Shown piece after piece: positions 1 through 64,000 of a stretch of DNA of 64,000 bases. The notes under the pieces were generated by a model. The model was not told where the DNA came from. It saw only the letters and a list, made by a program, of their open reading frames with translations, and ran no database searches. Source of the stretch: Microtetraspora fusca (GTDB lineage Bacteria; Actinomycetota; Actinomycetes; Streptosporangiales; Streptosporangiaceae); the NCBI RefSeq assembly GCF_001570365.1, contig NZ_BBYK01000038.1, forward strand, positions 480,787 through 544,786, read 5' to 3'. The position numbers were made by a program, and so were the translations under genes. Position 1 is the stretch's first letter. Each line of letters begins with the position of its first letter.

Positions 1-334
<334 letters not shown>

Positions 335-339
335 CTAGA

Positions 340-3804
<3,465 letters not shown>

Positions 3805-3908
3805 CAGATGTCCTTCCGAGGGCTCGCGGACTGACTACACGCACGCCAGACGACCATGCAACAGAGTTACTCAGAGAAGCGGGTCGTCAAAGGGCAGCGC
3901 AAAGGGGC

Positions 3909-3937
3909 AGTGTAGCCGATGGGCATACACCTGTCCA
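3909..3937 (-). promoter_or_regulatory. Probable rpoBC promoter
   Basis: Read on the minus strand there is TGGACA, a 17-base spacer and TACACT. This is a good match to the housekeeping sigma pattern of actinomycetes (TTGACA-like and TAnnnT). It would start transcription about 100 bases before the rpoB TTG. Direct reading of the sequence; start site not tested. Confidence 0.6.
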
Positions 3938-4218
3938 CTCCGCTCTCGCTCTGCGCTCCACGTTGGTGGCAGCATCACCCGTCAGCGGCGAAACGTCAAG
4001 CCCGAGGGGCGACATTTCGGCCGACTGATGCCCAGCACGCTGCGTTTTCCCGCTCACATGAACGTCGAACGTCACCGGACCCAGACGATACCCGCGAGCC
4101 CGTCCGGCTAACGCTCTGTCACATGGCGAGCCGAACGCTGACCAACGGTCGACACTGCCTGTGATTCGGTATGTCCTTCCCTAACTCGCGCCAAACACAG
4201 TCTTTGCTAACAATTGAA
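3938..4218. other. Spacer upstream of the rpoBC promoter
   Basis: About 280 bases between the rpoBC promoter and the end of the upstream membrane-protein gene. Several short open frames cross it on both strands, but none has a convincing ribosome binding site or a recognisable product. I see no clear terminator for the upstream gene pair, so some read-through into rpoBC is possible. Confidence 0.5.
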
Positions 4219-4734
4219 TTAAGGGGCCCCGAGAACGGGCGTGTCGCCCAGGAGCGTGGAGAGATCGGAGACCAGCCAGCGGCCGTTCTCCCTGGTCATC
4301 ACGAGGCGGAGCCGGTTCTGCCCGACCTCCTGTGTCGGCCGGTCCTGCCCGGTTTCGCGTCCACTGGTGACCGTGTTCAGGAAGACCAATATCCGGGCCT
4401 CCGCGGGGGTCGCCGACTCGACCGCGGCGGCCGCCACGACGGCCTGCCGTACCTCCTGCCGCTCGCGGGCGAGCCGCGGCAGCGTGGCGGCGAGCCGGGC
4501 ATAGCGTCCGGCCAGCGCTCCGGTCGTGTGGCTCCTCGCCCGAGCGAGGTCCTCGTCCATCGTCCGGTAGTCGTAGGACAGCATGTCCGCCGCGTACGAG
4601 CGGGCCGTCGCGACGGCCTCCCGCCCCGCTGAGACATCGCCCTGGAGGCGACTCAGGTCCGCGTACAGCCAGGCCACGGTGGCGGCGAGGCCGACCGCTG
4701 CGGCGGCGAGCAGCGCGGCGAGAGTGCGTCTCAC
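4219..4734 (-). CDS. Mce-associated-like membrane protein (second of a pair)
   Basis: A 171-residue protein with one N-terminal membrane segment (about residues 4-25, Ala/Leu-rich) and an outside domain. The segment MLSYDYRTMDEDLARA, followed by a Thr-Thr-Gly and an Arg-Tyr, is the signature of actinobacterial Mce-associated proteins, which fold like NTF2. The C-terminus (NGRWLVSDLSTLLG) is also typical. The ATG overlaps the stop codon of the gene before it by four bases, so the two are translationally coupled and likely form a complex. No mce genes lie nearby, so the cellular role is unknown. Assignment is by motif recognition only. Confidence 0.65.
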   Translation of the reverse strand: MRRTLAALLAAAAVGLAATVAWLYADLSRLQGDVSAGREAVATARSYAADMLSYDYRTMDEDLARARSHTTGALAGRYARLAATLPRLARERQEVRQAVVAAAAVESATPAEARILVFLNTVTSGRETGQDRPTQEVGQNRLRLVMTRENGRWLVSDLSTLLGDTPVLGAP

Positions 4735-5267
4735 TGCACCAGCTCCGCCCTGGAGACCAGCCAGCGGTCACCCACCTTGGCCACCTCCATCCGCCAGCGG
4801 TAGGCACGTTCCTCGGGTTTTCCCGGCGCGTTCGAGTCGCCCCCTCGTTTCTTGCCGTCCGCTCCCCAGCGGATCAACGCGTCGCCCACGACGAGGACCT
4901 CGGCGGAGCGTCCGCCGTCCGACATCGCGACGAGGCCGGCCGCGCGCAGCACGCCCGTCTGCGAGACCTCGCGCTGGAGGGCCTCCTGTCGCATCGCGTC
5001 CCGGCCCTTCATGTAGCCGTCACGTGCCTGCCCGGTCGAGGTGGCGACGAGCCGCGCCACGTCCTGGTCCACCGTGCGGTGGTCCAGCGCGAGCAGGGCC
5101 TCCGCGTGGACGGCGGCCGCCCGGACGGCCGCCTGGCGGTCCCGTTCGTCCTGCCGCGCCGCGTTCCGGGCGGCCCCGAGCCACAGTGCGGCCGCGGCCA
5201 GCCCCGCCACGAGTACCGTCAGCCCCACCATCAGCGCCCGTCCCACCGGTGCATCACCCCCGATCAT
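4731..5267 (-). CDS. Mce-associated-like membrane protein (first of a pair)
   Basis: A 178-residue protein with the same layout as its downstream partner: a single membrane anchor at about residues 11-32, an ALLALDHRTVDQDVARL segment equivalent to the partner's SYDYRTMDEDLARA, and a C-terminal DRWLVSRAELVQ. The two are diverged paralogs joined by an ATGA overlap. They lie between rplL and rpoB, a place where many actinomycetes have only a spacer. A role in envelope assembly or lipid import is possible from the family but is not shown by the context. Confidence 0.65.
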   Translation of the reverse strand: MIGGDAPVGRALMVGLTVLVAGLAAAALWLGAARNAARQDERDRQAAVRAAAVHAEALLALDHRTVDQDVARLVATSTGQARDGYMKGRDAMRQEALQREVSQTGVLRAAGLVAMSDGGRSAEVLVVGDALIRWGADGKKRGGDSNAPGKPEERAYRWRMEVAKVGDRWLVSRAELVQ

Positions 5268-5328
5268 TCATCGGACGCCGGAGGGTCTCCCGCTACACAT
5301 CCGGCCGGATCGGGCACGGCCGTACGAA

Positions 5329-5369
5329 CGCGGAAAGGGCGGCCACCCGAAGGTGACCGCCCTTTCGCG
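5329..5369 (-). terminator. Terminator of the rplJ-rplL operon
   Basis: A long hairpin just after rplL. The arms are 5329-5347 and 5352-5369, pairing through CGCGGAAAGGGCGG with one mismatch near the loop. The AAAGGG/CCCTTT part gives a short U-rich 3' side. The position, 14 bases past the rplL stop, fits transcription termination of rplJL. Confidence 0.75.
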
Positions 5370-5382
5370 GAAAATGTCAGCG

Positions 5383-5775
5383 TTACTTGACGGTGACGCT
5401 GGCGCCGGCGCCCTCCAGGGCAGCCTTGGCCTTCTCCGCCTGCTCCTTGTTGACCTTGCTGTCGAAGACCGGCTTCGGAGCGCCGTCCACGAGGTCCTTG
5501 GCCTCCTTGAGACCCAGGCTGGTGAGGGCGCGGATCTCCTTGATGACCTGGATCTTCTTGTCGCCGGCGGCCTCGAGGATGACCTCGAACTCGTCCTGCT
5601 CCTCGGCCTCCTCGGCGGCGGCGCCACCGGCAGCCGGGGCGGCGGCGGCGACGGCGACCGGAGCGGCGGCCTTGACGTCGAAGGCCTCCTCGAAGAGCTT
5701 CACGAACTCGGACAGCTCGAGGAGGGTCATCTCCTTGAAGGTCTCGAGCAGCTCGTCGGTGCTGAGCTTCGCCAT
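5383..5775 (-). CDS. rplL: 50S ribosomal protein bL12 (L7/L12)
   Basis: The stalk protein that recruits translation factors to the ribosome; it binds bL10 as dimers. It has 130 residues, the family length. The N-terminal dimerisation helix ([20 protein letters not shown]) leads to an Ala-rich hinge at about residues 35-55 and the C-terminal factor-binding domain containing [20 protein letters not shown]. It lies 81 bases after rplJ in the same operon and is followed by a strong terminator. Confidence 0.98.
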
Positions 5776-5856
5776 GGTGTGTTCCTCCGTTTGGATCTAG
5801 CAAAAACGTTCAGGGACCGCGGTGTGCGCTTCCCCCCAGGTCCGTGGTGGACGGAC

Positions 5857-6381
5857 CTACTCGCCGGCCTCTTCGCGCTTGGCGCGCAGGGCCTCGGCCA
5901 GTCGAGCCATGTTGGTGGGCAGCGCGGCGAAGGTGGCGGCAGCCTGGGACTGCTTCGCCTTCAGCGCACCGGCCAGCTTCGCGAGGAGGATCTCGCGGGA
6001 CTCAAGGTCGGCAAGCTTGGAGATCTCGGCCGGGGTCATCGACTTGCCGTCGACGACACCACCCTTGATCACCAGAAGGGGGTTGGCCTTGGCAAAGTCA
6101 CGCAGACCCTTGGCCGCCTCGACCACGTCGCCCTTGACGAACGCGATCGCGGTCGGGCCCTGGAGCAGATCGTCCAGGACGTTGATCCCGGCGTTGTTAG
6201 CCGCGATCTTGGTCAGCGTGTTCTTCGCCACGGCGAACTTCGCATTCCCACCGAGAGCAACGCGCAGCTCCTTGAGCTGAGCGACGGTGAGACCGCGGTA
6301 CTCGGTCAGAACGGCGCCGCTGGAGCCCTCGAACTCGCTCTCGAGTTCGGCAACCGCGATCGCCTTATCCGCCCTCGCCAT
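5857..6381 (-). CDS. rplJ: 50S ribosomal protein uL10
   Basis: A 174-residue protein that forms the base of the ribosomal stalk and binds bL12 dimers through its C-terminal helix. The ATG chosen gives [17 protein letters not shown], the standard start, with GGAGG upstream; the open frame runs further 5' but that part overlaps the leader. The conserved [13 protein letters not shown] and GPTAIAF segments are present. Family knowledge says excess L10-L12 represses its own operon through the leader RNA described at 6419-6590. Confidence 0.97.
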
Positions 6382-6418
6382 GGGCCTCCTTCCAGATGTG
6401 CCACCGGCGAAGACGTCC

Positions 6419-6590
6419 AAAAAAAAGGAGGAGCCCCGGCGCAGGCGCACGGGGCTGGCACAGGCGCGCGGACGCGCCCGGAAGCTCACATCACACCTAC
6501 GCGGGTCGCCCACAGAGTGGATCCTTCGGCCATCGGACTGGTGCAGCCCGACGACGACCGGCGGTCTTTGGCAAACGCCAGAATAGGGCG
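6419..6590 (-). ncRNA. L10-type leader RNA with attenuator hairpin
   Basis: The 5' leader of rplJ. Its 3' end has a hairpin with arms 6432-6438 and 6450-6456 (AGCCCCG/CGGGGCT) followed by eight Us at 6419-6426, and then the rplJ ribosome binding site. A perfect intrinsic terminator upstream of the first gene of the rplJL operon indicates attenuation. L10 leader RNAs are known in many bacteria; the exact fold and the 5' boundary here are estimates. Confidence 0.65.
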
Positions 6591-6610
6591 TGAATCCCCG
6601 TGATGCCAAA

Positions 6611-7435
6611 TCAGTTGCCGCGGAGGTTTCGCGGCAGCTCCCCGACCTCGCCCGCGGAGGGCGCCTCGATCGTCGTGGGCTCGTTGAACGAGGTGAAGGC
6701 GACGGTGGCGTTGAACGAGCCCTTGTCGGCGGGGCCGCCCTTCAGCGTGACCTTCCGGGGCAGGCCGTCGGCGTCGATCCACGCGTCGAACTTCATGTCG
6801 TCGACCTTGGCCAGGCCGGCCTCCGCCTTGGTGCGCTCCTCAGGGGCGAGCTGCTTCACGGCCTCGGCCACCGGGAACGTGCCCGAGTAGTGCGTGGTGT
6901 CCACGCCGCCCACCTGCTCGGCGCCGACGGCCTTGGCGTCCTTGGAGGCGGTCAGGAGCGCCGCGCTGGTCTTGAGGTCGATCTGCTGAGCCCGGCCGAG
7001 GATCTCGTCCACGTTGACGCCTCGGGAGTCGCCGAGCTCCTTGAGGTCCACCTTGATCCACGGCTTGGCGGCGCCCATCAGGGTCCGGAGGGCATCGGAC
7101 TTCACGTACACCGTGTCGCCCAGAAGGATCACCCGGAGCCCGCCGGGGGCGTTCTGGCCGTCGAAGGTGATCTGGTCGAGGGTGAGGTCCGTGGCCAGCG
7201 TGGGCTTCTGCTGGGCGCGCAGCTTGCCCTGGATGGTGCCGGTGCGGTCGGCGCCGGCCGAGACGTCCACGACGAGGTCGGCGGTGTAGGAGGTGACGTC
7301 CTGCGCCTTCTGGGAGGCCTGCTGCAGCACCTCGGACGCGGACAACCTCACGTTGTCCAGAGACGTGGCGGCGGGTGCGCACCCCGCGACACCGATCACG
7401 GCGACCGCCCCGGCGGCCAGCAGAAGTCGACGCAT
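6611..7435 (-). CDS. LppX/LprG-family lipoprotein
   Basis: A 274-residue predicted lipoprotein. The signal peptide [19 protein letters not shown] ends in a lipobox (VAGC), so Cys19 should be lipidated and the protein anchored outside the membrane. The rest reads like the LppX/LprAFG family of mycobacterial lipid-carrying lipoproteins, with a [13 protein letters not shown] start of the beta-sheet and the C-terminal [17 protein letters not shown]. It sits between the rplKA terminator and the rplJ leader and so needs its own promoter. A lipid or glycolipid transport role is inferred from the family. Confidence 0.75.
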
Positions 7436-7568
7436 GTCTTTGTCCTTTCTTTACGGACGACTGCTCTCGACCCTATGGCGCTCGCGCGCTATCCGCGCGG
7501 CCTGCGCTATATCCCCGCAATATCCCGACATATCGCAGAAGGGCTCCGCGTTCTGGGGCCGTACACGC

Positions 7569-7604
7569 GAGAACCCCCGACCGGATGCCCGGACGGGGGT
7601 TCTC
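7569..7604 (-). terminator. Terminator after rplA
   Basis: A perfect 11-base-pair hairpin with arms GAGAACCCCCG (7569-7579) and CGGGGGTTCTC (7594-7604), 14 bases past the rplA stop codon. It ends the rplK-rplA transcript and isolates the lipoprotein gene. Confidence 0.8.
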
Positions 7605-7618
7605 GTCGTCAGATGAGA

Positions 7619-8332
7619 TCAGGCGTCGATCTCGGCGGTCATCGCCCGCGTCACGTTCGGGTCGACCGGGATGCCGGGGCCCATGGACGTGGTGAAGGTG
7701 ACCTTCTTGAGATAGCGGCCCTTGGCGGCCGACGGCTTGAGACGCAGCACCTCGTCGAGGGCGGCGGCGTAGTTCTCGACGAGCTGACGCTCGCCGAAGG
7801 ACGCCTTGCCGATGATGAAGTGCAGGTTCGCGTGCCGGTCGACACGGAACTCGATCTTGCCGCCCTTGATGTCGGTGACGGCCTTGCCGACGGCCGGGGT
7901 CACGGTCCCGGTCTTCGGGTTGGGCATGAGACCACGCGGACCGAGCACGCGGCCGAGGCGGCCGACCTTGCCCATCAGGTCCGGCGTGGCGACGACGGCG
8001 TCGAAGTCGAGCCGGCCCTTGGCCACCTCTTCGATCAGCTCGTCGGCGCCGACGATGTCGGCGCCCGCGGCGCGGGCCTCCTCGGCACGGTCGCCGGTCG
8101 CGAAGACCAGGACCCGGGCGGTCTTACCGGTGCCGTGCGGGAGGTTGACGGTGCCGCGGACCATCTGGTCGGCCTTGCGCGGGTCGACGCCCAGACGCAG
8201 GGCGACCTCGACGGTGGCGTCGAACTTGGTGGTCGCGGTCTTCTTGGCCAGCCGGACACCCTCAAGCGGGCTGTACGCGCTGTCGCGGTCGACCAGGCCG
8301 GCCGCGTTCTTCCAGTTCTTGCTGCGCTTCAC
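7619..8332 (-). CDS. rplA: 50S ribosomal protein uL1
   Basis: Full-length uL1 of 237 residues, part of the mobile L1 stalk that helps release deacylated tRNA. GTG start. Diagnostic segments are [33 protein letters not shown] near the N-terminus (shown here only as a guide to residues 29-61) and the [12 protein letters not shown] signature. It follows rplK by 74 bases in the same transcript and precedes a strong terminator. In other bacteria L1 represses this operon by binding its mRNA; I did not identify that site. Confidence 0.98.
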
Positions 8333-8406
8333 TTCTCGCTCCTCATGGAGTTCGTGGTCCGGGCCTGCGCGGGCCCTGCCACAGTGCTGTCTGCGTCGGT
8401 GGGGTA

Positions 8407-8838
8407 CTACTCGGCGATGGTGATGCCCATCGACCGGGCGGTACCGGCGATGATCTTCTCAGCGGCCTCGATGTCGTTGGCGTTGAGGTCCTGCATCTTG
8501 GTCTCGGCGATCTGACGCAGCTGGTCCTTGGTGAGCTTGCCCACCTTGTCCTTGTGCGGGTTCGCGCTGCCCTTCTGCAGACCGGCGGCCTTCTTGATCA
8601 GCTCGGGCGCCGGCGGCGTCTTCGTGACGAAGGTGAAGCTGCGGTCTTCGAAGATCGTGATCTCGACGGGGATGATGTTGCCCCGCTGGGCCTCCGTCGC
8701 AGCGTTGTACTGCTTGACGAATTCCATGATGTTGACGCCGTGCGGACCGAGCGCGGTACCGACCGGCGGCGCGGGCGTGGCCTGGCCAGCGGGAAGCTGG
8801 ACCTTGACCAGGGCCGCGATCTTCTTCTTGGGAGGCAT
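8407..8838 (-). CDS. rplK: 50S ribosomal protein uL11
   Basis: A 143-residue protein that binds the GTPase-associated region of 23S rRNA and is needed for RelA activation. The N-terminal [20 protein letters not shown] and the C-terminal MGITIAE end are canonical. It is the first gene of the rplK-rplA pair. The start ATG has an AGAG-type ribosome binding site. Upstream lies a set of three hairpins that separates it from nusG. Confidence 0.98.
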
Positions 8839-8881
8839 GCTCTCTCCGGGTCCTTGACTAACTTGAATCTCTCAGCCGGGC

Positions 8882-8951
8882 CCTCACCACGTGAGGACAG
8901 GCGGCACCGATACCGGTGCCGCCGCCCAGGCCCACCCTCACGACCGTGAGG
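8882..8951 (-). repeat. Three consecutive hairpins between nusG and rplK
   Basis: Hairpin 1 is CCTCAC-cac-GTGAGG (8882-8896). Hairpin 2 is the stronger GGCGGCACCG/CGGTGCCGCC (8900-8923). Hairpin 3 is CCTCAC-gacc-GTGAGG (8936-8951), nearly a copy of hairpin 1. The middle one may stop or pause secE-nusG transcription. The repeated outer pair is unexplained and could be an rplK leader structure. Confidence 0.55.
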
Positions 8952-8977
8952 ACGACTTAGGAGTGTATGCCAGGCCG

Positions 8978-9748
8978 TCAGATCTTGGAGACCTGGTTGA
9001 ACGACAGCTCGACAGGGGTCTCGCGGCCGAAGATCGACACGAGCACCTTGAGCTTCTGCGACTCGATGCTGATCTCGCTGACCGTGGCGGGAAGCGTGGC
9101 GAACGGGCCGTCCATGACGGTGACGGACTCGCCGACCTCGAAGTCGACGGTCGCGGCAGTCGCCTTGGAGGCGGCCTTCTTCACTTCCTCGGCCGGCTCG
9201 GGCGCCAGCAGCTTGGCGACCTCGTCGAGGTTGAGCGGGCTCGGCTTGTTCGACAGCCCGACGAAGCCGGTGACGCCGGGCGTGTTGCGCACGGCGGCCC
9301 AGGACTCGTCGGTGAGGTCCATCCGGACCAGCACGTACCCCGGAAGCACACGCTCCTTGATCGGAGTCTTCTTGCCGCCCTTGAACTCCGTGATCGTGTG
9401 GGTCGGCACCTCGACCTGGAAGATGTAGTCCTCCATGTTGAGGGAGCTGGTACGGCTCTCGATGTTCTGCTTCACACGGTTCTCGTAACCGGCGTACGAG
9501 TGGATGACGTACCACTCGCCGATCTGGCCGCGGAGCTGACGCTTGAACTCCTCGACGGGGTCGACGTCCGGGACGACATCGCCGTCCTCGTCGACCTCGG
9601 CCACGGTGTCGCCAGAGTCGGCGTCAACGTCAGCGTCAGCGCCGTGCTCGCCGGCGGCAGCGGTGTCGTCGACCTTCTCTACGGCCTCGTCCGGCTCCGT
9701 CTCCCACTCATCGCGGGAGCCATCGACCGGCAGCGGGGACTCGGACAC
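8978..9748 (-). CDS. nusG: Transcription termination/antitermination factor NusG
   Basis: A 256-residue NusG. GTG start giving [10 protein letters not shown], chosen because it has AGAGGAAGAG upstream; the open frame extends 27 codons further without support. Residues 1-80 are an acidic Asp/Glu-rich tail typical of actinobacteria. The NGN domain follows ([19 protein letters not shown], then [14 protein letters not shown]). The C-terminal KOW domain begins near [15 protein letters not shown]. It is cotranscribed with secE, 52 bases upstream. Confidence 0.96.
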
Positions 9749-9800
9749 GGTGACTCTTCCTCTTTCGTCGATGACATGACGTGCGACGATCAGGGTCGGA

Positions 9801-10085
9801 TCACGATCCGCCGAAGACCGCCAGCACACCCTTCGTCAGCAGGAAGTCTAGTCCGGACACGATCGCGACCATGATCACAACAAAGCCGAGGACCACAGAT
9901 GTATAGGTGATCAGGTCCTTGCGCCTCGGCCAGATAACCTTACGCAGTTCGGCGACGACCTGCCGATAGAAAAGGGCGGGAGATGCGCGCTTGGCCTTCT
10001 TCTCACCGCTCGGCTTGCCTGGCTTTCCAGCGGTCTCGCCGCGGGTGTCGATCGCCACAGTCCTCACCTGATCCGTCGTGTCCAT
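9801..10085 (-). CDS. secE: Protein translocase subunit SecE
   Basis: A 94-residue SecE, the essential small subunit that clamps SecY. The conserved amphipathic segment [20 protein letters not shown] precedes the single membrane helix (about residues 62-85). The start is uncertain. The ATG at 10085 gives [12 protein letters not shown] but has a weak ribosome binding site; a GTG at 10058 has AGGTGAGG upstream and would give 85 residues. Anything longer would run into tRNA-Trp. Gene order with nusG is the universal one. Confidence 0.93.
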
Positions 10086-10135
10086 CGCAACTTGCGGCGC
10101 GCTTTCACGCCAGTTGGTGCGCGGACCGCACTCCG

Positions 10136-10208
10136 CAGGGCACGAGGGACTCGAACCCCCAACCGCCGGTTTTGGAGACCGGTGCGCTACCAATTGCGCT
10201 AGTGCCCT
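10136..10208 (-). tRNA. trnW: tRNA-Trp (anticodon CCA)
   Basis: Read on the minus strand the 73-base sequence folds into a full cloverleaf. The acceptor stem is AGGGCAC/GTGCCCT with discriminator G. The D arm is GCGC-AATTGGTA-GCGC. The anticodon arm ACCGG-TCTCCAAAA-CCGG(C) carries CCA. The T arm GGGGG-TTCGAGT-CCCTC has the invariant TTCGA. The position just before secE is the one found in most actinomycetes. Confidence 0.97.
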
Positions 10209-10405
10209 AAGCCGTGCACCACAATACCGGAGAAACGGATCGACATCGCCGAACGTTCCCGTCGTGGCCCACTAGACGCAGAAGTGTACGTGGGAATGGC
10301 GACTTCGTCGAACCAGATCGTCCGCGCGGTTCCAAGCTACCCGGCCGTCTGTCCGAATGGTGGTAAGCGGCGGAAGGATTCCCGCAGGTCTGAAACGATG
10401 GAGGC

Positions 10406-11611
10406 ATGACCCGACCTCGCATCTCCGCGCGCATTTCCGCGATCTCAGAGTCCGCGACGCTGGCCGTGGACGCCAAGGCCAAGGCCATGAAGGCGGCCGG
10501 TCGCCCGGTCATCGGCTTCGGCGCCGGCGAGCCGGACTTCCCGACGCCCGACTACATCGTCGAGGCGGCCATCGAGGCGTGTCGGAACCCCCGGTTCCAC
10601 AAGTACACGCCGGCCGGCGGGCTGCCCGAGCTCAAGCAGGCGATCGCCGAGAAGACGCTGCGCGACTCCGGGTTCCAGGTGGACGCCTCCCAGGTCCTGG
10701 TGACCAACGGCGGCAAGCAGGCCGTCTACGAGGCGTTCGCCACCTTGCTCGACCCGGGTGACGAGGTGCTCGTCGTCGCCCCGTACTGGACGACGTACCC
10801 GGAGGCGATCAAGCTCGCGGGTGGAGTTCAGGTTGACATGGTGACCGACGAGACGACGGGCTATCTCGCGTCGGTTGAGCAGCTTGAGGAGAAGCTGACC
10901 GAGCGGACCAAGGTGCTGCTGTTCGTCTCTCCGTCCAACCCGACCGGCGCCGTTTACTCGCCGGAGCAGGTCGAGGAGATCGGCCGCTGGGCGCTGGACA
11001 AGGGTCTGTGGGTCGTCACCGACGAGATCTACGAGCACCTCGTGTACGGCGGCGCCTCCTTCTCCAGCATCGCCACGGCCGTGCCCGAGCTGCGCGAGCG
11101 CGTGGTCGTCCTGAACGGCGTGGCGAAGACGTACGCGATGACCGGCTGGCGGGTGGGCTGGCTCATCGGGCCGTCCGACGTGGTGAAGGCCGCGACCAAC
11201 CTGCAGTCGCACGCCACCTCCAACGTGTCGAACGTGGCGCAGGCCGCCGCGCTCGCCGCCGTCTCCGGCGACCTCTCCGCCGTGGCGAAGATGCGCGAGG
11301 CGTTCGACCGTCGCCGGCAGACCATGGTCCGGATGCTCAACGAGATCCCGGGCATGGTGTGCCCCGAGCCGCTGGGCGCGTTCTACGCGTACCCGTCGGT
11401 GAAGGCGCTGCTGGGCAAGGAACTGCGCGGCCGTCGGCCGTCCTCCTCCGCCGAACTGGCCGAGCTGATCCTCGAAGAGGCCGAGGTGGCGCTGGTGCCG
11501 GGTGAGGCGTTCGGCACCCCCGGCTACTTCCGGCTCTCGTACGCGCTGGGCGACGACGACCTGGTCGAGGGCGTCAGCCGCGTGGCCAAGCTGCTCGCCG
11601 AGGCGCACTGA
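10406..11611 (+). CDS. Pyridoxal phosphate-dependent aminotransferase, aspartate type
   Basis: A 401-residue class I aminotransferase. It should transfer an amino group between aspartate (or a related amino acid) and 2-oxoglutarate, using pyridoxal phosphate. Visible landmarks are [13 protein letters not shown] near the N-terminus, [12 protein letters not shown], the [11 protein letters not shown] loop, [11 protein letters not shown] and the cofactor lysine in [15 protein letters not shown]. It is divergent from tRNA-Trp/secE and ends at a bidirectional terminator. Substrate preference cannot be read from sequence alone; aspartate aminotransferase is the usual annotation at this locus. Confidence 0.9.
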
Positions 11612-11626
11612 GCGATCCGTTCAGGC

Positions 11627-11661
11627 GGAAAGGCCCGGACCATCACGGCCCGGGCCTTTCC
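11627..11661 (+). terminator. Terminator between convergent genes
   Basis: A 12-base-pair hairpin with arms GGAAAGGCCCGG (11627-11638) and CCGGGCCTTTCC (11650-11661). It lies between the aminotransferase and the convergent membrane protein gene and could serve both strands. Confidence 0.8.
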
Positions 11662-11674
11662 GGCGTTTCCGCCT

Positions 11675-13105
11675 CTACGGCTGCCGCGCGCGGATGCTTC
11701 CCACCAGCCGGTCGAGATCGAGATCGGGATGCGCGGTCGAGGACATGGTGTCCTCGGCCGTGGTCACCACGACGGCGAGCCCGGTCCGGGGCTCCCAGGC
11801 GAAGCTCCGGATCCGCATGAGCCGCGGCCGGCCGCCGACCCGCACCGTCTCGGTGGAGGCGGTCATGAGGCCGCGGACGCCGCCGAAGGTCGAGGTTCGG
11901 GGCGTCGTGTGGAAAGTGTCCTTCCGCCACAGGTCGGTGCCGACGAGCCCGCCACGGTGAACGGACACGGCGACGTACCAGCCCTTGCCAGGGGGATGCC
12001 CCCAGTACGTGGTCGCGGTGGTCCAGTTCCACCCCAGTGCGCTGTCTCTGGCCGCCTCCGGCACGGATTGGAGGGCGGGGGGCACCTCGACGCCGTCCAC
12101 GGAGGGCCCGGCTGGCGGCGGGGCCGGCTCGATGCCCTCGGCGACCCGCCGCACCTCGTCGTCGGTCGCGCCCATCGCCCAGATGCGCACGCCGAGCCCT
12201 GGTTGGACGAGCCACATGAGCATCCGGCCCTTGTCGATCCTCCCGCCCTTGCTCGCGACGCGTCCTTCCAGCGCGCGGGACCTGCCGACGGCGGTCGTCC
12301 GTACGTCGATGAGTTCTTCTGCGGTCGGCCAGGAGACCCAGCGCAACTTGCTCAGGTTCTTCGCCCGGTCACCGCGTACGACCTCGACGGCCATGGAGGC
12401 GGTTCGATCCGTGCTCCGCCACCACCGACCGAGCCCGTCGAGGATCCCCTGCGGCTCGCTGGAGACCAGGCGGAAGCGTTCCGGCATATAGCTCACGCGC
12501 ATCGTGTCCAGGACGGGATCCCATGGCACATGCAGGCTCATCGCGACCGGTTCGAGGTACTTTTTGGCGGAGGTCGAGGTCGTCACGCGCACCACCAGGT
12601 CGTCCTGCTCGAACCATATGAGGTTGTCATGGCGGGGCGAGATCAGACCGCCGCCGCTCCCCCGGCGGAGCCAGAGCGTGCCGTCACGCAGGAACCCCCG
12701 CTGCTGGAGTTCGAGGTAGTCGCCCGCAAGCTTCCCCGGCCGGTAGACGGTGACCTGGATGGTGCGGTCGCCCCGGCTCCAGCGGGCGGCCTTCCCCCGC
12801 AGGCCATGATCGGTCACCTCGAACGTCTCGGCCCGCCCGAATCCATCGGGAAGGTCGCGCACCTCGACGCCGTCCACGTTCTCGGCCACCGTGACGGAGA
12901 CCACGTGCCGCCGTTCCTGGATCAGGTGGTACGCCGGGACCGCGGCCAGAACGACGGCGACTGCGGCGGCGGCCGCCGTCTTCGCCCTCGCGGTCTTCCT
13001 CCGGCAGGTACGCCGGACGACGCGGTCGGCGAGGTCGGGGGCGATCCGCAGCTCGGCCGTCGCCTCGGTCATGGCGTGCCTGAGCCGGCTCTCAAGATCC
13101 GACAA
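11675..13105 (-). CDS. Membrane partner (putative anti-sigma factor) of the SigE-family sigma factor
   Basis: A 476-residue protein with a cytoplasmic N-terminus of about 38 residues (MSDLESRLRHAMTEATAEL), one membrane segment at about 40-60 (Ala/Val-rich) and a large outside part. The start overlaps the sigma gene by 14 bases, so the two are coupled. It has the same plan as the PASTA protein at 13727-14683: a short basic cytoplasmic head, one helix, an outside sensor. It lacks a zinc-type anti-sigma motif. The anti-sigma role is inferred from position only; I recognise no outside domain. Confidence 0.55.
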   Translation of the reverse strand: MSDLESRLRHAMTEATAELRIAPDLADRVVRRTCRRKTARAKTAAAAAVAVVLAAVPAYHLIQERRHVVSVTVAENVDGVEVRDLPDGFGRAETFEVTDHGLRGKAARWSRGDRTIQVTVYRPGKLAGDYLELQQRGFLRDGTLWLRRGSGGGLISPRHDNLIWFEQDDLVVRVTTSTSAKKYLEPVAMSLHVPWDPVLDTMRVSYMPERFRLVSSEPQGILDGLGRWWRSTDRTASMAVEVVRGDRAKNLSKLRWVSWPTAEELIDVRTTAVGRSRALEGRVASKGGRIDKGRMLMWLVQPGLGVRIWAMGATDDEVRRVAEGIEPAPPPAGPSVDGVEVPPALQSVPEAARDSALGWNWTTATTYWGHPPGKGWYVAVSVHRGGLVGTDLWRKDTFHTTPRTSTFGGVRGLMTASTETVRVGGRPRLMRIRSFAWEPRTGLAVVVTTAEDTMSSTAHPDLDLDRLVGSIRARQP

Positions 13106-13595
13106 GGCCGGTCACCTCCTCACCGAGCCACGCGCGGAGCCGTACGAGCGCCTTGGACGCCTGGCTCTTCACGGTGCCGACGGAACATCCGAGGATCTGG
13201 GCGGTCTGGGATTCGGTCAGGTCCTCCCAGTACCTGAGCACGACGACGGCGCGCTGGCGCGGCGGGAGGGTGCGCAGGCCGTCCACGAGGACCTGGCGCA
13301 GCTCGACGTCGGAGGCGGCCGGCGCGGGCCGGTCTGGCGGAGAGTGCGTCGGGATGAACCGCAGGATCGCTCGGCGGCGGGCGCGGCTGATCGCGAGATT
13401 GATGATGATTTTTCGGACGTAGGGCTCGGGCGCGGCATCCGCGCGGAGCCGGTGCCAGTTGCGGCAGGCCCGTTCCAGCGCGCTCTGGAGCACGTCCTCG
13501 GCCTCGTCGGGGAAGTCGCAGGCGAGATACGCCGTGCGCAGCAGGCTCGTGCCCCGGGCGGCCACGAACTCCGCGAACCCCTCGGGAGGATTCAC
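13092..13595 (-). CDS. SigE-family (ECF-type) RNA polymerase sigma factor
   Basis: A 167-residue sigma factor with region 2 (LLRTAYLACDFPDEAEDVLQ) and region 4 (LPPRQRAVVVLRYWEDLTES, then GTVKSQASKALVRLR). The GTG start at 13595 was chosen because the protein then has the same length and N-terminal pattern as its paralog at 14680-15180; the open frame upstream overlaps another gene. It drives expression with its coupled membrane partner downstream. Target promoters are unknown. Confidence 0.85.
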   Translation of the reverse strand: MNPPEGFAEFVAARGTSLLRTAYLACDFPDEAEDVLQSALERACRNWHRLRADAAPEPYVRKIIINLAISRARRRAILRFIPTHSPPDRPAPAASDVELRQVLVDGLRTLPPRQRAVVVLRYWEDLTESQTAQILGCSVGTVKSQASKALVRLRAWLGEEVTGLVGS

Positions 13596-13648
13596 TCGGC
13601 TCTGTCCAGTGTCATGCCCTGTTGTACGCCCCGGGCCGGAAAAGGGTT

Positions 13649-13671
13649 GCCCGGCCGCGTGGCGGCCGGGC
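13649..13671 (-). terminator. GC-rich hairpin between the two sigma modules
   Basis: A perfect 10-base-pair hairpin, GCCCGGCCGC-GTG-GCGGCCGGGC, between the PASTA protein gene and the next sigma gene. There is no U-tract. It could be a terminator for the upstream module. Confidence 0.5.
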
Positions 13672-13726
13672 GGGGCGCCCCTGTGGAAACCCGACGAAAG
13701 CGCAGGGGCGCGAAGGTGCGAAAGGC

Positions 13727-14683
13727 TCAGTCCTTGACGGTCACCCCCTCGGCGATCTTCTGGATCTCCGCGTCGGCGGCGTCCGACCCGAGCTTCTGGG
13801 CGAACACGGGGCTGAACATGAGCTCGACCGTGACGTCGGCGCGCGGGAACCAGACCAGGGTGAGGGTGGTCTCGGCACTGCTCCCCGCGACCTCGCCGCC
13901 CTCCGTGAACGAGCCGAGGTAGCCGTCCTTTCCGCGGATCTTCACCGGGGTGCCGTCCACGTGGTCGCGCCGGGTGCGGGCCGCCTTCCCCCTGTAGACC
14001 ACGGCCTCCACCGAGTACTCCCCGGTGCTCTTGCCCGGCTCGACCCAGCTGGTGGCGTAGCTGGTCTTGCCGAAGCCGTCCTTGCCCGACCACTTGCCCC
14101 ATTCGAGGCCGTCCGGCAGGTAGTCCAGGTGGATGCCACCGAAGGTCCGGCCGTCGCCCAGATCGCCGAGGTCCTGGGGCAGCCCGTCATCGACCGGCTC
14201 GGATGTCTGATCGGTCGGCGGCGGCGCGCTCGTCGCGATGGTGACCTCCACGCGGGCTCCCTCAGGGGCCACCGTGCCGGCCGCGGGGGTCTGGGCGATG
14301 ATCGTCCCCGGGCGGTGTTCGTGGTTGACGACCTTCTTCCAACCCACCTCGAACCCGGCGGCCTTGAGCACGCCCGCGACGTCGTTGGTCATGCCTACGA
14401 CGTCCGGCACGACGTTCCCCGCCAGCGCGCTGTCCTCGCCGACGGGCTGCGACGCTCCGGGTACGGGCGCCCCGACCTGCGCCGGTGCCGGGCCGGATGT
14501 GGTGGACAGGTACACGGGCACGGCTCCGGCGACGGCGACCGTCAGGAGCGCCGCTCCCGCCGTACGAAACCTGACCACGTTACGGCGGTTGCGCCGCCGG
14601 ATGCGCTGCCCCATCGAGGGCGGGGCTTGGACGGCGGCCACCCGGGACGCCATCGCCTCCTTCAGCGCCTCTTCCACGTTCAT
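13727..14683 (-). CDS. Membrane protein with an outside PASTA domain, partner of the adjacent sigma factor
   Basis: A 318-residue protein. Residues 1-38 are cytoplasmic and basic (RIRRRNRRNVVRF), followed by one membrane helix (about 40-58). At about residues 89-148 is a PASTA domain: NVVPDVVGMTNDVAGVLKAA, then PGTIIAQTPAAGTVAPEGA. PASTA domains in kinases and penicillin-binding proteins bind peptidoglycan fragments. The C-terminal 160 residues are a beta-rich outside domain I do not recognise. The start overlaps the sigma gene by four bases (ATGA). A cell-wall-sensing anti-sigma factor is the natural reading, but it is inference. Confidence 0.65.
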   Translation of the reverse strand: MNVEEALKEAMASRVAAVQAPPSMGQRIRRRNRRNVVRFRTAGAALLTVAVAGAVPVYLSTTSGPAPAQVGAPVPGASQPVGEDSALAGNVVPDVVGMTNDVAGVLKAAGFEVGWKKVVNHEHRPGTIIAQTPAAGTVAPEGARVEVTIATSAPPPTDQTSEPVDDGLPQDLGDLGDGRTFGGIHLDYLPDGLEWGKWSGKDGFGKTSYATSWVEPGKSTGEYSVEAVVYRGKAARTRRDHVDGTPVKIRGKDGYLGSFTEGGEVAGSSAETTLTLVWFPRADVTVELMFSPVFAQKLGSDAADAEIQKIAEGVTVKD

Positions 14684-15180
14684 GCTGACGCTCCTTCCAG
14701 CGTTGCCAGACGTGCACGGATTCGCGCCAGGCCACGGGCGGCCTGGCTCTTCACGGTCCCGATCGAGCAGCCGAGCGATGCCGCCGTCTCGGCCTCGGAC
14801 ATGTCCTCCCAGTAGCGCAGGACCAGTACGGCCCGCATCCGCGCCGGAAGCCTCCCGAGCTCCGCGAGCAGGAGCTCGCGCAGGCCGAGGTCCGGCGACT
14901 CCACGGGCGTGTCGGGAGGGCTGGCGAAGGTGATCTCCTGGATCACCCGTCTCCTGCGGGCCCTGCTGATGGCGGCGTTCACGACGACGCGGCGCGCGTA
15001 CGCCTCAGGGTTGTCGCGCCTGATGCGTGGCCAGTGCCGGTACACCTTCTCCAGGGCGCTCTGGACCAGGTCCTCGGCATCGTGGGGGGACGCGCCGCAG
15101 ACCAGGACCGCGGTGCGGAGCAGGGCGGTGCTCCGGGCGGCCAGGAACTCGTCGAAGGCCGCCTCGTCTTCTTCGGTCAT
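14680..15180 (-). CDS. SigE-family (ECF-type) RNA polymerase sigma factor
   Basis: A 166-residue sigma factor, paralogous to 13092-13595. Region 2 is visible as LLRTAVLVCGASPHDAEDLVQ and region 4 as MRAVLVLRYWEDMSEAETAA followed by GTVKSQAARGLARIR. It is the first gene of its module and is translationally coupled to the PASTA protein. Its promoter must lie in the 70 bases shared with the divergent deaminase gene. Confidence 0.87.
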   Translation of the reverse strand: MTEEDEAAFDEFLAARSTALLRTAVLVCGASPHDAEDLVQSALEKVYRHWPRIRRDNPEAYARRVVVNAAISRARRRRVIQEITFASPPDTPVESPDLGLRELLLAELGRLPARMRAVLVLRYWEDMSEAETAASLGCSIGTVKSQAARGLARIRARLATLEGASA

Positions 15181-15254
15181 CAGCTCCCCTTTCGCCCGTC
15201 CACAACGCGTGAAGGGCGGACCAGGTTGAGACGCGGATGCGGCAGGATATGGAA

Positions 15255-16274
15255 ATGCCGCGCTCTCTCGTCACGCTCCCCAAGGCCCACCTGCACCTTC
15301 ACTTCACCGGCTCGATGCGGCATTCGACGCTGATCGAGCTGGCCCAGGAGCACGGGGTCCATCTGCCTGACGCGCTGGTGCAGGACTGGCCGCCGAAGCT
15401 GCGCGCGACCGACGAGCGGGGCTGGTTCAGGTTCCAGCGGTTGTACGACATCGCCCGATCGGTGCTGCGGCGCCCCGAGGACGTCTACCGGCTGCTCAAG
15501 GAGGCGGCGGAGGACGAGGCCGCCGAGGGGTCGCGCTGGCTGGAGATCCAGGTGGACCCCTCCGGGTACGCCGCGCGGTTCGGCGGGTTGACCGCGACGC
15601 TCGAGTTGGTGCTCGACGCCGCGGCGCGGGCCTCGGCCTCCTCGGGCGTGGGCGTAGCGGTGATCGTGGCGGCCAACCGCACCCGGCATCCCCTCGACTC
15701 ACGGACCCTCGCCCGGCTGGCCGCGCAGTACGCGGGGCGGGGCGTGGTGGGGTTCGGCCTGTCGAACGACGAGCGGCGCGGCCGGGCCCGCGATTTCGAC
15801 GCCGCGTTCCGGATCGCCAAACGGGCCGGGCTGCTGGCCGTACCGCACGGGGGAGAGCTGATGGGCGCGGCCAGCGTCGCCGAGTGCGTCTTCGACCTGG
15901 ACGCCGACCGGGTGGGGCACGGCGTCCGCGCGGCCGAGGACGACCGGCTGCTCGAACGCCTCGCCGACCGGCAGATCGCGTGCGAGGTGTGCCCGCTGTC
16001 CAACGTCGGGCTCGGCGTGGTCCAGGACCCGCGGGACGTGCCGGTGCGCAAGCTGTTCGACGCGGGCGTCCCGATCGCGTTCGGCGCGGACGACCCGCTG
16101 CTGTTCGGGGCCCGGCTGCTCCCGCAGTACGAGCTCGCGCGGGACGTCTACGGCTTCCGCGACGCGGAGGTCGCCGAGCTGGCCCGGCAGTCGATCCGCT
16201 CGTCCATGGCACCCGACTCGCTGAAGAAGGAGCTCCTCGGCGAGATCGACGTCTGGCTCACCCGGCCGGAGTAG
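15255..16274 (+). CDS. Adenosine deaminase-like metal hydrolase
   Basis: A 339-residue member of the adenosine/AMP deaminase family, which hydrolyses the amino group of a purine nucleoside with a zinc ion. Motifs in order are KAHLHLHFTGSM (zinc His pair), HGGE, DRVGHGVRA, CPLSNVGLG and FGADDPLLF with the metal Asp. The first and last motifs differ from classical enzymes (HVHLDG and NTDDP types), so the substrate may not be adenosine. The ATG at 15255 has AGGA eight bases upstream; in-frame ATGs at 15237 and 15249 are alternatives. Confidence 0.8.
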   Translation: MPRSLVTLPKAHLHLHFTGSMRHSTLIELAQEHGVHLPDALVQDWPPKLRATDERGWFRFQRLYDIARSVLRRPEDVYRLLKEAAEDEAAEGSRWLEIQVDPSGYAARFGGLTATLELVLDAAARASASSGVGVAVIVAANRTRHPLDSRTLARLAAQYAGRGVVGFGLSNDERRGRARDFDAAFRIAKRAGLLAVPHGGELMGAASVAECVFDLDADRVGHGVRAAEDDRLLERLADRQIACEVCPLSNVGLGVVQDPRDVPVRKLFDAGVPIAFGADDPLLFGARLLPQYELARDVYGFRDAEVAELARQSIRSSMAPDSLKKELLGEIDVWLTRPE

Positions 16275-16289
16275 CCGCCCGGGGCCGCT

Positions 16290-17426
16290 TCAGTGTCCCG
16301 GACCGGGGTGCGGGCGACTGGACTCGGGCCTCCTGGCCGGATCGCCGCAGGCACGCCGTCCGGGGTGGCGCATCCCGCGCCGCAGGGCGAGGGAGTGCTC
16401 GCGGTGGCGGCCGACGACCGCGCGTTCCTCACCGATCGCGCGGAGCCACTCCCGGCCGTAGTCCCGCATCATGCCGAGCATCCGGAACCGCTGACCGTGC
16501 CGGATCAGCACGGACTTGTCGGCGAGCCGGGAGAGCAGGTCGGGCACGCCGCTCAGCAGCTCGTCGGCGCAGACGTCCGCGGCCGCGGCGGCGTCGAACG
16601 TCCCGGCGAACACGGAGAGCCGCGCCCACAGCAGCCGCTCCTCCGGCGTGCACAGCTCGTGGCTCCACCCGACCGCGGTGCGCAGCGTCCGGTGCCTGCC
16701 GGTACGGCCGCGCCCCGCGAGCAACGAGAACCTGTCGTCCATGTGGTCGAGCAGCTCGCCCGCGGTCAGGGCGCGCAGCCGGCCGGCGGCGAGTTCGAGC
16801 GCGAGCGGCACGCCGTCCAGGCGGCGGCAGAGCCGTACGACGGCGTCGGAGCTTTCGAACCCGGGGCGTACGGCGCGGGCCCGGTCGCGGAACAGCCGTA
16901 CGGCGTCGCAGTCCTCGGCGGTGACCGGGAGCGGGCGTACGGTGTGGACGCGCTCCCCCGGGAGGCCGAGGGGCTGCCTGCTGGTGGCCAGGACGCGCAC
17001 GCCGGGAGCCGCCCGCAGGATCTGGCCGACCAGCTCGCGGCACGGGCCGAGGAGGTGCTCGCACGTGTCGAGGATCAGGAGCATCCGGCGGTCGGCGAGG
17101 TGCTCGGCGAGGACGTCCCCCTGAGGGCGGGCGGCCTGCTCGGGCAGGCCGATCGCGGCGCCGATCGTGTGGGCCAGCAGGGCGCCGTTGCGCTCGCCGG
17201 ACAGCTCGGCCAGCCAGGCGCCGCCGGGCAGCTCCCCCGCCGTCTTGAGCGCGAGCCGGGTCTTGCCGACCCCCGCGACCCCGGTCAGCGTGACCAGGGA
17301 CTCCTCCCGTAGCAGCCGCCCCACCTCGGCCAGGTCCTCGTCCCGTCCCATGAAGGTGCTCGTCTCGGCGGGCAGATTGCCTCGCCGCCCCAGCGCATCG
17401 ATCACCAGATCCGCCCTCTCATGCAT
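16290..17426 (-). CDS. NB-ARC/AAA-type ATPase, apparently truncated
   Basis: A 378-residue P-loop ATPase of the STAND/NB-ARC type. It has Walker A (GVAGVGKTRL), Walker B (RMLLILDTCEHLL), a sensor (VRVLATSRQPLG) and the GVPLALELAAGRLRAL segment. A winged-helix region follows (TAVGWSHELCTPEERLLWAR). Its larger relative at 17669 goes on into a repeat region and a LuxR domain. This one ends soon after RHREHSLALRRG in an Arg/Pro-rich tail with no family likeness, right at the end of the convergent deaminase gene. It lacks any DNA-binding domain, which suggests 3' loss. A GTG at 17405 with AGGG upstream is an alternative start. Confidence 0.7.
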   Translation of the reverse strand: MHERADLVIDALGRRGNLPAETSTFMGRDEDLAEVGRLLREESLVTLTGVAGVGKTRLALKTAGELPGGAWLAELSGERNGALLAHTIGAAIGLPEQAARPQGDVLAEHLADRRMLLILDTCEHLLGPCRELVGQILRAAPGVRVLATSRQPLGLPGERVHTVRPLPVTAEDCDAVRLFRDRARAVRPGFESSDAVVRLCRRLDGVPLALELAAGRLRALTAGELLDHMDDRFSLLAGRGRTGRHRTLRTAVGWSHELCTPEERLLWARLSVFAGTFDAAAAADVCADELLSGVPDLLSRLADKSVLIRHGQRFRMLGMMRDYGREWLRAIGEERAVVGRHREHSLALRRGMRHPGRRACGDPARRPESSRPHPGPGH

Positions 17427-17668
17427 GGCCGGCCCAGCCAATCATGAGTGCGTAATCGGATGGCTACTGAGGGTTGAGGATTACCCCACCACGATGGAGA
17501 TTCACCACCCCCGCGGAGGAGGTTCGGCGGCGGGACGATCCCCCTCGACCCGAACCCGCCGCCGAACCCTGCCGCGACGTCGTCCCCCGCCGCGCGGCGA
17601 TTCGACCGGCCGGCTTCCCCCCTATTCGGCCAACCGGACACGATTAGTATTCATTAGATCGCGCTACG

Positions 17669-19936
17669 TCACATCGGGACGATGCCCGATCCCTTCTCCG
17701 ATGTGGGCCTGGTGGGGGCGGAGCGCCGTACCGCCACCCAGGCGGCGATCTGCACGCGGGACGACATGCGCAGCTTGGCCAGGATGTTCTCCACGTGGGT
17801 GTCGGCCGTCCGCTCGGCGATCATCAGCCGCTCCGCGAGCTCGCGGTTCGACAGGCCGTCCGCGATCAGCTCGGCCACCTGGGACTCCCTTGGCGTGAGG
17901 CAGGCGCCCTCCTTCGGCGGGTCGCCGAGCGCCCGCCGGTAGACCGCGTCCAGGTCGAGGCCGGCCCCCTCGGCGAGAGCCGTACGGAACGTGGGGCCGC
18001 CGGCGAGGCCGCGCGCGATCTCGGCGCAGGTGGAGTGGCGGGCGCCCCAGTAGGGCGCCTCGTCCAGCCGGATGCCGGTCGAGGCGCCGAGCCCCTCCAC
18101 CGCTCCCAGCAGCGTCGCGGCGAGCCCTCCCCTGCCCGTGGCGGCCGCGAGCCACGCCTGGACCTCGAACCCGGCGAGCGCCCCGGCCAGGTCGCCGAGA
18201 TCGCGGCCGAGCCGGAGCGCCTCGCGGTTGCGCTCCTCGGCCTCGGCCAGGTCGCCGTTCTCCCAGGCGAGTACGGCCAGGCCCTGGTTGGCGACGGAGC
18301 GGCTCCAGCAGTCGCCGTTGAGCGTGCCGCGCCACATCGCGTCGTCCAGCACCTCCCTGGCCCGTACGCCGCCGGACCGGGCCAGGGCGAGGCCCTCCTG
18401 GCTGAGGACGCAGGCGGGGTTGCGGCCGAGGAGCCAGGCGGGGCCGGTGCCTCCCCGGGCGGCGAGCAGCCCGTCGAGCCGCCGGGCCGCGTCCTCGTCG
18501 TCGCCCGCGGCGAACGCGACGACCGCCGCCGCGTGGGCGCCCCACACGCTCGCCCCCGGGCCGCGGCGGCACTCCTCCATCCGCGTACGGGCCCGATGCA
18601 CGTCGAAGTGGCGGGCCTCCACCCACGCGGCGGCCCAGAGAGCCTTGACGCGGTGCGGGGTCGGCCGCCCGGTCGCCGCGAGCGCCCGGTCGAGGTAGCG
18701 GCGGCCCTCCCGGTGGCGGCCGCAGGCGATCCACAGCGGCCACAGCGTCCCGGCGAGCTCGACCGCGACCCGGGGGTCCCCGGTGAGGGCGTGGTCGAGG
18801 GCGGCCAGGAAGTTCGGCAGTTCCTCGGCCATCCGGCGGGCCCACGCGAGCTGTCCCGGCCCGGCCCACTCCGCCTCCGCACGGCGCGCGAGCCGCAGGT
18901 AGGCGTCCCGGTGGCGGTCGCGCACCGCCTCCTCCTCGCCCAGCTCGCGCAGCCGTTCCGCCCCGTAGGCGCGTACGGCGTGCAGCAGGCGGTAGCGGTC
19001 GCCCTCGCGCAGCAGGACGGACTTCTCGACCAGCCGGGCCAGCAGGGCGAACACGTCGTCGCGCGAGAGCGCGCCGTCGGCGCACACCTCCTCGGCCGTC
19101 TCGCGTTCGAAGCCGTGCGAGAACACCGAAAGCCGGGCCCACAGCAGCCGCTCGCGGGGCTCGCACAGCTCGTGGCTCCAGCCGATCGCGGTGCGCAGGG
19201 TGCGGTGCCTGCTCTCCCCCGTCTCGGACTCGGCGCGGCTCAGCAGCCGGAACCGGTCGGACAGGCGGGCGGAGATGTCCTGGACGGACAGCGCCCTCAG
19301 CCGGGTCGCGGCCAGCTCGATCGCGAGCGGCACGCCGTCGAGTTCCTCGCAGAGCCGTACGACGTGGGCGCGGTTGGCGCGATCGACCACGAAGTCGGGC
19401 ACCGTGGCCACGGCCCGGTCGGCGAACAGCGTCACCGCGTCGTCGCCGAGCGGGAGAACGGTCACGACATGCTCGCCCGGCGCGTCGAGGGGCTCCCTGC
19501 CGGTGGTCAGCACGCGCAGCCCCGGGCAGTGCTCCAGCAGGTGTCCGGCCAGTTCGGCGCACGCGGCGGGCAGGTGCTCGCAGGTGTCGAGGACGAGGAG
19601 CATCCGCCGGTCGCCGACGCGCGCGGCGAGCGCGGCGGCCTCCGTCTCGCCGGGGCCACCGGGGTCCTCGCCGTCGCCCGGACCGGCCAGGGTCGCGGCG
19701 ACGTGCGGGAGGAGGTCGCGCGGGTCGCGGAGCGGGGAGAGCTCCACCAGCCAGACGCCGTCGGGGAACCGCCGGTGCGCGTCGGCCGCGACCCGGCGGG
19801 CCAGCCTGCTCTTGCCGACTCCCGGAGCGCCGGTAAGCGTGACCAGCCGGGCGCGGCCGAGGAGCCCCGCGACGTACTCCCGCTCGTCCGCGCGGCCGAC
19901 GAAGCTGGCCGGCTCGGCGGGCAGGTTCCCGATCAC
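17669..19936 (-). CDS. Large ATP-binding LuxR-family transcriptional regulator
   Basis: A 755-residue regulator. The N-terminal NB-ARC ATPase domain has Walker A (GAPGVGKSRL), Walker B (RMLLVLDTCEHLP), VLTTGREPLD, and the winged helix TAIGWSHELCEPRERLLWAR at about residues 250-270. A helical repeat region (about 340-660) follows. The C-terminus is a LuxR helix-turn-helix (LTPRESQVAELIADGLSNRE). It acts in the cytoplasm as an ATP-dependent transcription activator, signal unknown. The GTG start overlaps the preceding gene by four bases (GTGA). No biosynthetic cluster is adjacent. Confidence 0.85.
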   Translation of the reverse strand: MIGNLPAEPASFVGRADEREYVAGLLGRARLVTLTGAPGVGKSRLARRVAADAHRRFPDGVWLVELSPLRDPRDLLPHVAATLAGPGDGEDPGGPGETEAAALAARVGDRRMLLVLDTCEHLPAACAELAGHLLEHCPGLRVLTTGREPLDAPGEHVVTVLPLGDDAVTLFADRAVATVPDFVVDRANRAHVVRLCEELDGVPLAIELAATRLRALSVQDISARLSDRFRLLSRAESETGESRHRTLRTAIGWSHELCEPRERLLWARLSVFSHGFERETAEEVCADGALSRDDVFALLARLVEKSVLLREGDRYRLLHAVRAYGAERLRELGEEEAVRDRHRDAYLRLARRAEAEWAGPGQLAWARRMAEELPNFLAALDHALTGDPRVAVELAGTLWPLWIACGRHREGRRYLDRALAATGRPTPHRVKALWAAAWVEARHFDVHRARTRMEECRRGPGASVWGAHAAAVVAFAAGDDEDAARRLDGLLAARGGTGPAWLLGRNPACVLSQEGLALARSGGVRAREVLDDAMWRGTLNGDCWSRSVANQGLAVLAWENGDLAEAEERNREALRLGRDLGDLAGALAGFEVQAWLAAATGRGGLAATLLGAVEGLGASTGIRLDEAPYWGARHSTCAEIARGLAGGPTFRTALAEGAGLDLDAVYRRALGDPPKEGACLTPRESQVAELIADGLSNRELAERLMIAERTADTHVENILAKLRMSSRVQIAAWVAVRRSAPTRPTSEKGSGIVPM

Positions 19937-21054
19937 CGGTCTTCCCGCCGCCGGGCGACCCAGGCGGCCACCTGGGTACGGGAGGAGAAGTTGAGCTTGG
20001 CCAGGATGTGCTCCATGTGCGCCTCGGCGGTGCGTTTCGAGATCACCAGCTTCTCCGCCACCTCGCGGTTGGACAAGCCGTCCGCGACGAGTTCGGCGAC
20101 CTCGTGCTCGCGCCGGGTCAGCACCGGTGGGCCGTCCAGGTCGTCCGTACGGCGTGGGCAGGGGACGGGCCGGTCGCGGCTGTGAGCGCGCGGCGGCCGC
20201 CCGGCGCCCGCACGGGGCACGCGGAAGCAGACCTCACCGCCGCTCTCCTCACGGATCAGGAGGGACTTGTCGATCAGGCCGATGAGCGCGTCGAGCAGTT
20301 CGGCGGGCGGCGGGACGTCCACGCAGACCCGCTCCGCGTCGGCCAGGCCGAACGGCCCGGGGAACGCGGCGACCCGCGCCCACACGTGCGTTTCGTCCGG
20401 CGAGCACAGTTCGAGGGCGCGGTCCAGCGCGCCGCGCGCGGCCGTCTCATGGAAGGGGTCGTCGAACAGGTCCTCGGTCGTCGGCTCGGGAGCGGCGCGC
20501 AGCCGCCGCGCGGCCAGCTCGATCGCGGAGGGCATCCGGCCGAGCCGCTCGCACAGCCGGGCGGCGGCCTTGCGGTTCAGGTCCGCGACGCCGCGGCCGG
20601 GCGCGCGGTTCGCCAGCAGGGCGACGGCGTCGGCGGACGGCAGCGGGCCGACGGGGAGCAGGTGCTCTCCCACGACGCCGAGCGAGCGCCGCCCGGTCGC
20701 CAGGATGCGCAGGCCGGACGCGCTCCTGAGCAGTGACTCGGCGAGCGCCGCGCAGGGGCCGGCCAGGCGCTCGACGCCGTCGAGGACGAGCAGGAGGCGG
20801 CCCTCCCCCGCGCCGACCGCCTGGGCGGCGGTCCGGGCGAGCGCCACCGAGTCGGCCTCCCGGGACACGTCCACGACCTGAACCCCGCCGGAGAAGGCCT
20901 TGCGCACGCTCCACGCGGCCTCCTCCGCCAGCCGCGACTTCCCCACGCCGGAGAGCCCGGTCAGGGTCACCAGTCGCGAACGGCCGAGCAGCCGTCTGAT
21001 CTGTGCGATCTCGGCCCGGCGGCCGAGGAAGGCCGGAAGATCGCGTCGCTCCAT
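19933..21054 (-). CDS. Short ATP-binding LuxR-family regulator lacking the repeat region
   Basis: A 373-residue protein. It has an NB-ARC-like ATPase core with Walker A (GLSGVGKSRL) and Walker B-like LLLVLDGVERL, then a shortened winged-helix region, then directly a LuxR helix-turn-helix (LTRREHEVAELVADGLSNRE) at the C-terminus. The helical repeats of its neighbour at 17669 are missing. The ATG at 21054 was chosen because it begins MERRDLPAFLGR, matching the family; the frame continues upstream without support. It is the first gene of a coupled pair. Confidence 0.8.
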   Translation of the reverse strand: MERRDLPAFLGRRAEIAQIRRLLGRSRLVTLTGLSGVGKSRLAEEAAWSVRKAFSGGVQVVDVSREADSVALARTAAQAVGAGEGRLLLVLDGVERLAGPCAALAESLLRSASGLRILATGRRSLGVVGEHLLPVGPLPSADAVALLANRAPGRGVADLNRKAAARLCERLGRMPSAIELAARRLRAAPEPTTEDLFDDPFHETAARGALDRALELCSPDETHVWARVAAFPGPFGLADAERVCVDVPPPAELLDALIGLIDKSLLIREESGGEVCFRVPRAGAGRPPRAHSRDRPVPCPRRTDDLDGPPVLTRREHEVAELVADGLSNREVAEKLVISKRTAEAHMEHILAKLNFSSRTQVAAWVARRREDR

Positions 21055-21232
21055 CGCAGCCTCGAATCGTGGGGGGACTTCACTGCACCCGGCGCTCCGG
21101 TGCACGAATGGTAACCCCGGCATCGCGCACGGGAACGGGCGTTTCACCGGTTGCCGTGCGGGAACCGGAATCGCCGCATCGAGGCGGGCATTAGACTCTG
21201 CGCCACTGCCAGCACGCGCGAACGAGGATTGT

Positions 21233-21964
21233 ATGTCTGGGTATGACCGGGTAGTCCAGCCGGCGGCTGGAGACGAGGCACTGGAGAACCACCTCGGTGG
21301 GGACGAGGCCAAGAACTACCGGCGGTACGAGTTCGACATGGTCGCGCCGCACGTGGGCCGCTCGATGCTGGAGATCGGATCGGGTCTCGGGCACTTCGCG
21401 GAGCAGTTCCTCCCCCGGCTCGACCGGCTCGTGGTGAGCGACTTCGACCCCTACTGCGTGGAGCAGCTCGAGACGCGCTTCGCCGACCGCGACGACATCT
21501 CCGTCCTCCAGTTCGGCCTGCCGACGGAGATCCCCCTGGACGACCCCGTCGACACAGTGATCATGATGAACGTCCTCGAGCACATCGAGGAGGACGTCGA
21601 GGCGCTGCGCTCCCTCGCCAAGGTGACCAAGCCGGGCGGGCGCATCGTCATCTGGGTGCCCGGATACATGCAGCTGTACGGCGACTTCGACCGCAAGGTC
21701 GGCCATGTCACCCGTTACACCCCGGCGACGCTGGCCCGTACGGTGGTGGCCGCCGGACTGCGTCCCCAGGTCCTCAAGCCGATCAACTTCCTGGGCGGCA
21801 TCGCCTGGTGGGTCGCGGTGCGGCGCGGCGGGGTGGGCTACCCCGACCCGAGGCTGGTCAAGATCTACGACCGGACCGTCGTCCCGACCACGCGCTTCAT
21901 CGAGCGGTTCGTCCGGCCTCCGTTCGGCCAGACGGTCTTCTGCGTCGCCCGCGTACCCGGCTAG
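21233..21964 (+). CDS. Class I SAM-dependent methyltransferase
   Basis: A 243-residue methyltransferase. The SAM-binding motif I is LEIGSGLGHFAEQ; motif II acidic residue lies in VVSDFDP; motif IV is DTVIMMNVLEHIEED; the post-motif is LAKVTKPGGRIVIWVPG. This layout resembles enzymes that modify glycan or lipid-linked intermediates, but the substrate cannot be read. GAGGA precedes the ATG. It is a single gene, divergent from the LuxR pair. Confidence 0.85.
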   Translation: MSGYDRVVQPAAGDEALENHLGGDEAKNYRRYEFDMVAPHVGRSMLEIGSGLGHFAEQFLPRLDRLVVSDFDPYCVEQLETRFADRDDISVLQFGLPTEIPLDDPVDTVIMMNVLEHIEEDVEALRSLAKVTKPGGRIVIWVPGYMQLYGDFDRKVGHVTRYTPATLARTVVAAGLRPQVLKPINFLGGIAWWVAVRRGGVGYPDPRLVKIYDRTVVPTTRFIERFVRPPFGQTVFCVARVPG

Positions 21965-22102
21965 CGATCGCGCGCTCGGCCGTACGATCAGGCGTTTCCT
22001 GACGGATCCGGTCCGTTACCGTCCGGGGCTTGCCCGTTTCCTGGGGGTTTGTGGGGCTACTCGCGGGTAGCACGAACGCATCCACCGCCTCAGGAGGTCG
22101 GC

Positions 22103-23980
22103 ATGACCGAATACGCCAAGGCACGCGAGGTCGCCGAGCAGGCCCGCGAGACGGAGTGGGCCCGGCCGAGCTTCGGCAAACAACTGTTCCTCGGGGACTT
22201 CCGGCTGGATCTCGTCCATCCCGCCCCACGTCTCAGTGAGCAGCAGACGAGGAACGGCGAGCGGTTCCTCCAGACGCTCACCGCGTTTCTGCGTGACAGC
22301 GTCGATCCCGCAGTCATCGAGCGTTCCTCCGTCATCCCGGACGAAGCGGTCAAGGGTTTGCGCGACATCGGCGCCTTCGGGATGACGATCGACGAGCAGT
22401 ACGGCGGGCTCGGGCTGAGCCACCTGTACTACTGCCGCGCGTTGATGCTGGTCGCGTCCTACTCTCCCGCGCTCGCGGCGCTCTTGTCGGCGCACCAGTC
22501 CATCGGCGTGCCGCAGCCGCTCAAGCTCTTCGGCACACCGGAGCAGAAGGAACGTTTCCTGCCCCGATGCGCCCGGGGTGAAATTTCCGCATTTCTCCTG
22601 ACAGAGCCGGATGTGGGGTCGGATCCGGCGCGGCTGGCGACGACGGCGACGCGGGACGGCGACGCGTACGTCCTCAACGGCGTCAAGCTGTGGACGACCA
22701 ACGGTGTCGTGGCCGACCTGCTCGTCGTCATGGCCAGGACCGGCACCCGGATCTCTGCCTTCGTCGTCGAGGCCGATTCCCCCGGCATCACGGTCGAGCG
22801 CAGGAACGCGTTCATGGGCCTGCGCGGCATCGAGAACGGCGTGACCCGCTTCCACAAGGTCCGGGTCCCGGCGGAGAACCTCATCGGCCGCGAGGGGCAG
22901 GGCCTCAAGATCGCGCTCACCACGCTGAACACGGGCCGGCTGTCGCTGCCCGCGACGTGCGCCGGGGCGGCCAAGTGGGCCGCCAAGATCGCCCGTGAGT
23001 GGGGCACGGAGCGCGTCCAGTGGGGCCGCCCGATCGGCGAGCACGAGGCCGTCGGTCGCAAGATCTCCTTCATCACCGCCACCTCGTACGCGATCGAGGC
23101 CGTGGTGGATCTCGCCGGGCGGCTGGCCGACGACGAGCGCAACGACATCAGGATCGAGGCCGCCCTGGCCAAGCTGTACGGCTCGGAGATGGCCTGGCAG
23201 ATCGCGGACGACCTCGTCCAGATCAGGGGCGGGCGGGGCTACGAGACGGCCGAGTCGCTCCAGGCCCGCGGCGAGCGCGGGGTGCCGGCCGAGCAGATGC
23301 TGCGGGACCTGCGCATCAACCGCATCTTCGAGGGCTCCACCGAGATCATGCACCTGCTCATCGCGCGCGAGGCCGTGGACGCCCACCTGACTGTCGCCGG
23401 CGACCTCATCGATCCGAAGGCCGACCTTCGGGCCAAGGGCCGGGCCGCGACCCGGGCCGGCGGGTTCTACGCCCGATGGCTGCCCGGGCTCGTGACGGGT
23501 GCCGGCCAGCTCCCGACCTCGTACTCCGAGTTCGGGCCGCTCGCCCACCACCTGAGGTACGTCGAGCGGACCTGCCGCAAGCTCGCCCGGTCCACCTTCT
23601 ACGGCATGTCGCGCTGGCAGGGGAAGCTGGAGCACCGCCAGGGGTTCCTGGGGCGGATCGTCGACATCGGCGCCGAGCTGTTCGCGATGACCGCGACCTG
23701 CATCCGCGCCCAGGAGGACGCGGCCACGCACGGGAACGCCGCGCTGGAGATCGCGGATACCTTCTGCCGCCAGGCCCGGCTGCGCGCGGACGCGCTGTTC
23801 ACCCGGCTGTGGATCAACTCGGACATGGCCGACACCCGGCTCGCCCGCCGGATCCTGGCCGGCCGCTACGCGTTCGTCGAGGACGGCATCCTCGACGCCT
23901 CCACGGACGGTCCGTGGATCGCGTCCGGCGCTGCGGGGAAGTCGACCGCGAAGGACGTCCACCGCACCATTCCGTCGTAG
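22103..23980 (+). CDS. Acyl-CoA dehydrogenase, long form
   Basis: A 625-residue acyl-CoA dehydrogenase, about 240 residues longer than the common form and similar in size to very-long-chain enzymes. It should oxidise an acyl-CoA to the 2-enoyl-CoA with FAD. Landmarks are EQYGGLGLSHLYYCR, LLTEPDVGSDPARLA, GRKISFITATSYAIEA and RGGRGYETAESL followed by RINRIFEGSTEIMHLL. A C-terminal extension of about 200 residues follows. AGGAGG precedes the ATG. No partner genes lie next to it. Confidence 0.88.
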   Translation: MTEYAKAREVAEQARETEWARPSFGKQLFLGDFRLDLVHPAPRLSEQQTRNGERFLQTLTAFLRDSVDPAVIERSSVIPDEAVKGLRDIGAFGMTIDEQYGGLGLSHLYYCRALMLVASYSPALAALLSAHQSIGVPQPLKLFGTPEQKERFLPRCARGEISAFLLTEPDVGSDPARLATTATRDGDAYVLNGVKLWTTNGVVADLLVVMARTGTRISAFVVEADSPGITVERRNAFMGLRGIENGVTRFHKVRVPAENLIGREGQGLKIALTTLNTGRLSLPATCAGAAKWAAKIAREWGTERVQWGRPIGEHEAVGRKISFITATSYAIEAVVDLAGRLADDERNDIRIEAALAKLYGSEMAWQIADDLVQIRGGRGYETAESLQARGERGVPAEQMLRDLRINRIFEGSTEIMHLLIAREAVDAHLTVAGDLIDPKADLRAKGRAATRAGGFYARWLPGLVTGAGQLPTSYSEFGPLAHHLRYVERTCRKLARSTFYGMSRWQGKLEHRQGFLGRIVDIGAELFAMTATCIRAQEDAATHGNAALEIADTFCRQARLRADALFTRLWINSDMADTRLARRILAGRYAFVEDGILDASTDGPWIASGAAGKSTAKDVHRTIPS

Positions 23981-24047
23981 CCGTCACAGGCGCGCCGGGC
24001 GCGTCCCACGACGCGCCCGGCCGTGGAACCGCACCGGCAAAAACCTG

Positions 24048-24076
24048 TTGGAGGCGAATCGCCGCCTTGTTACGGT
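24048..24076 (+). promoter_or_regulatory. Promoter of the Pro/Arg-rich small gene
   Basis: TTGGAG, 17 bases, TACGGT: a good housekeeping-type promoter, 68 bases after the acyl-CoA dehydrogenase stop. Transcription would begin near 24081-24084, giving a leader of about 200 bases. Confidence 0.6.
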
Positions 24077-24080
24077 CTCC

Positions 24081-24280
24081 GTGTGTGGATTTTTCTCCTG
24101 CGCGACCGCTGATCGTCTGATCGCTCGCGATCTCAGCCCGCTTCGCCGTCCGCCGCGCTCGACGCGGCGCCCCATGGAGACCTGTGCGCGCTCGGCGCGC
24201 CCCATGGCCCTGTCCTTCTGACGCGGCAGCTGAGTGCCGGCACTTCGTGCCGCGTTCCCGTTTGCCCAAGGAGATCTCAC
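24081..24280 (+). ncRNA. Long structured leader with possible upstream ORF
   Basis: Between the promoter and the small ORF lie several inverted repeats: GATCGC-tc-GCGATC inside a larger GCTGA...TCAGC stem, GCCGCG-ctcga-CGCGGC, and CGGCAC-ttc-GTGCCG just before the ribosome binding site. A GTG at the expected transcription start (24081) opens a 46-codon frame beginning MCGFFSCATADRL and ending at 24222. A second GTG at 24083 would give only nine codons. This is the layout of translation-dependent attenuation, but the fold is my own reading and is not verified. Confidence 0.4.
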
Positions 24281-24430
24281 ATGCGTACCCGTGCGACCAA
24301 GAAGCGTGGCGGGAAGACCCTCCCGCACGTCCCCCAGCCCCAGCGCAGCCTGCCGCCGCGCCAGATGCCGCTCCCGGCGCGTCCGGTCCGGCCCGCCCAG
24401 CAACCGCGCAGGCTGCCGCGACCCAAGTGA
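24281..24430 (+). CDS. 49-residue Pro/Arg-rich basic peptide, function unknown
   Basis: ATG with a strong AAGGAGAT ribosome binding site seven bases upstream. The 49-residue product starts MRTRATKKRGGK and continues as a chain of Pro-Arg and Pro-Gln units ending QQPRRLPRPK. It has no signal peptide, membrane segment, Cys or acidic residue. The composition is unlike its neighbours and recalls ribosome-binding peptides or proline-rich antimicrobial peptides; that is resemblance only. Promoter, long leader and a perfect terminator all frame this ORF, which argues that it is a real gene. I do not recognise the family. Confidence 0.55.
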   Translation: MRTRATKKRGGKTLPHVPQPQRSLPPRQMPLPARPVRPAQQPRRLPRPK

Positions 24431-24475
24431 CGCGATCCCGATAGGCAGGCGACCCGTTCGCCCCGTCCTCGACCA

Positions 24476-24505
24476 GAAAGGGCACTCCGGCCGGAGTGCC
24501 CTTTC
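24476..24505 (+). terminator. Terminator of the small Pro/Arg-rich gene
   Basis: A perfect 15-base-pair palindrome: GAAAGGGCACTCCGG followed at once by its complement ending CCCTTTC. It lies 45 bases past the small ORF. This is one of the strongest terminators in the window. Confidence 0.8.
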
Positions 24506-24720
24506 GTGTAGCAGGCCGCGGGCAGGCACCGAATCGTGATGTCCGCCGGCGACGTGCCCGCCGCCCGCATATCCCCTGGACAGCGCGCCCGCCCACCGGA
24601 TCCTCCGCCGCCGGCGGGACATCTGGGACGGAAGTCGCCCAGCGGACAAGTAGTGACGGATGACGTTTCCTGCGCTATACCGATCTCCAGAAGCTCAAAT
24701 TAGAGCGAAACGGAGTAGTT

Positions 24721-27700
24721 ATGCGCAGAATCGCGCATCAGCTGGCATCTCCCGTCAGAATCGGAGCGGCGGTCAGCGTGCTGGCCGCGGCCGTCCTGGC
24801 CGGGCTGCCGCACAGCGCGGAGGCCGCGGCGGACAGCGGCCTCGGTACGGTCACGTCCTTCACCAAGACCGGCGACGCCACGTACACGATCGAGACGGAG
24901 GGCGGGGCGAAGGTCAGGCTCGACTTCCTCAAGAACGACGAGTTCCGGATCTGGATGGCGCCGGACGGGAAGTTCACGGACCCGGCGGGCACTCCCCCTG
25001 CCGATCCGAAACAGCCGAACGCCACCATCGTGGTCAAGCAGGACTTCCCGGCGCCCCCGACGACGTCCAGGGAGACCGGCGACGGCTACGAGGTGGCCAC
25101 CGGCGACATCACCGTCCGAGTGGCCAAGTCCCCGGCGCTCTTCGAGGTGCGGCGGGCGGACGGCAGCCTCGTCTGGAAGGAGAGCAAGCCGCTCACCTGG
25201 AACGCGAACGGCACCACGCAGACCCTGGCCCGGGGCGCCGCCGAGCAGTTCTTCGGCGGCGGCATGCAGAACGGCCGCTTCTCGCACCGTGACCAGACGA
25301 TCAACGTGGGGGCCAACTACAACTGGGAGGACGGCGGCTACCCCAACTCCTCGCCGTTCTACCTGACCACGGCCGGGTACGGCGTGCTGCGCAACACCTT
25401 CACGGCCGGCACGTACTCCTTCGGCGAGCAGGTCACCGCGACGCAGAAGGAGCAGCGCTTCGACGCGTACTACTTCGTCTCACCGAAGCAGACCGACCTG
25501 TACACACCCATCGACCGCTACACCGAGCTGACCGGCCGTCCGTTCATGCCGCCGATCTACGGGCTGGAGATGGGCGACGCCGACTGCTACCTGCACAACG
25601 CCAACCGCGGCGAGCGCAAGCCCGAGGACGCGGTCAAGGTGGCGCAGGGGTACGTGGACCACGACATGCCTCGCGGCTGGATGCTGGTGAACGACGGCTA
25701 CGGCTGCGGCTACGACAAGCTGCCGTGGGTCGGCGACGAGCTGCGCGACCGGAACGTCCAGCTCGGCCTGTGGACCCAGTCGGCGCTGACCAACCAGGAG
25801 TACGAGGTCAAGGACGCCGGCGTGCGGGTGCGCAAGCTGGACGTGGCCTGGGTCGGCCCGGGCTACCGGCACGCGCTGACCGGTTGCGAGGACGCCTACC
25901 AGGGCATCGAGAAGAACTCCGACGCCCGCGGCTACGTGTGGATGGTCGAGGGCTGGGCCGGCGCGCAGCGCTGCGCGGTGCAGTGGACCGGCGACCACTC
26001 CGGATCGCTGGACTCCATTCGCTGGCAGGTTCCAGCGCTCGCCGGGTCCGGCATGTCGGGCATCGCGTACACCGCCGGCGACATCGACGGCATCTTCGGC
26101 GGCTCGGACGTCTCCTACGTGCGCGACCTGCAGTGGAAGGTCTTCACCCCGGCGCTGATGTCGATGTCCGGCTGGGCGGGCAAGGACAAGCAGCCGTGGG
26201 TGCGCGGCGAGCCGTACACCTCGATCAACCGTGCCTACCTGCGGCTGCGCGAGCGGCTGCTGCCGTACTTCTACACGTACGCGGCGCAGGCGCACCGGAC
26301 CGGGGCGCCGATCGCCCGCCCGCTGGTGCTGGAGTACCCCGAAGACGCCGACACGTGGGGCGATAAGGCCCGCTACCAGTTCCTGGCCGGGAAGGACTTC
26401 CTGGTGGCCCCCGTCTACACCGCCGGTGAGGTGCGCGACGGGATCTACCTGCCGAAGGGCACATGGGTGGACTACTGGACCGGGCGGACCTACGAGGGCC
26501 CGACCACGGTCAACGGGTACCACGCGCCGCTCGACCGGCTCCCGCTGTTCGTCCGCGGCGGTGCGATCGTGCCGATGTGGAAGGACGGGATCAACAACCA
26601 CGCCGACGTCAAGCCCGGCGACGCGATCACGCTCGACGTCTACCCGAAGGGGAACTCCATCTTCGAGCTGTACGAGGACGACGGCGTCACCCGGCAGTAC
26701 GCTGAAGGCCGCTCGGCCACCCAGACGTTCACCGTGACCGCTCCCGAGGAGGGGCGCGGCGAGGTGACCGTGGCGATCGGCGCGCTCACCGGCGAGTACG
26801 ACGGCAAGGCGGCCGCCCGGCCGTACGAGCTGGTCGTGCATGGGGAGAAGAAGCCGGGCAGCGTCCACGTGGGCGGAAAGCTCGCCCAGGAGGTCGGCAA
26901 GGACGCCTATGCCGCGGGCGCGATCGGCTGGTACCACGACGAGAACGGGGTGACCCGCGTCCGCACCGCGGCCGTGCCGACCGGCGAGGAGATCGCGGTC
27001 AAGCTCGCGGGCGCGTCGGCCGTGGGCGGGCGGCACCCGTCCGACACCGGCGTCACTGTCAGCGCGTCGGCGCCGCGAATGATCCTGCCGGGGCAGGAGG
27101 CCGAGGTGACGTTCACCGTGGCCAACGGTGCCGAGGTGCCGGTGAAGGACGTCGTGCTCTCCGTCGCGGTGCCCGAGGGATGGGCCGCGGTGGCCCCCTG
27201 GAAGGCGCGCAAGATCGAGCCCGGCACGACCGCTACCGCGAAGGTGCGGCTCGCCGTGCCCGAGAAGGCGGTGCCGGGGCCGGTCACGCTGACCGCGTCC
27301 GCCGCCTACACCGCCCGCGCGGACCGGCACGAGAGCACCGCGGCGTTCGCCACCGAGGTGCCGTACGGCTCGCTCGCGGCGGCGTTCGACAACGTCGGCA
27401 TCTCCGACGACGCGAACACGGGCGCGGGGAACCTCGACGGCGGCGGGTCGAGCTTCTCGGCGCAGAAGCTGGCCGCGATCGGGGTGACCCCGGGTTCGCG
27501 GCGGACCGTCGAGGGCGTGGAGTTCACCTGGCCGTCGTCGACCCCGGGCACTCCGGACAACGTGGTCGCCGCCGGGCAGACCATCGCGCTGTCGGGCAAG
27601 GGAAGCGGGCTCGCGTTCCTCGGCACCGAGGCGGGGAATGTCTCGCGCCCGGTGACAGTGGTCTACGCCGACGGCAGCACAGACAGCGGCACTCTCGGCT

Positions 27701-28380
27701 TCCCGAACTGGTGCTGCGCGGCGACCGACACGTTCGGCGCGAAGGTGGCCTTCTCCGTGAAGGGCAAGAACACCACGGCCGGTCCGAACCAGTATCCGAC
27801 CACGGATTACCGCATCTTCTTCAACTCGATCCGGATAAATCCAGATAAGGAGGTGATCGCGGTCAAGCTGCCGGACGCCGCGGCCATCCACATCTTCGCC
27901 ATGGCGCTCGGCGACAAGCCGCTGCCGCCAGCCCCCAAGGGCACGGTGTACGCCTCGGACCTCACTCCGCTGGAGTCCGTGAACGGCTGGGGCCCGGTGG
28001 AGAAGGACCGCTCGAACGGCGAGTCGGGCGCCGGCGACGGCCGGACCATCAGCCTGGCCGGGACCACGTACGCCAAGGGTCTGGGCGTGCACGCCTACTC
28101 CAAGGTGACCTACTACCTGGGCAAGGCCTGCACCCGCTTCACCTCGGTCATGGGTGTGGACGACGAGACCCGCGGCAACGGCTCGGTGACGTTCAAGGTC
28201 ATCGCCGACGGCACGGTCGTGCACACGTCGGGACGGCTCACCGGCACCACCCCGCCGGAGACGCTGGATGTGGACGTGACCGGGGCGAGGATCGTGGACC
28301 TGGAGGTCAACGACTCCGGCGACGGCAACGGCGCCGACCACGCCGACTGGGCCGACGCGAAGTTCGTCTGCGCGTCATGA
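24721..28380 (+). CDS. Secreted multidomain glycoside hydrolase family 31 enzyme
   Basis: A 1219-residue exported glycosidase. Signal peptide: residues 1-36, cut after an AEA type site. The GH31 catalytic barrel spans about 270-600. The likely nucleophile is Asp374 in KLDVAW and the acid/base Asp425 in WTGDHSGS, after the family signature EGWAGAQR. A proximal beta domain follows. Further on are a NEW3 domain (about 775-870, AEVTFTVANGAEVPVKDVVL), an extra beta domain (about 880-1070) and a C-terminal NPCBM sugar-binding domain (about 1075-1219, TYAKGLGVHAYSKVTYYL). Substrate is an alpha-linked sugar, exact type unknown. GGAG precedes the ATG. Confidence 0.85.
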   Translation: MRRIAHQLASPVRIGAAVSVLAAAVLAGLPHSAEAAADSGLGTVTSFTKTGDATYTIETEGGAKVRLDFLKNDEFRIWMAPDGKFTDPAGTPPADPKQPNATIVVKQDFPAPPTTSRETGDGYEVATGDITVRVAKSPALFEVRRADGSLVWKESKPLTWNANGTTQTLARGAAEQFFGGGMQNGRFSHRDQTINVGANYNWEDGGYPNSSPFYLTTAGYGVLRNTFTAGTYSFGEQVTATQKEQRFDAYYFVSPKQTDLYTPIDRYTELTGRPFMPPIYGLEMGDADCYLHNANRGERKPEDAVKVAQGYVDHDMPRGWMLVNDGYGCGYDKLPWVGDELRDRNVQLGLWTQSALTNQEYEVKDAGVRVRKLDVAWVGPGYRHALTGCEDAYQGIEKNSDARGYVWMVEGWAGAQRCAVQWTGDHSGSLDSIRWQVPALAGSGMSGIAYTAGDIDGIFGGSDVSYVRDLQWKVFTPALMSMSGWAGKDKQPWVRGEPYTSINRAYLRLRERLLPYFYTYAAQAHRTGAPIARPLVLEYPEDADTWGDKARYQFLAGKDFLVAPVYTAGEVRDGIYLPKGTWVDYWTGRTYEGPTTVNGYHAPLDRLPLFVRGGAIVPMWKDGINNHADVKPGDAITLDVYPKGNSIFELYEDDGVTRQYAEGRSATQTFTVTAPEEGRGEVTVAIGALTGEYDGKAAARPYELVVHGEKKPGSVHVGGKLAQEVGKDAYAAGAIGWYHDENGVTRVRTAAVPTGEEIAVKLAGASAVGGRHPSDTGVTVSASAPRMILPGQEAEVTFTVANGAEVPVKDVVLSVAVPEGWAAVAPWKARKIEPGTTATAKVRLAVPEKAVPGPVTLTASAAYTARADRHESTAAFATEVPYGSLAAAFDNVGISDDANTGAGNLDGGGSSFSAQKLAAIGVTPGSRRTVEGVEFTWPSSTPGTPDNVVAAGQTIALSGKGSGLAFLGTEAGNVSRPVTVVYADGSTDSGTLGFPNWCCAATDTFGAKVAFSVKGKNTTAGPNQYPTTDYRIFFNSIRINPDKEVIAVKLPDAAAIHIFAMALGDKPLPPAPKGTVYASDLTPLESVNGWGPVEKDRSNGESGAGDGRTISLAGTTYAKGLGVHAYSKVTYYLGKACTRFTSVMGVDDETRGNGSVTFKVIADGTVVHTSGRLTGTTPPETLDVDVTGARIVDLEVNDSGDGNGADHADWADAKFVCAS

Positions 28381-28385
28381 CGCGA

Positions 28386-28416
28386 CCGGCCCGGGCGGTC
28401 ACCCCGCCCGGGCCGG
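28386..28416 (+). terminator. Terminator between convergent GH31 and thiolase genes
   Basis: A 13-base-pair hairpin, CCGGCCCGGGCGG (28386-28398) and CCGCCCGGGCCGG (28404-28416), just after the GH31 stop. No U-tract; GC-rich terminators of this kind are usual in actinomycetes. Confidence 0.7.
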
Positions 28417-28449
28417 ATCACTCTCGCCAGGCCCGCAGGGCCTTTGACG

Positions 28450-29595
28450 TCAGAGGCGCTCGATGATGGTCACGTTCGCCTGGCCGCCGCCCTCGCACAT
28501 CGTCTGCAGGCCGTAGCGGCCGCCGGTGCGCTCCAGCTCGTGCAGCAGCTTGGTCATCAGGATCGCACCGGTGCCGCCCAGCGGGTGACCGAGCGCGATG
28601 GCGCCGCCGTTCGGGTTGGTCCTGGCCGGGTCGGCGCCGATCTCCTTGAGCCACGCGAGCGGCACCGGGGCGAACGCCTCGTTGATCTCGATGACGTCGA
28701 TGTCGTCGATGCCCAGCCCGGCCTTCGCCAGGGCCTTCTTGGTGGCCGGGATGGGCGCGGTCAGCATGTAGACCGGGTCGTCGCCGGTGAGCGTGAGGGT
28801 GACGATGCGGGCCCGGGGCACCAGGCCGTGCTCGCGGACCGCGCTCTCCGACGCGATCAGCACCGCTCCGGACCCGTCGGAGATCTGCGACGAGGTCGCC
28901 GCGGTGATCCTCCCGCCCTCGCGCAGCGTCTTGAGCCCGGCCATCTTCTCCAGGGTGGTGTCCGGCCGGGGGCCCTCGTCGTCCTCGACACCGTTGACCG
29001 GGGCGATCTGCTCCTTGAAGTAGCCGTTGGCGACGGCCTTGGCGGCACGCTGGTGGCTCTCGTAGGCGTACCGCTCCAGCTCGTCGCGGCTCAGGTCCCA
29101 CTTCTCGCACATCAGCTCGGCGCCGCGGAACTGGGAGATCTCCTGCGTGCCGTACCGCTCGACCCACTTGTCACCGAACGGGAGCGGCATGCCCTTCTCC
29201 AGCGCGGCGGTGATGCTCGCCCCCATGGGGACGATCGACATCGACTCGACGCCGGCGGCCACGACCAGGTCCTGGGTGCCGGACAGGACGCCCTGCGCGG
29301 CGAAGTGGATCGCCTGCTGGGACGAGCCGCACTGCCGGTCGATGGTGACCCCGGCGACGTTCTCCGGCAGGCCGGCCGACAGCCAGGCGTTGCGGGCGAT
29401 GTCCATCGACTGGGGACCGAACTGCATGACGCAGCCCATGATCACGTCATCGACGGCGGACGGGTCGACGCCGGTGCGCTCGACCAGCGCCTGAAGCGTG
29501 TGCGCGGCAAGGTCGGTGGGGTGGACCGTCGACAGTCCGCCCTTCTTCTTGCCGACAGGGGTGCGGACCGCCCCGACGATGTACGCCTCTGCCAC
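28450..29595 (-). CDS. Thiolase (acetyl-CoA C-acyltransferase type)
   Basis: A 381-residue thiolase that should cleave or form 3-oxoacyl-CoA. The nucleophilic Cys is in DRQCGSSQQAI; the general-base motifs are GGAIALGHPLGGTGA and the final Cys in MCEGGGQANVTI. The GTG at 29595 was chosen because GGGAGG lies just upstream, giving MAEAYIVGAVRTPVG; the frame could begin four codons earlier. A dyad at 29612-29630 sits over its promoter region. The likely role is fatty acid breakdown, as for the acyl-CoA dehydrogenases elsewhere in the window. Confidence 0.92.
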   Translation of the reverse strand: MAEAYIVGAVRTPVGKKKGGLSTVHPTDLAAHTLQALVERTGVDPSAVDDVIMGCVMQFGPQSMDIARNAWLSAGLPENVAGVTIDRQCGSSQQAIHFAAQGVLSGTQDLVVAAGVESMSIVPMGASITAALEKGMPLPFGDKWVERYGTQEISQFRGAELMCEKWDLSRDELERYAYESHQRAAKAVANGYFKEQIAPVNGVEDDEGPRPDTTLEKMAGLKTLREGGRITAATSSQISDGSGAVLIASESAVREHGLVPRARIVTLTLTGDDPVYMLTAPIPATKKALAKAGLGIDDIDVIEINEAFAPVPLAWLKEIGADPARTNPNGGAIALGHPLGGTGAILMTKLLHELERTGGRYGLQTMCEGGGQANVTIIERL

Positions 29596-29611
29596 AGTGC
29601 CTCCCACAGGA

Positions 29612-29630
29612 AACCGAGCATTGTTCGGTT
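29612..29630 (-). promoter_or_regulatory. Inverted repeat upstream of the thiolase gene
   Basis: AACCGA-N7-TCGGTT, centred about 26 bases before the thiolase start codon. Its size fits a TetR-family operator of the kind that controls fatty acid genes in actinobacteria. A second short palindrome, GAACGTTC, lies about 20 bases further upstream. No regulator gene is adjacent. Confidence 0.4.
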
Positions 29631-29746
29631 ATCTGGAGGCTACAACAGAACGTTCGTCCATGTGTGCCCCGATATGAGAGTTAACCGAAGCCATACCCGG
29701 CGGTCGGCCGAGCCTCTCGGCGAACAGGGACCGCAGTCGCTCCCGC

Positions 29747-30646
29747 TCAGTCCTCCGCGTAGCGGGTGCTCGTCATGGTGGCGTACACGATCACGTTGTC
29801 CACGTAGTGGCCCGTGTTGCGGTTGTACGTCCCGCCGCAGGTGATCAGCCTCAGCTCGGCGTTGTCCTGGGAACCGTAGACCCGGTCCGTGGGGAAGGTC
29901 TGCTTGTTCGCCTGCTCGACCCCGCCCACCGTGAAGACTCCCACAGTGCCGTCCATCCGGACGACCTCGATCGTGTCCCCGTGCTTGAGTTCGTGCAGCC
30001 GCGTGAAGACGGCGCTGCGCGTCGTGGTGTCCTTGTGGCCCAGCATCACGGCGGGGCCCGGCTCACCCGCCGTGGGGCCGCCGCGATACCAACCGACGAG
30101 GTTGTGGTTGTTGATCGGCGGCGTCTCGATGGCGCCGCTCTTGTCGGTGCCGACGGACTTGATCGGCGCGTTCACCCCGATCTTGGGGATGATCAGCCGC
30201 TTGGGCGACGACGGTTGCATCGGAGGAGCCGGGGGAAGCGGCGCCACCGGCGGGGGCGCGGTCGCGGCGGCCTGCGTCAGCGGCTGGTCCGTGCCGCCCG
30301 GCCCGACCGTGGGCGCCAGGCCGTCCGACCTGATCTTCAACGTCTGCCGGGTCGGCGACTGGTACTCATCAGGCGAGCCGAGGATGAAGAACACGCCGAC
30401 GACCACGGTCACGATGCCCGCGATCGCGGCCAGGATCAGCACCGCGCGGACGGCCGCCGTGCCGCCGCCCTGCGCCTGCGGTTGCGGCTCCGGCTCCTGG
30501 TACGCCTGCGGATACACGACCGGGGTCGCGTGGAACACCGGCTGGCCGTACACGGGCGGCGGCTGGCCGGGCGGGCCGTAGGGCGGCACCGGCTGCCCCG
30601 CCGGGTACTGGCCCGGCGGGTACTGGCCCGGTGGCGGTGTGGTCAC
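29747..30646 (-). CDS. Class F sortase (first locus)
   Basis: A 299-residue membrane transpeptidase. Residues 1-60 are cytoplasmic and Pro/Gln/Tyr-rich with PPGQY repeats; one membrane helix follows (about 66-90). The sortase barrel occupies the last 155 residues: the His is in VMLGHKDTT and the catalytic Cys270 in LRLITCGGTYN. The ITCGG form is that of class F enzymes. GTG start with GGTGAGG upstream. It lies nine bases after the gene of a surface protein whose C-terminus looks like a sorting signal, so enzyme and substrate are probably one operon. Confidence 0.85.
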   Translation of the reverse strand: MTTPPPGQYPPGQYPAGQPVPPYGPPGQPPPVYGQPVFHATPVVYPQAYQEPEPQPQAQGGGTAAVRAVLILAAIAGIVTVVVGVFFILGSPDEYQSPTRQTLKIRSDGLAPTVGPGGTDQPLTQAAATAPPPVAPLPPAPPMQPSSPKRLIIPKIGVNAPIKSVGTDKSGAIETPPINNHNLVGWYRGGPTAGEPGPAVMLGHKDTTTRSAVFTRLHELKHGDTIEVVRMDGTVGVFTVGGVEQANKQTFPTDRVYGSQDNAELRLITCGGTYNRNTGHYVDNVIVYATMTSTRYAED

Positions 30647-30655
30647 TGCGGGACC

Positions 30656-31597
30656 TCACCGCTCGGCGGTGCGCCGCCGGGCCCGCAGTACGAGCCCTCC
30701 GACGGCCGCCGCCAGGACCAGGGCGGTTCCTGTGAACAGGAACAACCGGCCGTCCGGTCCCGCGTCCGCGCCGCCTCCGGTGGCCGCGCCGCCTCCGGGG
30801 GTCTTCTTGACCTGCGTGTCCTTTGACGGCCCCGCGGTCACGGTCTTGTAGACGGTGTGCGTTCCAAGCGGCGACGGAGTCGCCGTGGGCGTCGGAGTAG
30901 GCGTGGGCGTGGGCGTGGGCGTCCGAGTCGGGGTCGGCGTGGGGCTGGACGAGTTGCTCGCGGCGGGGGCCACGGCGATGGTCGCCACGGCCGGAGCAGT
31001 GTTTGAGGGAGCATCCGCGGCGATCTCGCACTCGTACAGCTTCGCCGGTGTGGCGGCCGCTCCTTCCGTGCCGGGTTTCACCACGTTCAGCGCGAAGTCC
31101 TTGGCCGTGAGGACGATGGACGACGCCCCAGCGGAGGGGGTGATGGTCAGCGTCGCCGTGGGCAGCGCGCCGAGCGCAGATCCCTTGGCGATCTGGGCCG
31201 CCACCGAGGCGGACGGCGAGGGAGTGGAGAGCGCCGTGGCGGTACCGGGACTCACCGATGTCACGACCGTGGGATGCAGCTGGATCCACGCGCCCGCCGG
31301 GATCTCCTCGGGCGCGACCAGCGGAGAAGCTACGGGGGCCGTGATGGTCAGCGTGGCGGTGAACTGCGTCCCAACCGTCGCGGACGTCGGCGCCTGCAAG
31401 TTCACGGTGAAGTCATGGGTCACGGCCGTCTGCGCCTGATCACCGACATACGGAGTGCAGCTGTACGTCACCGTCTTGCTGTCCGCCAGCGCCCCGGCCG
31501 CCGAGAAAACGCCGATCAGGACGGCTGCGCTGGCTGCTCCGGCAGCGGCTTTCGTGGCGATACGACGCCGTGCCTTTGACTTCAGCACTTCCTTCAC
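30656..31597 (-). CDS. Sortase-anchored surface protein (first locus)
   Basis: A 313-residue exported protein. Signal peptide: residues 1-38 (KARRRIATK then a hydrophobic core, cut after ALA). The mature part has two Cys (YSCTPY and LYECEI) that could form one disulphide around a beta domain. A Thr-Pro repeat spacer follows, then TPGGGAATGGG, a hydrophobic helix and an Arg-rich tail (RARRRTAER). The last three elements form a sorting signal by layout, though the motif is not LPXTG. Likely substrate of the sortase next door. The ligand is unknown. Confidence 0.75.
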   Translation of the reverse strand: MKEVLKSKARRRIATKAAAGAASAAVLIGVFSAAGALADSKTVTYSCTPYVGDQAQTAVTHDFTVNLQAPTSATVGTQFTATLTITAPVASPLVAPEEIPAGAWIQLHPTVVTSVSPGTATALSTPSPSASVAAQIAKGSALGALPTATLTITPSAGASSIVLTAKDFALNVVKPGTEGAAATPAKLYECEIAADAPSNTAPAVATIAVAPAASNSSSPTPTPTRTPTPTPTPTPTPTATPSPLGTHTVYKTVTAGPSKDTQVKKTPGGGAATGGGADAGPDGRLFLFTGTALVLAAAVGGLVLRARRRTAER

Positions 31598-31662
31598 TCC
31601 CGTGGTCGGTTTCGGGCGGGGCTTTACCAGACGTACCAGGATTCCGCGCTCGTGTCTCAGTT

Positions 31663-31678
31663 AGGTAGAGATCTTATG
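31663..31678 (-). promoter_or_regulatory. Promoter-like box shared by both surface-protein genes
   Basis: On the minus strand CATAAGATCTCTACCT, holding a TAAGAT -10-like hexamer 74 bases before the start codon. Almost the same sequence, CATAAGATCTACCT, occurs upstream of the second surface protein at 36689-36702. I see no obvious shared -35. Confidence 0.45.
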
Positions 31679-32092
31679 AACTCTGCCTGGGAATCGCCTC
31701 ATATGTAGCGAAACAGAGTCAAGAAAGCCGGGAGAGCCTGGAACCCTCACTGACCGGCACGACGCAGCCGAGGTGGCCTGTTCGACGTTGCACGGGACGA
31801 TCGAGGTGCGCGCGTCCCGGCGAAGAGGAGATCGCCTCGGCCGCCTCCTCGGCGCTCCGAGGCAACAGCCGTCCGCGCTTCGGACGTCCGCAAAGGGGGG
31901 GAATCCGGGCGCTGACGGCGATCCGCTGTTCCCCGTCAGGCATCCGATTTCGCGCTTTAGTAGCAATATCCGAGGTGCTAGCTTTGGTCGGCCTCACGGA
32001 ACGAGTGCCATCGGCCTTGGCCGTGCATCACCCACCGCCGGCTCCGCCCGCGGCACCTTTCTGGATCGAGCGCCTCAGGGAGAGGATCACAC
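31679..32092. other. Intergenic region between surface protein and DUF2079 gene
   Basis: About 410 bases between divergent genes, with patches lower in GC than the surroundings. It must hold the promoter of the DUF2079 gene, but I could not single out a convincing one. Short open frames here lack ribosome binding sites and recognisable products. Confidence 0.4.
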
Positions 32093-33622
32093 ATGGGCTT
32101 ACCGCCCAGCGCCACGAAGCGCACGGCGCAGGAAGCCGGAACCTCGCGGCGCCTCCGGGCGGGAGCCCTACGCGCTGTCGCCAGGGCACTCCCGTCCGCA
32201 ACGCGCTCGCAGCACGTGATCGCCCTGACGGCCCTCGTCCTCGCCGCCACTGGCATCTACTGCCTTCTGGGGCTGGTCAGGTTCTACCTGTACCGAGCGA
32301 CCAGCTTGGACTTGACGCTGTTCGACCAGATGGTGCGGGGATTCGCCTCGTTCAGCGCTCCGACGAGCCCGCTGCGCGGAGGGACGCTCGACCGGGGCAT
32401 GGATTTCGTGCAACTGGGCGAGCACTTCTCCCCCATCCTGGCGGTCCTGGCCCCGCTGTACTGGCTGCACGACGGACCTGAGACTCTCATCGTGGCCCAG
32501 GCCGTTCTGTTCGCACTGGCGATACCGCCCCTGTGGCTGTTCACCCGGCGCGTGCTCGGCACCGGCTCCGCCTATCTCGTCGTCGTCGCCTACGCCGTCT
32601 CCTGGCCCGTCGCCCAGGCGATGAACTTCGACTTCCACGAGGTCGCCTTCGCCCCACTGCTCACCGCCCTCATGATCGAACGGTTCAGCGCGGGCAGATA
32701 CACAGCCACCGCGCTTGCCGCAATGGCACTGCTCCTGGTCAAAGAGGACATGGGGCTCATGGTCATCGGTTTCGGTGGATACGTCGCGCTACAGGGGCAG
32801 CGCTACACCGGGATCTTGTACATGGGCATCGGGATGCTCTACACCGGCCTGGCCCGCAGCATCTTCATTCCGTCCGTCGGCGGCGACCCCGGCATGTACT
32901 GGGCCTACGGTCAGCTCGGCGACAGCGTGTCGGCCGTGGCCGTCAAGGCGCTCACCGATCCGCTCAGCGTCCTCAGCACCTTGTTCAGCCCTGAGATCAA
33001 GGTCGACACGCTGGCGTTCCTGCTGTGGCCCGCCCTGCTGACCTGCCTGTTCTCCCCGCTGATGGTGATGGCCCTCCCGCACCTCCTGGAGCGCATGCTG
33101 TCGGACCGCCTGCACTGGTGGGTCACCGACTTCCATCACAGCGCCTTCACGGTGATCGTTCTGCTGTGCGCGGGGGTCGACGGGGCCTCCAGGCTGATCC
33201 GCTGGTCACGGAGACTCCAGCCCGGCCTCAGCGAACGGACCGCGTCACTGATGTGGGCGGCGGGCGCCTGTGCGATCGCGCTCACGCTGGTGCCCCGGTT
33301 CCCCTTCGACCAGCTCATCAGCTCGGATTTCTACGAAAAGCACCCCGACGTGGCCGCGGCGGAGCAAGCGGTCGCGGCCGTTCCCTCCGGGGTGGTCGTC
33401 GAGGCCGTCAACCATGTCGGACCGCATCTGTCCGCCCGGACGACGGTCCTGCTGTGGGAGGACAAGCCCCCCAAGGCCCCATGGATCGTGGCCGACGCCG
33501 TACGGCCCGCTTACCCGTGGGGCTCCACGGGGAGGCAGCAGGAGCGAGTGGACGAGCTGATCGGCCTCGGCTACCAGGTTGTCTTCAAGAGCGAAGGCTA
33601 TGTGGTGCTGCACGCCGGCTGA
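32093..33622 (+). CDS. DUF2079 polytopic membrane protein
   Basis: A 509-residue integral membrane protein with about ten hydrophobic helices. It has the conserved DUF2079 features: DLTLFDQMVRGF, then GEHFSPILAVLAPLYWL, and later NFDFHEVAFAPL. The C-terminal 120 residues are a soluble domain, probably outside. Distant relatives are GT-C type glycosyltransferases, so a sugar-transfer role in the envelope is possible but unproven. The ATG has GAGAGGATC upstream. It lies between two sortase loci, which adds to the envelope setting. Confidence 0.75.
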   Translation: MGLPPSATKRTAQEAGTSRRLRAGALRAVARALPSATRSQHVIALTALVLAATGIYCLLGLVRFYLYRATSLDLTLFDQMVRGFASFSAPTSPLRGGTLDRGMDFVQLGEHFSPILAVLAPLYWLHDGPETLIVAQAVLFALAIPPLWLFTRRVLGTGSAYLVVVAYAVSWPVAQAMNFDFHEVAFAPLLTALMIERFSAGRYTATALAAMALLLVKEDMGLMVIGFGGYVALQGQRYTGILYMGIGMLYTGLARSIFIPSVGGDPGMYWAYGQLGDSVSAVAVKALTDPLSVLSTLFSPEIKVDTLAFLLWPALLTCLFSPLMVMALPHLLERMLSDRLHWWVTDFHHSAFTVIVLLCAGVDGASRLIRWSRRLQPGLSERTASLMWAAGACAIALTLVPRFPFDQLISSDFYEKHPDVAAAEQAVAAVPSGVVVEAVNHVGPHLSARTTVLLWEDKPPKAPWIVADAVRPAYPWGSTGRQQERVDELIGLGYQVVFKSEGYVVLHAG

Positions 33623-33923
33623 TTCGCGTCCGCGAGAACCAGCCGTGGTTCGCCGCAGGCCACCGCCTCGGCGACTTCGGGCAGCGGTGGTCGTGCTGGT
33701 CTGTCAACGCTCTGCGGCCCTCATCGACGATGCCGTCGGCCGCGTCCTCGATGGCCGTCCCCGCGTTCTCCAGCCGCGGGAGAAGCCTCGCCCCTTCGAT
33801 CCTCAAGCGTGACATCCACGAGAAGATCCGGCGTCACCGACGGGATGGCCACCGGAAGACGCGCGTCGCGGGCAGGACCCTTCCCGCCCGAGACCAGCGG
33901 GGACGATTCGGAGACACCGCTGG
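33623..33923. other. Gene-free stretch, possible relic on the minus strand
   Basis: About 300 bases between convergent genes. On the minus strand one frame reads VAIPSVTPDLLVDVTLE and a neighbouring frame continues ENAGTAIEDAADGIVDEG, which looks like protein-coding sequence broken by a frameshift. Neither part has a start site, and I do not recognise it. It may be the remains of a gene. Confidence 0.25.
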
Positions 33924-35189
33924 CTATTTCGCGTTGCGGGTGCCGGTCATGGTCGCGTACACCACGATGTTGTCCGTGTAGCTGTGGTTCTTCGCGTTGT
34001 AGACGCCGCCACAGGTGATCAGCCGGAGCCCGGACGTGGCGATGTTGCCATACACCCGGTTCGTCGGGAACGTCGTCTTGCCCACCTGCTCGACGCCGTC
34101 CACCGTGAAGATCGCGCTCTTGCCGTCCGCGCGGCGGACCTCGATCTTGTTGCCGCGCTGGAGTTCCCGGAGCCGGCTGAAGACAGCCGCGCCGGAACGG
34201 GTGTTCACGTGGCCGAGGATCACCGCCGGTCCGAGCTCTCCGGGGGCGGGCCCCAGCCGGTACCACGCGGCGATCTTGGGCCGGCTCAGCGACGGCGTCT
34301 GGATCTCGCCCGACTTCAGCACGCCCACCGAGCCGAGCGCGGCGTTGACACCGATCGACGGGATGCGGATCCTGATCGGCTTGGCCGACGCCGTCTTGCC
34401 CGTCTTCGACGTGGACGAGGACGACGCCGAGGACGAGGACGAGGAGGTCGCGGTCGTCGTGATCGTCAGCGGAGGCAACGGCTGGAGCGCGGGCAGCGGC
34501 GGGGGCGCGGTCGGCGCGGCGGCGGTCAGCGGCGTCCCCGGACCGCCGGGACCCACGGTCGGCGGCAGGAACGTCCCGGCCCCCTGCAGGGCGACCACCT
34601 CGCCCGGGACCGGCCTCGCCGCCTCCACCTCCTCCTGCGTGGGCGACAGCACGGCGAGCAGCCCCGCCATGATGGCCGCGATGCCGCCGAACGACCCGCC
34701 CACGAGCAGCGTGGCGAGCACAGGCTGGGGCAGCGACTTCCGCGCCTTCGGCACCGGAACGGCCGCAGGGGCCGGAGCGGCGCCGGGAACCGCAGCCACC
34801 GAAACTCCCGTGGGAGCCGCGGCGGTCACGGGAGTCGGTACGGCAGTGGGAGCCGGAGCAGTCTCGCCGCTCCCGACCGGTCCGGCGGGCGCGCCCGCCT
34901 GAGCCGGTACGGCAGGCCCGGCGGCGGCCTGTGCCGCGGGCTGTGCCGGAAGAGAGGTCTCCTGTGTCGCAGGCTGCGCCGGAGGAGTGACCTCCTGTCC
35001 CTGGGACGGGGCCGGAGAAGCCGTCTCGTCGACGGCCTGGCCGCCGCTCGCCTCGGTCCCAGCCGCCGGAGCCGGGGCCGGACCGGTCGCACCGGTGCCG
35101 GTGGCCGGGTCCGGCTGCCCCGCGCTGCTCTGCGCGGCGTCTCCGTCGGCCCGGGGCGTGTCGTCGTGCGCGTCAGGAGTCGAGTTCAT
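33924..35189 (-). CDS. Class F sortase (second locus) with long low-complexity head
   Basis: A 421-residue paralog of the sortase at 29747. The first 150 residues are an Ala/Pro/Thr/Glu-rich cytoplasmic stretch, far longer than usual. A membrane helix follows (about 160-185), then a Ser-rich linker and the sortase domain with His in VILGHVNT and Cys393 in LRLITCGGVYN. The ATG at 35189 has AGGGG ten bases upstream; a TTG at 35207 is possible and would overlap the upstream gene by four bases. It is coupled to the surface protein gene at 35204. Confidence 0.83.
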   Translation of the reverse strand: MNSTPDAHDDTPRADGDAAQSSAGQPDPATGTGATGPAPAPAAGTEASGGQAVDETASPAPSQGQEVTPPAQPATQETSLPAQPAAQAAAGPAVPAQAGAPAGPVGSGETAPAPTAVPTPVTAAAPTGVSVAAVPGAAPAPAAVPVPKARKSLPQPVLATLLVGGSFGGIAAIMAGLLAVLSPTQEEVEAARPVPGEVVALQGAGTFLPPTVGPGGPGTPLTAAAPTAPPPLPALQPLPPLTITTTATSSSSSSASSSSTSKTGKTASAKPIRIRIPSIGVNAALGSVGVLKSGEIQTPSLSRPKIAAWYRLGPAPGELGPAVILGHVNTRSGAAVFSRLRELQRGNKIEVRRADGKSAIFTVDGVEQVGKTTFPTNRVYGNIATSGLRLITCGGVYNAKNHSYTDNIVVYATMTGTRNAK

Positions 35190-35203
35190 CTCCGTCAATC
35201 CCC

Positions 35204-36640
35204 TCAAACCGTCCGCGACCGGTCATTGGCGTGCGCCGCGCGCCTGCGCAGGAGCACGACCCCGCTGAAAACGCCGCCGAAGACCATGGCGCCGCCGGAG
35301 CCGATCAACACCGCCGCGGAGGCACGCGACGTCTCCGGCGCCTCTCCGGTCTGGGCTCCGCCCTTCGGCGTGACCTTCACCTGAGGCGAGGTCGGCGTGC
35401 TCGCCGGCAGCGTGATCGTCGTGGTGATCGTCGGCGTCGGGCTGCCGAGAATGACCACGCTCGTCAGCTTGCTGTCCGAAGGAGTAGGGGAAGAGCCGCC
35501 CCCCGTCACGCCCGAACTCTTACTGGGAGTAGCACTGGGGCTGCCCGGAAGCGGCGACGTCACCGACCCTGACGGGTTGGACGACGGGTCCCCAGACGGA
35601 TTGGATGAGGGCTCCCCAGTCGGGTTGGACGACGGGCTCTGTCCCGGGCTCTGCGTCGGGCTTCCTACGACAACGCGAATGGCAGTGGGTTTGAGCACGG
35701 GCTCACATGTGGCGCGAAACTGCTTCGGCGGATCCGCGAGTTCTTCAGTGACAACACGGAAGGCGTCCACCATCGCCCACTTGTCGTCGAGCTTCGCCAC
35801 CTTCAACTCGTGCGGGCCATAGGGCAGGCCGCGCATTCCCCATAGCGTGTAGTTGCCCTGGTTGGCGACCCCCGCGTGGGATCCGTCCGGGTTCTTCGAA
35901 GCGTCGGCTGTGGCTGGAATACCTGGCCGACCGTCAATCGTGAACTGCACCTTGCCCGCCCGGGAGTCCTGCTCAGTGATGAAGTCGACGCCCGTACCAG
36001 TGAACTTGAAATACGCCTCGGCGAAGTTCGCCTCAGTCGCGTGGACGTCCCTGCCGACATCGTGAAAGTTCAGGTCACGGTCGTTGGAGTCCGTCCACTC
36101 CGCGCTATACGAGACAGCGGGGTCGTCGTCGTTGAAAAGCGCCTCGGACGGAGGCGGGGTGAAGTCGATGAGAAGCCGACGCGGCTTGATCTCGATGACG
36201 CCGGGGGCCGTCGTAGTGACGGCACCAGAGATCAACGCAGGCAGCGTCAACTGATCGCCATCGGGCAACTGCGTCTGCTCCTGGGAGCCGAGCGACTTCA
36301 ACTCGCCGCTCCAAAGCCCGCCGATGCCGACCACACCAGTCGCGCTGACCCGCGCGCCGGCCTTGAACAGGCCTGGTGAGAGGAACCGGCTCTGGTCCTT
36401 GTACTTGATGCCCCATCTGATGTCGAGCGGCTGCCCAACTGTCAGTGCGGTCTGGAGCGTCAGTGTCACTTCCAGGTTGACCGGGGTGCGGGCGACACCA
36501 TTCGTGCAGACGTAGTCGAGGTCCACTTCAACAGCTTCCGCAGCAGCCGAGCCGGGAGTGGAGAGGAGCGCACAACCCAGTCCACCCAGAACAAGGGTCA
36601 TCGCCACTCGTCGACGACCCGATCGCGACTTAGCCACCAC
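35204..36640 (-). CDS. Sortase-anchored surface protein with glycan-binding-like domain (second locus)
   Basis: A 478-residue exported protein with a signal peptide (residues 1-35). A first beta domain (about 38-175) resembles that of the other surface protein: an early Cys (DYVCTNG) and ALTVGQPLDI. A second domain (about 205-310) has FKFTGTGVDFITE, GKVQFTIDG, GLPYGPHELKV and VDAFRV, the pattern of galactose-binding-like beta sandwiches. A spacer of SSNPSG repeats follows, then VTPKGGAQTGE, a hydrophobic helix and RRRAAHANDRSRTV. It is the probable substrate of the adjoining sortase. GTG start, with a second GTG next to it. Confidence 0.75.
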   Translation of the reverse strand: MVAKSRSGRRRVAMTLVLGGLGCALLSTPGSAAAEAVEVDLDYVCTNGVARTPVNLEVTLTLQTALTVGQPLDIRWGIKYKDQSRFLSPGLFKAGARVSATGVVGIGGLWSGELKSLGSQEQTQLPDGDQLTLPALISGAVTTTAPGVIEIKPRRLLIDFTPPPSEALFNDDDPAVSYSAEWTDSNDRDLNFHDVGRDVHATEANFAEAYFKFTGTGVDFITEQDSRAGKVQFTIDGRPGIPATADASKNPDGSHAGVANQGNYTLWGMRGLPYGPHELKVAKLDDKWAMVDAFRVVTEELADPPKQFRATCEPVLKPTAIRVVVGSPTQSPGQSPSSNPTGEPSSNPSGDPSSNPSGSVTSPLPGSPSATPSKSSGVTGGGSSPTPSDSKLTSVVILGSPTPTITTTITLPASTPTSPQVKVTPKGGAQTGEAPETSRASAAVLIGSGGAMVFGGVFSGVVLLRRRAAHANDRSRTV

Positions 36641-36688
36641 ATGCTCCGATCACGAAGGCGGCTCATCAGCCAGCCCATAGCAAACCGA

Positions 36689-36702
36689 AGGTAGATCTTA
36701 TG
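36689..36702 (-). promoter_or_regulatory. Second copy of the surface-gene promoter box
   Basis: CATAAGATCTACCT on the minus strand, with TAAGAT 55 bases before the start codon of the second surface protein. It matches the box at 31663-31678 apart from a two-base insertion there. Confidence 0.45.
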
Positions 36703-36901
36703 GGTTTCAACTGTTCTGAAGGAGGACGAGAACCGGAAAGGTGGCGTACTTGTAACCCAGCGTTCCCTTTGGCACCGCATCCGCACGATTGCGACGTCGC
36801 CGACGACCGGGCGAACCGGGACAGTCCGGCCCGTATACCTCGGAGTAACAGAATCGTATTCTGGTCGGGCGAGATGTCCCCCGGCCCGGAAGGCGTGTCC
36901 G

Positions 36902-38047
36902 ATGCAGCGAGACCTCTTCGAGGACGAGCACCTCCTCTTCCGCCAGACCGTCCGCGAGTTCCTGGCCCGCGAGGTGGTGCCGCTCCATCCCCAGTGGGAG
37001 AAGGACGGCATCGTCCCGCGCGAGGTCTGGAAGAAGGCGGGCGAGATCGGCATGTTCGGCTTCTCCGTCCCCGAGCAGTACGGCGGATCCGGCATCACCG
37101 ACTTCCGCTACAACGCCGTGGTCGTCGAGGAGATCATCAGGGCCGGCGCGAGCGGCCTCGGATTCTCCCTCCACAACGACGTCATGGCGCCGTACTTCGT
37201 CGATCTGACCAACGACGAGCAGAAGGAGCGCTGGCTGCCCGGCTTCGTGTCGGGCGAGCTGATCACCGCGGTCGCCATGACAGAGCCGGGCGCGGGCAGC
37301 GACCTGCAGGGCATCCGCACCACCGCCGTACGCGACGGCGACCATTACGTGGTCAACGGGCAGAAGACGTTCATCACCAACGGCATCAACTCCGACCTCG
37401 TCGTGGTCGTGACCAAGACGGATCCGACCGCCGGTGCCCGCGGCACCACCCTGCTCGTGGTCGAACGGGGCATGGAGGGCTTCACCCGGGGCCGCAACCT
37501 CGACAAGATCGGCATGCACGCGCAGGACACCGCCGAGCTGTTCTTCGACAACGTCCGGGTCCCCGTCGCCAACCGGCTGGGTGACGCGGACGGCCGGGGC
37601 TTCGTCCAGCTCATGAACAACCTGCCGCAGGAGCGTCTGTCCATCGCCGTGGGCGCGGTGGCCTCGGCCGAGGCCGTGCTGGAGACCACCATCGAGTACT
37701 GCAAGAACCGCACCGCGTTCGGCCGGAGCATCGGCTCCTTCCAGAACACCCGGTTCGTCCTCGCGGAGCTGGCCACCGAGGTCGAGATCGCCCGCCACTA
37801 CGTGGACAAGTGCGTCACCGCGCTGAACCGCCGCGAGCTCACGGTCGTGGACGCGGCCAAGGCCAAGTGGTGGACCACCGAGCTGCAGAACAAGGTCGTG
37901 GACCGCTGCCTGCAACTCCACGGCGGCTACGGCTACATGACGGAGTACCCGGTGGCCAAGGCCTGGCTCGACAGCCGGGTGCAGACCATCTACGGCGGCA
38001 CGACCGAGATCATGAAGGAGATCATCGGCCGGTCCTTCGGCTTCTAG
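36902..38047 (+). CDS. Acyl-CoA dehydrogenase
   Basis: A 381-residue FAD-dependent acyl-CoA dehydrogenase of normal length. Signatures are AMTEPGAGSDLQGI, QKTFITNGINSDLVVV, CKNRTAFGRSIGSFQNTRF and QLHGGYGYMTEYPVAKAW. The C-terminal IYGGTTEIMKEIIGR is present. It opens at ATG 36902 and stands alone, divergent from the second surface protein gene. It probably works on medium or long acyl-CoA; chain length cannot be read. Confidence 0.92.
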   Translation: MQRDLFEDEHLLFRQTVREFLAREVVPLHPQWEKDGIVPREVWKKAGEIGMFGFSVPEQYGGSGITDFRYNAVVVEEIIRAGASGLGFSLHNDVMAPYFVDLTNDEQKERWLPGFVSGELITAVAMTEPGAGSDLQGIRTTAVRDGDHYVVNGQKTFITNGINSDLVVVVTKTDPTAGARGTTLLVVERGMEGFTRGRNLDKIGMHAQDTAELFFDNVRVPVANRLGDADGRGFVQLMNNLPQERLSIAVGAVASAEAVLETTIEYCKNRTAFGRSIGSFQNTRFVLAELATEVEIARHYVDKCVTALNRRELTVVDAAKAKWWTTELQNKVVDRCLQLHGGYGYMTEYPVAKAWLDSRVQTIYGGTTEIMKEIIGRSFGF

Positions 38048-38058
38048 AGTCCGCCGGC

Positions 38059-38220
38059 TCAGCGCATGTGCTGACCCCAGACGAGCAGCATGACGATCAC
38101 GAACACGATCATCACGCTCGCGTACCCGATCGTGCCGAGCCGGAAGAACCTGCGCACCCGGTTGAGCAACCACGCGAACAGGAAGGCCAGGAAGACCAGC
38201 AGGATGAGTCCGGGGTCCAT
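38059..38220 (-). CDS. Small two-helix membrane protein
   Basis: A 53-residue protein, MDPGLILLVFLAFLFAWLLN at the start, a short basic loop (RVRRFFRLG), then a second hydrophobic helix (about 33-49). The ribosome binding site is weak. The two clean helices with a positive loop make chance coding unlikely. It is convergent with the acyl-CoA dehydrogenase, 11 bases apart. Function unknown. Confidence 0.5.
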   Translation of the reverse strand: MDPGLILLVFLAFLFAWLLNRVRRFFRLGTIGYASVMIVFVIVMLLVWGQHMR

Positions 38221-38327
38221 GCCGACCAGTATGCGGCGGATTCTCCGCGTGTGCGGGGGTGATCCGACGCCGACCCGGCCGGGCGGGCCGTACGTCGAGG
38301 TCGGAGGAGCCCCGGCCGGGACAGCGG

Positions 38328-39104
38328 TCAGCCGCCCGTGGTCTCCAGGATGATCCGGGCGACCAGCGCGGGATCGTCGCTCATCGGGACGTGGCCGCAG
38401 CCCGCCAGCAGCTTGACCCGCTGCTGCGCCCACCGCCCGGCGCGTACGGCCTGGCGGCGCGGCAGGAGCCGGTCGTGGTCGCCCCAGGCGATCGTGATCG
38501 GCGCCTTCGGCGGCGCGGGCGGGGCCAGCCACGCGAAGGAGTTCAGCATCTCGTCGAAACCGGCGGCGTTCCGCAGCGCCTCCGTGCCGAGCAGGATCTC
38601 CTCGTCGGGAATCCTGCTCGGGTCGGCCACGAGCAGCCCCAGGGAGGCCGCCCGCCCGAGGGCCGACGACATCAACGCGGCGGCCGTCCCCTCCGACGTG
38701 CGACTCGCCGCCCTCCTCAACGCCCGCAACGCCATGCGCGCGTACAGGAGCTCGGTGCGGGACCAGAACCCGGCGGGAGACAGCGCGACGGCGGTGCGGA
38801 CGACACCGCGCGAAGCCATGTCGAGCGCCACGTAACCGCCCAGCGAGTTGCCCGCGACGTGCGGCTGCGAGATGCCGAGCCCGTCCCAGAACTCCTCGAT
38901 CGCGAACGCCACCGTCTCCGCGTTGTACGGCGTGTCCGGCGCGAACGGCGGCGAGGCGCCGAACCCGGGGAAGTCAACGGCGATCACATCGTGCCGCTCC
39001 GCGAGCAGATCCATGACCGGCAGCCACGCCTGCCAGTGATGCCCGATGCCGTGCAGCAGGACGAGGGGCGGCCCCGTCCCCCGGCGCTCGTACGTCAGCT
39101 CCAT
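38328..39104 (-). CDS. Alpha/beta hydrolase
   Basis: A 258-residue alpha/beta-hydrolase fold enzyme. The oxyanion region is LLHGIGHHWQAW, the nucleophile elbow GNSLGG (Ser), the acid is probably Asp in AWGDHDRLLP, and the catalytic His is in AGCGHVPMSDDP. No signal peptide, so cytoplasmic. The substrate is unknown. It lies 43 bases downstream of the PP2C phosphatase gene and may be cotranscribed with it. Confidence 0.85.
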   Translation of the reverse strand: MELTYERRGTGPPLVLLHGIGHHWQAWLPVMDLLAERHDVIAVDFPGFGASPPFAPDTPYNAETVAFAIEEFWDGLGISQPHVAGNSLGGYVALDMASRGVVRTAVALSPAGFWSRTELLYARMALRALRRAASRTSEGTAAALMSSALGRAASLGLLVADPSRIPDEEILLGTEALRNAAGFDEMLNSFAWLAPPAPPKAPITIAWGDHDRLLPRRQAVRAGRWAQQRVKLLAGCGHVPMSDDPALVARIILETTGG

Positions 39105-39147
39105 ACGTGCGAGTCAAGCACCCGGGGGGCGGGCCGTACAGGACGAC

Positions 39148-41376
39148 TCAGCGACCGCCGACCGGAATCTCGAACCAGACCGCCTTGCCCTCGCGGGTGG
39201 GACGCGACCCCCAGCGCTTGGCGAGCTGGTCGACGAGGTAGAGGCCGCGGCCGCCCTCGTCGTTCTCCCCGGCGCTGCGGATGCGCGGCAGCCGCAGGTC
39301 CTGGTCGAACACCTCGACCCAGACGGACTCCTCGCCGCGGCGCAGCCGCAGCGTGAACTCCTTGTCGCTGACGACCTCGTCCTCGAAGCCGGGGACGTCC
39401 CACGACTCGTCGAACGGCAGCGGCGGACCGTCCATGATCAGGTCGCGGCGGGGGACGTTGGCGCTCGCCGCGTGCAGAACCACGTTGGTGACGACCTCGG
39501 ACACCAGCAGGCAGGCCAGCTCGGCGCGCTCCTCCGGGACCTCCCAGCGCTCGAACGCGTCGGACGCCATGCGCCGCGCCTCGCCCACCATGATCGGCTG
39601 GGCGGGGAAGGTCTGCTCCTCGTACTGGAGCTCGGCGCCAACCGAGCGGATCACGAGGATCGCCATGTCGTCGTCGATCTCTCCGGGGATGGCGGTGGTC
39701 GCCGCGTCGGCGATCCGCTCGACGCTGTCCCCGGCGATCTTCGCGACCTTGTCGCAGAGCATCCGCAGTGTCTCGTCCTCGCTCGGCGGCTGCTCCTCCG
39801 AGTCGCGCGGGGGCCGCCGGTCGACCAGGCCGTCGGTGTAGAGCAGCAGCGCCGCGCCGGGCGGCAGAGTCCGGGTCTCCTCCTTGTAGACCAGGTCGGC
39901 GTGGACGCCCTTGGCGTGGACGCCGAGCGGCTGGCCGACCTCACTGATGTCGAGCTCGGTGACGTTGCCGTTGACGATCAGCAGCGGCGGCGCGTGCCCG
40001 GCGTTGGCGAACGAGAGCTGCCGGGACCAGGCGTCGTAGACGAGGTACTGGCAGGTGACGATCGGCGGGTTGGTGATGTCCTCGCCGAAGTCGTCGCGTT
40101 CCGGGGCGGCGACGATCCGGGTCCACTCGTCCAGGCGGGCGAGGATGTCGGCGGGCGGCTTGTCGTCCTGGGCGAAGGCGCGCAGCGCGGCGCGGAGCTG
40201 CCCCATGACGGCGGCCGCCTTGGCCCCACGCCCCTCGACGTCGCCGATGACGATGCCAACCCGGCCGGCCGACAGCGGGATCACGTCGTACCAGTCGCCG
40301 CCGACCTGTGTCTGGATGCCCTGGCCGTGCGAGACGAGCGGCGCGGCCGGGCAGTAGCGGACCGCGATCTCCAGACCGTCGAGCGTCGGCAGCTCTCGCG
40401 GCAGCAGGTGCTTCTGGAAGGACTCGGCGGTGTGCCGCTCCTCCTCGAACAGCAGCGCGTTGTCGACGGCCACCGCCACCCGGGTGGCGATCGCGCCGAC
40501 GAAGTCGCGGTCGAACGTGTCGTAGTGCGGCGAGCGCCGGTCGGTGAGGTTGGACAGGCTGAGGTACATCAGACCGAGCGTCTCGCCGCGGACGCACAGC
40601 GGCGCCACGATGGCGGAGGTCATGCCGATCTCGCCGCAGATGCGGACCGACGCCTCGCTCGGCGCGGGATAGCTGACCTGGGAGAAGTCCTCGATGAGGA
40701 TGGTCTCCTGGCGGCGCAGGGCCGTGTCGGCGTAGTGACCGGGGGGATACCTGACCTCGCCGCCGACCGGCAGCCACGACTCCGGCGGCGGCGACCAGCC
40801 GTTCACGTGGTGGGAGACCTTGCGGATCAGCCGGTCGCCCTCGACCAGCTCGATGAAGCAGTGGTCCGCGAACTGCGGCACCAGCATGTCCGCGACCCGG
40901 TTGAGCGTCTCCTCCACGTACAGCGAGCCGGCCAGCCGCTCACCGATGCGCTCCAGCAGACCGAAACGGTCCTTCTCGCGCTCGTTGCTGCGCATGGCCT
41001 CGCGCGCGGTGATCACGATGCCGGTGACCGAGCCGGACGGATGCCGCAGGGGGACGGCCTGGGCCCGCACGTAGATCATCGTGCCGTCGGCGCGGACGAT
41101 GTCGAAGGTGCCCTCCCAGACGCCTCCCCTGAGCACGCTCTTGGCCAGCTCGGCGGTCAGCGGGTGGTCCTTCTCGGTGGTGATGCCGAGAGAGAGGAGC
41201 GACTCCTTGCCCTCGTCCCCGCCCGGACGGCCGAACAGCCGCTCGGCGAACGGGTTCCAGTAGAGGACGTTGCTGAACCTGTCGGTGACGACGACGGCCA
41301 TCTCGGCCTGGTCCAGCACGGAACCCGCGGTGAGGTGGTCCGCGCTGTCCTGCGAGAGGTCCCCCCAACGTTTCAT
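39148..41376 (-). CDS. PAS-GAF-PP2C phosphatase with fused HATPase (RsbU/RsbW-type) domain
   Basis: A 742-residue cytoplasmic regulator. Domains in order: PAS (about 20-125, VVVTDRFSNVLYWNPFAERL), GAF (about 145-320), SpoIIE-type PP2C phosphatase (about 340-560) and a C-terminal HATPase anti-sigma-kinase-like domain (about 590-742). Metal-binding Asp residues are seen in GGDWYDVI, GDVEGRG and EIDDDMAIL. The HATPase N-box is VSEVVTNVVLHA and the G box GGRGLYLVDQLA. By family it would dephosphorylate a STAS-domain anti-sigma antagonist and bind a partner; a STAS gene lies at 51497. GC-rich start region, ATG chosen. Confidence 0.88.
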   Translation of the reverse strand: MKRWGDLSQDSADHLTAGSVLDQAEMAVVVTDRFSNVLYWNPFAERLFGRPGGDEGKESLLSLGITTEKDHPLTAELAKSVLRGGVWEGTFDIVRADGTMIYVRAQAVPLRHPSGSVTGIVITAREAMRSNEREKDRFGLLERIGERLAGSLYVEETLNRVADMLVPQFADHCFIELVEGDRLIRKVSHHVNGWSPPPESWLPVGGEVRYPPGHYADTALRRQETILIEDFSQVSYPAPSEASVRICGEIGMTSAIVAPLCVRGETLGLMYLSLSNLTDRRSPHYDTFDRDFVGAIATRVAVAVDNALLFEEERHTAESFQKHLLPRELPTLDGLEIAVRYCPAAPLVSHGQGIQTQVGGDWYDVIPLSAGRVGIVIGDVEGRGAKAAAVMGQLRAALRAFAQDDKPPADILARLDEWTRIVAAPERDDFGEDITNPPIVTCQYLVYDAWSRQLSFANAGHAPPLLIVNGNVTELDISEVGQPLGVHAKGVHADLVYKEETRTLPPGAALLLYTDGLVDRRPPRDSEEQPPSEDETLRMLCDKVAKIAGDSVERIADAATTAIPGEIDDDMAILVIRSVGAELQYEEQTFPAQPIMVGEARRMASDAFERWEVPEERAELACLLVSEVVTNVVLHAASANVPRRDLIMDGPPLPFDESWDVPGFEDEVVSDKEFTLRLRRGEESVWVEVFDQDLRLPRIRSAGENDEGGRGLYLVDQLAKRWGSRPTREGKAVWFEIPVGGR

Positions 41377-41499
41377 CCGACGATCACCCCTTGGGGGCGG
41401 GTGTTCGCAAAGCGGACCACTGGCGCTCCTGCCTGAACAGAGGCTGGGTTCTGACGAGAGAGGAGGGGCTCCCTGCTGTGACTCACCAAACGAATTCGA

Positions 41500-42204
41500 T
41501 CATCGTCTCGTGACGAAGACGTGCGCGGCGACGTCGCGCGGAAGTTCCACAAGGCCGATCTCCGCTTCACCGTCACCCGTCACCCGTACACCGTCATCGC
41601 TCGCCGCGAGCGTCACCTCGCGTCCGGGTTGTATCCCAACTTGCTTGAGTTTAAGCATCACGGCGGGATCGCTTTGCACTTGTTCGCTAATTCGGCGCAC
41701 TACAGCGGGTACATCCCTGGGTCCGGCCAGATCGATCAGGGACAGAATCTGATCCTCCTTGACCGAACCGGGCTGATCCACGCCCAGCTCGCCGAGCCCC
41801 GGGATGGGGTTCCCGTGCGGGCACGTGGTGGGGTTGTCAAGGAGGCCGACCAGGCGCGTCTCCACGGACTCCGACATCACGTGCTCCCAGCGGCACGCCT
41901 CGATGTGCACCTCCTCCCACGGCAATCCGATCACCTGGGTCAGGAGGCACTCGGCGAGGCGGTGCTTGCGCATGACCCTGATCGCCAGGGTGCGGCCGAG
42001 GTCGGTCATGCTCAGATGCCGGTCACCCTCCACCTTGACCAGCCCGTCGCGCTCCATCCGGGCGACCGTCTGGCTGACAGTGGGGCCGCTCTGCTGGAGC
42101 CGCTCCGCGATGCGCGCGCGCAGCGGAACGATGCCCTCCTCTTCCAGCTCGAAGATCGTCCGGAGGTACATCTCGGTGGTATCGATCAGGCCGTGTGCGG
42201 TCAA
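41500..42204 (-). CDS. ideR: Iron-dependent repressor IdeR/DmdR (DtxR family)
   Basis: A 234-residue metal-dependent repressor of iron uptake genes. The TTG start is supported by GGGAGGAACG just upstream and gives LTAHGLIDTTEMYLRTIF, matching IdeR. The helix-turn-helix is LQQSGPTVSQTVARMERDG. Metal ligands are present: His and Glu of RKHRLAE, and Cys, Glu, His of EACRWEHVMSE. A C-terminal FeoA-like SH3 domain completes it. Close likeness to mycobacterial IdeR suggests the global iron regulator. Divergent from udgX. Confidence 0.93.
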   Translation of the reverse strand: MTAHGLIDTTEMYLRTIFELEEEGIVPLRARIAERLQQSGPTVSQTVARMERDGLVKVEGDRHLSMTDLGRTLAIRVMRKHRLAECLLTQVIGLPWEEVHIEACRWEHVMSESVETRLVGLLDNPTTCPHGNPIPGLGELGVDQPGSVKEDQILSLIDLAGPRDVPAVVRRISEQVQSDPAVMLKLKQVGIQPGREVTLAASDDGVRVTGDGEAEIGLVELPRDVAAHVFVTRR

Positions 42205-42281
42205 CGTTCCTCCCGTCCTGTAATCGATGCTACGAGCTTCCGATGTGTTCGCAGCCGACCCTATTGGGGAAGCGACATGGG

Positions 42282-42893
42282 ATGGCAAACATCGGTGCGG
42301 AACGTTTTCTTCCAGGGGAGATCAGCCTCCCCGCGCTACGTGAGGCCGCCCGCCGGTGCCAGGGGTGCGACCTCTATCGGAACGCCACGCAGACCGTCTT
42401 CGGAGAGGGCGTTCCGGACGCCCGCTACATGCTCGTGGGCGAGGAACCGGGAGATCAGGAGGACCGCCAGGGGGCGCCGTTCGTCGGCCCCGCGGGCCGC
42501 GTGCTGGACCGCGCCCTTGAGGAGGCGGGCATCGACCGCGAAACCGTCTACGTGACCAACGCCGTCAAGCACTTCAAGTTCCAGCCGCGCGGCAAGCGCA
42601 GGATCCACCAGAAGCCGACCGCCGCAGAGATCGACGCGTGCCACCCGTGGCTCGCCGCGGAGATGAGCCTGGTGAACCCGGAGATCACCGTGATCCTCGG
42701 CGCCACCGCCGCACGCGCGCTGCTCGGTCCCGCGTTCCGGGTGACCCGGGAGCGCGGACGGCCCCTCCCCCGTTCGGAGGGAGGCTTCTACATCGCGACC
42801 GTGCATCCCTCGTCGATCCTCCGGGCGCCGGACAGGGACGCGGCCTACGCCGGCTTCCTCTCCGATCTCCGGGTCGCCGCCGCGCTGCCCTGA
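42282..42893 (+). CDS. udgX: UdgX, uracil-DNA cross-linking glycosylase
   Basis: A 203-residue member of the uracil-DNA glycosylase superfamily. Motif 1 is GEEPGDQEDRQGAPFVGPAG and motif 3 TVHPSSILR. The loop KRRIH at residues 105-109 is the hallmark of UdgX; in the mycobacterial enzyme the His at 109 becomes covalently joined to the abasic site after uracil removal. Cys pairs near the N-terminus (CQGC) and in DACHPW fit the [4Fe-4S] cluster. ATG at 42282, preceded by GGGGAAG. Divergent from ideR by 77 bases, so iron and an iron-sulphur repair enzyme sit side by side. Confidence 0.9.
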   Translation: MANIGAERFLPGEISLPALREAARRCQGCDLYRNATQTVFGEGVPDARYMLVGEEPGDQEDRQGAPFVGPAGRVLDRALEEAGIDRETVYVTNAVKHFKFQPRGKRRIHQKPTAAEIDACHPWLAAEMSLVNPEITVILGATAARALLGPAFRVTRERGRPLPRSEGGFYIATVHPSSILRAPDRDAAYAGFLSDLRVAAALP

Positions 42894-42924
42894 ACGCCGG
42901 CGCCTCGATGAGGGGCCGTGAGGG

Positions 42925-43569
42925 TCAGGGCGCGAGGCGTTCCAGGACCCATCCCGCGCCGGCCCGCCGGTAGCGCAGCCGGTCATGCATCCGGTCGGTC
43001 TGCCCCTGCCAGAACTCCATCTCCTCCGGGATGACCCGGAACCCGCCCCAGAAGTCCGGTGTCGGCGGGTCCTCCGGCCAGCGCTCGGCCAGCGCCGCGT
43101 ACCTCTCGTCCAGTTCTTCGCGGGACCGCACCACCGCCGACTGGCGCGACGCCCACGCCGCGACGCGGGAGCCGTACGGGCGGGAGCGGAAGTAGGAGTC
43201 GGAGTCGTCGCGGGACACCCGGACGACGCGGCCCTCGATGCGGACCTGGCGGCGGATGGGATGCCACGGGAAGAGCAGGCAGGCCCGGGGGTTCTCGCCG
43301 AGGTCGCGCCCCTTGCGGGACTCGTAGTTGGTGAAGAAGACGAAGCCGCGCTCGTCGAATCCCTTCAACAGGACGGTGCGCGCGGACGGCCGGCCACCGG
43401 CGGAGCTGGTGGCCACGATCATGGCGTTGGGCTCGGGCAGCCCCGCCTCGACCGCGTCGCCGAACCACACCGCGAACTGGGCCACCGGGTCGTCGGAGAG
43501 GCCGGATTCGAGCAGGGGTTCGCCCTCGTAGCTGTGCCGGAGGCCGGGCAGATGAGAAGCGGTGTCCAC
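42925..43569 (-). CDS. pdxH: Pyridoxamine 5'-phosphate oxidase
   Basis: A 214-residue FMN enzyme that oxidises pyridoxamine/pyridoxine 5'-phosphate to pyridoxal 5'-phosphate, the last step of vitamin B6 salvage. Typical segments are EPNAMIVATSS, GRPSARTVLLKGFDERGFVF, FTNYESRKG, LFPWHPIRRQVRIEGRV and the C-terminal WQGQTDRMHDRLRYRR and LERLAP end. GTG start. Divergent from the citrate synthase gene. Confidence 0.95.
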   Translation of the reverse strand: MDTASHLPGLRHSYEGEPLLESGLSDDPVAQFAVWFGDAVEAGLPEPNAMIVATSSAGGRPSARTVLLKGFDERGFVFFTNYESRKGRDLGENPRACLLFPWHPIRRQVRIEGRVVRVSRDDSDSYFRSRPYGSRVAAWASRQSAVVRSREELDERYAALAERWPEDPPTPDFWGGFRVIPEEMEFWQGQTDRMHDRLRYRRAGAGWVLERLAP

Positions 43570-43739
43570 GGAACGGTATTGTTGCGCGCTTGACAGAGGA
43601 CGCCTACATCAGCCCCTACCAGGGACAACGGCGTTTCATAGGGACCGGCGGGAACCCAGTGGAACCCTGCGGGTTAAATTGACCCGCCGGTATCTCGACA
43701 TCAAGGCTTTTGACTTCACAAGAGAGGGAGGCGGCCGAA

Positions 43740-44846
43740 GTGTCCGACTTCAAACCCGGACTCGAAGGCGTGGTGGCTTTCGAGACCGAGATCGCGGAAC
43801 CGGACAAAGAAGGGGGCGCCCTTCGCTACCGGGGCGTCGACATCGAGGAACTCGTGGGCCAGGTCTCGTACGGGCACGTCTGGGGCCTGCTCGTGGACAA
43901 CGAGTTCCAGCCGGGACTGCCTCCGGCCGAGCCCTATCCCGTTCCCGTCCACTCCGGTGACATCCGCGTCGACGTGCAGAGCGCGCTCGCGATGCTCGCC
44001 CCCGCCTACGGTTTCCGCCCGCTCCTCGACATCGACGACGCCCAGGCCCGCGACGACCTCGCCCGCGCCTCGGTGACCGCGCTGTCGTTCGTGGCGCAGT
44101 CCGCCCGCGGCCTGGGCCTGCCGATGGTCCCGCAGAAGCGCGTCGACGAGGCCCAGAGCATCGTCGAGCGGTTCATGGTCCGCTGGCGTGGCGAGCCGGA
44201 TCCCAAGCACGTCAAGGCCATCGACGCGTACTGGACCTCGGCTGCCGAGCACGGCATGAACGCCTCCACGTTCACCGCCCGTGTGATCGCCTCCACCGGC
44301 GCCGACGTCGCCGCCGCCCTGTCGGGCGCGGTGGGCGCGATGTCCGGTCCGCTGCACGGTGGCGCCCCCGCCCGCGTGCTGCACATGATCGAGGGCGTCG
44401 AGCAGGTCGGCGACGCCAAGAAGTACGTCCAGGCCGAGCTGGACAAGGGCCAGCGGCTCATGGGCTTCGGCCACCGGGTCTACCGGGCCGAGGACCCCCG
44501 CGCCCGGGTGCTGCGCCGTACGGCCAAGGAGCTGGGCGCGCCGCGCTACGAGGTCGCCGCCGCCCTGGAGCAGGCCGCCCTGGAGGAGCTGCACGCCCGC
44601 AAGCCCGACCGCGTGCTCGCGACCAACGTCGAGTACTGGGCGGCCGTCATCCTCGACTTCGCCGAGGTTCCGGCCCACATGTTCACCTCCATGTTCACCT
44701 GCGCGCGCACCGCCGGCTGGGCCGCGCACATCCTCGAGCAGAAGCGCACGGGCAGGCTGGTCCGCCCCAGCGCGAACTACGTCGGCCCTTCCCAGCGCTC
44801 GATCAACGACGTCCCCGGCGCGGCCGAAGTCATCGGCAAGATCTGA
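43740..44846 (+). CDS. gltA2: Citrate synthase (type 2)
   Basis: A 368-residue citrate synthase joining acetyl-CoA and oxaloacetate at entry to the TCA cycle. Catalytic residues are visible: His in GPLHGGAPARVL, His in MGFGHRVYRAEDPRA and Asp in DFAEVPAHMFTSMF. The GTG at 43740 has GGGAGG eight bases upstream; an in-frame ATG at 43710 is less likely because it would swallow that ribosome binding site. A clean terminator follows. Confidence 0.93.
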   Translation: MSDFKPGLEGVVAFETEIAEPDKEGGALRYRGVDIEELVGQVSYGHVWGLLVDNEFQPGLPPAEPYPVPVHSGDIRVDVQSALAMLAPAYGFRPLLDIDDAQARDDLARASVTALSFVAQSARGLGLPMVPQKRVDEAQSIVERFMVRWRGEPDPKHVKAIDAYWTSAAEHGMNASTFTARVIASTGADVAAALSGAVGAMSGPLHGGAPARVLHMIEGVEQVGDAKKYVQAELDKGQRLMGFGHRVYRAEDPRARVLRRTAKELGAPRYEVAAALEQAALEELHARKPDRVLATNVEYWAAVILDFAEVPAHMFTSMFTCARTAGWAAHILEQKRTGRLVRPSANYVGPSQRSINDVPGAAEVIGKI

Positions 44847-44887
44847 CCTGAACACCGCCGACGTCCCGTCGGCTGTCTCCCCGATTC

Positions 44888-44920
44888 GGCCCGCACATCC
44901 GGTGCGGGCCGTTTCCGTTT
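44888..44920 (+). terminator. Terminator after citrate synthase
   Basis: Hairpin GGCCCGCAC/GTGCGGGCC (44888-44896 and 44902-44910) followed by the T-rich GTTTCCGTTTT. A standard intrinsic terminator. Confidence 0.8.
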
Positions 44921-44962
44921 TCCGGCCTCTCCCCGAGGCCCCCGGATGCGCGGACGGCGCGG

Positions 44963-47011
44963 TCAGGGGCGGCCGGACTGCTCGCCCGGCGGAGCGTCGG
45001 GAAGGCGCGCGCAGAGCGGGTCGGCGGGTGGCCGCTCGTCCATGTCCAGCAGCCCGCACCGGACCATCGGCACGGCGTGCCGCGGCGCGGAGTCGCTCAC
45101 CTTCATGATGGCGACGACCTTGTTCGCGGGATCGTGCCGCTCGGCGTACACGAAGTCGATCACCCCGCTCGACCCGTTCCAGGCGGCCTGCCGCGAGGTG
45201 AGGACGAGCTCGTAGAGGACGTCCCCCTTACTGGGCAGCGCTCCGCCCCGGTAGGCCCGGTTCGCCGCCTGGTAGACCACGCTGATCGCGTCGTACGTGA
45301 GGATCAGGTTGTCGTCGGAGGCGTTCGGATGGCCTCCCTTCAGCAGGCCGTAGACGAACGCGGTGGGCGCGTCCGAGCTGCTCCGCCACAGCTCGCGGCC
45401 GGCCAGCGCCGCGTGGTAGACCTCGACCCGGCGCAGGCTCGTGATCTCGTCCCCGTGGTCGGCCACGACCTTGATGACGTCGTCGCTGGCGATGACCCGC
45501 ACCGTCTCCGGCCCGCACGCCTTGCCCTCCAGCGCCCGCAGGAAGTCGAGGAACTCCGGCGCCCGGCTGGCGTAGAGGTACACGTCGGGCCGTCGGCGGC
45601 AGGCGTCCAGGGCCGCCTTGGAGATGCCCCCGCCGTCCACGCTGTAGTAGATGCGGGCGCGCAGGGCGACACGTTCCGCGCCGAGCGCGGTGACCAGGTC
45701 GTCGGCCAGGTTGTCGGTGTACTGGTCGCCGGGCGTACCGTCCTGCACGATGACCGCCGACGGGGACGCCACACCGTGCAGGAGCGTACGGCGGGCGAAC
45801 CGGGAGACGAGGGCGGCCTCGCGGAAGTTCGTCGGCCCCGCGTGGAAGTAGTACGGGGAGGGATAGCCGGCGTCGCGGTCGATCGAGCCGTCCCTGATGT
45901 AGCCGAGCCGGTCGGCGGTCCCGGTGGTGCCGACCATCGGGATCTTCGCCTCGTGCAGCACCTGGATGGCCTCCTGGACGCCCGCCACGCTGCGCGGGAA
46001 GCCGACCACGCCGACCACGTGGGGGTCGCTCTCGGCCAGCTCCCTGATCAGCTCGGCGCCGCGCCGCCCCTGCCGGAGGTTGTCGCCGGAGTTCGCGACC
46101 AGCACCCGGAGCCGCGGCGTGCTGGCGACCGTGCGCTGGTACTCCTCGACCGCCGCCAGCTCGGCCAGCGCGCCCGCCCGCCGGCTGTCCTCCGGCACGG
46201 TGTCCCTGATGGAGTACTCGCCGAACAGCACCACGCTGACGTAGGAGCCGGCCTCCTCGGCGGAGGCGTTGTTCCGGTCGATCTTCGCGATCAGCGTGGT
46301 GACGTCGCCGGTGAACAGGTCGCCGGGGGCGGGGCCGTCGGCGTTGACCACGCCCACGCACTCCCCGTCGATCCGCTCGGCGAAGGAGAGGCCGCCGCAG
46401 TGCGCGAGCCGGTCCCGCTGGTTCTGCACCGCCCAGACGGCCGGGCCGACGACCAGCAGCGCCACCGCCGACCAGTAGCCGATCGCCCGCAACCGCCCTC
46501 GCAGCATGCGCGGCCGGTGGTCGGCGTCCGGGAGGGGGCCGTCGGCGGCCACCACCATGCGCAGGCGGGGCACCCGCCGCCGCACCTTCCCGCGCCACCC
46601 CTCGACCAGTGCGGGGAGCCTCCTGAGGTCGGCGGGCACGGCGCTCCGCCGTTCGTCCTTGAGCTCGTCCGGGAGCGCGGCGATGACCAGGATCGGGGCC
46701 GGCAGCCCGGTCTCCTCGGTGGTCTCCTCCAGGATCCGCAGGAACCGCTCGGTGGCCTCGCCATGCCGCCGCGCCTCCAGGACGAGCATGCCGTACAGGC
46801 CGCGCCCCCAGCTCGGCCAGGGGATGATCCACCTCTGGTACGCCTGCCGGAGGTCCTGGCAGAAGGCGTGGATCAGCAGCCTGTCGATCTCGTCGTCGCC
46901 CGCGTTGGCCAGCCGGAGGGCGTACCTGGGGAGCCGTTCGAACCGCCGCCTCGTCAGGTACGGCTGCCGCCTGAACCAGCCGTTGAAGAACGATCCCCTG
47001 ATGGACAGCAC
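44963..47011 (-). CDS. Membrane-anchored solute-binding-type sensor with partial N-terminal domain
   Basis: A 682-residue protein. Residues 1-175 are cytoplasmic and helical, ending with a basic stretch; one membrane helix follows (about 176-195). The outside part is a periplasmic-binding-protein fold of the branched-chain amino acid receptor type: GVVGFPRSVAGVQEAIQVLH, MVGTTGTADRLG, VIVQDGTPGDQYTDNLADDL, LILTYDAISVVYQAANRAY. The cytoplasmic part reads like the back half of a STAND ATPase domain but has no Walker A. An in-frame stop lies about 28 codons before the GTG start, so the front may have been lost. Not a transporter component by context; probably a sensor. Confidence 0.6.
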   Translation of the reverse strand: MLSIRGSFFNGWFRRQPYLTRRRFERLPRYALRLANAGDDEIDRLLIHAFCQDLRQAYQRWIIPWPSWGRGLYGMLVLEARRHGEATERFLRILEETTEETGLPAPILVIAALPDELKDERRSAVPADLRRLPALVEGWRGKVRRRVPRLRMVVAADGPLPDADHRPRMLRGRLRAIGYWSAVALLVVGPAVWAVQNQRDRLAHCGGLSFAERIDGECVGVVNADGPAPGDLFTGDVTTLIAKIDRNNASAEEAGSYVSVVLFGEYSIRDTVPEDSRRAGALAELAAVEEYQRTVASTPRLRVLVANSGDNLRQGRRGAELIRELAESDPHVVGVVGFPRSVAGVQEAIQVLHEAKIPMVGTTGTADRLGYIRDGSIDRDAGYPSPYYFHAGPTNFREAALVSRFARRTLLHGVASPSAVIVQDGTPGDQYTDNLADDLVTALGAERVALRARIYYSVDGGGISKAALDACRRRPDVYLYASRAPEFLDFLRALEGKACGPETVRVIASDDVIKVVADHGDEITSLRRVEVYHAALAGRELWRSSSDAPTAFVYGLLKGGHPNASDDNLILTYDAISVVYQAANRAYRGGALPSKGDVLYELVLTSRQAAWNGSSGVIDFVYAERHDPANKVVAIMKVSDSAPRHAVPMVRCGLLDMDERPPADPLCARLPDAPPGEQSGRP

Positions 47012-47144
47012 GGCCTGCAGCGCCGTACCGGCCAGGCGGATCGGCCACGACGGGGGTCTCCCGGACGGGAACGCGGTTTCGACTCAGTGCATGATCAATT
47101 GCTGCGGCACACCATGATGTCTCACATTGCGGACCTGGGTCTAG

Positions 47145-48287
<1,143 letters not shown>

Positions 48288-48310
48288 TCGGCTCCCGTCC
48301 GCGACGCCAC

Positions 48311-48342
48311 CGGGCCGGCACGCCAGCGCGCGTGCCGGCCCG
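48311..48342 (+). terminator. Terminator after serC
   Basis: A perfect 12-base-pair hairpin, CGGGCCGGCACG and CGTGCCGGCCCG, with an eight-base loop, 23 bases past the serC stop. Confidence 0.75.
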
Positions 48343-48446
48343 CGGCGTACCCGGGCCCGTGCCAGGCGGGCGAACCCGTGCAAAAGAAGTCATCGGACCT
48401 CCGTAAAGTTTTCTCCCGCACGCACAGAAATGGGACAGGAGCGACG

Positions 48447-48998
48447 GTGACTTCGACCTCGGGGGGTCTGCGGGCTCGGCAGCGCAGCCTGGGTTATCTG
48501 ATGTTCGCCAGCAGGTGGCTGCAGGTGCCCCTCTACCTCGGGCTGATCGTGGCCCAGGGGGTCTACGTATGGCAGTTCATGGTCGAGCTGTGGCATCTGG
48601 TCACCGGCGACTTCAGCGCGAGCGGCATGAACGTCGAGCAGTCGGTGATGCTCAGCGTGCTCGGCCTCATCGACGTCGTGATGATCTCCAACCTGCTCAT
48701 CATGGTGATCGTGGGCGGATACGAGACGTTCGTGTCGCGGATCAACCTTGACGGCCACCCCGACGAGCCCGAGTGGCTGTCCCACGTCAACGCGAACGTG
48801 CTCAAGGTCAAGCTGGCCACCGCGATCATCGGCATCTCGTCGATACACCTGCTGCAGACGTTCATCAGGGCCCGCGAGATGAGCACCGACACGATGCTGT
48901 GGCAGACCGTGATCCACCTGGTGTTCATCCTGTCCGCGATCGGGCTGGCCTTCATCGACCGGATGCTCAACTCCTCGGCCAACGACCGCGGCCATTGA
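48447..48998 (+). CDS. UPF0114 (YqhA-type) membrane protein
   Basis: A 183-residue integral membrane protein of the UPF0114 family, with four hydrophobic helices. Conserved features are LMFASRWLQVPLYLGLIVAQ, LIDVVMISNLLIMVIVGGYE, and VKLATAIIGISSIHLLQTFI. GTG start with AGGAG upstream, chosen over an in-frame upstream CTG/ATG because the family begins here. The biological role is unknown. It follows serC but has a terminator in between. Confidence 0.85.
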   Translation: MTSTSGGLRARQRSLGYLMFASRWLQVPLYLGLIVAQGVYVWQFMVELWHLVTGDFSASGMNVEQSVMLSVLGLIDVVMISNLLIMVIVGGYETFVSRINLDGHPDEPEWLSHVNANVLKVKLATAIIGISSIHLLQTFIRAREMSTDTMLWQTVIHLVFILSAIGLAFIDRMLNSSANDRGH

Positions 48999-49150
48999 CC
49001 GACGGCGAGGCCGGCTACGGGCCACAGCCGGCTCGGGGACGCCCCAGAAGCGCCACAGGCGGCCGATCATCGTCGCTTGCCCCTCTTTGTCTCGCGGGCG
49101 AGCGACGGCCGCTCCTGGAGGCCGTCAGGCGCTCCCGGACCTGACGGGTC

Positions 49151-49780
49151 TCAGGCCCTTTCCGGTACGGCACGGCGGCGGAACAGCCAGGCGGCGAGCA
49201 CCCCGCCGATCAGGCCGAAGAGGTGGCCCTGCCACGAGACCCCCGGCTCGCCCGGCAGCGCGCCCCAGAGGATCGAGTAGTACAGGACGGCAACGACCAC
49301 GCCGAGCAGGATGTCCAGGGCGCGCCGGTCGAACAGGCCGCGCGCGACGACGTACCCGAAGTAGCCGAAGACGAGGCCGCTGGCGCCGACCGTGAGCGTG
49401 CCCGGCGGACTCGTCAGCCAGACGCCGGCGCCGCTCACCAGGACGATGACGAGGCTGGCCGCCAGGAACCTGCCGACGCCGCGTATCGCGGCCAGGAAGC
49501 CCAGGATGAGCAGGGGAACCGAGTTGGCCATCAGGTGGCCGAACCCGTCGTGCAGGAACGGAGCGAACAGGATGCCGGGCAGGCCGTCGGGATCCTGCGC
49601 GACGATGCCGTACCGGTCGAGCGCGCCGTCCTCGACGTAGTCGACGACCTCGACCGCCCACATGGCGCCCAGGAGGACGGTCATGATGATCGCGCTGCCG
49701 AGCGCGCCGCTCAGGAGACCGACGACGCGGTCACGGGCCGACCGACCGGGAGGGGGAACCGGTTCCCCGGAGTCGTTCAT
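49151..49780 (-). CDS. Rhomboid family intramembrane serine protease
   Basis: A 209-residue membrane protein with six helices. The catalytic Ser is in VGASGLVFGYFGY and the His in WQGHLFGLIGG; FGHLMANSVPLLILG supplies the conserved His-Asn region. It should cut membrane proteins inside the bilayer. Its targets are unknown. The ATG opens with a short polar cytoplasmic head (MNDSGEPVPPPGRSARD). Confidence 0.9.
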   Translation of the reverse strand: MNDSGEPVPPPGRSARDRVVGLLSGALGSAIIMTVLLGAMWAVEVVDYVEDGALDRYGIVAQDPDGLPGILFAPFLHDGFGHLMANSVPLLILGFLAAIRGVGRFLAASLVIVLVSGAGVWLTSPPGTLTVGASGLVFGYFGYVVARGLFDRRALDILLGVVVAVLYYSILWGALPGEPGVSWQGHLFGLIGGVLAAWLFRRRAVPERA

Positions 49781-49855
49781 CCTTTCACCGTACGTTCTGT
49801 GTTCATTGGCGCTCGCTTCGCTCGCGCGGGCCCGGGGCGCCCCTTAAAGGCGGCA

Positions 49856-49889
49856 CCCGTCCCCTCGGCGGGCGGCCGGAGGGGACGGG
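49856..49889 (-). terminator. Terminator after the enoyl-CoA hydratase gene
   Basis: Hairpin CCCGTCCCCTC (49856-49866) with GAGGGGACGGG (49879-49889), 17 bases past the stop codon of the minus-strand hydratase gene. Confidence 0.7.
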
Positions 49890-49905
49890 GGACGCGACGA
49901 CGGCG

Positions 49906-50670
49906 TCAGGCGCCGGTCCACCTGGGCGGGCGCTTCTCCGCGAACGCGGCGGCACCCTCCATCGCGTCGGCCGAGCCGAAGATCGGATTGGCGATCTCGC
50001 CCTGCTTGGCGAACATCTCCTCCCGCGACCAGTCGGCCGACTCGACCACGATCTTCTTGGTCGCGGCAAGCGCCAGAGGGGCGTTGGCCGCGATGGTGCG
50101 GGCCAGCTCCAGGGCTCCGGCGAGCGCGCCGCCCGCCGGGGTGACCCGGTTGACCAGGCCCAGCTCGTACAGCCGGGCCGCCGGATAGTGGTCGCCGGTC
50201 AGGGCGATCTCCATGGCGACGTGGTACGGAATACGCCGGGGCAGCCGCATGATGCCGCCCGCGGCGGCGACCAGCCCGCGCTTGGGCTCGGGCAGCCCGA
50301 ACTTGGCCTCCTCGGAAGCGACGACGACGTCGCAGGAGAGCACCAGCTCGAAGCCGCCGGCCAGGGCGTACCCCTCGACCGCCGCGACGAGGGGCTTCTT
50401 CGGCGGGTTCTCGGTGAGCCCACCGAACCCGCGGCCCTCGACGACCGGCATGTCGCCGTTGAGGAAGCCCTTCAGGTCCATGCCCGCACAGAACGTGCCG
50501 CCCGCGCCGGTGAGCACGACGGCGGAGACGTCCTTGCGCTCGTCCAGCTCGTCCATCGCCGCGGCGATCCCCCGGGCCACCGGGCCGTTGACCGCGTTCC
50601 TGGCCTGAGGACGGTTGATCGTGACGACGGCGACGCCGCCGTCGACCTCTACGAGAACCTCGTCAGACAC
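49906..50670 (-). CDS. Enoyl-CoA hydratase/isomerase family protein
   Basis: A 254-residue crotonase-fold enzyme that adds water to 2-enoyl-CoA or does a related reaction. The oxyanion-hole segments are FCAGMDLKGFL and PLVAAVEGYALAGGFEL; the catalytic Glu is probably that of AKFGLPEPKRGL. It follows the SDR gene by 13 bases, so the two form an operon that could carry out consecutive beta-oxidation-like steps. Confidence 0.88.
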   Translation of the reverse strand: MSDEVLVEVDGGVAVVTINRPQARNAVNGPVARGIAAAMDELDERKDVSAVVLTGAGGTFCAGMDLKGFLNGDMPVVEGRGFGGLTENPPKKPLVAAVEGYALAGGFELVLSCDVVVASEEAKFGLPEPKRGLVAAAGGIMRLPRRIPYHVAMEIALTGDHYPAARLYELGLVNRVTPAGGALAGALELARTIAANAPLALAATKKIVVESADWSREEMFAKQGEIANPIFGSADAMEGAAAFAEKRPPRWTGA

Positions 50671-50683
50671 GTGATCCCCTTGC

Positions 50684-51463
50684 TTACTTGGGCTGGAATC
50701 GGATGGCGCCGTCGAACCGGATGACCTCGCCGTTCATGTAGTCGTTCTCGATCAGGCTGCGGACGAGGTGGGCGAACTCCGACGGGCGTCCCATGCGCTT
50801 CGGGAACGGCACGGGCGCGGCCAGCTTGGCCTTGAACTCCTCGGCGTTCTTGTCGCCGATCTTGCCGTAGATCGGGGTGTCGATGATCCCCGGGCAGATC
50901 GTGAGCACGCGCACGCCGACCGCCGCGAGGTCGCGGGCGGCCGGGAGGGTCATGCCGATGATGCCGCCCTTGGACGCGGAGTAGGCCACCTGGCCGGTCT
51001 GGCCCTCGATGCCCGCGACGGAGGAGGTGTTGATGACCACGCCGCGCGCGCCGTCGGCGTCCACCGGCTCGGTCTTGGCCATCGCCGCCGCGCCGATGCG
51101 CAGGAGGTTGAAGGTGCCGATCAGGTTGACGTCGATGACCTTGCGGTAGGACGCGAGATCGTGCGGGGAGCCGTCCCGCCCGACGGTGCGGGCCGCCCAG
51201 CCGATGCCGGCGCTGTTGACCACCGCGCGCAGCGGCTTGCCGGTGGCGACCGCGGTGTCGACCGCTGCCTGCACCGACGCCTCGTCGGACACGTCCGTCT
51301 GGACGAAGACGCCGCCGAGCTCGTCGGCGATCGCCTTGCCCTGCTCCACGTTCAGATCGGCGATGACCACGGTCGCGCCGACGCGCGCCAGCTCGCGTGC
51401 CGCCGCCTCACCAAGGCCGCTGGCACCGCCCGAAATGATCGCTGCTGCTCCGTTGAGATCCAT
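50684..51463 (-). CDS. SDR-family 3-hydroxyacyl-CoA dehydrogenase-like enzyme
   Basis: A 259-residue short-chain dehydrogenase/reductase. It has the NAD-binding GGASGLGEAAARELAR, the NSAG motif, catalytic Ser in INTSSVAG and Tyr/Lys in YSASKGG. The pattern resembles type II 3-hydroxyacyl-CoA dehydrogenases (HSD17B10 type) that act on 3-hydroxy-2-methylbutyryl-CoA. With the following enoyl-CoA hydratase this suggests breakdown of branched or short acyl-CoA. Confidence 0.85.
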   Translation of the reverse strand: MDLNGAAAIISGGASGLGEAAARELARVGATVVIADLNVEQGKAIADELGGVFVQTDVSDEASVQAAVDTAVATGKPLRAVVNSAGIGWAARTVGRDGSPHDLASYRKVIDVNLIGTFNLLRIGAAAMAKTEPVDADGARGVVINTSSVAGIEGQTGQVAYSASKGGIIGMTLPAARDLAAVGVRVLTICPGIIDTPIYGKIGDKNAEEFKAKLAAPVPFPKRMGRPSEFAHLVRSLIENDYMNGEVIRFDGAIRFQPK

Positions 51464-51496
51464 AGCCGGACCTTAACGCGACAACCGAATGAAGTT

Positions 51497-51841
51497 CTAC
51501 TCAGGGTGGGTCAAAATAGCGGTGTCCACGTCGGGATAGACCTTGATGCGCCGGTCGAGCCCGGTCGTCCGCAGAATGCGCGCCACCGGCGGCTGCGGCG
51601 CGGCCAGGCAGACGCCCCCGCCCTCGCTCGTCGCGAGCCGCCACGCCTCGATCAGCACGCTCAGCCCGCTGGAGTCCATGAAGGACAGCTCGGCGAGGTC
51701 GAGGACGATGGTCGCGCCGTCCTGCATGATCGCGTCGCGTACCTCGTCGCGCAGTATCGGCGCGGTGAACAGGTCGAGCTCTCCCGCGACCACCACGACG
51801 ACGGCCCCCGAGAGCGATCGACGCGCGAGCCGCAGCTTCAT
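51497..51841 (-). CDS. STAS-domain anti-sigma factor antagonist
   Basis: A 114-residue single STAS domain protein. The phosphorylatable Ser is in LSFMDSSGLSVL. The ATG at 51841 has GAGGAGG six bases upstream and gives MKLRLARRSLSG; upstream in-frame codons lack such a site. By family it binds a RsbW-like kinase when unphosphorylated and so frees a sigma factor. A possible phosphatase partner with its own HATPase lies 10 kb away at 39148. It is a single-gene unit. Confidence 0.87.
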   Translation of the reverse strand: MKLRLARRSLSGAVVVVVAGELDLFTAPILRDEVRDAIMQDGATIVLDLAELSFMDSSGLSVLIEAWRLATSEGGGVCLAAPQPPVARILRTTGLDRRIKVYPDVDTAILTHPE

Positions 51842-51905
51842 CGTGGACCTCCTCAGCGAGGCCACTTTACTTCGACATCACCGTGGGTGAAGTTCACGAT
51901 AGTGA

Positions 51906-52655
51906 TCAAAGGGCCGGAACCGCGAAGCCGTACGGCAATTCGAGCCGGTGGGCGGCGAGCAGGTCGGCGTCGGCGAGGAGGGCGCGGGTCGCACCGTCGG
52001 CCGCGATCACGCCGCCGGACAGGATGAGCGACCGCTCGCACAGCTCCAGCGCGTACGGAAGGTCGTGCGTGACCATCAGCACCGTCACATCCAGATTGCG
52101 CAGGATCTCGGCCAGCTCCCGCCGGGCGGCGGGGTCGAGGTTGGACGACGGCTCGTCCAGCACGAGGATCTCCGGCTCCATCGCGAGCACGGTGGCCACC
52201 GCGACCCGCCTGCGCTGGCCGAAGGACAGGTGGTGCGGCGGCCGGTCGATCGCGTCGAGCATGCCGACGCGATCGAGGGCGTCCCGGACCCGCCGGTCGA
52301 GCTCGGCGCCGCGCATCCCCAGGTTGGCCGGTCCGAACGCGACGTCCTCGCGGACGGTCGGCATGAAGAGCTGGTCGTCGGGGTCCTGGAAGACCAGGCC
52401 GACCCTGCGGCGGATCTCCTTCATCGTGTCCGCGCGCACGTCCAGCCCGGCCACGCGGACCGAGCCGTGCCCGGCGGTGAGGATGCCGTTGAGGTGCATG
52501 ACCAACGTCGTCTTGCCCGCGCCGTTGGGGCCCAGCAGGGCGACCCGCTCCCCCCGCCCGATCACCAGGTCCACCCCGAACAGCGCCTGCGTGCCGTCGG
52601 GGTACGCGTAGGCCAGGCCGCTGACCTCCAGCGAGGGAACGGGGTGAGATGTCAC
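51906..52655 (-). CDS. cbiO: Cobalt/nickel ECF transporter ATPase
   Basis: A 249-residue ABC ATPase: Walker A GPNGAGKTTL, Q-loop LVFQDPDDQLF, signature LSFGQRRRVAVA, Walker B ILVLDEPSSNLD and H-loop His in VTHDLPYAL. GTG start, overlapping the cbiQ stop by four bases (GTGA). It powers the metal transporter encoded by the two genes upstream. Confidence 0.93.
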   Translation of the reverse strand: MTSHPVPSLEVSGLAYAYPDGTQALFGVDLVIGRGERVALLGPNGAGKTTLVMHLNGILTAGHGSVRVAGLDVRADTMKEIRRRVGLVFQDPDDQLFMPTVREDVAFGPANLGMRGAELDRRVRDALDRVGMLDAIDRPPHHLSFGQRRRVAVATVLAMEPEILVLDEPSSNLDPAARRELAEILRNLDVTVLMVTHDLPYALELCERSLILSGGVIAADGATRALLADADLLAAHRLELPYGFAVPAL

Positions 52656-53416
52656 GAGAGGCTCCAGGAGAGTACGGCCGTCACCGCGGCGAGACCGGGG
52701 AGCAGCCCCGCGGCGCCCCACTGCCGAAGCGATGCCGACAGATCACGGATTATCGGCATCTCTCCGGTATACCCGCGGCTGAGCATCGCGAGGTGCACCC
52801 GCTCGCCCCGCTCGTACGAGCGGATGAACAGCGCGCCGGCCGACTTGGCCAGCACCGGGATCTGCCGGGCGTCCCTGGCCACGAAGCCGCGAGACTCGCG
52901 GGCGACCCGCATCCGGCGCATCTCGTCCATGATCACATCCATGTAGCGGAGCATGAACATGGCGATCTGCACCAGGAGCTGCGGCAGCCGCAGCCGTTGT
53001 GCGCCCAGGAGCATCATCCGCGGCTCGGTGGTGGCCGCGAGCAGGATCGAGGCGACCACGCCGAGGGTGGCCTTGGCCAGGATGTTCCACGCCGCCCACA
53101 GCCCCTCGACGCTGAGCGGCACACCGAGGACCTCGACCCGCTCGCCCAGCCCGATGAACGGGATCGCGACGGCGAACACCACGAACGGAACCTCGATCAC
53201 CATGCGCCGCAGTACGAAACCCGGCGGCACCCGCCCCGCGGCGGCGACGGCCGCCAGCATCACGGCGTACGCGGCGAAGGCCCAGAAGCTCTCGCGCGGG
53301 GTGGCGACCACCGCGACGGCGAACCCGGCCGCGGCCAGCAGCTTGCACTGCGGCGGCAACCGGTGGACCACCGTGTCGCCCGGCCGGTAGAGCTGGTGGT
53401 GATGACCTGCGCTCAC
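52652..53416 (-). CDS. cbiQ: Cobalt/nickel ECF transporter transmembrane protein
   Basis: A 254-residue membrane protein, the T component that links the ATPase to the metal-binding subunit. About five helices; the coupling segments with small residues and Arg are seen as MRRMRVARESRGFV and SYERGERVHLAMLSRGY. GTG start. It lies 25 bases after cbiM and overlaps cbiO by four bases. Confidence 0.92.
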   Translation of the reverse strand: MSAGHHHQLYRPGDTVVHRLPPQCKLLAAAGFAVAVVATPRESFWAFAAYAVMLAAVAAAGRVPPGFVLRRMVIEVPFVVFAVAIPFIGLGERVEVLGVPLSVEGLWAAWNILAKATLGVVASILLAATTEPRMMLLGAQRLRLPQLLVQIAMFMLRYMDVIMDEMRRMRVARESRGFVARDARQIPVLAKSAGALFIRSYERGERVHLAMLSRGYTGEMPIIRDLSASLRQWGAAGLLPGLAAVTAVLSWSLS

Positions 53417-53441
53417 GCCCGGCTCCCCCGCCTCGGAGTGA

Positions 53442-54464
53442 TCACGCGTCGGCCTTGTCCCGGTTGCGGCGCCGCACCGTGTAGACGACGGCGCCTCCGG
53501 CGAGCACGGTCAGCCCGACCCCGGCGACGCCCGCGATCCCGAGGGACAGCCGCTCGTTCTCCACGCCCTTGACGGCGTAGTCGGCGAGCGGCCAGTGCGC
53601 GACGCCGCTCTGCCGCTCACCCGCGTTGAAGCCCTTGTCCGCGGCCACCCGCTCAAGCCCATCGGGCGAGCTGGAGGCGTAGAAGGAGACGAACCCGGCG
53701 AGCAGCACGGCGATCAGGCCGCCGCCGATCAGGATCGGCCGCAGGCCGCCCTTCGGCGCCGGGGCCGGCTCCTCGACCGGGACCTCGCCGTCGGCGGTCC
53801 GCAGCACCAGCCTGCGGCCCAGCCCGGCCGCGCCGTACACGAGGTCGGGCCGTACGGCCAGGACGCTGCTGACGGTGAGCGCCGTGATCAGGCCCTCACC
53901 CAGGCCGATCAGGACGTGGACGCCGCCCATCGCGGCGGCCACCGCCGTCACGTCGATCGGCGCGGTCCCCCCGATCCAGAACAGCAGGGTGAAGGCGAGC
54001 GCCGAGACCGGCACCGACACCGCCGCCGCGACGAACGAGGCGGCGACCACGGCGCCGCGGCCGCGCGGCGCGGCCCGGGTGATCAGGCGGAAGACGGCCC
54101 AGCCGACGACCGAGGTCACGATCGCCATCAGGGTGATGTTGACGCCGAGCGCGGTCAGCCCGCCGTCGGCGAAGAAGAAGCCCTGTACCAGCAGGACCAC
54201 CGCCACACATAGGACCGCCGTGTACGGCCCGACGAGTATCGCGGCCAGCGCCCCTCCGAGGAGGTGACCGCTGGTGCCCGCCGCGACGGGGAAGTTGAGC
54301 ATCTGGACGGCGAAGATGAACGCCGCGACGAGGCCCGCCATCGGGGCGGTCCGGTCGTTCAGCTCGTTCCGGGCACCCTTGAGGCACACGGCCACGCCCG
54401 CGGCGGCGAAGGCGCCTGCCGCGATGGAAACGGGAGCGTTGAAGAACCCATCGGGTACATGCAC
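53442..54464 (-). CDS. cbiM: Cobalt/nickel ECF transporter substrate-binding protein, CbiM-CbiN fusion
   Basis: A 340-residue membrane protein. The first 230 residues are CbiM: MHVPDGFF with the metal-binding N-terminal Met-His, GHLLGGALAAILVGPY and ADGGLTALGVNI. The last 110 residues have two helices around an outside loop (ASSSPDGLERVAADKGF), which is CbiN, normally a separate protein. Family knowledge says this unit takes up Co2+ or Ni2+. GGAGG precedes the ATG. The Nur-like box over its promoter favours nickel control. Confidence 0.92.
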   Translation of the reverse strand: MHVPDGFFNAPVSIAAGAFAAAGVAVCLKGARNELNDRTAPMAGLVAAFIFAVQMLNFPVAAGTSGHLLGGALAAILVGPYTAVLCVAVVLLVQGFFFADGGLTALGVNITLMAIVTSVVGWAVFRLITRAAPRGRGAVVAASFVAAAVSVPVSALAFTLLFWIGGTAPIDVTAVAAAMGGVHVLIGLGEGLITALTVSSVLAVRPDLVYGAAGLGRRLVLRTADGEVPVEEPAPAPKGGLRPILIGGGLIAVLLAGFVSFYASSSPDGLERVAADKGFNAGERQSGVAHWPLADYAVKGVENERLSLGIAGVAGVGLTVLAGGAVVYTVRRRNRDKADA

Positions 54465-54494
54465 GGCGAGCCTCCGAAATGCGCGTCTGCCACA

Positions 54495-54533
54495 ACTTTA
54501 GGACATGGCCTAGCAGTTGCAAACAGTTCGCAT
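54495..54533 (-). promoter_or_regulatory. cbiM promoter overlapped by a Nur-like operator
   Basis: On the minus strand TTTGCA, 17 bases, TAAAGT forms a promoter (54518-54523 and 54495-54500). Across its -35 lies ATGCGA-ACTGT-TTGCAA (54517-54533), which fits the tTGCaa-N5-ttGCAA pattern of nickel-responsive Nur boxes with two mismatches in one half. A repressor bound there would block the promoter. Confidence 0.5.
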
Positions 54534-56335
54534 TAGCGGGCGCGATGGAGAAGTCTGCGCAGGAGGGTGAGCGGTGTGACGGCGCGCACCGAGGCGCTGA
54601 GCCTGCGGTTGACCGCCGTGGCGTAGGGCCGGGCGCTCCACCGCGCCAGACCGCTCCACCACGTCGCCGGGGCCGGCAACCGGCCCAGATCGCCGATCTT
54701 GACGGGGAAGCGGACGGGCGGCCCGCCCACGTCGAGCTCCAGATAGGAGTCCCAGATCCCGGCGGCCGGCCACCGGCTCACCGAGCGGAACGCTCCCGCC
54801 GCGGTCTGTGTGGCCGCCGCGCGCCACTCCCGCCCGGAACGCCGCTCCCGCCAGATCAGGTCGCGTACGGCCACCGCGGCGGGCTCGCCCGCCACCTCGA
54901 CGACGCCGTCCACCCGCAGCCCGTCGCGCAGCCACCCCGCCTCCGCGAGCCGTACGGACGCGGGCACCCGGGCCAGATGCCCGCCGACGTCGACGCTCAG
55001 GTTGCCGTGCTGCCGGGTGAGGTACGGCAGCGCCACGATTCCGGAGGTGAAACGCGGCGCGGGGCGGTCGAGGCCGGGCGCGCGCTCGCTCCCGAGCCGG
55101 GCCAGCCTGCGGACGCCCTCGCAGTCGACGGCGGCGTACACGTCCCACATGCCGGAGGGCAGCGCGGCCACCGGGATCGAGACGCTGAACAGGTCGGCCA
55201 CCCGCGTGATCGGGACACGCCTCTCCTGGCGCGAGGCACGCTCGCGCAGCAGGAGGGAGGCCTCCCCCTCGAACCCGTCCAGCGAGACGTGCCCACCGAT
55301 CACGAGGCGGTCGCCGTCCCATTCGAGTGTGGTCAGCCGGTGGTGGAGGGTGGCCGTCTCGACCTGCGCCAGCCGTACGAGCCGGTCGAGGTCGTGCAGG
55401 GACTCGACGCGCAGCCGGTCGGCGGCGCCGAGCCGTTCGATCACGCCCTCGGTGAGCCATTCGTCGCAGATGTCGGCGGCCTCGAAGGCGATCTTCTCGC
55501 GGTCGGCCTCGTCGGCGGCCAGGAGGGGCGCGCCGAGTTGGTCGAAGACGTCGAGCCGGAAGTGCCGCAGCAGCAGGTGGTCGCGGAGCGAGCCGGGTGG
55601 GATGTGCCGCGCCATCAGCCCGATCGGCACGCGGGCCATCCGCAGCCAGGCGAGCGGGTCGCGGCTGCCCTGCTCCTGCATGACGCTGCTGCCGTCCGGC
55701 CGGGAGACCAGGTGGTAGCAGTCGTAGTCGGAGACGACCGAGATCACGTCGGCGTGGCAGTAGGCGTGGGAGGTGAAGACCATGTCCTCGCCCACCCGCA
55801 GCGTCTCGTCGAACCGGACGCCGTGCCGTTCGAGCATCTCGCGGCGGAAGAGCTTGAAGCAAAGCAGGCTGTTGTAGACCGTGCTCCCCAGCAGGGTGAC
55901 CTGGTCGGCGCTCTCGCGGAACATCGACTCCGGCGCCCGGCGGCCATGACCGACGACCTTGCCGAGGACGATGTCGGCCCCGTTGCGGTCGGCGGTCGCG
56001 AGCATCCGGCTCAGTGCCTCCGGCCCCAGGTAGTCGTCCGCGTCACAGAAGAAGACGTACCGGCCGCGCGCGTGGGCGAGAGCGCGGTTGCGCGGGCTGC
56101 CGGGAGTGCCGGAGTGCTCCTGGTAGATCACTCTGATCACGCCCGGGTGGTGGGCGGCGTACAGGTCCAGGAGCGACCGCGTGTCGTCGGTCGAGCCGTC
56201 GTCGACGACCACGATCTCCTTGCTCACGCGCTGGATCAGCAGGGAGACGAGGCACCGGTCGAGGTACGCGCGGCAGTTGAACGTCGGCACCAGGATGCTG
56301 ACGTCGACCGGGCACTCACTCTCCGTCTCCATCAC
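54533..56335 (-). CDS. Family 2 glycosyltransferase with C-terminal extension
   Basis: A 600-residue protein. The GT-A catalytic domain of family GT2 occupies residues 1-220: SILVPTFNCRAYLDRCL, VVVDDGSTDDTRSLL, metal-binding CDADDYLGPEAL and VGEDMVFTSHAY. The remaining 380 residues hold a helical stretch and beta-rich repeats; this layout recalls enzymes that build teichoic acid or capsule polymers. No membrane segment. Its stop lies exactly at the edge of the cbiM control region. It stands alone, so the polymer is unknown. Confidence 0.8.
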   Translation of the reverse strand: MMETESECPVDVSILVPTFNCRAYLDRCLVSLLIQRVSKEIVVVDDGSTDDTRSLLDLYAAHHPGVIRVIYQEHSGTPGSPRNRALAHARGRYVFFCDADDYLGPEALSRMLATADRNGADIVLGKVVGHGRRAPESMFRESADQVTLLGSTVYNSLLCFKLFRREMLERHGVRFDETLRVGEDMVFTSHAYCHADVISVVSDYDCYHLVSRPDGSSVMQEQGSRDPLAWLRMARVPIGLMARHIPPGSLRDHLLLRHFRLDVFDQLGAPLLAADEADREKIAFEAADICDEWLTEGVIERLGAADRLRVESLHDLDRLVRLAQVETATLHHRLTTLEWDGDRLVIGGHVSLDGFEGEASLLLRERASRQERRVPITRVADLFSVSIPVAALPSGMWDVYAAVDCEGVRRLARLGSERAPGLDRPAPRFTSGIVALPYLTRQHGNLSVDVGGHLARVPASVRLAEAGWLRDGLRVDGVVEVAGEPAAVAVRDLIWRERRSGREWRAAATQTAAGAFRSVSRWPAAGIWDSYLELDVGGPPVRFPVKIGDLGRLPAPATWWSGLARWSARPYATAVNRRLSASVRAVTPLTLLRRLLHRAR

Positions 56336-56502
56336 GAATCATTATGTGACGGCCGCCCGCGCCATAAGGCGCCAATGGCCAGGTCTTGACCTTTCACCCC
56401 CAACCCGTACGGCGGTGGAGGCGAGCGCGGGCGACGGGCTGCGAACCATATGGCGATCTCGTGCGTCTCACTCGCACGCCTCGTGATCGTTTTGGAGCCG
56501 CC

Positions 56503-57153
56503 GTGTCGTCGCGTCTCGCCGTCATCGCCGTCTCGCTCGTCTCCGCTGTGATCATCGCCCTGTCCGTGGTGGCGATCGTGCTCGTCCTCAATCCGGAGTC
56601 GGCTCCGCCGGCCGTCCCGGGAGCGGGCCACGACAGGAGTGACGGCCCGAACCTCGTGATGGAAGGCCAGACCCCGCCCGCCGTCGGCCAGGAACCCGCC
56701 CTGGGCCAGGAACGCGATGTCGGACAGGAGCCCGCCCCCGGGCAGGAACCCGCTCTCGGTCAGGAAGCGGGCGAGGAGAGAACCGAGGCCGGCGTTCGGC
56801 GGGCGGCCCAGACCACGCTCGGCTTCTACTCGTCCGGCGCGTACGGGGAGTTCTGGGACTCATGGACCGCGGACGCGCGGAAGCTGATCGCGCGGGACGA
56901 CTACCTCCGCATGTTCGAGCTGTGCAAGCCGATCGCCGAGAACCTGAGTTTCGAGATCAAGGGCGTCACCCTCGACGGCGACGTCGCGGACGTCCAGGTG
57001 ACCCGGCTGCTGGCGGCGTTCACCTACCAATTCCGATACGAAGGCGGCCGCTGGCGGTACATCCCCGACCAGCAGGCGCAGACGGACTACACGTCCAAGA
57101 CCGTCGAGCAGATGGCCTCCGACAGGCGGGCATCACGCGGGTGCGCCGACTGA
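56503..57153 (+). CDS. Exported single-helix protein with GQEPA repeats
   Basis: A 216-residue protein. The GTG at 56503 has TTGGAG seven bases upstream; an ATG 39 codons earlier is in frame but unsupported. An N-terminal membrane helix (about 5-27) is followed by a linker with six or so GQEPA/GQERD type repeats (about residues 55-90). The C-terminal domain (about 98-205) looks NTF2-like (LGFYSSGAYGEFWDSWTADA, then GRWRYIPDQQAQ), as in many actinobacterial outside proteins. Function unknown. Confidence 0.6.
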   Translation: MSSRLAVIAVSLVSAVIIALSVVAIVLVLNPESAPPAVPGAGHDRSDGPNLVMEGQTPPAVGQEPALGQERDVGQEPAPGQEPALGQEAGEERTEAGVRRAAQTTLGFYSSGAYGEFWDSWTADARKLIARDDYLRMFELCKPIAENLSFEIKGVTLDGDVADVQVTRLLAAFTYQFRYEGGRWRYIPDQQAQTDYTSKTVEQMASDRRASRGCAD

Positions 57154-57178
57154 CCCGGCCGCTGGGTCCCCCATGGGC

Positions 57179-58117
57179 TCAGCCGGACATCCGTACGCGG
57201 AGGGCCGGGACGAACCAGTCGAGCATCGGCGCCGGGCTTTCCGGGGCCGGCCATCCGTTGATCACGGCGAGCAGGCGCATGTACCGGTCCCTGCGCGGGT
57301 CGTTCGCCGCCTCGAGCAGGTCCAGCAGCCTGCGGCGGAGGTCGAGGTCGTCGGGCCGGTCGAGGTCCCGGGCGTACGCGTCCATGACGGCCGCGACCAC
57401 GGCGTCGGCCCGAGGCGAGGTGGGCGGGACGCCCTCCGCCAGGGCGGGAGCGACCAGGTCACGGACCGTCGCGACCGGGTCGCGGCGGACGCCGGCGCTC
57501 CGGCTCTCGCCCCGCTCGGCGGCGTGGTGCTCGGCCATGCGCCGGATGCTCGCGCGGAAGTCCGGGTCCCGCGACATCTCGGCCAGTTCCACCCATGCCT
57601 CGACCTGCTCGATCTCGGGGTCGTCGGGCAGCTCGGGGGTCATCGAACTCCTGATCCCGGCGAACTCCGGATTCGCGTCCAGGTCGCCGAAGACGGTGTC
57701 GAGGAAGTCGTCGATCAGCCGGCGGCGCTCGTCCTCGGAGAGCCTGGCCAGTTTGTGCATGAGATCCGTCTCCTCAGCTGTGGACCCGCGCCTGGCCACC
57801 GCCGTCAACACCGCGCGCCGCAGTCGGAGCGTACGGATCTGCACCGCCAGGGCGTCGGCGTGCCGCGCCGCGACCTCCGGGAGGGATATCCGGCGGTCCA
57901 CGACCTTCCGGATCGTGGGCAGGTCCACGCCCAGGTCGCGCAGTGTCCGTACGAGCTCCAGGCGGGCAACGGCGTCCACGTCGTAGCGGCGGTAGCCGGC
58001 CGGGGTGCGGTCGGTCGGCGGCACGATCCCGCGATCGGAGTAGAACCGGATGGCCTTGACCGTCAGTCCGGTGCGCCGGGCCAGGTCACCGATCGAGTAG
58101 AGCGCGTCGCCGTTCAT
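57179..58117 (-). CDS. MerR-family transcriptional regulator
   Basis: A 312-residue regulator. The N-terminal MerR winged helix is unmistakable: YSIGDLARRTGLTVKAIRFY, then PPTDRTPAGYRRYD. A coiled coil follows at about 75-115, then a helical C-terminal domain of about 190 residues with no metal-type Cys motif, so it probably senses a small organic ligand. It is divergent from the VOC gene and a 19-base dyad lies between them. Confidence 0.88.
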   Translation of the reverse strand: MNGDALYSIGDLARRTGLTVKAIRFYSDRGIVPPTDRTPAGYRRYDVDAVARLELVRTLRDLGVDLPTIRKVVDRRISLPEVAARHADALAVQIRTLRLRRAVLTAVARRGSTAEETDLMHKLARLSEDERRRLIDDFLDTVFGDLDANPEFAGIRSSMTPELPDDPEIEQVEAWVELAEMSRDPDFRASIRRMAEHHAAERGESRSAGVRRDPVATVRDLVAPALAEGVPPTSPRADAVVAAVMDAYARDLDRPDDLDLRRRLLDLLEAANDPRRDRYMRLLAVINGWPAPESPAPMLDWFVPALRVRMSG

Positions 58118-58131
58118 GCCTTCACCCTCGC

Positions 58132-58150
58132 GTCTCCCCTTACTGGAGAC
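58132..58150. promoter_or_regulatory. Inverted repeat in the merR-VOC divergent region
   Basis: GTCTCC-N7-GGAGAC, a perfect 6-7-6 dyad. It is 15 bases before the regulator's start codon and about 70 before the VOC gene. Its size and place fit a MerR operator with control of both genes. Confidence 0.5.
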
Positions 58151-58221
58151 TCAATCCTGATCGCTGAGATCGTCGGTCGCCCGTAGCCTTGGCTCGCCTT
58201 CTTCCGTGAAAGGAGTCACCC

Positions 58222-58569
58222 GTGTCCATCCGTCGAACCGTCCCCAACGTCCGGTCCGAGGCCCTGGAGGAGAGCGCGACGTTCTACGGCCTGCTGGGGT
58301 TCGAGGAGGTCATGAACCTGGGCTGGATCATGACCCTCGCCTCCCCGTCCACTCCGACGGCACAGGTCAGCTTCATGAGCGACGACAAGACCGCGCCCGT
58401 CGTCCCCGACATGAGCATCGAGGTGGACGACGTGGACGCCGCCTACGCGGCCATGGTCGAGCGCGGCGCGGAGATCGTGCACCCGCTGCAGGACGAGGAG
58501 TGGGGCGTCCGCCGGTTCTTCGTACGCGATCCGAACGGCCGCGTCCTGAACGTCCTCACCCACCGATGA
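58222..58569 (+). CDS. VOC (glyoxalase/bleomycin resistance-type) protein
   Basis: A 115-residue vicinal-oxygen-chelate fold protein: ESATFYGLLGFEEVMNLG at the front and VRRFFVRDPNGRVLNVLTH at the back. GTG start with AAAGGAG upstream. Members include small-molecule binding proteins and lyases; the reaction is unknown. It is probably the target gene of the divergent MerR regulator. Confidence 0.85.
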   Translation: MSIRRTVPNVRSEALEESATFYGLLGFEEVMNLGWIMTLASPSTPTAQVSFMSDDKTAPVVPDMSIEVDDVDAAYAAMVERGAEIVHPLQDEEWGVRRFFVRDPNGRVLNVLTHR

Positions 58570-58618
58570 ACGGCTGAGAGTCGCCGCTGATCTCCTTGAA
58601 CCCCGGGTTCGTCCTGAG

Positions 58619-59938
58619 TCACACCGGGTCGGCGGTGACGGCCATCGCCTGCTCCGGGGCCGTGGAGCGCGGCTCTTCCGGTTCGGGCGAGGTGCGGTAG
58701 TCCCGCAACGGACGGTTGACCAGAGCCACCGCGACGACGGCCAGCGTGGCGGACAGGCCGCCCACCAGGAGTGCCACAGGTGCGGAGGTGACGGAGGCGA
58801 GCAGGCCGCCACGGAAGTTGCCGACCTGCGGGCCGGCCGAGCCGATGACGTGCTCGACCGAGGCGACCCGCCCGCGGTACCGGTCGGGGGTCTCCAACTG
58901 AACCAGCGCACCTCGGGTGACCACGGAGACGGTGTCGGCGGCGCCGGCGATCGCGAGACAACCGAGGGCGAGCCACAGCGGCCCGGCCAGACCGAAACCG
59001 GCGAGAGCGAGACCCCAGACCCCGGCGGCCAGGAGTTGGACGACGCCGCTTCGCCGTAGCCGGGTGACGGTTCCGGAGAACAGACCGGCACCGAGCCCGC
59101 CGACAGCGATCGAGGAGAGGAAGAGCCCGAGCGTCCGCGGGTTGCCGTCGAAGCGGATCTCGTTGATCAGTGGAAAGAGCGCGATCGGCATCGCCAGCAG
59201 GGTCGCGGCGAGATCGGTCGCGAAGCTTCCCCACAGGGTGGGGCGCCGCAGGATGATCCCCCAACCGCCTTGCGCCGGACGGCGGCGTCCTCCCGTCCCG
59301 TGGCTCGGATGCGGGTCGTCACCCTCGGCGCGCGGGGTGGGCATCGCGGGCAGCCGGATCACGGCGATCAGTGACGCGGCGCCGGCGAGCGCCTGGACCG
59401 CGTACGCGACGGGATACCCCCACTGGGCGAGCAGCATGCCGCCGAGCGCGGGTCCGACGAGCATGGACGCCTGGAAGACGACGTTCTGCAGGGCGAGTCC
59501 GGCGGCCACCTGGTCGGCGGGGAGCAGCCGGACGGGGAAGGTACGCCGCGCGGGGGCTCCGAGCGCCGAGCAGCCCGACTCGGCGGCGATCAGGGCGAGC
59601 AGCAGCAGGACGGACCGGTTGCCGGCCGCCGCCTGTGCGACGAGCCCGGCGCCCATCACGAGCTGGCCCGCGGTGGTGGCACGAACGAGTGCCCTGCGGT
59701 CGAGGGCGTCGGCCAGCGATCCGCCGACCAGTCCGAGGAGCATCAGCGGCACGCCGGACGCGAGACCGATGGCGCCCGTCCAGAGCGGGCTGTGCGTCAG
59801 CTCCCAGACCTGCGCCAGGACGGCCACAGTGGCGATCTGGTGACCGAGCGAGCCGAGCGACGACCCGAGCCACAACTCGCGGAACGGACGGCTGGAGCGG
59901 AGCGGACGGACGTCCATGAGCCGCTCACGCCACGTCAT
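58619..59938 (-). CDS. Major facilitator superfamily exporter
   Basis: A 439-residue transporter with twelve predicted helices. Features are FRELWLGSSLGSLGHQIATV at the start, GLVGGSLADALDRRALVRAT (the conserved loop 2-3 motif) and a basic central loop (TPRAEGDDPHPSHGTGGRRR). It resembles the enterobactin/macrolide exporter group. The ATG at 59938 overlaps the micro-ORF stop by four bases. Substrate unknown. Confidence 0.85.
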   Translation of the reverse strand: MTWRERLMDVRPLRSSRPFRELWLGSSLGSLGHQIATVAVLAQVWELTHSPLWTGAIGLASGVPLMLLGLVGGSLADALDRRALVRATTAGQLVMGAGLVAQAAAGNRSVLLLLALIAAESGCSALGAPARRTFPVRLLPADQVAAGLALQNVVFQASMLVGPALGGMLLAQWGYPVAYAVQALAGAASLIAVIRLPAMPTPRAEGDDPHPSHGTGGRRRPAQGGWGIILRRPTLWGSFATDLAATLLAMPIALFPLINEIRFDGNPRTLGLFLSSIAVGGLGAGLFSGTVTRLRRSGVVQLLAAGVWGLALAGFGLAGPLWLALGCLAIAGAADTVSVVTRGALVQLETPDRYRGRVASVEHVIGSAGPQVGNFRGGLLASVTSAPVALLVGGLSATLAVVAVALVNRPLRDYRTSPEPEEPRSTAPEQAMAVTADPV

Positions 59939-60078
59939 GGACGTGGCTCCGGCGGAGCCGCGGAGGCGGTGAACGTTCCGTCGAGGTGGGCGAGGATCCG
60001 GTCGCGCAAGGAACGGCGCTCCAGCGCCTGGTCCGACTCGGCGACGACCGTGCTGAGCGCGTGCGGGATCTCGTCCAT
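59935..60078 (-). CDS. 47-residue micro-ORF coupled to the MFS gene
   Basis: ATG at 60078 lying six bases after a TATATT -10 element, so the mRNA would be leaderless. The product begins MDEIPHALSTVVAESDQALE, is charged and helical, and ends APPEPRP. It overlaps the MFS start codon by four bases (ATGA). It may be a genuine small protein or a leader that carries ribosomes to the transporter. Not recognised. Confidence 0.45.
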   Translation of the reverse strand: MDEIPHALSTVVAESDQALERRSLRDRILAHLDGTFTASAAPPEPRP

Positions 60079-60084
60079 GGCGCA

Positions 60085-60106
60085 AATATAACAGTGCTTA
60101 TATAAG
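60085..60106 (-). promoter_or_regulatory. Promoter and palindromic operator of the micro-ORF/MFS operon
   Basis: TATATT (60085-60090) as -10, and in the spacer the perfect 10-base palindrome CTTATATAAG (60097-60106), very AT-rich against its surroundings and flanked by GTGC on both sides. This looks like a repressor site placed inside the promoter. Confidence 0.45.
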
Positions 60107-60356
60107 TGCCGCCGCCGTGCCAGGGCGGACAGCGCTGTATCGCCTGAGGGTTCGCGCGACGACCGTACGCGTCGACGATGACACCGCCACGATCCGGCCA
60201 TGGGGCGCCTGGTCCCGGCCCCCGTCGTGTCCGGGAGCCCACGCTCGCTCCGGTGAACGCTGCCACCGGGGCCACGTCGGCCGGGTCCAGGCCTCGGTCG
60301 AGGAACGCCTCGGGCCGACCTGGCGTCCGGGTTCGCTGCCTCCTTAGGGTGATGCC

Positions 60357-60824
60357 ATGCCCAAGGTCTTGATCACCGGGATGTCGGGCACTGGCAAATC
60401 GACCGCTCTACAGATCTTGGGCTCGCGAGGGCACCGGGTTGTGGACACGGACTACGGCCAGTGGAGCCACTGGATCACCCTCCCGGACGGATCGTCGGAC
60501 TGGGTGTGGCGCGAGGAGGCGATCGCTGATCTGCTCGCCGGCCACGAGCAGGGCGCCTTGTTCGTGGCCGGTTGTAAGAGCAACCAGGGAAAGTTCTATC
60601 CGCAGTTCGACCACGTCGTGCTGCTGAGCGCACCCGCCGAGGTGCTGTTGGCCCGGGTCATCGCGCGGACCAACAATCCGTATGGCAAACGGCCCGAGGA
60701 GCGAGACGCGATCCTGGAGAACCTTCGCGTCGTCGAGCCGCTGCTGCGGGCTACCGCGACCATGGAGATCGACGCGCGTGCTCCGATAGCGCAGGTCGTC
60801 CGGCAGCTTGAGCGACTTGCCTAA
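60357..60824 (+). CDS. P-loop kinase-like protein
   Basis: A 155-residue AAA-type nucleotide-binding protein, similar in size to shikimate and adenylate kinases. Walker A is ITGMSGTGKST. A lid-like region with Arg residues is NNPYGKRPEERD, and FDHVVLLSAPAEVLLARV matches the strand before the lid in that superfamily. The phosphate acceptor is unknown. ATG 60357, single gene. Confidence 0.78.
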   Translation: MPKVLITGMSGTGKSTALQILGSRGHRVVDTDYGQWSHWITLPDGSSDWVWREEAIADLLAGHEQGALFVAGCKSNQGKFYPQFDHVVLLSAPAEVLLARVIARTNNPYGKRPEERDAILENLRVVEPLLRATATMEIDARAPIAQVVRQLERLA

Positions 60825-60884
60825 CTGCGACCCGTTTGATGCGAGCCGTGGTGCGTTCCGCCGGAGGCCGAGTTCGCCTCGTCC

Positions 60885-61808
60885 TTATGCCCTGCCTTTC
60901 CGTTCCGTCCACGCCTCGTATGGACTGTCCCCCGGAAGCACCCAAACCTCCGCATCGGGCCTGGCGATCGTCCGCAGCAGCGTCGCCTTTCCGGTCGCCG
61001 CCGAGACCCGGTAGAACGCCACCCCCTCCCCGGTCTTCGATCGGACGATCACGCGTCCCGCCTTATCGAAGTCGAGGTCGTCGATGTACTGCCCGCGAGG
61101 CAACTGCACGGTCACCGTGCCGCTCGCCCGGCCGGTGCGCAGGTTGACCAGGCGCAGCTTGCGAGACTTGAGCCACGTGCCGACAGGCACCGCCGCTGTG
61201 ACGTAGTCATTCGCCAGCGCCGTCGGTGCCAGCCGCGTCTTCAGCCGCGTCCGGGTGCGCAGCCCTCGGTCGAACACCGTCAATCGTTCGTCCTCTGCCA
61301 GCAGCAGCCGCTTGCCGTCAGAACTGAACCCCATGAAGCTCCACGCATCCGTGTGTCCGGGAGGCGGCAGCACCTTGCCTTTCCGCAGGTCCGCGAAGAT
61401 CCCCACCCCGGGCGCGGAGGTCGTCGTGACCACGTAACTGCCGTCGTCCGACACCGCCGGCCATTCCTCGTAGATCGTGTACGCCGTGAGCCGCCGTGAC
61501 ACCACCCTTTCCTTGCCGTTCAGCGTCCGCTCGACGAACAGGCCATCCGACTTCCGGAAATAAAAGAAATGCTTCCCATCCCCGCTGACCAGGAACGGCG
61601 CCCGCTCGCCGGGAGTGACCGCATTCTTGGGCGCCTTGGCGAGCGCCTCCGGCACCTCCACCACGTCTCCGTTGGTCAGCACCAGTTGCCAGGTCTGCGT
61701 CCGCTGCGCGTAGGCGATCGTGACCGGCGCGGCGGCGGCCGCCGCCGGCGATCCGATCAGTGTTGTGCCGGCCAGGAGCAACGCCGCCAAAGCTGTACGA
61801 AATCTCAT
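60885..61808 (-). CDS. Secreted beta-propeller-like protein
   Basis: A 307-residue exported protein. The ATG at 61808 begins a clear signal peptide (MRFRTALAALLLAGTTLIGS, cut after an AAA site near residue 26); the frame upstream is not used. The mature part is made of repeated beta strands with FLVSGDGKHFFYFRKSDG, FMGFSSDGKRLLLAED and similar blade-like units, as in WD40/TolB-type propellers. No catalytic motif is seen. It probably acts as a binding protein outside the cell. Confidence 0.7.
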   Translation of the reverse strand: MRFRTALAALLLAGTTLIGSPAAAAAAPVTIAYAQRTQTWQLVLTNGDVVEVPEALAKAPKNAVTPGERAPFLVSGDGKHFFYFRKSDGLFVERTLNGKERVVSRRLTAYTIYEEWPAVSDDGSYVVTTTSAPGVGIFADLRKGKVLPPPGHTDAWSFMGFSSDGKRLLLAEDERLTVFDRGLRTRTRLKTRLAPTALANDYVTAAVPVGTWLKSRKLRLVNLRTGRASGTVTVQLPRGQYIDDLDFDKAGRVIVRSKTGEGVAFYRVSAATGKATLLRTIARPDAEVWVLPGDSPYEAWTERKGRA

Positions 61809-61930
61809 GGTGCATGAGATGCCAGAAATTGCGGGAATGTTGTCGACCTCTCCTGAGGTTCGAGAGCGGCCCCTGCTCGGCGAGGGCCCCTGGTAGTCGC
61901 AAGGGGCCTCCGACTGCACGCTGCCTTGAT

Positions 61931-61958
61931 CCGTACGGCCGCCGGGTAGGCCGTACGG
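61931..61958. repeat. Paired palindromes in a divergent spacer
   Basis: CCGTACGGCC and its exact complement GGCCGTACGG, eight bases apart. Each arm holds the self-palindrome CCGTACGG, so there are two identical sites whose centres are 20 bases, two helix turns, apart. It lies between divergent genes, so it is more likely a regulator site than a terminator. Confidence 0.45.
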
Positions 61959-62028
61959 AGGTTCCGTAGCGCTTTGCCTGAGACGAGAAGGCGATCCGGC
62001 ACGATCTTGCGATAACTAGGATTGGCCG

Positions 62029-62166
62029 GTGAAACTCGTAGAGCTGGAAATCGAGCGGCACAATTGGGCCGAGGCGCGGTGCGGTTGCGGGAAATCCGCC
62101 GCACACGTGGCGTCAGATCTCCTACGGCCGTGGCCAACGCGGCGAGCGAGTGCACCACCGACATAA
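62029..62166 (+). CDS. Small ORF, possibly the truncated front of a larger gene
   Basis: GTG six bases after a TAGGAT -10-like element, so possibly leaderless. The 45-residue frame begins MKLVELEIERHNWAEARCGC and continues GKSAAHVASDLLR, which looks like real protein with a CxC pair, then turns into an Arg/Pro tail and stops. The change in character suggests a frameshift or deletion. Family not identified. Confidence 0.4.
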   Translation: MKLVELEIERHNWAEARCGCGKSAAHVASDLLRPWPTRRASAPPT

Positions 62167-62269
62167 TCGACAACGGTCACGTGCTTTTCCGGATGTTCTC
62201 TTTGAACCGTCCGTTTCCACGGTTTCCGTCGCCCTCAGTAGGGCTCGAAGCGTTCAAATCATGCGGGTG

Positions 62270-62735
62270 TCAACACCAGCCTCCGCCATCCCGGGAAGAG
62301 CTCACTTCCACCTCGTAGCCATCGCCGTTTTCCTTCCTCATCGCGTCCAGGAACGACAGCGAGAGGTCGACCCTCCTCCCGCCGACCGATTTGGCGAAGC
62401 AGCTCACCCCTTCACCGTCGTCATTCGGAGGGGGCGTCCACCCATCCTTGATCGCGATCTCTCGGTAGAAGGACAGCACGTCGGCTCTCGAAGCAGAAAA
62501 ACGGTAGGTCTGTCCGACAGTCGTTATCCGGTCATCGCTCTCGCAGGGGCTGGTTCGCTCCTCCTGTGGTGTCGCGCCTACCGGATGAGCGTCGAGAATG
62601 CTGAGCGTGGCCAGAGAGGCGGCGAGCCGGTCATCGTCGGCGGTGCATCTATGCCAGGTAAGCCATAGGAGCGACCAAGATAACGCCCCATCCAATACAG
62701 GCGGCCGCAAGCACCGCAATCACCCAGCGCTCCAT
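62270..62735 (-). pseudogene. Exported hypothetical protein split by a frameshift
   Basis: An ATG at 62735 opens MERWVIAVLAAACIGWGVIL, a good membrane or signal segment, and stops at 62649 after 28 codons. One base out of phase, a second frame carries the rest: DDDRLAASLATLSILDAHP onward, with FSASRADVLSFYREIAIKDG, CFAKSVGGRRVDLSLSFLDA and a C-terminal GGGWC. That second frame has no good start of its own. A +1 shift near 62650 would join them into about 150 residues. This is either a broken gene or a base error in the sequence. Function unknown. Confidence 0.55.
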
Positions 62736-62742
62736 GATCAAG

Positions 62743-62770
62743 AGATTAGCGCCACCACACATTCGCACAA
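62743..62770 (-). promoter_or_regulatory. Promoter of the split exported-protein gene
   Basis: TTGTGC, 16 bases, TAATCT on the minus strand, with the ATG at 62735 seven bases further on. There is no ribosome binding site, so the gene would be leaderless. Confidence 0.45.
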
Positions 62771-63081
62771 CAGGTACAGCTTTAGCCACCCTCGAATTCA
62801 TCACACCGTGACTCCGCGCGATTACGAGAGAAGACCAGCCCCGACGCCTGCGATCGATGGTCGCGCCGGATCAGCCGGCGAATGCCGGGCAAAGCAGCGC
62901 ACCGGTGGCCGCGACCCGAGCGCCAACAGACGCCACCAAGCCCGCGCCCGCCGGTACCACCGCCGCGCCCGACCATGCCGCCGACTCCCTCCCCACACTC
63001 CCTGGAGGAGGACGAGAGCAGCAGCGCACCGCAGGCCCCGGTAACCAGGTAGAAGTCTTCGCGGGGATTTGTGCCGTACGG
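62771..63081. other. Gene-free stretch before the amidohydrolase end
   Basis: About 310 bases. A plus-strand frame from 62857 codes for an Ala/Pro/Thr-rich chain (MVAPDQPANAGQSSAPVA) but runs on into the antisense of the amidohydrolase and has no ribosome binding site. I see no convincing gene, terminator or repeat. Confidence 0.4.
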
Positions 63082-64000
63082 CTAGCGGGGTTGGCGGACG
63101 CCCCGGCGCCACACCTCGGCGATCGCAGCGGTGGCGGCGATGTCGCGGGTCGGGTCGGCGTTGACGAGCAGGAGGTCGGCACGTAGCCCGGGGGCGACGC
63201 GGCCACGGTCGGCCAGCCCGAAGTGACGGGCGGGCACGCTGGTGGCCGCGGCGAGCGCCTCCTCGTTGCTGAGCCCGGCTTCGATGAGCAGGGTGAGCTC
63301 GCGGTGCATGGCGGCACCGTGTACGGGGGCGAACGGGTTGGCATCGGTGCCGGCCAGCAGCGATACGCCGGCCTGGTGCAGGGTCCGGGCGGCGTGGACG
63401 GCGTTGTCGGCGCAGCCGGGCAGCGCGTGGTCCGCCGCTTCCGCCTGCCCGGTGATCGCTTCGAAGTACGCCAACGTGGTGACCACGAACACCCCCTGTG
63501 CGGCGATCCGAGCGGCGAGCTCGTGCCCGGCCGGGTCGTCGGGCTCGGCGTCGGCGTACACGTGGGCCAGACCGTCGATGCCGGCGTCCAGCGCGATCGT
63601 GGCCTCCCGTGCGGTGATCGCGTGGCCGACGGTGGTCAGCCCGTTGGCGTGGGCGGCCTCGACCAGCGCCGCCACGATCTGCTGCGTCAGCGCCGGCAGC
63701 CGGGCGCCGTGCACCGCACCGTCATCGACCACGATCTTCAGGTAGTCGATTCCCTCGGTCAGCCGTGCCTCGACGAACCGCTTGGCCTGCCCGGGGTCCG
63801 CGACGGTGTCGAACCCGCCGACGGCATCACCGAACGCTTCCAGCGTCGAGGCGTCGAACCCGGCCATCAGCTGGCTGGGGTGCCCACCCGGGGCGGTGGC
63901 GAGCATCCCGGCGCTGCGCAGGTCCGCGACCTCGTCGTTGCCGGCGGCCAACTCACGCTGGCGGGCCAGGTTGCCGGGCAGGCAGAACATGTCCAACTCG
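63082..64000 (-). CDS. Amidohydrolase family protein (5' end outside the window)
   Basis: The last 306 residues of a metal-dependent amidohydrolase of the imidazolonepropionase/prolidase type; the front, including the HxH metal site, lies beyond the right edge. Present are GIDYLKIVVDDGAVHGA, metal His in TVGHAITAREA and GLAHVYAD, and the catalytic Asp in LLAGTDANPFAPVHG. The C-terminus returns to the small beta domain (GRVAPGLRADLLLVNADPTR). The substrate is unknown. Confidence 0.87.
   Translation of the reverse strand, partial: ELDMFCLPGNLARQRELAAGNDEVADLRSAGMLATAPGGHPSQLMAGFDASTLEAFGDAVGGFDTVADPGQAKRFVEARLTEGIDYLKIVVDDGAVHGARLPALTQQIVAALVEAAHANGLTTVGHAITAREATIALDAGIDGLAHVYADAEPDDPAGHELAARIAAQGVFVVTTLAYFEAITGQAEAADHALPGCADNAVHAARTLHQAGVSLLAGTDANPFAPVHGAAMHRELTLLIEAGLSNEEALAAATSVPARHFGLADRGRVAPGLRADLLLVNADPTRDIAATAAIAEVWRRGVRQPR

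Follow-up and report, generated by a model that had tools for sequence, protein, structure and literature searches.

The stretch of Microtetraspora fusca DNA analysed here (the window; 64,000 nucleotides of a 9.0-Mb genome) contains a 49-codon open reading frame for a Pro/Arg-rich peptide, and the question it raises is whether so short a frame is a gene and, if it is, what switches it on and what its product does. A sequence-only reading had proposed a self-contained small gene, and comparison with related genomes agrees: the gene is conserved, with a promoter, a regulatory leader and a terminator of its own (Table 1), and is probably a single-gene antibiotic-response unit of the WhiB7 type, subject to translational attenuation by a leaderless upstream open reading frame (uORF). 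The -35 and -10 elements, the Shine-Dalgarno (SD) sequence and the frame, which encodes MRTRATKKRGGKTLPHVPQPQRSLPPRQMPLPARPVRPAQQPRRLPRPK without any D or E, are as that reading placed them, but the A/T-rich box that defines the promoter type had been overlooked. The terminator hairpin had also been recognized (-26.2 kcal/mol, z -5.5 versus shuffles, with only TTTC as T-tract), but with a stem of 15 base pairs instead of 13, because the sequence is a 30-nt perfect palindrome with a 4-nt loop; it is likely to be bidirectional in the ancestral convergent arrangement.

Table 1. Elements of the peptide locus in the window.
Feature	Position	Strand	Remarks
A/T-rich box AAAAAC	24039-24044	+	3 nt 5' of -35; WhiB7/WblC-type; published consensus GAAAWY
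-35 element TTGGAG	24048-24053	+	
-10 element TACGGT	24071-24076	+	17-nt spacer; predicted transcription start 24083
Putative leaderless uORF, GTG start, (M)WIFLLRDR*	24083-24112	+	also predicted anti-SD strand of helix P0
Hairpin region P1, directly 3' of uORF	24105-24137	+	contains P2 strand CTCAGC, 24132-24137
Extra G+C-rich stem-loops	24138-24205	+	in the alignment, present only in the two Microtetraspora leaders
Near-invariant GACGCGGCAGCTGAG	24220-24234	+	pairs upstream (P2) or with 24248-24255 (P3)
TGCCGCGT, 3' strand of hairpin P3	24248-24255	+	
3' strand of P0, SD to start codon	24266-24283	+	paired with uORF
SD sequence AAGGAG of peptide gene	24268-24273	+	
Pro/Arg-rich peptide gene	24281-24430	+	49 codons; stop included in coordinates
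Terminator hairpin GAAAGGGCACTCCGGCCGGAGTGCCCTTTC	24476-24505	+	13 bp and 4-nt loop

Judged by its conservation in the family and by purifying selection, the 49-codon frame is a real gene. A 39-row profile detects homologues in about 98 of the 338 genomes searched from the GTDB family, distributed over about 14 genera (Microtetraspora, Planotetraspora, Microbispora, Planomonospora, Planobispora, Streptosporangium, Nonomuraea and others); an earlier four-row profile gave about 55 members among 341 family genomes, and a few weak matches due to chance are counted in the raw tallies of the two profile searches, 69 and 100 genomes. The single sequence found a match in four genomes in a search of 60 relatives, and the single peptide found none in a scan of genome contigs. 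The count of about 98 is a lower bound because the profile missed a diverged 78-codon member with uORF MRIPSY* (genome G034, locus L196, approximately 1130-1430, thiolase on the minus strand), located by position alone. Beyond the family, a sample of 394 genomes of the class yielded weak matches only, and the four that were inspected as possible homologues (L161-L164) are chance matches in other frames or genes. Conservation of the frame in relatives, which the sequence-only reading had expected of a real gene, is also evident in the distribution of changes over codon positions 1, 2 and 3 (400, 298 and 701) and in a dN/dS of about 0.18 across 85 close pairs that are not independent of each other. 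The 92 collected sequences are 37 to 64 codons long. Searches against Pfam, NCBIfam, PHROG and PDB sequences gave no family match for the peptide, and no annotated protein or RNA family matches the locus.

In 17 of the 18 representative loci inspected, one particular thiolase gene faces the peptide gene tail to tail, and because nearly all of them share this convergent neighbour, the gene has been inherited vertically; an acyl-CoA dehydrogenase gene usually lies upstream. Most relatives have the peptide and thiolase genes directly adjacent, tail to tail, but the window has a large GH31-like gene (24721-28380) between them. A GH31-like gene also adjoins the thiolase gene in a genome without a peptide match (G002, locus L192). 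In another genome of the same genus without a peptide match (G001, locus L193), the dehydrogenase and thiolase genes abut, a clean loss. In one Streptosporangium-type genome (G328, locus L022), promoter, uORF, P1 and SD are kept but an apparent frameshift disrupts the peptide frame, either in a decaying copy or through a sequencing error. With matches to the leader pattern in non-actinobacteria and in Streptomyces silaceus, no peptide gene was found.

The promoter is the first indication of when the gene may be expressed. The WblC consensus of S. coelicolor consists of GAAAWY, 3 nt, TKGMNN, 16-19 nt and TANNNT, with the start 7-8 nt downstream (PMC7157823). All 92 leaders agree with the WhiB7/WblC type in box position, -35, spacer and -10, each having an A/T-rich box, 3 nt, a TTG -35, a spacer of 17 nt (18 leaders) or 18 nt (74 leaders), TANNNT, and then a start codon 6 nt (20 leaders) or 7 nt (72 leaders) downstream. 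The host genome of the window encodes a WhiB7-like protein ending in KRPRGRPRKTPVAA (WhiB tail RKRPRGRPRK), and the promoter of this whiB7 gene, GAAAAT-AGG-TTGCCG-N18-TAGGGT, has the layout of the autoregulated type in this one genome checked. The combined pattern AAAWY-N3-TTG-N20-22-TANNNT-N6-7-RTG matches the 9.0-Mb genome exactly once, at the peptide locus, so that no further leaderless genes with this pattern were found there; the reversed control pattern has zero matches. From these features, the promoter looks WhiB7-type and the peptide gene looks like a WhiB7 target, presumably bound by WhiB7 and dependent on it.

The uORF is predicted to be leaderless, since the predicted transcription start falls on its start codon. 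The sequence-only reading had placed a 46-codon leaderless frame at 24081-24221, which is not conserved; the conserved uORF starts 2 nt later, at 24083, exactly 7 nt beyond the -10, and in the window comprises nine codons and a stop (GTG TGG ATT TTT CTC CTG CGC GAC CGC TGA). Across the leaders it has 5-9 codons, with the variants MWINS*, MWIFS*, MWILYGDR*, MWILYRDR*, MWISHRDR*, MRLYL*, MRLYQ*, MRLYP*, MRFFL*, MRIYL* and MRIFPY*. The uORF retains its stop as TAA, TAG and TGA replace each other (12, 10 and 6 in the MWxS group; 23, 1 and 21 in the MR group), the Ile codon is ATT or ATC, the unpaired Ile of the MWxS group showing synonymous T/C changes and no others, and insertions and deletions of codons preserve the frame (MWIS, MWIFLLRDR, MRIFPY). 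Because start codons helped to locate the uORFs, conservation of the start is not independent evidence, and it is the frame, the stop swaps, the synonymous changes and the in-frame insertions and deletions that argue strongly for translation of the short uORF. A sequence-specific nascent-peptide sensor was considered for the E-peptide-like MRLYL and for the RxR of MWILYRDR and was rejected, these motifs being clade-specific and largely explained by pairing in helix P0.

When complete leaders are folded in silico, uORF and SD of the peptide gene form helix P0, a pairing that the sequence-only reading had missed and that includes the SD core in 82 of 85 leaders. Its register varies by clade: CCUUUAC:GUAAAGG with MRLYL, ACUCCU:AGGAGU with MWINS, CCUUAC:GUAAGG with MRIFPY, and AUGUGGA..:..UCCCACAU and neighbours with MWILYRDR. 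In Planotetraspora thailandica, AUGCG/CGCAU stands in place of the AUGUG/CACAU of its congeners, so that both sides are changed with the pair kept, and codon 2 of the uORF is changed from Trp to Arg. Two-sided changes occur in four of the 18 P0 pairs of the MRcore alignment. The duplex of uORF and SD has a mean energy of -15.7 kcal/mol with its own partner, versus -9.5 with shuffled uORFs and -8.9 with other 24-mers of the leader, and half the energy is lost when MR-type uORFs are combined with MW-type SDs (-7.7/-8.1 kcal/mol). When partners are permuted within clades, with relatedness not removed, own pairs remain better in the MR group (-19.6 versus -18.3; none of 5000 permutations as good) and the MWxS group (-16.7 versus -15.8; two of 5000); in the MWxDR group, to which the leader of the window belongs, own pairing is no better than permuted among 13 distinct pairs, probably because there is little variation in that group.

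The predicted cost of opening the region from SD to AUG in 85 distinct leaders falls from 9.7 kcal/mol (s.d. 1.6) in the native leader to 3.5 (s.d. 1.3) with the uORF occupied, versus 9.0 when 30 nt are blocked elsewhere and 4.6 with a shuffled uORF; in the leader of the window it falls from 10.6 to 3.9 kcal/mol. Mean pairing of the SD core decreases from 0.86 to 0.70 when the uORF is blocked; weak local partners remain, and therefore the predicted switch is graded and the release partial. In silico, then, the uORF itself is the anti-SD strand, which would mask the SD of the peptide gene when free and expose it when occupied.

The proposed sequence of events begins with WhiB7, which, induced upon translation inhibition, would activate the matching promoter. 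The resulting transcript would start with the leaderless uORF, for which the comparative evidence is strong. Free of ribosomes, the uORF RNA is predicted, from folding and comparison, to zip onto the SD and start region, and no peptide would be made. A drug that blocks early elongation would slow or stall a ribosome on the uORF, leaving P0 open and the SD free for synthesis of the peptide. The uORF peptide differs between clades, and the trigger is therefore more likely to be general stalling in early elongation than one nascent-peptide motif.

In the last and weakest step, the peptide would bind rRNA or the exit tunnel and protect or idle ribosomes during stress. It looks disordered, roughly one residue in four is proline (P 24%, R 19%, K 9%), and its net charge is about +12 (mean +12.5); this cationic Pro/Arg peptide probably binds ribosomes. 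That it does so through rRNA or the exit tunnel, with stressed ribosomes protected or idled as a result, is a tentative and somewhat doubtful suggestion, based on composition and regulation. The more specific idea that the cell makes a tunnel-occupying peptide when its ribosomes meet an antibiotic that binds the tunnel or PTC, either to compete with it for its site or to idle and shield the ribosome, with the leaderless uORF as both sensor and anti-SD, is unlikely. A precedent for the ribosome as target of the peptide is the synthetic PR20, which in the E. coli tunnel covers the erythromycin site and whose inhibition is relieved by erythromycin (PMC9120013). Alternatively, the peptide might be a structural or assembly factor that binds the ribosome or rRNA outside the tunnel, the head MRxR...K being like the tail of a ribosomal protein. 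The conserved core, a basic head and the tail RPxxxPRR[IL]Px(K/GKG)R with a Pro-rich linker between them that varies in length, is what such a factor might be expected to show, but the peptide matches no ribosomal-protein or other family.

Another alternative concerns the sensor. P0 might be a constitutive brake that is opened by any ribosome loading on the 5' AUG, for example if stress increases 70S initiation at leaderless starts, with no drug-stalled ribosome. This is rather unlikely: the sequences of the uORF peptide are indeed not conserved between clades, and most uORF letters are accounted for by P0, but neither the length held at 5-9 codons, nor the stop kept through swaps, nor the exclusively synonymous T/C changes at the unpaired Ile of the MWxS group are expected of a mere brake.

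The middle of the leader bears on whether attenuation, as proposed here, is translational. In most leaders, hairpin P1 lies directly 3' of the uORF, and in MW-type leaders seven or eight of its 12 base pairs show two-sided changes. The structured leader of the sequence-only reading is upheld by such comparison but not by the folding energy of the leader of the window alone, which is unremarkable (z -1.44); evidence for the predicted structures is from between-species comparison and not from the stability of a single sequence. The element GACGCGGCAGCTGAG can pair backwards (P2, CTCAGC...) or forwards (P3, GCCGCGTC), and these pairings are mutually exclusive; the element (24220-24255 region) is kept even in leaders that do not have the upstream CTCAGC partner.

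The mutual exclusion of P2 and P3, near-invariant in most leaders, would suit transcription attenuation as in whiB7/wblC, with P3 (GACGCGGC:GCCGCGTC) as terminator, P2 as antiterminator and translation of the uORF deciding between them, a logic also used by actinomycete ARE ABCF genes. The sequence-only reading had drawn this likeness to whiB7, and it holds for the promoter type but not for transcription attenuation, which is improbable here. There is no U-tract after P3, no intrinsic terminator was found between uORF and gene (the single match overlaps the -10 and the predicted start), and a ribosome on a uORF of 5-9 codons stops short of P2. Furthermore, the conserved middle module is gone from several Nonomuraea leaders, which at 66-90 nt retain promoter, uORF and P0; natural minimal leaders with only promoter, uORF, P0 and SD are those of L185, L180, L173 and L182, one of them 66 nt long. 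P0 is therefore the likely core of a translational attenuator, and P2/P3 an elaboration. Least probable of all is that the product is a secreted antimicrobial peptide or a small toxin that slows growth. Its cationic, Pro/Arg-rich composition might suggest this, but it has no signal or leader part and no immunity or export gene adjoins its gene, the neighbours being fatty-acid degradation genes.

With these features, the likely antibiotic-response regulon of antibiotic-producing actinomycetes would gain a conserved family of small proteins, and the peptide becomes a concrete candidate for a factor that protects or idles ribosomes. The attenuator, in which a leaderless mini-ORF would be the masking strand for a downstream SD, is compact, minimal and easily testable. 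As the sequence-only reading had supposed, the family appears to be undescribed: the open literature, with subscription papers mostly outside the scope of the search, yielded no mention of the peptide gene, its leader or the uORF peptides.

Several known systems share parts of this design. Members of the WhiB7/WblC regulon in S. coelicolor and mycobacteria have the same layout of box, -35 TKG, 16-19 nt spacer and TANNNT (PMC7157823), but no known member matches the peptide, and at the peptide locus the predicted start site is the start codon of the uORF. The antibiotic-related actinomycete genes whiB7/wblC, lmrC, are5sc and tiaA have very short uORFs, such as MLV for are5sc (PMC12421871). Their attenuators act on a premature terminator, whereas none is evident in the peptide leader. 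Oncocin, apidaecin and synthetic poly-PR are likewise cationic and Pro/Arg-rich, a likeness of composition only; in contrast to oncocin and apidaecin, with which it has no homology, the peptide is by its sequence neither secreted nor processed and would be made in the producer's own cytoplasm. In mycobacterial polycysteine attenuators, too, the regulated gene is preceded by a short leaderless uORF, but the uORF of the peptide gene has no cysteine run and differs in promoter and target. The erm-type attenuators (ermC and relatives) likewise have a short uORF and a main SD that is masked until a ribosome occupies the uORF. In ermC the SD is masked by leader strands that do not include the arrested codons, and an SD of its own serves the uORF, whereas the uORF described here is predicted to be leaderless and itself the anti-SD strand. 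Thus, uORF attenuation of antibiotic-response genes is already known, and the use of a leaderless uORF as anti-SD, together with the peptide family, appears to be new.
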